Positions 1 through 33,001 of a stretch of DNA of 33,001 nucleotides are shown in pieces (position 1 is the stretch's first letter; every line of letters begins with the position of its first letter). Location: positions 1 to 33,001 of the forward strand of contig JASBUV010000068.1 in NCBI GenBank assembly GCA_030147705.1, written 5' to 3'. A model generated the notes under the pieces. That model was given only the letters and a program-made list of their open reading frames with translations, had not been told where the DNA came from and made no database searches. The translations under genes were made by a program, and so were the position numbers. Source of the stretch: Gammaproteobacteria bacterium. Its GTDB lineage: Bacteria > Pseudomonadota > Gammaproteobacteria > Pseudomonadales > Pseudohongiellaceae.

Positions 1-855
1 ATAGAAACGGTCCTTGTTGTCCCTGGCCTGTCGCCAGATGGCTGACTGCCCATCCCGTCCCAGGGCAAGCTCAACTCCGGCGCGGTCTGCAAAGTTCTGC
101 AAGCAGCGCAGATCGAAATTAACGACATTCCAGCCGATCAGTGCATCCGGATCGACTTCGTTCAATAGCGCAAGAAATCCCTGTATAAGTTCGCCTTCGG
201 TGGCAAAGCAGCGAATCTCCATGTCTTCGTGTCTGGATTTTTCATGGAGACTTTCGTGTTCAGCGTACTCTGCAAGCATGAGAACCACCGCGCAATTTCT
301 TCCATACGCGGCAATGGAATAGAGCTGCTCAGCACGATAATCGGTTTCGATGTCAATCGAGAGCGCATTGAGTTCGGGTCGGTAATCGCAAGGTTTAATC
401 GCTGGCTGTTGGCAACTGAGGAATGCGTTGCGCTGCTCGACTTGTTCTGCATGCGCTTTCAGCGTTAGCCCCCCGGTAATAAATCGTTCCATGAGGAAGC
501 GATCCGTTGGCTTGATGTCGTTCTCCAGCAAGACGACTCCGCGCGACTGCAATCGCTCACTGACATCCAGCAGCAGTCTGCGGCTTTGGGCATACAGTGC
601 CGAAACGTTCTGCCGTTGGAAATTCTTCAGTGATGTGGTGCTGATGCGCCAGCCGCTTAACGCGCGCAAGGTAGTTGCGACCAGTTGCTCCTGGTCTGAA
701 GGAAAGAAGCAGACCGCTTCCTGCTCACTGAATGTGACGCGCACTGGTCCAAGGCTGCTACACAGCCAGAAGACCAGTTCGATTCCCCGGGAAGATTCCT
801 GCCACTGACGGGTGAGAATAAACCCGTCAGTGACAACAGCATCAGATGTGTCCAC
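1..855 (-). CDS. polB: DNA polymerase II (family B), N-terminal part, cut by window edge
   Basis: Family B DNA polymerase, used in damage tolerance and replication restart and carrying a 3'-5' proofreading exonuclease. The 285 residues visible cover the N-terminal domain and the start of the exonuclease domain; the polymerase palm lies beyond position 1. Stretches recalling E. coli Pol II are GFILTRQW (11-18), LMERFITGG (121-129), Exo I SIDIET (D168, E170) and Exo II IGWNVVNFDL (D248). The start is GTG at 855: an in-frame TGA lies two codons upstream, so no earlier start exists, and no ATG falls before the first conserved residues. No SOS-type operator was visible between this start and the upstream gene. 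An 11-bp inverted repeat sits in codons 8-18. It lies 74 bases downstream of the molybdopterin oxidoreductase gene on the same strand, with no obvious functional link. Confidence 0.93.
   Translation of the reverse strand, partial: MDTSDAVVTDGFILTRQWQESSRGIELVFWLCSSLGPVRVTFSEQEAVCFFPSDQEQLVATTLRALSGWRISTTSLKNFQRQNVSALYAQSRRLLLDVSERLQSRGVVLLENDIKPTDRFLMERFITGGLTLKAHAEQVEQRNAFLSCQQPAIKPCDYRPELNALSIDIETDYRAEQLYSIAAYGRNCAVVLMLAEYAEHESLHEKSRHEDMEIRCFATEGELIQGFLALLNEVDPDALIGWNVVNFDLRCLQNFADRAGVELALGRDGQSAIWRQARDNKDRFY
803..832 (-). repeat. Perfect 11-bp inverted repeat inside the start of polB
   Basis: CACTGACGGGT (803-813) and ACCCGTCAGTG (822-832) are exact reverse complements separated by 8 bases. 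In the polB mRNA this gives a stable hairpin beginning about 23 nt after the GTG start. It overlaps codons for conserved Pol II residues, so part of the sequence is protein-constrained. A role in translational control is inference. Confidence 0.6.
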
Positions 856-929
856 AGATCAGTTACGCGGCTACCAGATCACCAGTCGCCGTTGTTGTGC
901 TGAACTTCGAGCTGCTGGCAGCCGAGTAA

Positions 930-2093
930 TCAAGCCTCGATTGTCAATGTGCGAGGGAATTGACCAAAGTCTTCCCAGTAACTGACTTTCTCCGGCAGCT
1001 CATCAGCGGTAGGTTGAACATTGCCCGCCGCATCGATCGCACGAGACACGATGGTGTGCGAACCCGCAGTAGGGTTATCCCAATTCAGATGGAAAAGCTT
1101 CCAGGAGTATTGGGTGTTATTGGGATCCATTTCGGCGCGTTGCCAGGGCCCATCATCGATCTTGATCTCAACACGATCCAGTGGTGAGCCATCATTGAGC
1201 GCAAACCCTGTAATGCGGTAGTTGCCACCCATTTCGGTTACTCGGATTATGGCGGATTTCAGGTTCATGGTTGTAACCGAGTTTTCAACCCATCGTTCAA
1301 CCCCGCCGACATTGGTTTTCTTCAGGGTGACGTAATCGCGACCCATGAAGCGACCCATATAACGCGTATCCTGCACATGGATCTGGGTAAGCCACTTCAC
1401 GTTGGCAACACCATACCAACCCGGCACCAGTAATCGCACTGGCTTGCCATGATAATGGGGCAGGGGCTCACCGTTCATGGTCCAGGCCAACATGTTTTCC
1501 GGGCGCATGGCATCCGGAATAGACAAGCTGCGTGCGAATGCTTTTTCCACTTCACGCCCGCGAATTTCTTCTGTGGATTGGTCCGCACCGAAGAATACGA
1601 TCTCTTTGGCACCGTCCTGAATTCCGGCTTCGTTTAACAACGCTTGCAATGAGGTGCCGCCCCAACTCGCGTTGCCAATCAGACCATGAAACAGGCGCTG
1701 TCCATTGCCGCCACATTCAAACCCGACAATTTGTTCCATACCCTGCCTGGCCTGCAGGTCTGCAAGTGAGAGTTCGATCTCATTATCGACCATGCCCGTG
1801 ATGCGTAATCGCCAGCTGCTATTGTCGATCTCTGGTTGGCCGTAGTGCTGTACCAGATAAAAATCATCGTTATCGGAAATGAAACTGTCGATCAGGCGCG
1901 TGTCCTGATAATGGGTCGAGTTGGGGCGAATGCCGCGCACCTGAAAAGTATCAGGCACATCAGTGAAAGGAACCAGACGCTCTCCCTGAGCCAGTGCTGG
2001 CAGAATAAAACCGGGAGACGATACTGCGGCTAACAGGCCGGTACCGAGGGCACCCTTCAGAACTTTACGACGACCATTGTCTTCGGGATTCAT
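930..2093 (-). CDS. Tat-exported sulfite oxidase/SoxC-family molybdopterin oxidoreductase
   Basis: Periplasmic oxidoreductase of the sulfite oxidase fold, probably oxidising sulfite or a related sulfur compound. The N-terminus is a twin-arginine signal: GRRKVLKG (7-14), a hydrophobic stretch, then cleavage near ALAQ (33-36). The molybdopterin domain spans roughly residues 50-260. It contains the expected Mo-ligand cysteine (C127, in FECGGNGQ), WGGTSL (144-149), and a PLPHYHGKPVRLLVPGWYG segment typical of the family. The last ~110 residues match the Mo-co dimerisation domain (SPLDRVEIKIDDGPWQ-type strand). The start ATG is preceded by AGGAG with an 8-9 nt spacing. The cytochrome c partner (SoxD/SorB type) that often accompanies these enzymes is not adjacent, so the electron acceptor is unknown. 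The sulfane dehydrogenase SoxC is the closest named relative I can suggest, but the rest of the sox cluster is absent here. Confidence 0.88.
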   Translation of the reverse strand: MNPEDNGRRKVLKGALGTGLLAAVSSPGFILPALAQGERLVPFTDVPDTFQVRGIRPNSTHYQDTRLIDSFISDNDDFYLVQHYGQPEIDNSSWRLRITGMVDNEIELSLADLQARQGMEQIVGFECGGNGQRLFHGLIGNASWGGTSLQALLNEAGIQDGAKEIVFFGADQSTEEIRGREVEKAFARSLSIPDAMRPENMLAWTMNGEPLPHYHGKPVRLLVPGWYGVANVKWLTQIHVQDTRYMGRFMGRDYVTLKKTNVGGVERWVENSVTTMNLKSAIIRVTEMGGNYRITGFALNDGSPLDRVEIKIDDGPWQRAEMDPNNTQYSWKLFHLNWDNPTAGSHTIVSRAIDAAGNVQPTADELPEKVSYWEDFGQFPRTLTIEA

Positions 2094-2297
2094 GATGATT
2101 TCTCTCCTGCTTTCTTATGATGTTAGTGACCACGGAGGGAGCCTGTGGGCAAGATCCGGTGTGTCGTTACTCTACCACATCCACTGGCCAGGAAACGCCC
2201 GGAATATGTTTTCTCAACTTTGCGCAGCAACCGTCCGTAATAAGTAGTGAGGGCCCGGAAAACCATCATGATTTCAGGGCTATACAGGAGAAATTCT

Positions 2298-2828
2298 GTG
2301 TTCACATTGCCACTGTCCAGACTCCGCGCAAGACCCGAGCGCACAGTCATTCCCCCCGCGGTTCTCGCGCAGTCAGCCGCACCCCAAACCAAACGACTGT
2401 TACGGCAAACTTTTGGGCCCTGGCCACATTGTCGGGCATTGGTTTGGGAACAGCTTGTCGACATTGCCTCCTGGGTGCAATGGATGCCAGACGTTAAGGC
2501 AGTCAACCGGCTCGATTCCGGCCCACTCGGACGCGGTACCCGCATTCAGGTTGATAAGGCCTTTCACAGTGAAATCTGGGAAGTCACCCATTGGCACGAC
2601 CAGCGCCGGATCGATATCGAGATCGATGGCCCGTCCTGTCGGGTAGGTTTTTGTGTGCAATTGGCCAAAGGTGCAGATGAAGATCACGCGATCTTGCGAC
2701 TGGATTGCGAGAGTGAAACCAACAACCTGTTAGCCTGGCTAAGTGAGCGCCGCATTGAACAGAGCGGCCTGTCCTGGCTACGCGGGTTTACCCGCTATTT
2801 TCTGACGCAACGACCCCTGGCCGACTAA
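2298..2828 (+). CDS. SRPBCC (START/Bet v1-like) domain protein
   Basis: Small soluble protein of the SRPBCC ligand-binding fold (polyketide cyclase/dehydrase-like). The pattern of W-E-x-L-x-D-I-A-S-W-x-x-W-M-P-D-V, then GPLGRGTRIQV, then WEVTHWHDQRRIDIE is characteristic of the family, with a C-terminal amphipathic helix (GLSWLRGFTRYFL). The reading frame is open from 2247, but GTG at 2298 is the better start because AGGAG at 2286-2290 stands 7 bases before it; this gives 176 residues. The first ~50 residues (RLRARPERTVIPP...) are unlike the domain and may be a linker. Ligand and role cannot be inferred from context: it stands alone between a molybdoenzyme on the other strand and the cyclase-like operon. 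Confidence 0.72.
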   Translation: MFTLPLSRLRARPERTVIPPAVLAQSAAPQTKRLLRQTFGPWPHCRALVWEQLVDIASWVQWMPDVKAVNRLDSGPLGRGTRIQVDKAFHSEIWEVTHWHDQRRIDIEIDGPSCRVGFCVQLAKGADEDHAILRLDCESETNNLLAWLSERRIEQSGLSWLRGFTRYFLTQRPLAD

Positions 2829-3128
2829 TCTCAACAGCACCACAACTGAACGCGATTCGGCCGCATGCTCCCAAAGCAACGACTCTCAACCCCTGTTCCC
2901 GCAACAGACAGTTCAAACCGCCCTCTATCAAGCTACGTGTAAATTCCATCGCCCACCCATTGCAAGTCGACCGCGGTGCTGCAACAATGCGCTTCAAGCC
3001 GCTGATTTTTAAGTAAATTTGACTTAGTGTGCCGGCCATCACAATTTGCGAGGCATTTTCTGGTATCTTCACCCCGGATTCGGTGAAGCCCCGAATCACG
3101 AGCGAATAACAACAACATCAGATTCCCG
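2829..3128. other. Intergenic region before the cyclase-like operon
   Basis: No gene seen. TTGACT at 3019-3024 with a poor -10 (CAATTT, 3042-3047, 17-base spacer) is a weak promoter candidate for the next gene. Between it and the ATG at 3129 is a perfect 7-bp inverted repeat, GATTCGG (3077-3083) / CCGAATC (3091-3097), with a 7-base loop; it would form a hairpin in the leader. There is no clear ribosome binding site before 3129. Confidence 0.4.
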
Positions 3129-5438
3129 ATGAAAACGTTACTGTCAGCAGATTCCCAGAGCTTGTTCGACAACGTCGAACAGCAGAAAACCATCAGAGTC
3201 TCTACGGAGTCCTTGCTCCGTGGAATCGACAATTATCGCGTGGACGTCAGACTCAGCCGACGCTTTCGCAACGCGACCAAAAAGCTGATTAGTCTCTTGC
3301 TATCGCAGATCGCTGTCCCCAATCCCAAGACCTTTGACAACACCGAGCTTTACGACAGGCTGCGAGAAAAATATCTCGATCTGATGAGTGTGTTGCTGCA
3401 CCGCGTGCAAACAGATATTAGCGCTGAGGAAATCTATCTGCTGCAGTTTGCTGTTATCAAATACGTCATCAGCACAAGCAAAACGCAGTTGGATCTGGAA
3501 CTACGTGCAGCTACGGCGAGATTGTCCGAGCATCGCAACCAAGGCTCTTCCGATGCCTTGCTTACCCAGGCGCGAGTTTTCTGGGTGAAGAAAAATTATG
3601 ACAACATTCTCTATCAGGTGAACCGGCAAATCCTTCTGCAGTTCCAGAAAGTGGAAGAGCGCCAACTGGCGAGCATGCGCGAACAACATCTTGATGAGAA
3701 GAATGCAGAAATCGTCCCCATTCTGTTCAACCCATTGTTGTTTGCATCGGAACTCAGTGCCTTGCCCGTGTTGCTGAACGAGTTTTCGATGTGGAGTTCA
3801 ACTGCAGACAATAGCGGATTCAATACGCTCAATGACAAGCTTGAGAAACTGTTTGCCAAACAGATTAAAAAAATCGAGATAGACCCTCTTCGCAAGTCGG
3901 TCTCCAAAGAATCCATTACCACCGAAGTTCACGATGAGCTGAAGGGGTTATTTGCCTCGCAGGCATTTCTTGGACCCGCTACCGATACCAAATCAGAGAT
4001 CTGCGAAACTTACGGGTGGCTCGATTCGCCGGAAACAATAAAAGCGCTGTTTGATGAAGAGGCTAATCTGCAGGCGCTCGCGTCTCTGAAAAAAGAACTG
4101 GGCTTCCGGACATCCAGAGCGATAAAAAGCGAGATTAATAAGCAGGCGGGGCTGCTAAAGCGCTTCAGCAAATTGCTACGCAGTGAAAAACTGTTAGCGC
4201 CCATGCTTGCCTCGCACTATATGCGTCGTTCACTGAGCCCATCGCTGCTTGAACACATCGACATGAAGGTGTTGTGCCAATATCTGGCCGGCATCATCCC
4301 CATTGCCAAAGTGACAGAAAGCCTGACCGGTGGCGCGCGATTGAATCCCGAGCAGATCAAATCTCTGGGCGCATTGCGCGAGCAGATCGAGGAAAAGGTT
4401 CAGCGCGCTGACCAGTCTGATATTTTGCGCTTGTTGACTGACATCTGTCGTTATCGTCGCTGCCTGAAGAATTTCCGTTTCGCACATCGCGCCTTCAATC
4501 GATTAAACATCCTGATCGATGAAGACGAGATCAAACTCTCCAAATCCGCTGGCACGCTGTATGACATGCCTACGCGCAGCGAGATCGAGCAGGACGATGC
4601 GCGCATAGCCCATCACGCCATTCTGAAGGCTGACGTCAGAGGCTCAACGACGGTAACGGATGAGTTGCAGAATAAAGGGCTGAATCCGGCTTCCTATTTC
4701 AGCACCCGCTTCTTCAATCCCATCAACAATATTCTTGAAACCTATGGCGCCAACAAAGTCTTCATCGAAGGCGATGCCATTATTCTCAGCTTTCTGGAGT
4801 ATGAGAATGCGCCGCAAGAATGGTATTCAGTCGCGCGAGCCTGCGGCTATGCCAGAGATATGCTGAAGATAACCAGCTCCAATAATCGCTATTCAACCCA
4901 GATGGGCCTTCCCAATCTCGAACTTGGGGTCGGTATCTGTTATTCGGACGAAGCGCCGCGTTATCTTTATGACGGCGATCATCCCATCATGATTTCCGGA
5001 GCGATTGGTCTGGCCGATCGCATGTCCGGTTGCTCCTGGAACCTGCGTGCGATTCTGGAGAAAGGTCTGTTTAATGTTGATGTGCTACAGATCGCCGAAG
5101 GCGAATCTGGCAAGGGTGAAAAAGGGCAGCACTATCTGCGCTACAACGTGAATGGCATTAACATCGATGACAAGTCCTTCGCCAAGTTGAAGCAGGAAGT
5201 CAATCTCAAGACCATGCGCATCAAGCTGAACGACACCAGTCATATTTTTCATGTGGGTCAGTATCCCGATGCAACCGGCCGCAAGAAAGATCTCGTGATT
5301 CGCGAAGGCAAGGTTCGTCTCTGGAAAGACAATACTATCGTCGACAATCCGGATTCCGATGAGAGCTATTTCGAAGTTGTAGTGAATCGCAAGGTCCTCT
5401 CACTTATTCTGGATGCCGTGAACAAGAAGCAGGCCTGA
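3129..5438 (+). CDS. Divergent class III nucleotidyl cyclase-like protein with large helical N-terminus
   Basis: A 769-residue cytosolic protein, no signal or clear membrane span. Residues 1-490 are helical, charged and unrecognised. Residues ~495-690 resemble a class III adenylyl/guanylyl cyclase domain: KADVRGST (metal-binding Asp at 502), NKVFIEGDAIILSF (second metal Asp at 549, Lys 543 where adenine-recognising Lys is expected), LGVGI (599-603), and IGLADRM (626-632) where cyclases carry VNxAxRL. In that last motif the Arg is kept (R631), but the Asn that stabilises the transition state is replaced by Gly (G627). About 80 C-terminal residues form an extra domain. The protein may therefore make an unusual product, bind nucleotide without turnover, or be a weak cyclase. 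It forms a tight pair with the next gene (15-base gap). Family assignment is by motif reading and is tentative. Confidence 0.7.
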   Translation: MKTLLSADSQSLFDNVEQQKTIRVSTESLLRGIDNYRVDVRLSRRFRNATKKLISLLLSQIAVPNPKTFDNTELYDRLREKYLDLMSVLLHRVQTDISAEEIYLLQFAVIKYVISTSKTQLDLELRAATARLSEHRNQGSSDALLTQARVFWVKKNYDNILYQVNRQILLQFQKVEERQLASMREQHLDEKNAEIVPILFNPLLFASELSALPVLLNEFSMWSSTADNSGFNTLNDKLEKLFAKQIKKIEIDPLRKSVSKESITTEVHDELKGLFASQAFLGPATDTKSEICETYGWLDSPETIKALFDEEANLQALASLKKELGFRTSRAIKSEINKQAGLLKRFSKLLRSEKLLAPMLASHYMRRSLSPSLLEHIDMKVLCQYLAGIIPIAKVTESLTGGARLNPEQIKSLGALREQIEEKVQRADQSDILRLLTDICRYRRCLKNFRFAHRAFNRLNILIDEDEIKLSKSAGTLYDMPTRSEIEQDDARIAHHAILKADVRGSTTVTDELQNKGLNPASYFSTRFFNPINNILETYGANKVFIEGDAIILSFLEYENAPQEWYSVARACGYARDMLKITSSNNRYSTQMGLPNLELGVGICYSDEAPRYLYDGDHPIMISGAIGLADRMSGCSWNLRAILEKGLFNVDVLQIAEGESGKGEKGQHYLRYNVNGINIDDKSFAKLKQEVNLKTMRIKLNDTSHIFHVGQYPDATGRKKDLVIREGKVRLWKDNTIVDNPDSDESYFEVVVNRKVLSLILDAVNKKQA

Positions 5439-5453
5439 TACCTGAACCGCGAC

Positions 5454-6482
5454 ATGACTGACGACAAGCAGTTCGACACTGACGAGCAATCGGCTAACTT
5501 GCCTGTTCCGCAATTACCTCTGGCGGACGAAAGCGAGCAGACTTATTTAAAGCGGCTGTCACGCTACCTCACCCTCACTCTGTCACTTCCTGAGCGCAGT
5601 GCTCGCGCATTGAGCGCACTGGTGGGTGGAGGCACTTACTTGCTAAGTGAAACTCTCTTGCCCACCGCCCTGAAATCTACTTCCAGCTATCGCTTCACGC
5701 TGGGCATGTTTCAGGCGTTCCTGATCAGAAACGTCGCTGGCATGGACAATAATGAAACGACGATGGAACTGAAGGAGCGCTTCGTCCAGCGCAAGCTGCT
5801 TGGCACCAGTCTGGAGACCGCGGGCCTTCTGACCATGCACCTGTCTCCGGTCTGGATTTTTGCGATAGCATCCGATGCCGCCAAGGGTGGTCAGGTGTTT
5901 TTGCAGCGCCTGGTGAACGAGCTGAAAAAGAACAAGGTAATCCCTGAAAACGCGAATCCGCAATCGCTCGAACAGATTCTGCAAGCGATCCACGATATGG
6001 GCCGTCAGGGTGCAACGGCGATAGACACGCCACCGCTGTCGAGCGAGGAAGTCAAACAGATGGCCGACGAGCTTCGGGCAAGTACTGCACATCTGGCGAG
6101 CAATTCAGCCCAACTGGTGCCGCGATTTGAATCTCTCTGGAATCAGATCACCTTGATCGCTCATCAGGAAAAAATGTCGGTAGCGCAAATACTGGGGATT
6201 CTATCAGTACACGCCGCCTCCGTGACGCAAGCTGGCCTGGGAACCGTCGGGGCAGTGAGCAAGACCGGCTATTATTTTATAGATGAGATACTGATTGCCG
6301 ATTACAAGAAGACATTGGACGGAATTTCCAAGGCGGGGGCCTGGCAGTACCTCCGAACCAATATGGCACCTTTCCTCTCCAATGCGCAGTCGCATTTTGA
6401 TTTCAAGCGGGAAAGCCGCACGGAGCGTTGGCTAAAGTCTGCATTTCGCGCATTTGTTGCAAATGTGCGGTCTGAGAAGTAG
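5454..6482 (+). CDS. Uncharacterised protein paired with the cyclase-like gene
   Basis: 342 residues, no family recognised. The N-terminal ~40 residues are acidic and probably flexible. Residues ~45-75 (ALSALVGGGTYLLSETLLP) and ~125-150 (LLTMHLSPVWIFAIASDAAKGG) are hydrophobic and Gly/Ala-rich, suggesting membrane association or amphipathic helices rather than classic transmembrane segments. The middle carries a Ser/Gln-rich helical segment (SAQLVPRFESLWNQI), and the C-terminus is basic. It starts 15 bases after the cyclase-like gene stops, on the same strand and with no ribosome binding site of its own visible, so translation is probably coupled. Context suggests it is the partner, regulator or effector of that protein; nothing in its sequence says which. 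Confidence 0.75.
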   Translation: MTDDKQFDTDEQSANLPVPQLPLADESEQTYLKRLSRYLTLTLSLPERSARALSALVGGGTYLLSETLLPTALKSTSSYRFTLGMFQAFLIRNVAGMDNNETTMELKERFVQRKLLGTSLETAGLLTMHLSPVWIFAIASDAAKGGQVFLQRLVNELKKNKVIPENANPQSLEQILQAIHDMGRQGATAIDTPPLSSEEVKQMADELRASTAHLASNSAQLVPRFESLWNQITLIAHQEKMSVAQILGILSVHAASVTQAGLGTVGAVSKTGYYFIDEILIADYKKTLDGISKAGAWQYLRTNMAPFLSNAQSHFDFKRESRTERWLKSAFRAFVANVRSEK

Positions 6483-6498
6483 CTTTCCCTTTTGAAAT

Positions 6499-6520
6499 TT
6501 TCAGTTTACACACACTGAAA
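6499..6520 (+). terminator. Hairpin after the cyclase-like operon
   Basis: TTTCAGT (6499-6505) and ACTGAAA (6514-6520) form a perfect 7-bp stem with an 8-base loop, 17 bases after the stop codon of the upstream gene. There is no clean T-run after it, so it could be a weak terminator or a 3'-end structure. Confidence 0.35.
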
Positions 6521-6587
6521 CTTGCAAAACTGGCGGGTAAACCCGGCAATTTGAAGAAACAATAAGAAAAGAGCGGGTGTTATGTTA

Positions 6588-6613
6588 CGGTATTTTTACA
6601 GTCGTAAATACCG
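6588..6613. promoter_or_regulatory. Operator-like inverted repeat upstream of XRE regulator gene
   Basis: CGGTATTT (6588-6595) and AAATACCG (6606-6613) are perfect reverse complements with a 10-base centre; the match extends inward to TAC/GTA if a two-base bulge is allowed. It lies about 78 bases before the XRE-type gene, where an autoregulatory operator would be expected. Binding by that protein is inference. Confidence 0.45.
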
Positions 6614-6651
6614 AATTTACTGACCCTATAAACCACGTGCTAACCGGGATA

Positions 6652-6678
6652 CTCGGCCCACCCTCAAGTTGGGCCGAG
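6652..6678 (+). promoter_or_regulatory. 9-bp hairpin abutting the ribosome binding site of the XRE gene
   Basis: CTCGGCCCA (6652-6660) and TGGGCCGAG (6670-6678) form a perfect GC-rich stem with a 9-base loop. The 3' arm ends in GAG and runs straight into GGAG (6679-6682), so folding would compete with ribosome access to the start at 6691. No T-run follows, which argues against an intrinsic terminator. Confidence 0.5.
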
Positions 6679-6690
6679 GGAGAAAAGTGT

Positions 6691-7005
6691 ATGAACCATC
6701 CTCAATTTACGAAATTTTCACCGATAACGGTGACTGTAAAAAAGAACATGCGTCAGCTTCGTTTGAATGCTGGCTACTCAATGAATGAAGGCGCTCGATT
6801 ACTGGGCATTTCTCGAAAACAACTCGAAGACATAGAAACCATCCGCAACTATGGATGCCATCTTGATCTTGAGCTGCTGGCCAAGATGAAAGTCATCTAT
6901 AAAACCTCTCTCGATGATCTGGTCGGCGACTTGCCGGAAGACTACTATTCAGAATATTTCGTGCGGCCTCGCAAACGACTAGGCTCTACTCCGCGCGGGC
7001 AGTGA
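6691..7005 (+). CDS. Small XRE/HTH_3-type DNA-binding regulator
   Basis: A 104-residue helix-turn-helix protein. Residues ~15-75 read as an XRE-type domain: KKNMRQLRLNAGYSMNEGARLLGISRKQLEDIE, with the recognition helix in SRKQLEDIE, followed by helices ending at SLDDLVGDL. A short C-terminal tail (YYSEYFVRPRKRLGS) is unrelated. The frame is open from 6577, but the ATG at 6691 is chosen because GGAGA (6679-6683) stands just before it and the extra 38 residues lie over the inverted repeats of the leader and do not look protein-like. It probably represses its own promoter through one of the upstream inverted repeats; targets are otherwise unknown. Confidence 0.72.
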   Translation: MNHPQFTKFSPITVTVKKNMRQLRLNAGYSMNEGARLLGISRKQLEDIETIRNYGCHLDLELLAKMKVIYKTSLDDLVGDLPEDYYSEYFVRPRKRLGSTPRGQ

Positions 7006-7045
7006 CACTGCAAACGCTGCTTTCTTCCCTCGCTCCAGCCCGCCA

Positions 7046-7074
7046 TGGCTCGAAAGTTCCGGATCGTGTATAAT
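7046..7074 (+). promoter_or_regulatory. Promoter for the SutA-like small protein
   Basis: A perfect -10 box TATAAT lies at 7069-7074. The -35 region at 17-base spacing (TGGCTC, 7046-7051) is poor. Transcription would begin near 7081, leaving a leader of about 26 bases containing AAAAGG before the ATG at 7107. Confidence 0.6.
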
Positions 7075-7106
7075 GCGGAATTTTGACCGTAAGAGAAAAG
7101 GTAACC

Positions 7107-7283
7107 ATGGCGAACAAAGCAAAGAAGGAAGCAGCTGTCAGTAATCGCGCTGATTTGGAAGAACATATCGAAGCCTTCCTGAAATCCGGAGGCAAAGTTC
7201 AACAAATCCCGTCGGGTGTGAGTGGTCAGACTTCGACAAGCGGTCCACGACAGATCGTTCTGAGTCACAAGACCAGCTCTTGA
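7107..7283 (+). CDS. 58-residue SutA-like small protein
   Basis: Short, highly charged protein. An acidic/basic N-terminus (MANKAKKEAAV) is followed by a helix, then the motif IEAFLKSGGKVQQIP (about residues 23-37) and a disordered tail. The FLxxGGKVQxI core resembles that of SutA, the small RNA polymerase-binding protein of Pseudomonas that supports transcription in slow growth; SutA is longer and has an acidic N-terminal tail missing here. The start at 7107 is favoured over the upstream GTG/ATG-type codons because AAAAGG stands 5-6 bases before it. It has its own promoter and terminator, so it is an independent unit. The functional assignment is inference from one motif; the gene itself is convincing. 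Confidence 0.68.
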   Translation: MANKAKKEAAVSNRADLEEHIEAFLKSGGKVQQIPSGVSGQTSTSGPRQIVLSHKTSS

Positions 7284-7416
7284 TCAATTTCAGAGTCTTT
7301 CGGAATACCACACTGGTATCCAAGGCTCGCAAGCTGCAGCGCGGTATTGCTGTAGTTATTTAGAAAGAGTGATATAGGAAAGAACACGATAGCGTAATAG
7401 ACAGAAAGCACGCATC

Positions 7417-7453
7417 AAAAAACGGGGAGCTGATTAATCGGCTCCCCGTTTTT
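7417..7453. terminator. Bidirectional intrinsic terminator
   Basis: CGGGGAGC (7423-7430) pairs perfectly with GCTCCCCG (7441-7448) around a 10-base loop. Six A's precede it and five T's follow, so it can stop transcription from both the small plus-strand gene and the minus-strand TraB/GumN gene that ends at 7521. Confidence 0.9.
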
Positions 7454-7520
7454 CATTCCTCTTCGAAAAATTGCCCCGCAACAGAGATTGCAGCTTACGG
7501 ACTAGCCGGAAACGGCAACG

Positions 7521-8432
7521 CTATAATTGCTCGACGTCATAACCTGCGTCTGCCAATAGTTTCAACAGACCGTCGTCACCAACAAGATGCGCGGCTCCTA
7601 CCAGTACAAACTCTGTATCGGCGTCCTGCAACATCGCATCGATCTGCGGCAACCAATCCAGATTGCGGCCACGCAATAAAAGCTCGTAGATATCCGGTGC
7701 GCGTTCCTGCATATCGGCGACAAACAGCTCCGTGAGCTGTTCCGCATCACCAGCACGCCAGGCAGAAATCATTCCCAGCATCGCTTCTTCGGTATTTTCC
7801 AAATCTGCCAGAGACATCAGAATGTATTCACTCTCTTTTCCTTCGCCCATAGATGCCAGGAATTCGATTTGCTCTTCGAGTGACTCCAGCCCTTCTATCG
7901 GTTTGCCATCTCCGGAAGCTCTGGCATTAAAATGCGCGTCAACCCCTTCTGGCGTGAATCCCAGTTTCTGGAACTCGAATACTTGCAAGGTGGTTACCAC
8001 CATACCCGGTTTGAATTTCTGCATCATGGCCAGAGGCAGGCCAACACTCGCTGTGTATTCTTGCAATGCTGCGTAGGCTTCTTCGCTTAACACACTTTGC
8101 AGAGTCCTCTCGTCGGTATAACTCATTGCTGTGAGCAAGCGTGCCTGGGTCGCAAGATCCGACATCGCGGCAATATCCGTTTCGAATACCAGTGTGTCAG
8201 ACGCTTCATAGGCTTGATCGTATTCCGTCGGTAGCGGGTAGTCCGAAGCACGCAATAAATGCACCGTGCCGCCGAGATAAACGGTGTTGCTGCCATTGCT
8301 TACCTTCCAGACCGAAGTGTCTGCCGCGACATAGCTGGCAGGAATCAGCGCGAGTAACACGCTGACTGTCAGGACAAAGAGCTTGGAAAGACTACGCAGC
8401 TGTTTGGAAAGGCTTTTCAACATTGGGTCCAC
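7521..8432 (-). CDS. TraB/GumN family protein
   Basis: A 303-residue exported protein of the TraB/GumN (Tiki-like) family, proposed to be metal-dependent proteases; bacterial members have no settled function. A signal peptide is clear: basic start, then LFVLTVSVLLALIPASYVAA with cleavage near residue 37. Family landmarks are VYLGGTVHLL (51-60, the N-terminal GxxH), VFETD (about 82-86) and the C-terminal FVLVGAAHLVGDDGLL with the second GxxH. The start is GTG at 8432: GGAG (8441-8444 on the complementary strand) lies 8 bases before it; an alternative ATG is three codons inside. It is transcribed alone, ending at the bidirectional terminator, and is divergent from the DUF6164 gene with a perfect inverted repeat between them. 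Confidence 0.9.
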   Translation of the reverse strand: MDPMLKSLSKQLRSLSKLFVLTVSVLLALIPASYVAADTSVWKVSNGSNTVYLGGTVHLLRASDYPLPTEYDQAYEASDTLVFETDIAAMSDLATQARLLTAMSYTDERTLQSVLSEEAYAALQEYTASVGLPLAMMQKFKPGMVVTTLQVFEFQKLGFTPEGVDAHFNARASGDGKPIEGLESLEEQIEFLASMGEGKESEYILMSLADLENTEEAMLGMISAWRAGDAEQLTELFVADMQERAPDIYELLLRGRNLDWLPQIDAMLQDADTEFVLVGAAHLVGDDGLLKLLADAGYDVEQL

Positions 8433-8486
8433 AACATCTACTCCACGAGGTTTGGCGTTCGAGATTCAGGTATAGTATCACTCACC

Positions 8487-8525
8487 TGCTTAACGGTAGC
8501 ATGGCTCCGTACTAACCGTTAAGCA
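8487..8525. promoter_or_regulatory. Perfect 11-bp-arm inverted repeat between divergent genes
   Basis: TGCTTAACGGT (8487-8497) and ACCGTTAAGCA (8515-8525) are exact reverse complements around a 17-base centre. The site lies between the divergent TraB/GumN and DUF6164 genes, 41 bases before the latter. An A-run follows the right arm, so a terminator for minus-strand readthrough is not ruled out, but the long loop fits an operator better. Confidence 0.5.
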
Positions 8526-8565
8526 AAAACCGGTTTATAGTCTCCCGCTCACGCTGAATCAGACG

Positions 8566-8928
8566 ATGTCGAAACTACTCTTCAGATTACGGAATGTTCC
8601 CGAGGACGAGGCCGAGGAAGTGCGGCAATTACTCGATGAGAACAACATTGCCTGGTTCGAAACCACGCCAGGCAATTGGGGTATATCCATGCCTGCACTG
8701 TGGATCCAGGACGTCAGTGAATTTGAACGAGCACGTGCGTTGATTGACGAATATCAGGCAGCGCGAGCCGTGCGGGTACGGGAAGAGTATCAGCGCGCCA
8801 GAGCGATGGGACAGGCCCCTACGTTCTGGCAAACGTTTCGTGAAAATCCCTTGCGGGTAATCGGCTACTTGAGCATGGCAGGCGTCGTGCTGTATTTCTC
8901 GTTACGGTTTTTTCTGAGCTTTCTCTGA
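8566..8928 (+). CDS. DUF6164 family single-pass membrane protein
   Basis: A 120-residue protein. Residues 1-65 form a small alpha/beta domain of the putative-signal-transducing (DUF2007-like) type: KLLFRLRNVPEDEAEEVRQLL, then NIAWFETTPGNWGIS and WIQDVSEFERARALIDEYQ, a pattern recalled from DUF6164. A charged helix (VRVREEYQRAR) leads to one C-terminal transmembrane segment (about 98-118, VIGYLSMAGVVLYFSLRFF). No function is established for the family. There is no strong ribosome binding site before the ATG. It stands alone. Its 3' end, stop codon included, is duplicated immediately downstream. Confidence 0.85.
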   Translation: MSKLLFRLRNVPEDEAEEVRQLLDENNIAWFETTPGNWGISMPALWIQDVSEFERARALIDEYQAARAVRVREEYQRARAMGQAPTFWQTFRENPLRVIGYLSMAGVVLYFSLRFFLSFL

Positions 8929-8951
8929 ACTCTTTCCGAGCTTTCTCTGAA
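8916..8951 (+). repeat. 22-base-period duplication across the stop codon
   Basis: GAGCTTTCTCTGAA occurs at 8916-8929 and again at 8938-8951, a period of 22 bases. The first copy holds the TGA of the DUF6164 gene. It is probably a slippage duplication; a similar arrangement with the same period is found at 25349. Confidence 0.7.
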
Positions 8952-9034
8952 GTAGGGCTGCCTGCGCGCAGAATAGTGCGCGGGGTATGCAACGATGCTA
9001 GTACTAACGTACTGAGGAATTCTCTGTTAACAGC

Positions 9035-9397
9035 TCAGCTCGCACACAGCTGTTGCCGTAGTCCCTGAGATACGATTGGCTCTTCTTCGACAGCCCCCTG
9101 CTCGATATCTTCTGCGAAGCTGACCGAGTTCTCGACCAGAAACCGCAGCGCAATATCTCGTCCAGACACGCGAGTCACCTGTACAGGCAAGGTCGGCGTT
9201 TCCAGTTCCCAGCCGTCTCCCTGTACTTCGATTTCAAATTCCATCATCACGAAACAGGTCACGTCGTCATGCAAGGTGAGGGCGAGTCCAGAGACCGAAA
9301 GATTTCTGACGGTAGCAGTCAGCACACCCAACAGCGGATGGCGCAGATTAACGCAGTAATCTACTTCCACTCTTCTGTGTTTTCTCCTGTCGATCAT
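9035..9397 (-). CDS. PilZ domain protein (cyclic-di-GMP binding)
   Basis: A 120-residue stand-alone PilZ protein. The c-di-GMP-binding motifs are both present: DRRKHRRVEV (3-11; the RxxxR element) and NLSVSGLAL (32-40; the N/DxSxxG element). The beta-barrel continues to about residue 95 and ends in an acidic tail (AEDIEQGAVEEEP). The frame is open to 9544, but ATG at 9397 is chosen: AGGAG (9407-9411 on the complementary strand) is 9 bases before it, and the PilZ motif starts right after. It lies downstream of lhr on the same strand with a ~290-base gap, so it probably has its own promoter. The output it controls cannot be read from context. Confidence 0.88.
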   Translation of the reverse strand: MIDRRKHRRVEVDYCVNLRHPLLGVLTATVRNLSVSGLALTLHDDVTCFVMMEFEIEVQGDGWELETPTLPVQVTRVSGRDIALRFLVENSVSFAEDIEQGAVEEEPIVSQGLRQQLCAS

Positions 9398-9685
9398 TGT
9401 TAACTGCTCCTGTGAACCTATACACATCGTTTCTGATGGCACGAGCTTCTCTTCATGCCATGCAAGTAGCATACGAGTCGGATAGAATTCGCGGTGTGAT
9501 TGGGGCCACAGAACATGCTCGATGGAGTTTGAACCAGTTCGCAAATCGCGTCGCGAGACGGTGAAAACAGAGGTATAACGGACGGGTTTTACAGAAGTGT
9601 GACGCAGTTCCGATTTGCCGAAAGAAATGTCAGTGTCTGGAACTTCCCTACAAATTTTTCGCGCTGCAGTGCGTTTTACAGACGC

Positions 9686-12600
9686 TTATCGTGTACCAAG
9701 ATAACTGCGCAGGCGCGGTGGATAACTGCGTTTTAGCAGTAGCTGCTGGAGCGTCCACTGCTCGGCGTTGTTATCTGTAGTGGGTTCTTCCGAAGTGGCA
9801 TTCTGGTGTTGAAGTTCCGGGTTTCTGAGAAAGTGCACTTCGCCTGACTCGAGCATCGCAACTGGAATTCCGCCTTGATAGAGAACCCTGTTGCCACTCG
9901 TGCGCGCAAGCTTGCGTGTTGGCTGTATGAGATTGAGTAGATTGGCCGGATCACATGCTGCCAGACAATAGAAAGGTGCGACCGTGCGCTGACTAATCGA
10001 CTTCTTGAATTGTCTGAGCGCATCAACCGTTTCGGAGTTGGCAAATTGCTCGCCACCGACACCGGCAATGAATCGGCCTCCACGGAGCATTCCCTGCAGT
10101 TCCAGTTTGCGAAGCTGGCGCAGCAGAATCCGCCAGGGCGGAGCGAGTGCTTCGCGCTCAACGAAAGAACGGCATAACACGCCCCAGCGTTGCAGATAAA
10201 CGTGGATCACTCGTTGCAACTGTTCCTCGTCAAGCACATCCCAATCCGGTTGTCTTTGCAGCCTTTGATTGTGGCGGCTAACGCTTTCATTCGACGTGTG
10301 CGTTTTCACAAAAGTATCGAGCAGGCTCCATCGCCCCGCATCGGCGACACCAAACATCGCTTGTCGTTGTCGCCGACGATGAGTCGCTGGCTTCTTGCTC
10401 GCCGGTGTAAGCAGCGCGCGCAGTCCGGTAAAACTGTCGCTGCTCACTCTGCCCTGGCTAACCAGTTCGGCAAGACCTTCTTCCAGTTGCGTACGAAGCA
10501 ATCCGGTGCGCGTTTGAATCTGATCAAAAAAACTGGCGCCGTGATTCAGCAAATCCTGTTCGATACGCTGTGCGTTGGTGCTGTACTCAACCTGACTGTC
10601 GGCCTGTTGTTGCTCAGCGGCCAATGCTTGCCAGATATCCATGTTTTGGCGCAATGCCACTATGATCGGAGTACTGCGCACAGGACCGGCTGTTCTGGCG
10701 CGCTGCAGATTTTTTCTGTTCACAGCCGGTAAGCTGTATCGCCCCCAGAAAGTACGACCACTTATGCAAAGCACATCCAGCCAGTTGGGGTCGTAGTCAT
10801 TCACTCTCGTCGGCATAAGATCGGCTTCCCAACTCGAAGCCGGGACTGAGAAGCCATCGAGCGTGACGAGCGCCGATTGCAAACGGGTCTGCCCGTCCAG
10901 GCCGGGTTCAGCATCCTGCGCAGTCTCGTCTTTGACAGGCATGATGTGTTGCCGATGAAACAGGTACTCGGTGAACGCGTCGAGTGAGACGGGCTTGATC
11001 GCCGCACGGTGACTATCGATGGTGTAGCGATGGATGCGTTGCAATAATCTGCGCTCACACCACTCTGTTAACTCAGCGGCGTCGTGATCAGACTTTTTCA
11101 GAGCTGGGCTGAATTGCCCCTGAAAAACAAATCCTTCCACTTCGAGTGCGAGCAGGGCGGCTTGTATCTGGCTGTGGGCAAAGCCTAGTGGTGCGGCCAA
11201 TTGTTGGGCCGTCACCGGCCCCAGACATTCCAGCCTGCAACGCACAATCTCTCTCGTCGCTTCTTCGACTTCCCATTCTCTTGAGCGGAGCGCTTCCGGC
11301 AGAGAATCGGGCAGTGGCGCTGTTGGCAATACGGCCTTGAACATAGACAGGTTTTCAGCAGCAACCCAAATCGATTCCTGCTGCGTTGTCAGCTCGTAAA
11401 TACGCCCGCTTTTTTGCAAGCCCTCAGCGAGTTGTGCGTACTGGTGAGTCGTAAATTCGGAAACGGTAATGAATGCTGCACTCAGAAGTGCATCATGCAG
11501 CTCCTCACTATTGGTCACCGTGGGCCATGCCTCTTCCCTGACCCGCGCGATTGCTTCTTGATCCAGCACGCTGTAATCGCTGGCCTGAGCCGGGTCAGCC
11601 CAGCTGCGGTGGCGGATTGCATTGGTGCGGCGCTCTTCAAAGGGTGCATCATCTAGAAAGGCATAAGGCCGCGCATTGATGATTTCCTGCGCAAAGGGTG
11701 AAGGTTCGCGCAAGTCCTTGGCAATGAGAGTTAGCTCGTCGCGTTCCATTTGTGCCAGCAGTGCTTCGAGCTCGTCGATATCCATAGCCTCGGTCAGACA
11801 ATCGTTAACCGTCTGCCTGACCAGAGGATGATCCGGGACATCGCGCTTGCCGGAAATATTTTCTGCGCAGGCGATCTGGTCGGGAAACACATGTGCGACG
11901 AGATCTTCTGCATCCATGCGCTGAAACTGGGGCGGCACACGTTTGCCGTTGCGGTTGCGTTGTATCGCCAGGGATCGAGTCGCATTCCAGCGCCAGCGCA
12001 CCTCAAACATGGGCGCGTCCAGCATCGCCTGAATCAACACTTCTCGCACTGTCTTGCTGTGCAGGTAGCGATAGACCTCGTCCAGTTCGAAGCTGTGTAC
12101 CGAGCCGAGAGAGATAACAATACTGTCTTCGTTCGCAGCCGCCTGTAGCTCGAAATTGAACGATTTACAGAAGCGTTTACGCAGCGCCAGACCCCAGGCC
12201 CGATTGAGTCTGCTGCCATACGGTGAATGAATGACCACATGCATATCACCCACTTCGTCGAAGAAGCGCTCCATCACTATCGTGGCACGCGTCGGCATGA
12301 CACCCAGCGCCTGCATGCCGGTCTGTAAATATTCAACCAATTGACTGGCTGCCGCTCTTGGCAAGCCGATGCTATCCACACACCACTGCAGGGCAGCGTT
12401 GGCTGAATCATTGACTAACAGATCTGCTATCCGTTCGCGCAGTGTTGAAACGGCTTGCGAGAGTTCTTGTGTGCGACCCGGCCCTTCACCGAACCAGAAT
12501 GGTATCGTTGGAGACATGCCCTGTGCATCGCGCACTCTGACCTTAAGCCCATCGACGCGTAACATTTGCCAGCTATGTGTACCAAGTGTAAACACGTCTC

Positions 12601-14218
12601 CCGGTAATGCTTCCAGAGCAAAGTCTTCATTGAGTGTGCCGACCACCACGTCTTCCGGATCGAGTACAACCTGGTAGTCGAACATATCGGGTATCGCACC
12701 ACCATTGGTCAGCGCGACCAGATTGGAACCTCGGCGTGCCCGGACTCGACCGTTAACTGCGTCGAGATGCAAATGGGTGCCGCGTCTACCGCGCCGCGAG
12801 GTATAACCTTCGGCCAGCATCGCGATCAATTCATCAAATTCGTTTCTTTCCAGTGCGCGATAGGGATAGGCACTGGTGACCAGTGCGAACAGCTCGTCCA
12901 GAGACCAGCCGACCTCAGGGTCAACGCTTCCGGGCGAGGAAATTTCGGCAATGATCTGCTGCGCGAGAATGTCTGCAGGTTTCTCCGGCATCACAATGCG
13001 ATCCAGCTGCGCATTGTGAATGCTGTGGATCAGCGCGGTTGCCTCTACCAGATCATCACGGGTCAAAGGAAAGAGAATCCCTTTGGGCGTGCCCCGTACG
13101 GAGTGCCCACTGCGACCCACTCGCTGCAAAAAGGTTGCGATGCTTTTCGGTGATGAGAACTGCAAGACCAGATCGATTGAACCCACATCGATACCCAACT
13201 CCATCGAGGCGGTCGCGACCAACACCTTGAGTTTGCCCTGCTTGAGATTTTGTTCTGCTGAGTGACGGTGATCTTTGCTCATGCTGCCATGGTGGGCGGA
13301 CACGGCGCCTTCTCCCAGTCGATCGGTCAGCGCAAGCGCAAGCCGCTCTGAAAGTCGGCGAGTATTTACAAATACCAGTGTCGTCTCATGGGTCTGAATC
13401 AGTTCGACGAGTCGCTCATACAATTCTTCCCAGACTTCATTACTCATCAGCGCAGACAATGGCGACTTGGGAACTTCCAGGGAGATATCCATGGCGCGTC
13501 GAAATCCGGTATCGACGATGACACAATCAGGTTTGCCCGCCACTGTGTTCGTAGAGCCAACCAGATAATGGGCAACCAGATCGATCGGTTTCTGTGTCGC
13601 TGACAGGCCAATGCGCTGCAAATGCTGACCGCTATGCGCGGCTGTCAGTCGCGCCAACCGTTCTACCGAGAGCGCCAGATGAGAGCCGCGCTTGTCGCCC
13701 AACAGTGCATGTATCTCATCGATGATGAGCGTCGAGACACTGGCAAGCATTGCGCGTCCACTGGCGCTGGTCAGGAGTAAATACAGGGACTCGGGTGTCG
13801 TCACCAGAATGTGCGGAGGATTCTTCGCCATTTTCTGGCGCTCGTTGGCAGGCGTGTCACCCGTGCGCACCGCCACACGAATATTCACAGGCGGCAATCC
13901 AGCGAGATGGAGATGTTCCGCGATGCCATCCAGCGGCTGCTCCAGATTCTTGCGAATATCGTTGCTCAGCGCCTTGAGTGGGGAAACATAGAGAACCTGC
14001 ACGCCCTCTTCCAGTTTGTTCTCCAGCCCTTTCTTGACCAGATCATCAATCGCAGCATAGAACGCAGCGAGGGTCTTACCGCTGCCAGTTGGAGCAGAAA
14101 TGAGGGTGTGCCGCCCATCCTGTATGGCCGGCCAGGCCTGGGACTGTGCGCCAGTTGGCTCGCCAAATTGGGCGTGAAACCAGTTCTGGCAAGCAGGATG
14201 AAATCGGCTCAGCGGCAT
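9686..14218 (-). CDS. lhr: Large helicase-related protein Lhr
   Basis: A 1510-residue superfamily 2 ATP-dependent 3'-5' helicase of the long Lhr type; E. coli Lhr is of similar length. Domains in order: RecA1 with Walker A SAPTGSGKT (41-49), DEIH (167-170) and LSAT (205-208); RecA2 ending in QRVGRSGHS (365-373); a winged helix; the Lhr-core domain to about 870; then the long C-terminal region special to bacterial Lhr, which in E. coli carries winged-helix repeats and a reported uracil-DNA glycosylase activity. The reading frame is open to 14350, but ATG at 14218 is preferred because the alignment-like match to E. coli Lhr begins with MPLSRFHPACQNWF; another candidate is ATG at 14263. A role in DNA repair is established knowledge for the family. 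It is monocistronic here. Confidence 0.93.
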   Translation of the reverse strand: MPLSRFHPACQNWFHAQFGEPTGAQSQAWPAIQDGRHTLISAPTGSGKTLAAFYAAIDDLVKKGLENKLEEGVQVLYVSPLKALSNDIRKNLEQPLDGIAEHLHLAGLPPVNIRVAVRTGDTPANERQKMAKNPPHILVTTPESLYLLLTSASGRAMLASVSTLIIDEIHALLGDKRGSHLALSVERLARLTAAHSGQHLQRIGLSATQKPIDLVAHYLVGSTNTVAGKPDCVIVDTGFRRAMDISLEVPKSPLSALMSNEVWEELYERLVELIQTHETTLVFVNTRRLSERLALALTDRLGEGAVSAHHGSMSKDHRHSAEQNLKQGKLKVLVATASMELGIDVGSIDLVLQFSSPKSIATFLQRVGRSGHSVRGTPKGILFPLTRDDLVEATALIHSIHNAQLDRIVMPEKPADILAQQIIAEISSPGSVDPEVGWSLDELFALVTSAYPYRALERNEFDELIAMLAEGYTSRRGRRGTHLHLDAVNGRVRARRGSNLVALTNGGAIPDMFDYQVVLDPEDVVVGTLNEDFALEALPGDVFTLGTHSWQMLRVDGLKVRVRDAQGMSPTIPFWFGEGPGRTQELSQAVSTLRERIADLLVNDSANAALQWCVDSIGLPRAAASQLVEYLQTGMQALGVMPTRATIVMERFFDEVGDMHVVIHSPYGSRLNRAWGLALRKRFCKSFNFELQAAANEDSIVISLGSVHSFELDEVYRYLHSKTVREVLIQAMLDAPMFEVRWRWNATRSLAIQRNRNGKRVPPQFQRMDAEDLVAHVFPDQIACAENISGKRDVPDHPLVRQTVNDCLTEAMDIDELEALLAQMERDELTLIAKDLREPSPFAQEIINARPYAFLDDAPFEERRTNAIRHRSWADPAQASDYSVLDQEAIARVREEAWPTVTNSEELHDALLSAAFITVSEFTTHQYAQLAEGLQKSGRIYELTTQQESIWVAAENLSMFKAVLPTAPLPDSLPEALRSREWEVEEATREIVRCRLECLGPVTAQQLAAPLGFAHSQIQAALLALEVEGFVFQGQFSPALKKSDHDAAELTEWCERRLLQRIHRYTIDSHRAAIKPVSLDAFTEYLFHRQHIMPVKDETAQDAEPGLDGQTRLQSALVTLDGFSVPASSWEADLMPTRVNDYDPNWLDVLCISGRTFWGRYSLPAVNRKNLQRARTAGPVRSTPIIVALRQNMDIWQALAAEQQQADSQVEYSTNAQRIEQDLLNHGASFFDQIQTRTGLLRTQLEEGLAELVSQGRVSSDSFTGLRALLTPASKKPATHRRRQRQAMFGVADAGRWSLLDTFVKTHTSNESVSRHNQRLQRQPDWDVLDEEQLQRVIHVYLQRWGVLCRSFVEREALAPPWRILLRQLRKLELQGMLRGGRFIAGVGGEQFANSETVDALRQFKKSISQRTVAPFYCLAACDPANLLNLIQPTRKLARTSGNRVLYQGGIPVAMLESGEVHFLRNPELQHQNATSEEPTTDNNAEQWTLQQLLLKRSYPPRLRSYLGTR

Positions 14219-14267
14219 AGTGGTGGCATGGCCAGCAACAGTGGCCAGATACTGTACGGACATCAGG

Positions 14268-14296
14268 ATTATATACTTGACACACCTACAGGATAA
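14268..14296 (-). promoter_or_regulatory. lhr: Candidate lhr promoter
   Basis: On the minus strand a perfect TATAAT (14273-14268) has TTATCC 17 bases upstream (14296-14291). Transcription would start near 14261, giving a leader of about 43 bases to the ATG at 14218. That would make the alternative start at 14263 impossible or leaderless. Confidence 0.4.
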
Positions 14297-14483
14297 AAAA
14301 ACAGTAGTTGGACAAGATTCCAATCTACCAGACAACCAGATCGAGGTCACTCCTGAGATGATTCGGGTTGGTGTGGCGACCTTTCACAACTTCGATCCCA
14401 AGTTTTATACGTGGGAGGAAATTGTGGCGAAGGTCTACGAATCTATGGCTCGGGGGGAAGAGATAACTTCTTCCCCTTCTTGA
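14277..14483 (+). CDS. Small hypothetical protein, 68 residues
   Basis: The C-terminal 50 residues look like a real protein: a segment ITPEM-like (QIEVTPEMIRVGVATFHNFDP) followed by EEIVAKVYESMARGEE, a pattern common in small phage- and island-borne hypothetical proteins. No ATG lies upstream of that segment within the plausible region. TTG at 14277 is chosen because AGGA (14265-14268) is 8 bases before it. An ATG at 14358 would give a shorter, 41-residue product. The gene is divergent from lhr, and its last 41 bases overlap the end of the MltR-like gene on the other strand. Function unknown. Confidence 0.45.
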   Translation: MTHLQDKKTVVGQDSNLPDNQIEVTPEMIRVGVATFHNFDPKFYTWEEIVAKVYESMARGEEITSSPS

Positions 14484-14988
14484 TTTGCCACTTACAAGAA
14501 CTGATATGAGAAGCAATTCCGGATATAAAGAATGCCCACCTAAACTGTAGGTCAATATCTGGGTCCCGGGGTGGGAATTGTTTGAACATGCTGGCAAACC
14601 CTTCTTTGCCATCATATTTTGCCAACTCTTTAGGCCAGAACCTTAGATCAAAGAGTTCTGATTTTATGTGTTTATTCTCAAACTGAGCTTCATTGGCCCA
14701 ATGGGCGCACATGTTGCGAACTTTGCAGACTATTAAAATGTCATGAAGATCGTCTTTGTTGATTATTCCCATCGTATAGGCAAGCTTTGCCTTATTAGCT
14801 GTAGCCCCGATTGGGCCGGAGGGTTTAAAGAGTTCTCTAAGGATGCCAGAATCTTGAATCAGGCATATTTGAAGCGCTCCAGTCAGGGCGTCGTCAATTA
14901 TCGCAGCGCCCACTATGGCGGAGGCGCGATCTGATTCAGAATATAACTCGTGCCTAAAGAATTCATCCATTGACCTAAGTTCACTCAT
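14443..14988 (-). CDS. MltR-like (mannitol repressor family) protein
   Basis: A 181-residue protein whose first 120 residues resemble the MltR family: ESDRASAIVGAAIIDDALTGAL, then a short loop, then ANKAKLAYTMGIINKDDLHDILIVCKVRNMCAHW. MltR-type proteins are small helical proteins without a DNA-binding domain of their own; the name comes from one enterobacterial regulator and does not imply mannitol here. The start ATG at 14988 is preferred over an open frame to 15066 because GGAG lies 6 bases before it. Its start codon overlaps that of the plus-strand gene at 14987. The gene looks more AT-rich than its neighbours and sits in a short stretch with a transposase gene, suggesting horizontal acquisition. 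Confidence 0.65.
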   Translation of the reverse strand: MSELRSMDEFFRHELYSESDRASAIVGAAIIDDALTGALQICLIQDSGILRELFKPSGPIGATANKAKLAYTMGIINKDDLHDILIVCKVRNMCAHWANEAQFENKHIKSELFDLRFWPKELAKYDGKEGFASMFKQFPPRDPDIDLQFRWAFFISGIASHISSCKWQIKKGKKLSLPPEP

Positions 14989-15106
14989 GACAGACTCCAC
15001 AGACAAAGAAGAGAAAAAACCTGACCCAGACGATGTACTCCGTCGAATGCTAAACACACCGCCCAAAAAAGATAAGAAAGAAAAGAAGAAAAAGGACGAT
15101 AAGTAG
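14987..15106 (+). CDS. 39-residue lysine-rich peptide, divergent from MltR-like gene
   Basis: MTDSTDKEEKKPDPDDVLRR then MLNTPP and a lysine-rich tail of alternating K/D/E. The central DDVLRRMLNTPP piece looks like a constrained motif that I associate with small hypothetical proteins on mobile elements, which is why I list it. The ATG at 14987 shares two bases with the MltR-like gene's ATG on the other strand (CATG). No convincing ribosome binding site precedes it, which lowers confidence. The tail after the motif is low complexity. Confidence 0.45.
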   Translation: MTDSTDKEEKKPDPDDVLRRMLNTPPKKDKKEKKKKDDK

Positions 15107-15653
15107 TTTAGGGTTCAGGGCCCGAAGGCCCATCCCCCAAGGATATCTAAAGAAGTATTAGCAGTAAGACGATTGCACGAATTATTGCAGCAACATCTAT
15201 CGATACCCTGAAACGAGAGTTTTCGTATTTAAACATAACGTTTATCTCGATAACTCCCGAGCGCCCGGGAAGTTAATCCCAGAGTTTAACGTCCCTGCCA
15301 AGACGCCAGCGGCCCATATCGCGAGTATGGGAGATTCACTGGATTACGCGGCCCATCACAGGGGCCTAGTCGAGGTGTGTGATCGCATAACAAGGTGGCC
15401 TGGGGCTTCTCTTAACCGGCAGTTTTATTATCGACATGCCGTAAGTCGTACGTCGCGCCCTTTTAGAGTGATGGCGGCTCACTTCGAGAAGGAATCCCGG
15501 GGCTTGCATGTGCACCCCTGCACTTATGCCTTCAGGAATTAAGGTTGGTCTACCTCCCATCCGGCACGAGTGTTCTTGCAGTATACGCCCTAATCTTCAA
15601 ACCACGAAATAAGGGTGTTCTCAAATCGCTTTTTAAGGTGTTTTGCTGACTTC
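15107..15653. other. Gene-poor stretch between the MltR-like pair and the transposase
   Basis: No gene supported. Just after the small peptide gene is a short hairpin GGGCC (15118-15122) / GGCCC (15127-15131) with loop CGAA. A 71-codon open frame at 15327-15542 has no ribosome binding site and no protein-like composition. I found no tRNA, no terminal repeat and no recognisable attachment site. The stretch probably holds decayed element DNA. Confidence 0.4.
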
Positions 15654-16616
15654 TCAGTCTTGTAAGCCTTGTTGTTGACCAATCGGATTATAGGTCAGAC
15701 GCTTCCCTGAGATTTGTTTCAGAGCTATATCAGCTCTCTCAGAGTCGTCATAACCGTTAGCTGTCCTGTGGTTGTATCGGAAGTCGAATTCCGAGAGGTA
15801 ACGGGATAGGTGGCGTTCCTTGCAGTGCTGGTAGGTTCCTTTCATGCCGCGCTTAAACACTGAATAGTAGTTTTCCACTGTGTTGGTGTGCAGCAAGGGA
15901 TTGTCCTTGCGTACATACTCGCCAGCAGCGTGGTTAACGATGTGATGCTGTGCGAACTTGGGACCGATTGAGCGATACACTGAGGCACCGTCAGTCATTA
16001 ACTGGGCGTCTCGGGCTACGTTCTCACGGATGATAGGCATTAAGGTTTTAACGTCTACCTTGTCCACATGAATTGATCGCACTTGCTTGGTGTCACGGTC
16101 TACCAGAGACAGGACTTTACGCTTCTGCTTGGAGTAGGGAGCGCCGATTTTGCCTCTTGCAAGGTCTTTACGGGGCTTGGCATCGACCTTGCCCATGTAG
16201 GTTTCATCGACTTCTACCATTCCGCCACCAGAGCCGAAGGGAGACGAGGACTCGTCTTTCATCGCTTCACGGATGCGGTGGCACATGAACCACGCTGTTT
16301 TGTAGGTAACTCCTACAGTTCGGTGGATCTGATGGGCTGAGATGCCCTTCTTTGAAGAACACATGAGATAGGTTGCCATTAACCACTTGTTGAGAGGCAC
16401 CCTTGATCGCTCGAATACTGTACCGACTGTCACAGTGAACTGCTTGCGGCATTCGTACTCTTTGCACTTATACAGACCCACTCTAGCCCCTTTGATGGGC
16501 CAGGCTCCGGTTGAATCACAGTGAGGACACACGGGGCCTTCGGGCCAGCGCAATTCCTCTAAGTATTCTCTCGCTTTGTCTGCGTCTTGAAACTGGGGCT
16601 GTGTTAGATTGCACAT
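15654..16616 (-). CDS. IS1595-family (ISXO2-like) transposase
   Basis: A 320-residue DDE-type transposase of the IS1595/IS1016 group. An N-terminal zinc ribbon is visible (CPHC near residue 30, then KCKEYEC near 50), followed by a helix-turn-helix-like region (SKKGISAHQIHRTVGVTYKTAW). The catalytic ISXO2-like domain has VEVDETYMG, LMTDGASVY and NTVENYYSVFKRG, supplying the acidic residues. The protein appears full length. ATG at 16616 is chosen (AAAGG 7-8 bases upstream); a GTG three codons earlier is also possible. I could not see matching terminal inverted repeats or a target duplication around the gene, so the element may be decayed at its ends or the ends may lie further out. Confidence 0.88.
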   Translation of the reverse strand: MCNLTQPQFQDADKAREYLEELRWPEGPVCPHCDSTGAWPIKGARVGLYKCKEYECRKQFTVTVGTVFERSRVPLNKWLMATYLMCSSKKGISAHQIHRTVGVTYKTAWFMCHRIREAMKDESSSPFGSGGGMVEVDETYMGKVDAKPRKDLARGKIGAPYSKQKRKVLSLVDRDTKQVRSIHVDKVDVKTLMPIIRENVARDAQLMTDGASVYRSIGPKFAQHHIVNHAAGEYVRKDNPLLHTNTVENYYSVFKRGMKGTYQHCKERHLSRYLSEFDFRYNHRTANGYDDSERADIALKQISGKRLTYNPIGQQQGLQD

Positions 16617-16959
16617 ATCGTTCACCTTTTGTACGATGTGCTAACTGTATACATTCCCAGTGGGTTTGTAAAGTATATAATTATCACGGACATACAGGTT
16701 AGGTGAGCTTGCGGTGCTTTGCAAGTCAGTCAATGGCGACTACTGCCAGTGCTCCTGACAGGATTATCGAAGACACCAAGTGCGGAGATCGGCCGTGATC
16801 TCTCTGCTTGCGTTCGTATAAAGTCCCGGGGCCCGCGTGGTAATGCGGCGAATACGTCCCTCGACGCCGCAAAAATCGGCTCGGCAAATTGACACAGCCG
16901 GGTGTCAGGGCTACTTTAAAAGTCTTGGAAGTAGCTTCGCAGGAAGTGTTTAGCCAGTA
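16617..16959. other. Intergenic region between transposase and lepB
   Basis: No gene seen. On the minus strand, TTTACA and TATACA about 15 bases apart just upstream of the transposase could be its promoter. GAGATC (16785-16790) and GATCTC (16797-16802) form a small perfect inverted repeat. The lepB promoter candidate lies near the right end. Confidence 0.35.
16889..16917 (+). promoter_or_regulatory. lepB: Candidate lepB promoter
   Basis: A perfect -35 TTGACA (16889-16894) is followed, after exactly 17 bases, by TACTTT (16912-16917), a weak -10. TGACAC/GTGTCA within the spacer forms a 6-bp inverted repeat overlapping the -35, a possible binding site. Confidence 0.45.
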
Positions 16960-17652
16960 ATGAATTCTCTACCTACCAGCCTCGGCAAGCGCATCACATC
17001 AGCCCTCTCTCGCTTTTGGAAGGACAACAGACAGTTCTTCTTCCTGCTGTGCTGCATTGTATTCTTCAAAAGTGCCATTGCCGACCTGAGCTCGATCTCC
17101 GGTGCCTCCATGCAGCCCACGCTTCTGGATGGCGACAAGGTCTGGGTCAACAAACTGGCCTATGATGTGAAGATCCCTTTCACCGAGATTTCTCTCGCCG
17201 AACTTGCCGATCCGGAACGCGGCGACATCGTGATTATTGATTCAAGTCGGGCGGGCAAGCGGCTGGTCAAGCGCATCGTTGGTTTGCCAGGCGATACGAT
17301 CTACATGCAGAACAATGCACTGGTTATTAATGGCCGCGCTGCCAATTATGAAGTGCTCGATAGCGACGACGATGCATTAATCATCCTCGAAGAACTGCCT
17401 GACCATCCGCATCAGGCGCAGGTGTCTCGTGGCTTTATCAATCGCTCCAATCGCTCCTATGGGCCAACTATTGTCCCGGATGATCAGTATTTCGTGCTCG
17501 GCGACAACCGCGATAACTCCGCCGACAGCCGCGTCTACAGCTTTATCCCCCGAGAGGAAATTATCGGACGTTCGAGTTCGGTGATTTTCTCATTGGACAG
17601 CGATAACAGCTACCTGCCTCGTGGCGAACGGTTTCTTGCAGATATCGAATAA
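16960..17652 (+). CDS. lepB: Signal peptidase I
   Basis: Membrane-bound serine protease that removes signal peptides from Sec- and Tat-exported proteins. One transmembrane segment is seen (about 25-41), and the rest is periplasmic. The catalytic Ser is S50 (SGASMQPT), the general-base Lys is K104 (LVKRIVGLPGD), and box E is GDNRDNSADSR (181-191). At 230 residues it is shorter than E. coli LepB, which has two membrane spans and a longer insert; one-span forms are common elsewhere. It is not next to lepA or rnc, its usual neighbours, so this may be a second, lineage-specific signal peptidase rather than the main one. A possible ribosome binding site AGGAAG ends 13 bases before the ATG, a long spacing. 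Confidence 0.93.
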   Translation: MNSLPTSLGKRITSALSRFWKDNRQFFFLLCCIVFFKSAIADLSSISGASMQPTLLDGDKVWVNKLAYDVKIPFTEISLAELADPERGDIVIIDSSRAGKRLVKRIVGLPGDTIYMQNNALVINGRAANYEVLDSDDDALIILEELPDHPHQAQVSRGFINRSNRSYGPTIVPDDQYFVLGDNRDNSADSRVYSFIPREEIIGRSSSVIFSLDSDNSYLPRGERFLADIE

Positions 17653-17674
17653 GTTTTCTGCAAGTTTTTCTGAT

Positions 17675-17700
17675 GCACTCTGAAAGAATTCCCGGAGTGC
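17675..17700 (+). terminator. Hairpin after lepB
   Basis: GCACTC (17675-17680) and GAGTGC (17695-17700) form a 6-bp stem with a 14-base loop, 22 bases after the lepB stop. A second small hairpin, GCCCA (17724-17728) / TGGGC (17736-17740), lies between it and the next gene. Neither has a T-run, so termination is uncertain. Confidence 0.3.
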
Positions 17701-17780
17701 TCCGGTTAATGTAGGTGGCAAGTGCCCAAGCAATGTGGGCCTGCTGTACTTGCTCAAATCGAACCCAAAGAGTCATAGCT

Positions 17781-18380
17781 ATGCAAAAACGAAAAATTGG
17801 CAGCCAACCATCTGGTTTGCTCGCTGGATTGCTGATGGTTGTGGGATTGCTCTTCACACCATTGCTTACCGCACAGGAATTCGTGTGGGCACCGGAATTT
17901 CCTGTCGGTGCCGAGATCGCAGAGATTTCTGCCCAGGACCAGGATGGAGAACTGCGCGAGTTCGCTGACCTTGTTGGCGAAAATGGCATGCTGTTCATGC
18001 TCAGTCGCTCCTTCGACTGGTGACCCTTCTGTACTGCTCAGCTCGTGCAGCTGATAGATCTCACAGAACAGTTTGAAGCAATCGGCGTCAGCATTGTGGC
18101 CATGACGTACGATCCCGTGGATTTCCTCAAGGAAGTTGAGCTGGATCGAGGCGTGGAATTCACTCTGCTAAATGACGAGGCCATCACCCACGTCAATCGG
18201 CTGGGCATTCTCAATACTGACTATGCACCGGATTCACGGGCCTATGGTGTGCCCTATCCCGGAATCTTCCTGATCGATACCGACGGTGTGATTCGCTACA
18301 AGTTCGCCGAGGAAAGCTATCGCGACCGCCCGGATTTCGCGAACGTGCTTGAAGCGGCGACAGAAATGGCCGGGCAATAA
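17781..18380 (+). CDS. Secreted peroxiredoxin-like selenoprotein (UxxC), TGA at 18021 read as selenocysteine
   Basis: AhpC/TSA-type thioredoxin-fold protein, 199 residues when the in-frame TGA at 18021-18023 is read as selenocysteine (residue 81). The two halves are in the same frame, and the TGA falls where related redoxins have the first Cys of the active-site CxxC: RSFDW-U-PFCTAQL (U81, resolving C84). The fold continues without a break: SIVAMTYDPVDFL, then GVPYPGIFLIDTDGVIRYKF, ending in a final helix. A signal peptide (residues 1-31, GLLMVVGLLFTPLLTAQ) sends it to the periplasm, where it would reduce peroxides or disulfides. ATG at 17781 is preferred over an open frame from 17715 because the signal peptide starts there. 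A hairpin with bacterial SECIS geometry follows the TGA. The alternative is a nonsense mutation or sequencing error, but exact placement at the catalytic Cys makes that unlikely. Confidence 0.85.
18027..18068 (+). promoter_or_regulatory. Candidate bacterial SECIS element
   Basis: Just after the TGA at 18021, TTCTGT (18027-18032) pairs with ACAGAA (18063-18068), and inside it TCAGCT (18038-18043) pairs with AGCTGA (18049-18054), both perfectly. The apical loop is CGTGC (18044-18048), with a G in its second position, 20 bases after the TGA. Known bacterial SECIS elements have the loop roughly 16-37 bases after UGA and a G among the first two loop bases, so the geometry fits SelB recruitment. 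Confidence 0.7.
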
Positions 18381-18431
18381 GCACTGCTGGTGCCTATTGC
18401 TAGGGCAAGAATCCCGGAAACTTCTGGAACC

Positions 18432-18456
18432 GAGAGCCAGTCTCTAGCTGGCTCTC
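18432..18456 (+). terminator. 9-bp hairpin downstream of the selenoprotein gene
   Basis: GAGAGCCAG (18432-18440) and CTGGCTCTC (18448-18456) pair perfectly around a 7-base loop, 51 bases after the stop codon. It is a probable transcript end, although no T-run follows. Confidence 0.5.
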
Positions 18457-18490
18457 TGATCCACCTCGACGCTCTACTCGAGTCACTATA

Positions 18491-18549
18491 TGTCTTTCTG
18501 CCTGTCTCTTCTCCCGTCTCCCCGCCCGTTTCTCCGCCTGTCTCACCAC
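18491..18549. repeat. Degenerate 12-base tandem repeat, about five copies
   Basis: On the minus strand the unit is GGNGAGACNGGC, repeated about five times with substitutions; the plus strand is correspondingly pyrimidine-rich. The minus-strand frame across it would encode GGET repeats, but that open frame has no other sign of being a gene. Confidence 0.65.
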
Positions 18550-18648
18550 CACCCTTGATCTGCCTTTTCGATTCACCAGACTTGTCAGCGCAACGATAAA
18601 GCTTGTGAATCTGGCTGATTGTCCATTTCATCTCCGTCTTCGTTGCCA

Positions 18649-18681
18649 GTGCATGACCTTTTGGTATCTACTTACGTCTGA
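18649..18681 (+). promoter_or_regulatory. ECF-sigma-type promoter motif upstream of the DUF5916 gene
   Basis: GTGCATGACCTTT (18649-18661) followed after 13 bases by CGTCTGA (18675-18681). The same two blocks, with one base less between them, stand in front of the ECF sigma gene (21155-21185). This suggests the DUF5916 gene belongs to that sigma factor's regulon. Inferred from the shared motif only. Confidence 0.45.
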
Positions 18682-18753
18682 ATAAAACCAGCCGCCATAG
18701 AAGCGGGAAATCCACTGCCCTTGTTGCCCCTGCATTGAGAATTGTAGTTTGTC

Positions 18754-20979
18754 ATGAATACTCTTGCCCGTTGTGCCCGCTTCTTCCTGCTCGTTCTGAC
18801 TCTGTTGCCTGCGCTGACCTATGCGCAGCTCTCCACCTACGATGTCCCTCGCATCAACAGCGAGCCTGTGATTGATGGCAATGTCGATGACGCTGAGTGG
18901 GCGGCAGCGACGCGGGTCCCCGTCAACATCGAATTTGCACCGGGCGATTCCATTCCGGCACCGGTGAATGCAACTGGTCTGCTCATGGAAGACGGTGAAG
19001 TGCTTTATATTGCCTTCATCGCCGAAGATCCGGACCCGGACCAGATTCGCGCGTACTACAGCGATCGCGATTCCTTGTGGGATGACGATTACGTGGAAGT
19101 GGTACTGGACACCTTCAATGATGAGCGGCGCGCCTACCAGTTCTATGTGAACCCACTCGGTATTCAGGCAGACTCCATTCAGGACGACCTCAACAACCGG
19201 GAAGACGGATCCTGGAATGCGATCTGGGACAGTGCTGGCCAGATCACCGAAAACGGCTACATGGTCGAAATGGCCATCCCATTCAAGCAGCTCCGCTTCA
19301 CAACTTCCGATACGGATCAGCAATGGGGCCTCGACCTGATCAGACACTATCCGCGCAATCGCGAACATCGAATTTCCATCGCCGGTCGTGATCGGGATGT
19401 GTCCTGCTATCTCTGTCAGATCAGCAAGGCCGAAGGTTTTGCTGATCTGGAGCGAAGCCGCAATCTGGAGGTGATACCCACTATCACGGCGACCTCAATC
19501 CAGACCCGCGACCCCTATGCGAACACGGGTTGGCAAAGCGATGACATAGACCCTGATGGCGGCATCGACGTACGTTGGGGTATTAATCAGGACCTCTATT
19601 TGAATGCGACCATCAATCCGGATTTTTCACAGGTCGAAGCGGACAGTGCCCAACTGGATATCAACAACACCTTCAGCCTTTATTTCCCGGAACGCCGCAC
19701 GTTTTTCCTGGATGGCGCCGACTACTTCAATAGTGCACAGAATATTGTGCACACCCGGAACATCGCTGACCCAAGTTACGGAGCGAAACTGACCGGCAAG
19801 AGTGGCGACCATTCCTTTGGCTTGCTCTCCGCGCGCGATGAGACCACCAGCTTTCTGATGCCTGGCAATCTCAGCTCCAGACTGGCTGCCCTGCCCGATC
19901 TGGAAAGCGATGTGAGTATTGCGCGTTATCGCTATGACGTGTTCGAGAACTCCAGTATCGGCGCTCTCGTCACGGATCGCCGCGGCGACGGTTACAGCAA
20001 TACGGTGACCAGCCTCGATGCAGTGCTGCGCCCTACCGCATCCGATGTCTTCACCATTCAAACCATGCGCTCCAGCAGCGATTATCCGAACGAGATCCAA
20101 AACCGCTTCAGTCAGGCAGCCCACCTCAGCGACAGTTATCACTATCTCGACTATCGCCACAATGACCGGCGCTGGGACGTGTGGATAGCCTATACCGATG
20201 TTGGCGCTGATTTCCGAGCGGACCTGGGGTTTATCTCGCGCGTGGATTACGACTACTTCGTAACCCGGGTCGGACACAGCTGGCGCAACGATGGTGAAAA
20301 TTTCTTCTCACGCATCCGGGTCGCGCTCGATTACGACATCACACACGATCAGAGTGGATTCGAGCTGGAAGAAGAATTTGAAGTCTTTCTGAACATGAAT
20401 GGCCCGATGCAGTCACGTATTGATGGCCTGTTCGGTGGCAGCAAAACCTACTGGAATGGCCAATACTTCGATGAGCAGTTCAATCAACTGAGTTTGAACT
20501 TCTCGCCCTCGCCGGGTCTTGAGCTTGGCATGATGGTGCGCGTTGAAGATGTGGTCGATTTCGCGAATACGCGGCTTGGGCGCTCAGTGCGCGTAGGCCC
20601 CGAGATTGGCTGGCAGCTTGGTCGTCATATCGAGATCGATGTCGAGTTCCAGCATCAGAACTTCGATGTGGATGGTGGCAGACTGTTCACTGCCAAACTC
20701 ACTGACGCGGAATTTACCTATCAGTTCAACGCGCGGAGCTTTCTCCGTTTCACCGCACAGTACATCGACAACGATCGCAACCCCGATTTATATGTGCGTC
20801 CGGTGCAGAGTCGCAACCGTGAACTGACCACCCAGCTGCTATACAGCTACAAGGTGAATGCCGCAACGCGCTTCTTCGTTGGCTATTCGGACGCCGGCTT
20901 TCAGGATGACGCATTCGAGTCTATCGAGCAGACCAGTCGCGCCTTCTTCGCCAAGTTCTCCTACGCCTGGCAGCCCTGA
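18754..20979 (+). CDS. DUF5916 outer-membrane protein with CBM9-like domain
   Basis: A 741-residue exported protein. The signal peptide spans residues 1-24 (FFLLVLTLLPALTYAQ). Residues ~30-215 form a carbohydrate-binding family 9-like beta-sandwich: INSEPVIDGNVDDAEWAAA at its start, then LYIAFIAEDPDPDQIRA, DDDYVEVVLDTFNDERRAYQF and MVEMAIPFKQLRF. The rest (about 230-741) is the DUF5916 region, rich in alternating beta-strands and ending in an aromatic residue pattern (FFAKFSYAWQP) expected of an outer-membrane barrel. Typical landmarks are NATINPDFSQVEAD and FPERRTFFLDGADYF. The function of the family is unknown; a role in surface handling of carbohydrate or protein is a guess. It stands alone behind an ECF-like promoter motif, with an intrinsic terminator after it. 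Confidence 0.9.
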   Translation: MNTLARCARFFLLVLTLLPALTYAQLSTYDVPRINSEPVIDGNVDDAEWAAATRVPVNIEFAPGDSIPAPVNATGLLMEDGEVLYIAFIAEDPDPDQIRAYYSDRDSLWDDDYVEVVLDTFNDERRAYQFYVNPLGIQADSIQDDLNNREDGSWNAIWDSAGQITENGYMVEMAIPFKQLRFTTSDTDQQWGLDLIRHYPRNREHRISIAGRDRDVSCYLCQISKAEGFADLERSRNLEVIPTITATSIQTRDPYANTGWQSDDIDPDGGIDVRWGINQDLYLNATINPDFSQVEADSAQLDINNTFSLYFPERRTFFLDGADYFNSAQNIVHTRNIADPSYGAKLTGKSGDHSFGLLSARDETTSFLMPGNLSSRLAALPDLESDVSIARYRYDVFENSSIGALVTDRRGDGYSNTVTSLDAVLRPTASDVFTIQTMRSSSDYPNEIQNRFSQAAHLSDSYHYLDYRHNDRRWDVWIAYTDVGADFRADLGFISRVDYDYFVTRVGHSWRNDGENFFSRIRVALDYDITHDQSGFELEEEFEVFLNMNGPMQSRIDGLFGGSKTYWNGQYFDEQFNQLSLNFSPSPGLELGMMVRVEDVVDFANTRLGRSVRVGPEIGWQLGRHIEIDVEFQHQNFDVDGGRLFTAKLTDAEFTYQFNARSFLRFTAQYIDNDRNPDLYVRPVQSRNRELTTQLLYSYKVNAATRFFVGYSDAGFQDDAFESIEQTSRAFFAKFSYAWQP

Positions 20980-21075
20980 GGAAGACCCGGCGGACTCGCA
21001 TTGCTCCGCTGTACGATCAGCCATACGGGCCAGCAGCTGGCTCATTACGCTCCCAAATCCGGCCGAACTGGCGGC

Positions 21076-21097
21076 AAGCCCCGATTTTCGGGGCTTT
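21076..21097 (+). terminator. Intrinsic terminator after the DUF5916 gene
   Basis: AAGCCCCGA (21076-21084) pairs perfectly with TCGGGGCTT (21088-21096) around a tight TTT loop, with one more T following. It separates the DUF5916 gene from the sigma-factor operon. Confidence 0.75.
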
Positions 21098-21154
21098 CGC
21101 CTGTTCCGGGCGTTACAAAGTAATCAGTCTTTTTTTTGCAGTCATCCAAAAGAC

Positions 21155-21185
21155 GTGCAAACCTTTCTTTCCCAGCCTCGTCTGA
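21155..21185 (+). promoter_or_regulatory. Candidate autoregulated ECF promoter
   Basis: GTGCAAACCTTT (21155-21166) contains the AAC core usual in ECF -35 elements. CGTCTGA (21179-21185) follows, with 16 bases between AAC and CGTC, a typical ECF spacing. Transcription would begin near 21190, about 20 bases before the sigma gene's ATG. ECF operons are commonly autoregulated. Confidence 0.55.
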
Positions 21186-21210
21186 TCTCTAAAGGGCAGA
21201 ATTGAGCAGC

Positions 21211-21867
21211 ATGGACAAAGCCACAATACATTCGATTGCAACGCTAGCCGGCGGCGAAGAAGCCACGATCAAGTCCGATCGGGAATTGGCACGACGCGCA
21301 GCCCGCGGCGACAGGAACGCCTTCCAGCAAATAGTCGATACCCACAAGCAGCGCATGTTTACCGTTGCCCGCAGTGTGATTGGCGAACCGGCAGCGGCGG
21401 AAGATATCGTCCAGGATTCGCTGATCAAGGCGTACCGTGCACTCACGGATTTTCGTGGCGATTGCCTGCTCTCTACCTGGCTGCATCGCATTACCTACCT
21501 CACTGCGATCGATGCGCACCGCGCCCGCAAACGCTATTTGCAACTGGCGACCGACGACGGCGTCGAAGTCGACATTGAAGACGAAACCCCAGGCTCCAGC
21601 GGCGAAGCCGATGTTGAGTCCAACCAGCTGAAGCAGGAAATCGACGACGCACTCGGTTGCCTCAGCCCTTTTGAGCAGACCGTCTTCACACTACGGCATA
21701 TGCAGAATTTCAAGTTACGGGAGATCGCGCTGGTCGTTGATCGCTCTGAAGGCACAGTCAAGAACATCTTGTTCCGGGCTATCCGCAAAATGCGAGAGCG
21801 CTTGCAGGACAGTTATCTGAACAAGGATCTGAACGGCAGTATGAATGAAGGTATAGAGACATGTTGA
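21211..21867 (+). CDS. ECF sigma factor (RpoE-like)
   Basis: A 218-residue extracytoplasmic-function sigma factor. Region 2 is at about 30-105: RGDRNAFQQIVDTHKQRMF, AAAEDIVQDSLIKAYRAL and STWLHRITYLTAIDAHR. An acidic linker follows (VEVDIEDETPGSS), then region 4 (LSPFEQTVFTLRHMQNFKLREIAL, then SEGTVKNILFRAIRKMRERL). There is no region 3, as expected. ATG at 21211 is used; a TTG at 21202 sits better behind AAAGGG (21191-21196) and would add three residues. The last 7 bases overlap the anti-sigma gene, implying coupled translation. The likely role is an envelope-stress response controlling this operon and perhaps the DUF5916 gene. Confidence 0.93.
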   Translation: MDKATIHSIATLAGGEEATIKSDRELARRAARGDRNAFQQIVDTHKQRMFTVARSVIGEPAAAEDIVQDSLIKAYRALTDFRGDCLLSTWLHRITYLTAIDAHRARKRYLQLATDDGVEVDIEDETPGSSGEADVESNQLKQEIDDALGCLSPFEQTVFTLRHMQNFKLREIALVVDRSEGTVKNILFRAIRKMRERLQDSYLNKDLNGSMNEGIETC

Positions 21868-22619
21868 ATTGTGAATCGTCGCAGCTCCTGATGGCAGATG
21901 CGCTTTACGGCTCACTGCCTCAGGAACAGGAAGCCACGCTGCAGCAACACCTGCAGGAATGTGAAGCCTGCCAATCGCTCTTTTCGTCACTGCATGAAGA
22001 CAAGGGCGTATTGGAGAGCCATGGCATCGCCAGCGGTAATTTCGATGACATTCCTGAACGCGCAGCACTCGACAAGCTGTGGACTAACATCCAACCCGCG
22101 CTCGACAGTATCGATGCGGAACGCTATCGCTCACGCGCAGGTTTCCGACCGGCACCCTGGCTGGCTGCAGGGATGGCGATTGCCGCCAGTGTCATCGTGT
22201 TCTTCTCGGTACTGCCTTCCGGAGTGGAAGACGTAGCGCCGCTTACTGCGAGCAACACAGGCGCACCATCGTCACAGATAAGTCCCGAACTTTTGAGTTA
22301 CCTGACTCGCGTGGAAACGATGCTGATGTCGGTTGCCAATGCGAATGAGAACAGCGCCAATGTCGTGCCTGTGCAGCAAACCTTTGCACGCGACATGGCA
22401 ATGCAGGCGAATTTTATGACCAACAATCTGGACGACTCGTTCAGCTCGGGTCAGTCACGCTTGCTGAAAGACATCGAATTCATGTTATTGCAGATCGCAA
22501 ATCTGGATGAGAGCAACATGGAAGAAGGCGTGAGCCTGTTGCAGCAATACATGGAAGACAACAGTGTTCTGTTGAAAATCAGATTAATGGAGATGCGCAA
22601 TCAGCCAGAGATTATCTGA
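21861..22619 (+). CDS. Membrane anti-sigma factor with zinc-binding domain
   Basis: A 252-residue single-pass membrane protein. The N-terminal cytoplasmic part carries the zinc anti-sigma motif HxxxCxxC (H30, C34, C37, with C4 as the possible fourth ligand). A transmembrane segment is at about 98-118 (PWLAAGMAIAASVIVFFSVLP), and the periplasmic part (about 119-252) is Asn/Met-rich and helical with no recognised sensor domain. It starts inside the sigma gene (ATG at 21861, stop of sigma at 21865-21867). By family logic it holds the sigma factor inactive until an envelope signal. The unusual periplasmic tail (MLMSVANANENSANVVPV onwards) may bind the HEAT-repeat proteins encoded next. Confidence 0.85.
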   Translation: MLNCESSQLLMADALYGSLPQEQEATLQQHLQECEACQSLFSSLHEDKGVLESHGIASGNFDDIPERAALDKLWTNIQPALDSIDAERYRSRAGFRPAPWLAAGMAIAASVIVFFSVLPSGVEDVAPLTASNTGAPSSQISPELLSYLTRVETMLMSVANANENSANVVPVQQTFARDMAMQANFMTNNLDDSFSSGQSRLLKDIEFMLLQIANLDESNMEEGVSLLQQYMEDNSVLLKIRLMEMRNQPEII

Positions 22620-22652
22620 GCAGAGGCGCATTGACGAGTAGAGGTGTAGACC

Positions 22653-24329
22653 ATGAAAAAGAAACTCCTGGCACTTTCAATCGGAGTCCTTTCATTATCG
22701 ACCGTGCAGGTTTTCTCCCAGGAAGACAATACGTCCTATCGGGAAGGCTATCAGCTCATTCTGGAACAGCAATGGGAGCGGGCACGCGATCATTTTCAGG
22801 AGTTCCAGACGCAATGGGCGGACAGCTCCTGGGCTGACGATGCGGCTTTCTGGCATTGCTACGCCATTGAGCAACTCAATACCGAATCGCGCGAGCACTT
22901 TGCCTGCTATCAGGATTTCCTGAACAACTGGCCGGAGAGCTCCTGGGTCGCCGATGCACGTGGCAAGATTCTGGTGCTGGGCTCGCGACTTGCGCAACGC
23001 GGAAATCCTGAGTACCTGCAACAGCTCCGCTTCTTCAGCACTGGCGATCCTGATGTAGATTTCGATTTTGATTTCGATGACATCGATGACACCGTCGCTG
23101 CGGCTCTGGACAGAGCGGAACGGGAATTGGAGCGGGTGCGAATTGTGCGGGAAAACATGGTTCCCCCGCGACCTCCCGTGCCAGATGTGCCTGACCTGCC
23201 CGACAATATTTTCATTTCCCAGGACGGCGATGAAATTCGGTTTGAAATTGAAGAAACGATTCGTGAAGCACAACGCAATGCCAGAGAAATGGCAGAGCGA
23301 GCGCGAGAGGCTTACCGCTCCCGTGGATTCAGCCGCAGCCGAAATACGGCGGACGATGAATTGCTGACCATTCTCGCTGCGTTGCGTGATAACGAGAGAG
23401 CCTCTGACATATTACTCGATCGACTGGAGTCCAGTGATGATCCGCAACTGCGCAGTCGTATTGTTCTCTTGCTGGAAGATATTCCGGGCGAGCGCATCAG
23501 CAATTCCTTGCTCGATCTCGTGGATAATGATGAATCGGAAATTGTGCGCAATAACGCAGTGATCGTATTGCTCGACCGCAATGAGCCGGTAGCTCGATCC
23601 AGACTTCTGGAAATCGTCGATGACGAATCCTTTCCGGTATCGATTCGCTCTGAAATAGTCGGGGATCTGGATAACTGGGAAGAGAGTGAAGCCATCCCGG
23701 TGCTGGGTCGTTTGTTGAGAAATTCTACAGAACCAGCGCTCATCGAAGAGGCTGCTGACGCGCTGGCCGATATTGGTAGCGACGAAGCGGTAAGCGTGTT
23801 GCTCGATGGCTTCTCGCAGCAACAGGATATGGGACTGCGCTATGTCATGCTTGAGGAGATCGCCAATCTCGAGACACCACGCGTCATGAATTTTCTTTCC
23901 GATATCGCGCTGGAAAACGAAGACGATGAACTCGCTGCCATTGCCATAGATGGCATCGCAGACCGGGAAGACAATATTGGTGTTGCCGCGTTGGAGCATA
24001 TCTATCTGCAATCCCAAAATCAGCAGCGACGGCTGGCCGCGATGATCGGCATTGGCGAAGCCGAGAACGCCTACGCCTATGATGTAATATCAGAGTTGAT
24101 TGCCGATGAGACGAACCCGGAACTCCTGGCAGTTGCCGCCAACGCTCTGGGCCGCACCGGACAGGAAGATGCGATCGACAGATTGATGTCGATCTATTCG
24201 GCGAGCAGTGATTCCAATGTGCATCGCTCCGTAATCAGAGCGCTGCGCCGTCTGGAACGCTTCCCGGCAGCGACAGAAGCAATGCTGAATATTCTCGAAG
24301 ACCGATTGGCTAGCGCCGAGGCGCAGTAA
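22653..24329 (+). CDS. Exported TPR/HEAT-repeat protein in the sigma operon
   Basis: A 558-residue protein with a signal peptide (residues 1-22, LLALSIGVLSLSTVQVFSQ). Residues ~25-110 resemble a tetratricopeptide pair of the outer-membrane lipoprotein/YbgF type (REGYQLILEQQWERARDHFQEF, then YQDFLNNWPESSWVADA). A short acidic tract DVDFDFDFDDIDD and a charged helical linker (130-225) follow. From about 230 to the end are some ten HEAT-like repeats of ~31 residues (pattern LLDLVDNDESEIVRNNAVIVL). AGAGGT stands 7 bases before the ATG. It is the third gene of the ECF operon, 33 bases after the anti-sigma gene, and overlaps the next gene. It is probably a periplasmic scaffold or sensor acting on the anti-sigma factor; no enzyme motif is present. 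Confidence 0.85.
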   Translation: MKKKLLALSIGVLSLSTVQVFSQEDNTSYREGYQLILEQQWERARDHFQEFQTQWADSSWADDAAFWHCYAIEQLNTESREHFACYQDFLNNWPESSWVADARGKILVLGSRLAQRGNPEYLQQLRFFSTGDPDVDFDFDFDDIDDTVAAALDRAERELERVRIVRENMVPPRPPVPDVPDLPDNIFISQDGDEIRFEIEETIREAQRNAREMAERAREAYRSRGFSRSRNTADDELLTILAALRDNERASDILLDRLESSDDPQLRSRIVLLLEDIPGERISNSLLDLVDNDESEIVRNNAVIVLLDRNEPVARSRLLEIVDDESFPVSIRSEIVGDLDNWEESEAIPVLGRLLRNSTEPALIEEAADALADIGSDEAVSVLLDGFSQQQDMGLRYVMLEEIANLETPRVMNFLSDIALENEDDELAAIAIDGIADREDNIGVAALEHIYLQSQNQQRRLAAMIGIGEAENAYAYDVISELIADETNPELLAVAANALGRTGQEDAIDRLMSIYSASSDSNVHRSVIRALRRLERFPAATEAMLNILEDRLASAEAQ

Positions 24330-25357
24330 TGATGCGCTCTTTCGCTTCCCGGCTACTCACCTTGCTCGCTACCTGTGCCGGATGTGTAGTGTGGACTTTG
24401 CCAGCGCTTGCTCAAATCGAAGTGCACGAGGCGGACACTTCGCTGACCCTGGAAGCACGCTGGCAATGGGCAACTGAACAACTGCCTGGAGACAGTAGTG
24501 CATACATCGCGTGGCGTTTCACTACTGTGCTTGATGAGAAGTTGCACATCAATGCGATGGCCGCATTCGAGCATGGCATTGGTTGGCAGCGCGGCCTTTC
24601 CGTGAATGCCCTCATCGCCGGCAACCGTCGTCCGCAGGAGATCCATCTCCGTTCCCGGGAACTGGTGATGTTGATGAAGTTCAGCAACAGACAACTGCTT
24701 GAGGTCGATCTGCTGGACAGCACCGATCCCATACGCTGGCAGCAGCGACTGTACTGGTTGGGTGATGGTGAGAGCGTCGCAAGCTATCAATTGCTCGCTG
24801 GGCTGCTCGATCCCGACGCGGAGCGCTCGGTCAATCGTGGCCTGATCAATGCCATCGGCGTTCATACCGTCAACGAGCGCAATGGATTTCTCAATGCCTT
24901 GCTGAATACCTCGCAATGGGCTTCCTATCGACCAGTGATACTGCACGCGCTGGCACAGCAACATTCCGGTGAAACTGAAACTCTCTTACTGGAGAGTGCG
25001 GCAAGCGACAATACTGAGCTCACCGAACGCCTCGTGGCAATTACTGCGCTGCGCAGTTATTCCTCACTCGATAGCCTGCAAGTCCTGCTCAGCCTGACCG
25101 ACGCACGTTATCCGCAAAGGCTGCGCCGTGAGGCCATCGAATCCCTGGCCTGGTTCCCCGCAGAACAGGTCAGTGAGCACCTGAACCAGATCGCCTGGTT
25201 TGACGACAATCACCGCGTGCGCAACGAAGCGGTGAAAAGTCTGGCGAAACTACAAAGCGGCAATGCCAACACTCTCTTGCTCACCATTGCGCGCCAGCAC
25301 CCGAGTGCTGCAACGCGTGAAGAAGCAATGGATACCCTGCGTCACCAGCTCTTCTGA
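24329..25357 (+). CDS. Second exported HEAT-repeat protein in the sigma operon
   Basis: A 342-residue protein with an N-terminal signal (RLLTLLATCAGCVVWTLPALAQ, cleavage near 29). A beta-rich or mixed region occupies about 30-150, and HEAT-like helical repeats follow (about 170-342: VILHALAQQHSGETETLLLE, LPQRLRREAIESLAW-type segments, NEAVKSLAKLQSGNANTLLL). The start overlaps the previous stop (TAATG, 24327-24331), the hallmark of translational coupling, so the two HEAT proteins are probably made in equal amounts and may form a complex. No catalytic motif is seen. The 3' end of the gene is duplicated just downstream. Confidence 0.82.
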   Translation: MMRSFASRLLTLLATCAGCVVWTLPALAQIEVHEADTSLTLEARWQWATEQLPGDSSAYIAWRFTTVLDEKLHINAMAAFEHGIGWQRGLSVNALIAGNRRPQEIHLRSRELVMLMKFSNRQLLEVDLLDSTDPIRWQQRLYWLGDGESVASYQLLAGLLDPDAERSVNRGLINAIGVHTVNERNGFLNALLNTSQWASYRPVILHALAQQHSGETETLLLESAASDNTELTERLVAITALRSYSSLDSLQVLLSLTDARYPQRLRREAIESLAWFPAEQVSEHLNQIAWFDDNHRVRNEAVKSLAKLQSGNANTLLLTIARQHPSAATREEAMDTLRHQLF

Positions 25358-25389
25358 TCGCTACGCTTGTCTCTTCTAATCGCTACGCT
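25349..25389 (+). repeat. 22-base-period duplication across the stop codon of the HEAT-protein gene
   Basis: CTCTTCTGATCGCTACGCT (25349-25367) recurs at 25371-25389 with one change (G to A, which turns the stop context TGA into TAA). The period is 22 bases, the same as the duplication at 8916. Confidence 0.7.
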
Positions 25390-25451
25390 CTCTAAGTTCC
25401 TGTCGCGCAGTACCGCCCTGGTCGATTGTTGCACTGTGCTGTTCACTTCAC

Positions 25452-25488
25452 GCAGCGCCCTGCTTCACTCTTAAGGCAGGTGCGCTGC
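25452..25488 (+). terminator. Strong imperfect hairpin upstream of gcvT
   Basis: GCAGCGCCCTGC (25452-25463) pairs with GCAGG (25476-25480) and GCGCTGC (25482-25488), leaving one bulged T. The 12-base loop contains CTTAAG. No T-run follows. It probably ends the sigma operon transcript. Confidence 0.45.
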
Positions 25489-25517
25489 TGTCCAAAACAC
25501 TGCTATCCCGGTAGAAT
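25489..25517 (+). promoter_or_regulatory. gcvT: Candidate gcv promoter
   Basis: TAGAAT (25512-25517) is a good -10; the -35 at 17-base spacing (TGTCCA, 25489-25494) matches half of the consensus. Transcription would begin near 25524. No glycine riboswitch core was recognised in the leader. Confidence 0.45.
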
Positions 25518-25570
25518 GCCCTGCATTCAGGAAGCCCAATCGGGCAAACCAGACAAACACGGGAAAGCTT

Positions 25571-26659
25571 GTGGGAGAACGAACCGCTTTATATCAACAG
25601 CATCTCGATGCTGGCGCCAAGATGGTGGATTTCGCCGGTTGGGATATGCCCATCAACTACGGGTCCCAGATCGAGGAGCATCAGCAGGTCAGAACCGCAG
25701 CAGGCGTCTTTGACGTCTCGCACATGACGGTTATCGATGTCAGCGGCGACGATGCCACCAACTATCTGCGCTACCTGCTCGCCAATGACGTTGCCAAGCT
25801 CGATGCATCTGGCCGGGCACTGTATAGCGCCATGCTCAATAATGATGGCGGCGTGGTCGACGACCTGATCGTTTATCGGCTGGACAATGGCTATCGCCTG
25901 GTTGTGAACTGCGCAACCCGCATGAAAGATCTCAAATGGATGGCAGAGCAGGCCCGCGGCTTCGCGGTGGCCATCGAAGAACGTCCCAGACTCGCCATTC
26001 TCGCTGTGCACGGCCCTCAGGCCATTGAGAAATTCTGCGCCACACTGGAATCCGACAAGATTGCTGCGGTCCAGGCGCTGGGCAATTTCCGTGGTGTAGA
26101 GCTTGGCGACTGGTTTGTCGCGCGCACGGGCTATACCGGCGAGAAAGGCATTGAGGTGATTTTCCCCCAGGAACAGGCGGCTGCTCTGTGGGACAAGTTG
26201 CTCGCCGAAGGTGTCAAGCCTGTCGGTCTCGGAGCACGAGATACCCTGCGCCTCGAAGCTGGCATGAATCTGTATGGACAGGACATGGATGATGCGACTT
26301 CGCCTATCGCTGCCAACATGAGCCAGACTATTGCCTGGGAACCTCAAGATCGTCAGTTCGTCGGTCGGGAAATGGTTGAGATACACCGCAAATTGCAGGC
26401 TGACGGCATGCTTCCCGAACTCACCGGGCTGGTACTGGAAGAGCGCGGCGTGCTGCGTCACGGACAGAAAGTGATTACAGACAAAGGTGAGGGAGTTATC
26501 ACCAGTGGCAGCTTTTCACCTACATTGAAGCATTCAATCGCATTAGCTAGAATCCCCGTGAAAAGTGAATCCTGCCAGGTCGACATGCGCGGCTCTTTGA
26601 TCCCCGTGCGAATCGTCAAACCGAATTTTGTCCGCTTTGGCAAAAAAGTATTTGAGTAG
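25571..26659 (+). CDS. gcvT: Aminomethyltransferase (glycine cleavage T protein)
   Basis: Transfers the methylene group from the aminomethyl-lipoyl H protein to tetrahydrofolate, releasing ammonia. It has 362 residues, close to the E. coli enzyme. Landmarks are [15 protein letters not shown] near residue 20, VFDVSHM (46-52), [11 protein letters not shown] around 98-106, [12 protein letters not shown] around 186-197 and [19 protein letters not shown] around 220-238. The start is GTG at 25571, preceded by GGGAAAG; no ATG lies near. The gene leads the glycine cleavage cluster, with gcvH and gcvP following on the same strand. The L protein (lpd) is not in the window, as is usual, because it is shared with other dehydrogenases. 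Confidence 0.96.
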
Positions 26660-26711
26660 TCTTTAACTTGTCCCCGAGCGGACAACACATTCTCTGATGG
26701 AGTCCAGGCCC

Positions 26712-27101
26712 GTGAGCAATATCCCTGACGATTTAAAATATGCCTCTTCCCACGAGTGGGTTCGGATTGATGAAGAGGGCAATGCAACTGTCGGAATCTC
26801 CGATCACGCGCAGGATGCATTGGGAGATATCGTCTTCGTTGAACTGCCCGAGGTCGGCACTACGGTAAACGCCAGGGAAGAAGTGGCCGTGGTTGAATCT
26901 GTCAAAGCAGCCTCTGATATCTATAGCCCGGTTTCAGGCGAAGTGATCGCGGTCAACGAGGCATTGGTCGATGCGCCAGAGACCGTAAACTCCGGGCCAT
27001 ATGACGATGGCTGGTTCTTCAAGATCGCCATCAGCGACGAAGCAGAACTCGCTGATTTGATGGACGCTGAAGCTTACAGCGACCACATCGAAAACGAATA
27101 A
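26712..27101 (+). CDS. gcvH: Glycine cleavage system H protein
   Basis: Small lipoyl carrier protein shuttling the aminomethyl intermediate between P, T and L proteins. It has 129 residues, the same as E. coli GcvH. The lipoylated lysine is K65 in [13 protein letters not shown], and the segment [19 protein letters not shown] precedes it. GTG at 26712 is chosen over ATG at 26697 because the resulting start ([16 protein letters not shown]) matches the family N-terminus and GGAG (26699-26702) lies 9 bases before it. It lies 52 bases after gcvT and is probably cotranscribed with it. Confidence 0.96.
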
Positions 27102-27134
27102 TATCCAAGCCCTGTGAATAACAGGATCTTCTGA

Positions 27135-27162
27135 TTGACAGGTGCATGCCTGGGTAGGCATG
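27135..27162 (+). promoter_or_regulatory. -35-like box and hairpin between gcvH and gcvP
   Basis: A perfect TTGACA (27135-27140) lies just before a 6-bp hairpin, CATGCC (27145-27150) / GGCATG (27157-27162). No good -10 follows at normal spacing. It could be a weak internal promoter, or the hairpin could protect or attenuate the transcript between gcvTH and gcvP. Confidence 0.25.
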
Positions 27163-27241
27163 TTGCCGTTAACTGGCTTTACCTGCGGGTGAGGCACCAC
27201 TAACTCGTTACGCACGTCTTTATTCGGGAATCGCAATCTCC

Positions 27242-30214
27242 ATGCAGACACAGTCTTCCAACACTGTAGGCAGCCTTCAGGCTGCAGACAACGATGCCGC
27301 TCCTTCTCTCAAGGCACTGGAAAATCAGGCTGAATTCATCGATCGCCACATCGGACCCAACAATGCGCAGGTCAGCGCGATGTTGGCTGAGCTTGGCGTG
27401 GCATCGCTTGAAGCGTTGATAGCGGAGACTGTTCCTGCGTCCATTGCACTCGATGCAGCACTGCAACTTGGCGAGCCCATGAGTGAAGCGCAAGCTCTCG
27501 CCAAGCTGAAGTCATTGGGTGCGCAAAACGAACTACGACGTTCCTTCATTGGATTGGGGTACTACGACACAGTAATTCCGAATGTCATTCTCCGGAATGT
27601 GTTAGAGAATCCTGGCTGGTATACCGCTTACACGCCCTACCAACCGGAGATTTCCCAGGGCCGCCTGGAGTGTCTGCTCAATTTTCAGCAGATGATTCTC
27701 GACCTCACGGCAATGGATCTCGCCAACGCTTCTTTGCTCGATGAAGCGACTGCGGCCGCCGAGGCCATGGCGCTGGCCAAGCGCGTCAGCAAGAATCGCT
27801 CGGCGAACAAGTTCTTTGTGCATGAACTGTGTTTCCCGCAAACGATTGATGTGCTGAAAACCCGCGCCCAACGTTTCGGTTTCGAGTTGGTAATCGGGCC
27901 GCTGACCGACCTCAATCCACAAGAGGTTTTCGGTGCGCTGTTCCAATACCCGGACATGAGTGGTGAAGCACGCGACTTGACCGCGATGATCAGCAGTCTC
28001 CACGAAGCCAATGCCATTGCAGTTGTCGCTGCTGACTTGATGAGCCTTACGCTCTTAAAGCCACCCGGTGAGATGGGTGCGGATGTTGTCCTGGGTAACA
28101 GTCAGCGCTTTGGAGTGCCCATGGGTTATGGTGGCCCGCATGCGGCCTATTTCGCCACCAAGGATGAATTCAAGCGCGCGGTGCCGGGACGCATTATCGG
28201 AGTATCAGTGGATGCACGCGGCAAAGCAGCCTATCGCATGGCCCTGCAGACTCGCGAGCAGCACATTCGCCGCGAGAAGGCCAATAGCAACATCTGCACC
28301 GCGCAGGTCTTGCTCGCCAACATCGCAGCGCTGTACAGCATGTACCACGGCCCGACAGGCCTGCGCCGCATCGCTGAGCGTATCCATCGCCTCACCCGAA
28401 TTCTTGCCTCTGGCCTGCGGCAGCACGGCGTGGAGATAGTGAATAATAATTTCTTCGATACCCTCACGATCAAAGTCGACGGTGCCGAAGCAGAAGCGAT
28501 TCTGTCTCGCGCTGATCAGGCCGGGATCAACCTGCGCAGTGCAGAAATTACTGCCAATGGTCCGTTAGCCGACACGATTGGCATTAGTCTGGATGAATGC
28601 AGCAGCAGTGCAGACGTCATTGCCCTCTGGTCTGTGGTGACCGGCGTGGCCTGTGACGCGGCAACTATCGAGTCAGTCGATAGCGCAATTATTGAAGGCA
28701 AGTCGGCGGCGATTATCAGCGCTGAATTGCAACGAACCAGTGCCTACCTGACTCATCCGGTCTTCAACAGCTTTCATAGCGAAACCGATATGATGCGCTA
28801 CCTCAAGCGCCTCGAAAATAAGGACATCTCGCTGACTCACTCAATGATCCCGCTGGGATCTTGCACCATGAAACTGAATGCTGCAGCGGAGATGATTCCT
28901 GTTAGCTGGCCGGAATTCAGCAAGCCACATCCGTTCACGCCGGTCGCGCAGATGCCCGGTTATCAACAGATGATCAGAGAGTTGGAAGACATGCTTGCGG
29001 TCATTACCGGTTTTGACGCGGTCAGCATGCAACCCAATTCCGGTGCACAGGGCGAATACGCGGGGCTGCTTGCTATCCAGAACTATCTGGAAAGCCAGGG
29101 GCAGTCCCAGCGCAATGTTTGTCTGATCCCGACATCCGCACACGGCACCAATCCTGCCAGCGCGCAAATGCTTGGCATGAAAGTGGTTCTCGTGGCCTGT
29201 GACGACGATGGCAACATCGACATCGAAGATTTACGCGCCAAGGCGGAGCAGCATAGCGACGCACTCGCCGCGCTGATGATCACTTATCCTTCGACCCATG
29301 GTGTATACGAGGAGGGTGTGAAAACCATCTGTCAGATCATTCACGATCATGGCGGTCAGGTTTATATGGACGGCGCAAATCTCAATGCACAGGTGGGAGT
29401 GGCGCGACCGGCGGATATTGGTGCGGACGTTTCACACGTAAATCTGCACAAGACATTCTGTATTCCGCATGGTGGCGGCGGCCCCGGCATGGGCCCAATT
29501 GGGGTCAAGTCTCACTTACAGCCCTATCTCGCCAATCATTCAGTAATTACGATTGATGGCCCGAATCCGGGGAACAGTGCTGTCTCAGCGGCACCCTGGG
29601 GTAGTTGCGGAATCCTGCCTATCTCCTGGATGTACATCACCATGATGGGCGCCGAGGGATTACTCGAAGCTACGCAAGTGGCCATACTCAATGCCAACTA
29701 CATCGCGAAGCGTCTGGCGCCGCACTTCCCTGTACTGTATACCGGTCGCAACGGCCGCGTTGCGCACGAGTGTATTATCGACATGCGCCCTCTCAAGCAG
29801 GCGTCGGGAATTACGGAAGAAGACGTCGCGAAGCGGCTGATGGATTTTGGGTTCCATGCGCCTACCATGTCGTTTCCGGTTGCAGGCACTCTGATGATCG
29901 AACCGACCGAGAGCGAGAGTAAACTGGAGCTCGATCGTTTTATCGACGCGATGATCCAGATTCGTCAGGAAATAGCGCAAGTTGAGTCTGGTGAAATCGA
30001 TGCCGAGAACAATCCGTTGCGTCAGGCGCCCCACACGATAGAAGACATGCTCGATGCATCATGGGATCGCCCCTACAGCAAGGAACAGGCGGCCTATCCG
30101 GGTGGCAAGCGCACAGAAAGCAAATACTGGCCGAGCGTTAATCGCATCGACAATGTTTATGGTGACAGAAACCTCTTCTGTGCCTGCCCAGCGATTGATG
30201 TCTACGAAGACTGA
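27242..30214 (+). CDS. gcvP: Glycine dehydrogenase (decarboxylating), P protein
   Basis: PLP-dependent decarboxylase of the glycine cleavage system, a single-chain homodimeric form of 990 residues (E. coli 957). The N-terminal half is the inactive-like lobe ([17 protein letters not shown] at 32-48; [19 protein letters not shown] near 100). The C-terminal half carries the active site: [26 protein letters not shown] and the PLP lysine K737 in [21 protein letters not shown]. The N-terminal ~30 residues are an extra Ser/Ala/Gln-rich lead, which may mean translation really starts a little further in, but no better start is visible. It lies 140 bases after gcvH and is followed by a terminator-like hairpin. 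Confidence 0.96.
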
Positions 30215-30229
30215 TTGATCAGGTGAGGG

Positions 30230-30252
30230 TCGGTGTCAGTTGATGACACCGA
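30230..30252. terminator. Hairpin after gcvP
   Basis: TCGGTGTCA (30230-30238) and TGACACCGA (30244-30252) form a perfect 9-bp stem with a 5-base loop. It lies between the converging gcvP and membrane-protein genes and may serve both, although T-runs are short. Confidence 0.6.
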
Positions 30253-30284
30253 TTCAGTTTGAGATCCCGGTTGATCTGTTGGCG

Positions 30285-31274
30285 TTAACGAGGTTTGCGC
30301 CCTTCGAGCGGCGAATTGCGCATCTGTTCAAGCTGTTCCATCTCAAGCTGAATCTTTCGCAGGCGCTCATTCAGATCGCGTTTCACATGGATGATCTCGT
30401 CGTCGCCGGACGCATCGAATTCCTTGAATGAAGCATAGACACTGGCGCGTTCGCGCTTCAGTTCCTCCATCCGCCGAATCTTGAACTGGTCAACCTGGCG
30501 CCGTACGGCGAGCCCGGGAATCAATACGATTGAAATTGCACAGGTGAACGGCAAGGCAAGCCAGATCAAAAACAGTGCGCGGGCCAGTTCACTCTGCAAA
30601 TTTGTCCAGTCGACGCTGAACATATAACCCGCAATTAACAAGCCCACGACTGCGATCAGCAAAGCGAAGAACCACAGAGATTCTATGAGCAGCCTGATGC
30701 CGCCGCTACCGTCCGAGTTAAGCGGATCGAGGGTATATTGTAAATTGGGAGCAAAACGCACATAGATGGTAATGACTCCGATGATCGCCCACAGACCGAG
30801 CCCGGAGCAAAATCCCCCCATAAAATAGCCAAGATAAACCATGACCAGCGACAGGGGCGAGGCATGCAATTCTGCCGGCACTCCCAGTGTATGGGCAACA
30901 AAAGTCGTCGCGGTTGCAAACCCTAACGCGGCGATAGTAAATGACCGGTTAGTGAGGGTGCCCTCTATCACTTGTTCGGTGATTTTCGAATTCGCTTCAA
31001 ACTCCACCAGCACCTGCAAACTACGACGAAACACGAAAGTCGCAACGTACAACGCCATCAGACTGGTTGCGATGATGATACTGAGTACCCAACAGTACTG
31101 GCTTAGATAAGCGCCCTTATCAGGCAGGCTGACTACCTGCAGCAAGGAATAGGCTACTCCCAAACCCACTGCAATCCCGGTCCGGGCTGGCCAGGACAGC
31201 ATCTCCCCGTTCCTTACCGGGTCGAAGAAGGGATTGTAGACAGGGATGGGCGGTTGTTCGTCAGTAGATGACAT
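30285..31274 (-). CDS. Polytopic membrane protein of unknown family with C-terminal coiled coil
   Basis: 329 residues, no family recognised. Six or seven hydrophobic segments are visible: about 27-48, 61-82, 109-130, 138-155, 157-175, 195-217 and 230-252. The N-terminus (EQPPIPVYNPFFDPVRNG) and C-terminus are polar. The last ~70 residues (IRRMEELKRERASVYASF, then HVKRDLNERLRKIQLEMEQLEQMRN) are strongly charged heptad-like helices, probably a cytoplasmic coiled coil. There is no ribosome binding site of note before the ATG. It is transcribed convergently with gcvP and is preceded by ~240 bases without a gene. It might be a channel-like or scaffold protein; no catalytic motif supports more. Confidence 0.75.
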   Translation of the reverse strand: MSSTDEQPPIPVYNPFFDPVRNGEMLSWPARTGIAVGLGVAYSLLQVVSLPDKGAYLSQYCWVLSIIIATSLMALYVATFVFRRSLQVLVEFEANSKITEQVIEGTLTNRSFTIAALGFATATTFVAHTLGVPAELHASPLSLVMVYLGYFMGGFCSGLGLWAIIGVITIYVRFAPNLQYTLDPLNSDGSGGIRLLIESLWFFALLIAVVGLLIAGYMFSVDWTNLQSELARALFLIWLALPFTCAISIVLIPGLAVRRQVDQFKIRRMEELKRERASVYASFKEFDASGDDEIIHVKRDLNERLRKIQLEMEQLEQMRNSPLEGRKPR

Positions 31275-31516
31275 GGTGCATTCGGTTAGTTACTTGCTCG
31301 GTTAGCGTGTAGAGCGAATTGTGACTTTGCAATGAGGTTAACGGCCGATAGTCGAAATGATCAACACAGGTTGGATTTCAGTTTCGGAATCGCGAAAGTT
31401 AATAAATCAATTGAGGCTACAGGTTGCCATAAGTGCTGTGGGTCGCCAAGCCGATAATGAGAATTTTTACTCATCCTCACAAGAACACTTTGGCAATAGG
31501 TTTTGGACCGTGTTAA

Positions 31517-32296
31517 TTAACGTGCTGGAAGATGAATCGAGTTGCGGGCTGCCTCAAAACGTTCGGTTTCAGTATTGAAATTCGGTCGCCGGGATAGCGT
31601 AATCGCCCGCTCGCCCTCCACAGATTCCGTGTTTCCCGCAGCGCAGCTCCCGAGCGCTTTTCCCTGCGTTAGACTACGGCGGAGAAAACGCCGGGAAGGT
31701 TCACTGAATCCGTTGGCGATGAATTGTCTGTAACGCTGTTTGCTCCCGATGTCGTTTCCAAAAGTCGCGTGCATCACCGGGTGACTGGTTTTGTGCACCC
31801 GCCCGGATCCATTCAAGTCTGATTGGCTTCCGAAGGCGTGGTAAGAATAGCTGCTCCAGTGATGTTTGCCTGGATGATCAAAGCCAGCTTGTTGCGAGCC
31901 TTCCCGCTCAATAAATTTCTGACAATTCAAAACAGCCGCCGCGCCGTGAATACCAGAGATCGCTTTCAGACTGGGAAACACTCGCAGGGAGCGCTCGAAG
32001 CGTTGCTGAAAGTAATCGCCGAAGCAGCCATTCACCGAGTCCGTCCACCGGGCTATCGCCGATCTGGACAACGGCGTTATCAGCAAAAATACTTCGTTAG
32101 GCAAAAGTGCCCAGGCGTGAAGGCTGACACCGAACCAATGACTGCGTGCCTGCAAACGCTGCAAATAAAACTCGTAACAGTAGTCGTCAATGAAACACAG
32201 ACTGCCCATCGCCCCCTTGAGATAACAACAATAGCTCCTCTGCCGGTTGATGTGATCAGGACTGGAGTTCATCGTACTGGTTCGCAAGTCTGACAC
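31517..32296 (-). CDS. REP-associated tyrosine transposase (RAYT)-like protein lacking catalytic residues
   Basis: 259 residues. The layout follows TnpA_REP/Y1 transposases: CFIDDYCYEFYLQRLQ, a SLHAWALLPNEVFLLITP strand, GDYFQQRF, LNCQKFIEREGSQQAGF, WSSYSYHAFG, HPVMHATFG, and a C-terminal LRRSLTQGKALGS. In active members the central strand reads HAYVLMPNHVHLL; here the two histidines that bind metal are Glu (E68) and Phe (F70), and the position of the catalytic Tyr appears to be Phe (F92). The fold is kept but the nickase chemistry is probably lost. The GTG start at 32296 has AGGAG 9 bases before it, so the gene is likely still translated. It lies 26 bases after the ABC transporter gene on the same strand, so the two may be cotranscribed. 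Confidence 0.75.
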   Translation of the reverse strand: MSDLRTSTMNSSPDHINRQRSYCCYLKGAMGSLCFIDDYCYEFYLQRLQARSHWFGVSLHAWALLPNEVFLLITPLSRSAIARWTDSVNGCFGDYFQQRFERSLRVFPSLKAISGIHGAAAVLNCQKFIEREGSQQAGFDHPGKHHWSSYSYHAFGSQSDLNGSGRVHKTSHPVMHATFGNDIGSKQRYRQFIANGFSEPSRRFLRRSLTQGKALGSCAAGNTESVEGERAITLSRRPNFNTETERFEAARNSIHLPAR

Positions 32297-32322
32297 CGTG
32301 TGTTACTCCTGATTTAAAACTC

Positions 32323-33001
32323 TCAGCTTGGTTCGATGAGATTGGTGCCAGTGGGTACGAGGCTGACGCGGTGATCGGCGGCCGCCAGCACCGCCGGATC
32401 ATGGCTGACTACGATACTGGTGATTTTCTTGCTACGCAGCCGATCCAGCATTTGCAATGCGGCTTGTTGACCCAGGTGCGTGAGTGTTTCATCTAGCAAG
32501 ATCAAACTGGGCCCGCGATAAAATGCGCGAGCAATCAGGATGCGACGAATTTGCCCTGCAGAGAATTGGCTGCCCAACTCACCCACTCTGGTGGCATATC
32601 CCATGGGTAGTGTGGCTATCAGGTCGGCAATTCCAGCGTCAGCACAGGCCTGTTCGAGTCGCTGCTGATTGGCACCATCGACACCCAGATTGACATTGAA
32701 AGCCAGTGTACCTGCCAATAAATTCTCGTCATGCAGCAGCGCGGCAACCTGTTCTCGAAAGCGGCGCGGACAGCGCTGAGAGTGGTCCCAGCCATCAATA
32801 GTGAGCTCACCACTCTGTAGCGACTCCAGCCCCAGAACAAGTTTCAACAGAGTCGACTTACCGCACCCAGATGGACCGGAGAGCGCAGTGATCTTCTCAG
32901 CCGGAAATTCTGCAGTGAACTGATTGAGAACCGGTGTCTGAGCGCCGGGATATTTGAATGTGACCTTATGCAGTTGGACATGCCCCGACACTGGCGGATT
33001 G
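32323..33001 (-). CDS. ABC exporter ATP-binding domain (CvaB/RaxB-like), partial
   Basis: The C-terminal ~225 residues of a protein whose start lies beyond the window; the reading frame is open to the edge (NPPVSGHVQLHKVTFKYPG). It is an ABC-exporter nucleotide-binding domain: Walker A GPSGCGKST, Q-loop QVAALLHDENLLAGTL, a signature motif reading FSAGQ instead of LSGGQ, Walker B LILLDET and the H-loop VVSHD. The segment LIATLPMGYATRVGELGSQFS strongly recalls double-glycine peptide exporters such as CvaB and RaxB, in which a peptidase and six membrane spans would precede. The substrate is therefore probably a small secreted peptide, but the domains that would prove this are outside the window. 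Confidence 0.9.
   Translation of the reverse strand, partial: NPPVSGHVQLHKVTFKYPGAQTPVLNQFTAEFPAEKITALSGPSGCGKSTLLKLVLGLESLQSGELTIDGWDHSQRCPRRFREQVAALLHDENLLAGTLAFNVNLGVDGANQQRLEQACADAGIADLIATLPMGYATRVGELGSQFSAGQIRRILIARAFYRGPSLILLDETLTHLGQQAALQMLDRLRSKKITSIVVSHDPAVLAAADHRVSLVPTGTNLIEPS

What the first reader, a model, noticed from the sequence alone, without database searches (positions are those of the whole stretch)
21211..25357. ECF sigma / anti-sigma operon ending in two exported HEAT-repeat proteins
The four genes overlap or nearly touch (7-base overlap, 33-base gap, TAATG overlap). Pairing an ECF/anti-sigma module with two periplasmic repeat scaffolds is not one of the textbook arrangements. 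The anti-sigma periplasmic tail has no known sensor domain, so the HEAT proteins may form the sensor.
Basis: inference. Interest (0 to 1): 0.5.

Follow-up and report, generated by a model that had tools for sequence, protein, structure and literature searches.

The report
Self-controlled sigma switch with exported HEAT proteins
A small bacterial gene switch (a sigma factor and its membrane-bound inhibitor) is tightly linked to an exported coil-shaped repeat protein and appears to switch on mainly its own operon, so the exported protein is probably both its product and part of its sensor.

Summary
In detail: an ECF sigma gene, a zinc-type transmembrane anti-sigma gene and two exported HEAT-repeat genes lie at the stated coordinates and junctions. 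The first three genes are a real conserved unit. They occur together in 12 of 137 genomes of the family, all in one genus; HEAT1 follows the anti-sigma gene in 12 of 12. Three more genomes carry only deletion scars. No genome searched keeps an intact HEAT1 without the sigma pair. HEAT2 is optional: 6 of 12 carriers, and shortened in the window.

Upstream of sigma, TGCAAACCTTT-N12-CGTC is preserved in 12 of 12 species (one substitution) while flanking DNA is at background. It occurs nowhere else above control, so the circuit seems to control mainly its own operon. The anti-sigma's periplasmic tail is more conserved than its sigma-binding domain. A second ECF module in the same genome carries HEAT repeats fused to the apparent anti-sigma protein.

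Best reading: HEAT1 is the circuit's exported output and probably binds the anti-sigma tail as a co-regulator, working like RseB or CnrX without belonging to either family. Binding, signal and phenotype are untested. New variant of a known kind.

The parts
21156..21182 (+). ECF-type autopromoter TGCAAACCTTT-N12-CGTC (-35 21156-21166, -10 CGTC 21179-21182, invariant A at 21185)
   Evidence: Conserved 12/12 species (one C>T) at 0.98-1.00 identity against about 0.28-0.30 in upstream flank and spacer; no other sites above control
21211..21867 (+). ECF sigma factor (regions 2 and 4)
   Evidence: Pfam Sigma70_r2 4e-13, Sigma70_r4_2 2.6e-11; relatives start at the same ATG
21861..22619 (+). transmembrane zinc anti-sigma factor with periplasmic tail
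   Evidence: zf-HC2 over cut-off; C4/H30/C34/C37 in 11 of 12 species; TM about 100-118
22284..22616 (+). periplasmic tail of the anti-sigma (residues 142-252)
   Evidence: mean pairwise identity 0.67 (res. 142-165) and 0.75 (res. 196-248) against 0.44 for the zinc domain
22653..24329 (+). HEAT1: signal peptide, TPR-like domain (res. 27-123), acidic/proline linker (124-232), HEAT solenoid (233-558)
   Evidence: adjacent to the anti-sigma in 12/12
24329..25357 (+). HEAT2: exported, non-HEAT N-terminal region then HEAT repeats; shortened copy (342 aa against 483-494 in full-length relatives)
   Evidence: present in 6 of 12 carriers

Best explanation
A self-contained, autoregulated ECF circuit. 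The membrane anti-sigma holds the sigma factor through its cytoplasmic zinc domain. Its conserved periplasmic tail is the regulated part. On an envelope signal the sigma is released and transcribes its own operon from TGCAAACCTTT-N12-CGTC, making more sigma, anti-sigma and the exported TPR-HEAT protein HEAT1 (plus HEAT2 where present). HEAT1 is a periplasmic binding scaffold. It is the circuit's output and most likely also contacts the anti-sigma tail, or limits protease access to it, as a co-regulator, so that its occupancy by client proteins or ligand sets sigma activity. Shown by sequence: operon, domains, promoter conservation, co-inheritance, tail conservation. Inferred: autoregulation (about 0.9), HEAT1 as main output (about 0.75), direct HEAT1-tail contact (about 0.45), identity of the signal (unknown).
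For: HEAT1 adjacent in 12/12 carriers and never intact without the sigma/anti-sigma pair. Three scar genomes lost the functional unit together, one as an in-frame sigma-N/HEAT1-C fusion. Promoter invariant in 12/12 with background flanks, also in G876 where the operon sits in another neighbourhood. No excess of other sites: 74 matches at up to 2 mismatches against 87 for the reversed control in the 12 carriers. Anti-sigma tail more conserved than its zinc domain; in G886 three of four zinc ligands are lost while the tail is kept. Same genome: ECF sigma (C290:7593-8165) followed by an anti-sigma-like TM protein with fused C-terminal HEAT repeats (C290:8201-9175). HEAT1's closest solved relatives by sequence and fold are alphaRep binders; its N-domain matches CpoB and BamD.
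Against: No direct evidence that HEAT1 touches the tail: no complex could be modelled, and the anti-sigma model is poor (pLDDT 53). Distance-matrix correlations tail-HEAT1 (0.70; partial 0.72) rest on 7 species and are lower than tail-sigma (0.88). The single-target inference uses a motif taken only from the autopromoter; degenerate targets could be missed. The unit is absent from most of the genus, so it is not essential.
Confidence: 0.55

Rival explanations
1. HEAT1 and HEAT2 are only effectors: periplasmic scaffolds or chaperone-like proteins made under sigma control. The anti-sigma tail senses the signal by itself, by ligand binding or regulated proteolysis, without HEAT contact.
For: They lie downstream of the autoregulated promoter and are its only detectable targets. 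The tail is highly conserved on its own. The TPR/BamD/CpoB-like N-domain suggests envelope work.
Against: Anti-sigma-HEAT fusion elsewhere in the same genome. HEAT1 never found without the sigma pair, although a pure effector could be kept under another promoter.
Confidence: 0.35
2. The HEAT genes are a lineage-specific passenger: co-transcribed by history in one genus, with no functional link to the sigma pair.
For: Limited to one genus; most carriers share the same chromosomal site beside gcvT, so shared ancestry explains part of the synteny.
Against: Unit kept together at a different site in G876 and with different upstream neighbours in others; HEAT1 kept at 47-60% identity to the window copy in all carriers while HEAT2 is missing from half; scars show loss of the unit as a whole.
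Confidence: 0.07
3. The sigma has a wider regulon with degenerate promoters, for example neighbouring FtsX/MacB permeases or the DUF5916 protein, and HEAT1/2 are minor members.
For: Permease genes flank the operon in G876 and one lies upstream of sigma in G877; a DUF5916 gene lies upstream in several carriers.
Against: No excess of promoter sites with up to 2 mismatches over the reversed control; DUF5916 gene absent beside the operon in G025, G867, G885 and G876.
Confidence: 0.15

Closest known systems
RseA/RseB with sigma-E (MucA/MucB)
   Same: ECF sigma, TM anti-sigma with periplasmic tail, exported third protein encoded in the operon; RseB binds RseA and blocks DegS cleavage (PMC4598750)
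   Different: HEAT1 does not match the RseB domain; it is a TPR-HEAT solenoid; the detectable regulon is one operon; the tail matches no known domain
CnrH/CnrY/CnrX
   Same: Periplasmic sensor protein associated with an ECF sigma and its anti-sigma; metal binding to CnrX is thought to switch CnrY (PMC4598750)
   Different: CnrX is a small membrane-anchored metal sensor (own knowledge); HEAT1 is a soluble exported protein of about 535 residues that matches only repeat families
Class I zinc anti-sigma factors (RsiW and the ASDI groups)
   Same: HxxxCxxC domain, one TM; nearest solved chain is RsiW (5wuq, E 0.0085); fused C-terminal domains are conserved within ASDI groups (PMC7406223)
   Different: The tail is a conserved region without known relatives; the paper's main text does not mention HEAT proteins
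alphaRep / PBS-lyase HEAT-like repeat proteins (NblB, YibA)
   Same: Same repeat family; best sequence and fold matches of HEAT1
   Different: Those are designed or, to my knowledge, cytosolic proteins; HEAT1 is exported and carries an added TPR domain and linker

Membership tests
ECF sigma factor | Sigma-70 regions 2 and 4 only | tested here: met
   Sigma70_r2, Sigma70_r4_2; TIGR02937 97.9 bits, cut-off 42.9
ECF sigma factor | Adjacent co-encoded anti-sigma | tested here: met
   12/12 species, usually with a 7-base overlap
ECF sigma factor | Own ECF-type promoter (AAC motif, CGTC) | tested here: met
   TGCAAACCTTT-N12-CGTC 12/12
Class I zinc anti-sigma (ZAS) | HxxxCxxC zinc motif | tested here: met
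   C4/H30/C34/C37 in 11/12; lost in G886; zf-HC2 over cut-off
Class I zinc anti-sigma (ZAS) | Binds and inhibits its sigma | not testable with these tools
   needs biochemistry
RseB/MucB | MucB_RseB domain | tested here: not met
   no such Pfam match at E<=1
RseB/MucB | Exported product of an ECF operon, following the anti-sigma | tested here: met
RseB/MucB | Binds the anti-sigma periplasmic tail | not testable with these tools
   no complex prediction offered; anti-sigma model poor
CnrX | CnrX-type metal-sensor domain | tested here: not met
   Pfam matches of HEAT1 are HEAT, Arm, TPR and YfiO types; no CnrX entry among PDB sequence matches
HEAT-repeat protein | HEAT_2 repeats over cut-off, helical solenoid | tested here: met

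The most novel reading that the evidence does not exclude
A previously undescribed class of ECF circuit with a one-operon regulon, in which an exported TPR-HEAT solenoid is both the sole output and the periplasmic co-anti-sigma that reads envelope client load by binding the anti-sigma tail; HEAT repeats are reused the same way by fusion in a second anti-sigma of the same genome.
Probability: 0.3. Interest if true: 0.65.

Novelty: new variant of a known kind. Interest (0 to 1): 0.45.

Why it matters
Many ECF sigma factors with membrane anti-sigmas have no known signal. Here the likely sensor partner, the tail it would bind and the promoter that reports activity are all defined by conservation, so the question 'what does the tail read?' can be tested with one deletion and one reporter. 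If HEAT solenoids act as anti-sigma partners, 'HEAT repeat domain protein' annotations next to sigma genes elsewhere would gain a testable function.

Tried and rejected
Relatives on plasmids: none for P0002, P0003, P0007 or HEAT2; one weak repeat-only match for P0006. Viral contigs: none. Class- and phylum-wide anti-sigma searches gave only weak ECF/anti-sigma pairs without nearby HEAT genes (G200, G306). G062 has two adjacent exported HEAT proteins, the second resembling HEAT2, but its upstream side is cut by the contig end and its order holds no other genome. Literature: no paper in the held library was found that describes an ECF/anti-sigma/HEAT operon; hits were gene lists or unrelated. 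The main ECF re-classification paper is not held, and the ECF group was not assigned. The fold of the anti-sigma tail is uninformative. Mirror-tree correlations were computed but not used as evidence of binding (7 species). DUF5916 and permease neighbours were rejected as core parts because they are not constant.

Full report
Observation. The four genes are present as described. The sigma gene runs from ATG 21211 to 21867 (a TTG at 21202 is also in frame, but relatives begin at the ATG). It overlaps the anti-sigma gene (21861-22619) by 7 bases; 33 bases follow; HEAT1 is 22653-24329; HEAT2 begins in the HEAT1 stop (TAATG) and ends at 25357. Pfam gives Sigma70_r2 and r4_2, zf-HC2, and HEAT_2 in both repeat proteins. 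The anti-sigma has one hydrophobic segment at residues 100-118 with basic residues before it, so residues 119-252 should be periplasmic.

Anatomy. HEAT1 is not a plain HEAT protein. After a signal peptide it has a TPR-like domain matching CpoB and BamD, then an acidic and proline-rich linker with low model confidence, then a regular HEAT solenoid (pLDDT mostly about 85-95). Sequence and fold searches place the solenoid with alphaRep proteins, an engineered binding scaffold built on the same repeat. HEAT2 has an N-terminal region of about 150 residues that is not HEAT, then HEAT repeats. In the window it is 342 residues against 483-494 in full-length relatives, lacking internal repeats and a Trp-rich stretch.

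Conservation of the unit. A search of 137 genomes of the family found the anti-sigma in 12, all in one genus. In all 12, sigma and HEAT1 flank it. HEAT2 is present in G000, G012, G011, G032 (broken across frames), G877 and G886. It is absent from G025, G867, G885, G876 and G895, where no room is left before the next gene. It also appears absent from G879, where a second, near-identical contig has HEAT1 followed 136 bases later by gcvT. Samples of 369 genomes of the class and 399 of the phylum gave no full-length relative of the anti-sigma outside the genus, and 369 of the class gave none of HEAT1. Three further family members carry scars: G002 and G023 keep only the last 68 or so codons of HEAT1 between the DUF5916 gene and gcvT, and G865 has an in-frame fusion of the sigma N-terminus to the HEAT1 C-terminus. 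No genome keeps an intact HEAT1 without the sigma pair. In G876 the unit sits among FtsX/MacB permeases rather than beside gcvT, so the association is not only shared position.

Promoter. Aligning the DNA upstream of sigma revealed TGCAAACCTTT-N12-CGTC in 12 of 12 species, with one substitution (G011), followed by an invariant A three bases after CGTC. Identity is 0.98-1.00 in the two boxes and about 0.28-0.30 in the upstream flank and spacer. This has the form of an ECF promoter (AAC-type -35, CGTC -10; own knowledge) and argues for autoregulation. The strict site occurs at this operon in every carrier; additional sites are at the level of the reversed-pattern control. With up to two mismatches, carriers hold 74 matches against 87 control matches, and non-carriers look the same. 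The simplest reading is that the operon is the main or only target, which makes HEAT1, and HEAT2 where present, the output. The caveat is that the motif was learnt from the autopromoter alone.

The tail. In the anti-sigma, mean pairwise identity is 0.44 for the zinc domain but 0.67 and 0.75 for two tail segments, similar to sigma regions 2 and 4 (0.74, 0.78). In G886 three of the four zinc ligands are gone while the tail is intact. So the periplasmic part is under the stronger constraint, as expected for an interaction or sensing surface. It matches no Pfam domain above cut-off, and its model is unreliable.

A second case in the same genome. Contig C290 holds another ECF sigma (7593-8165) followed at 35 bases by a protein with an anti-sigma-like N-terminus, one TM segment and C-terminal HEAT repeats (8201-9175), then an exported repeat protein (9213-10421). 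The N-terminus matches no Pfam anti-sigma model, so the anti-sigma call rests on position, length and topology. It is a single instance, but it is the kind of fusion expected if HEAT repeats serve as the periplasmic arm of an anti-sigma.

Mechanism. I favour a closed circuit in which HEAT1 is made by the sigma, exported, and feeds back on the anti-sigma tail. Shown: operon, domains, conserved promoter, co-inheritance, tail conservation. Inferred: autoregulation, HEAT1 as output, HEAT1-tail contact, the nature of the signal. The main rival is that HEAT1 is only an effector and the tail senses alone. The present data separate the two weakly, through the C290 fusion and the lack of HEAT1 without its sigma pair.

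Relation to known systems. It works most like RseA/RseB or CnrY/CnrX, where a periplasmic protein acts on the anti-sigma (PMC4598750), but HEAT1 fails the domain test for either family. ASDI anti-sigmas are known to carry conserved fused domains (PMC7406223). No paper found describes a HEAT partner. From memory, related neighbourhoods exist in other phyla; this was not testable here. Verdict: new variant of a known kind, moderate interest.

Noticed in passing
window 17790-18380: AhpC/TSA-type redoxin with an in-frame TGA in ...SFDW-U-PFC..., very likely a selenoprotein with a UxxC active site. The TGA is conserved in all 13 loci inspected, and a following TCAGCT-CGTGC-AGCTGA-like hairpin sequence is near-invariant at the DNA level. 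Gene callers would split it in two.
   Followed up: partly
L129 (G000:C290) 7593-10421: Second ECF sigma, then an anti-sigma-like TM protein with fused C-terminal HEAT repeats, then an exported protein of repeated DTSGG units.
   Followed up: partly
L126 8838-9611 (G865): In-frame deletion scar fusing the N-terminus of the sigma factor to the C-terminal HEAT repeats of HEAT1.
   Followed up: partly
L062 8822-9568 (G886): Anti-sigma with three of four zinc ligands replaced (C4R, H30C, C34N) while the periplasmic tail is conserved.
   Followed up: no
L131 3-2235 (G062): In a different family of the class, two adjacent HEAT-repeat proteins, the second with a signal peptide and similar to HEAT2 including its N-terminal region, with an ECF sigma gene downstream; contig cut upstream.
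   Followed up: partly
window 15654-16625: IS1595-type transposase gene (minus strand) near the locus.
   Followed up: no
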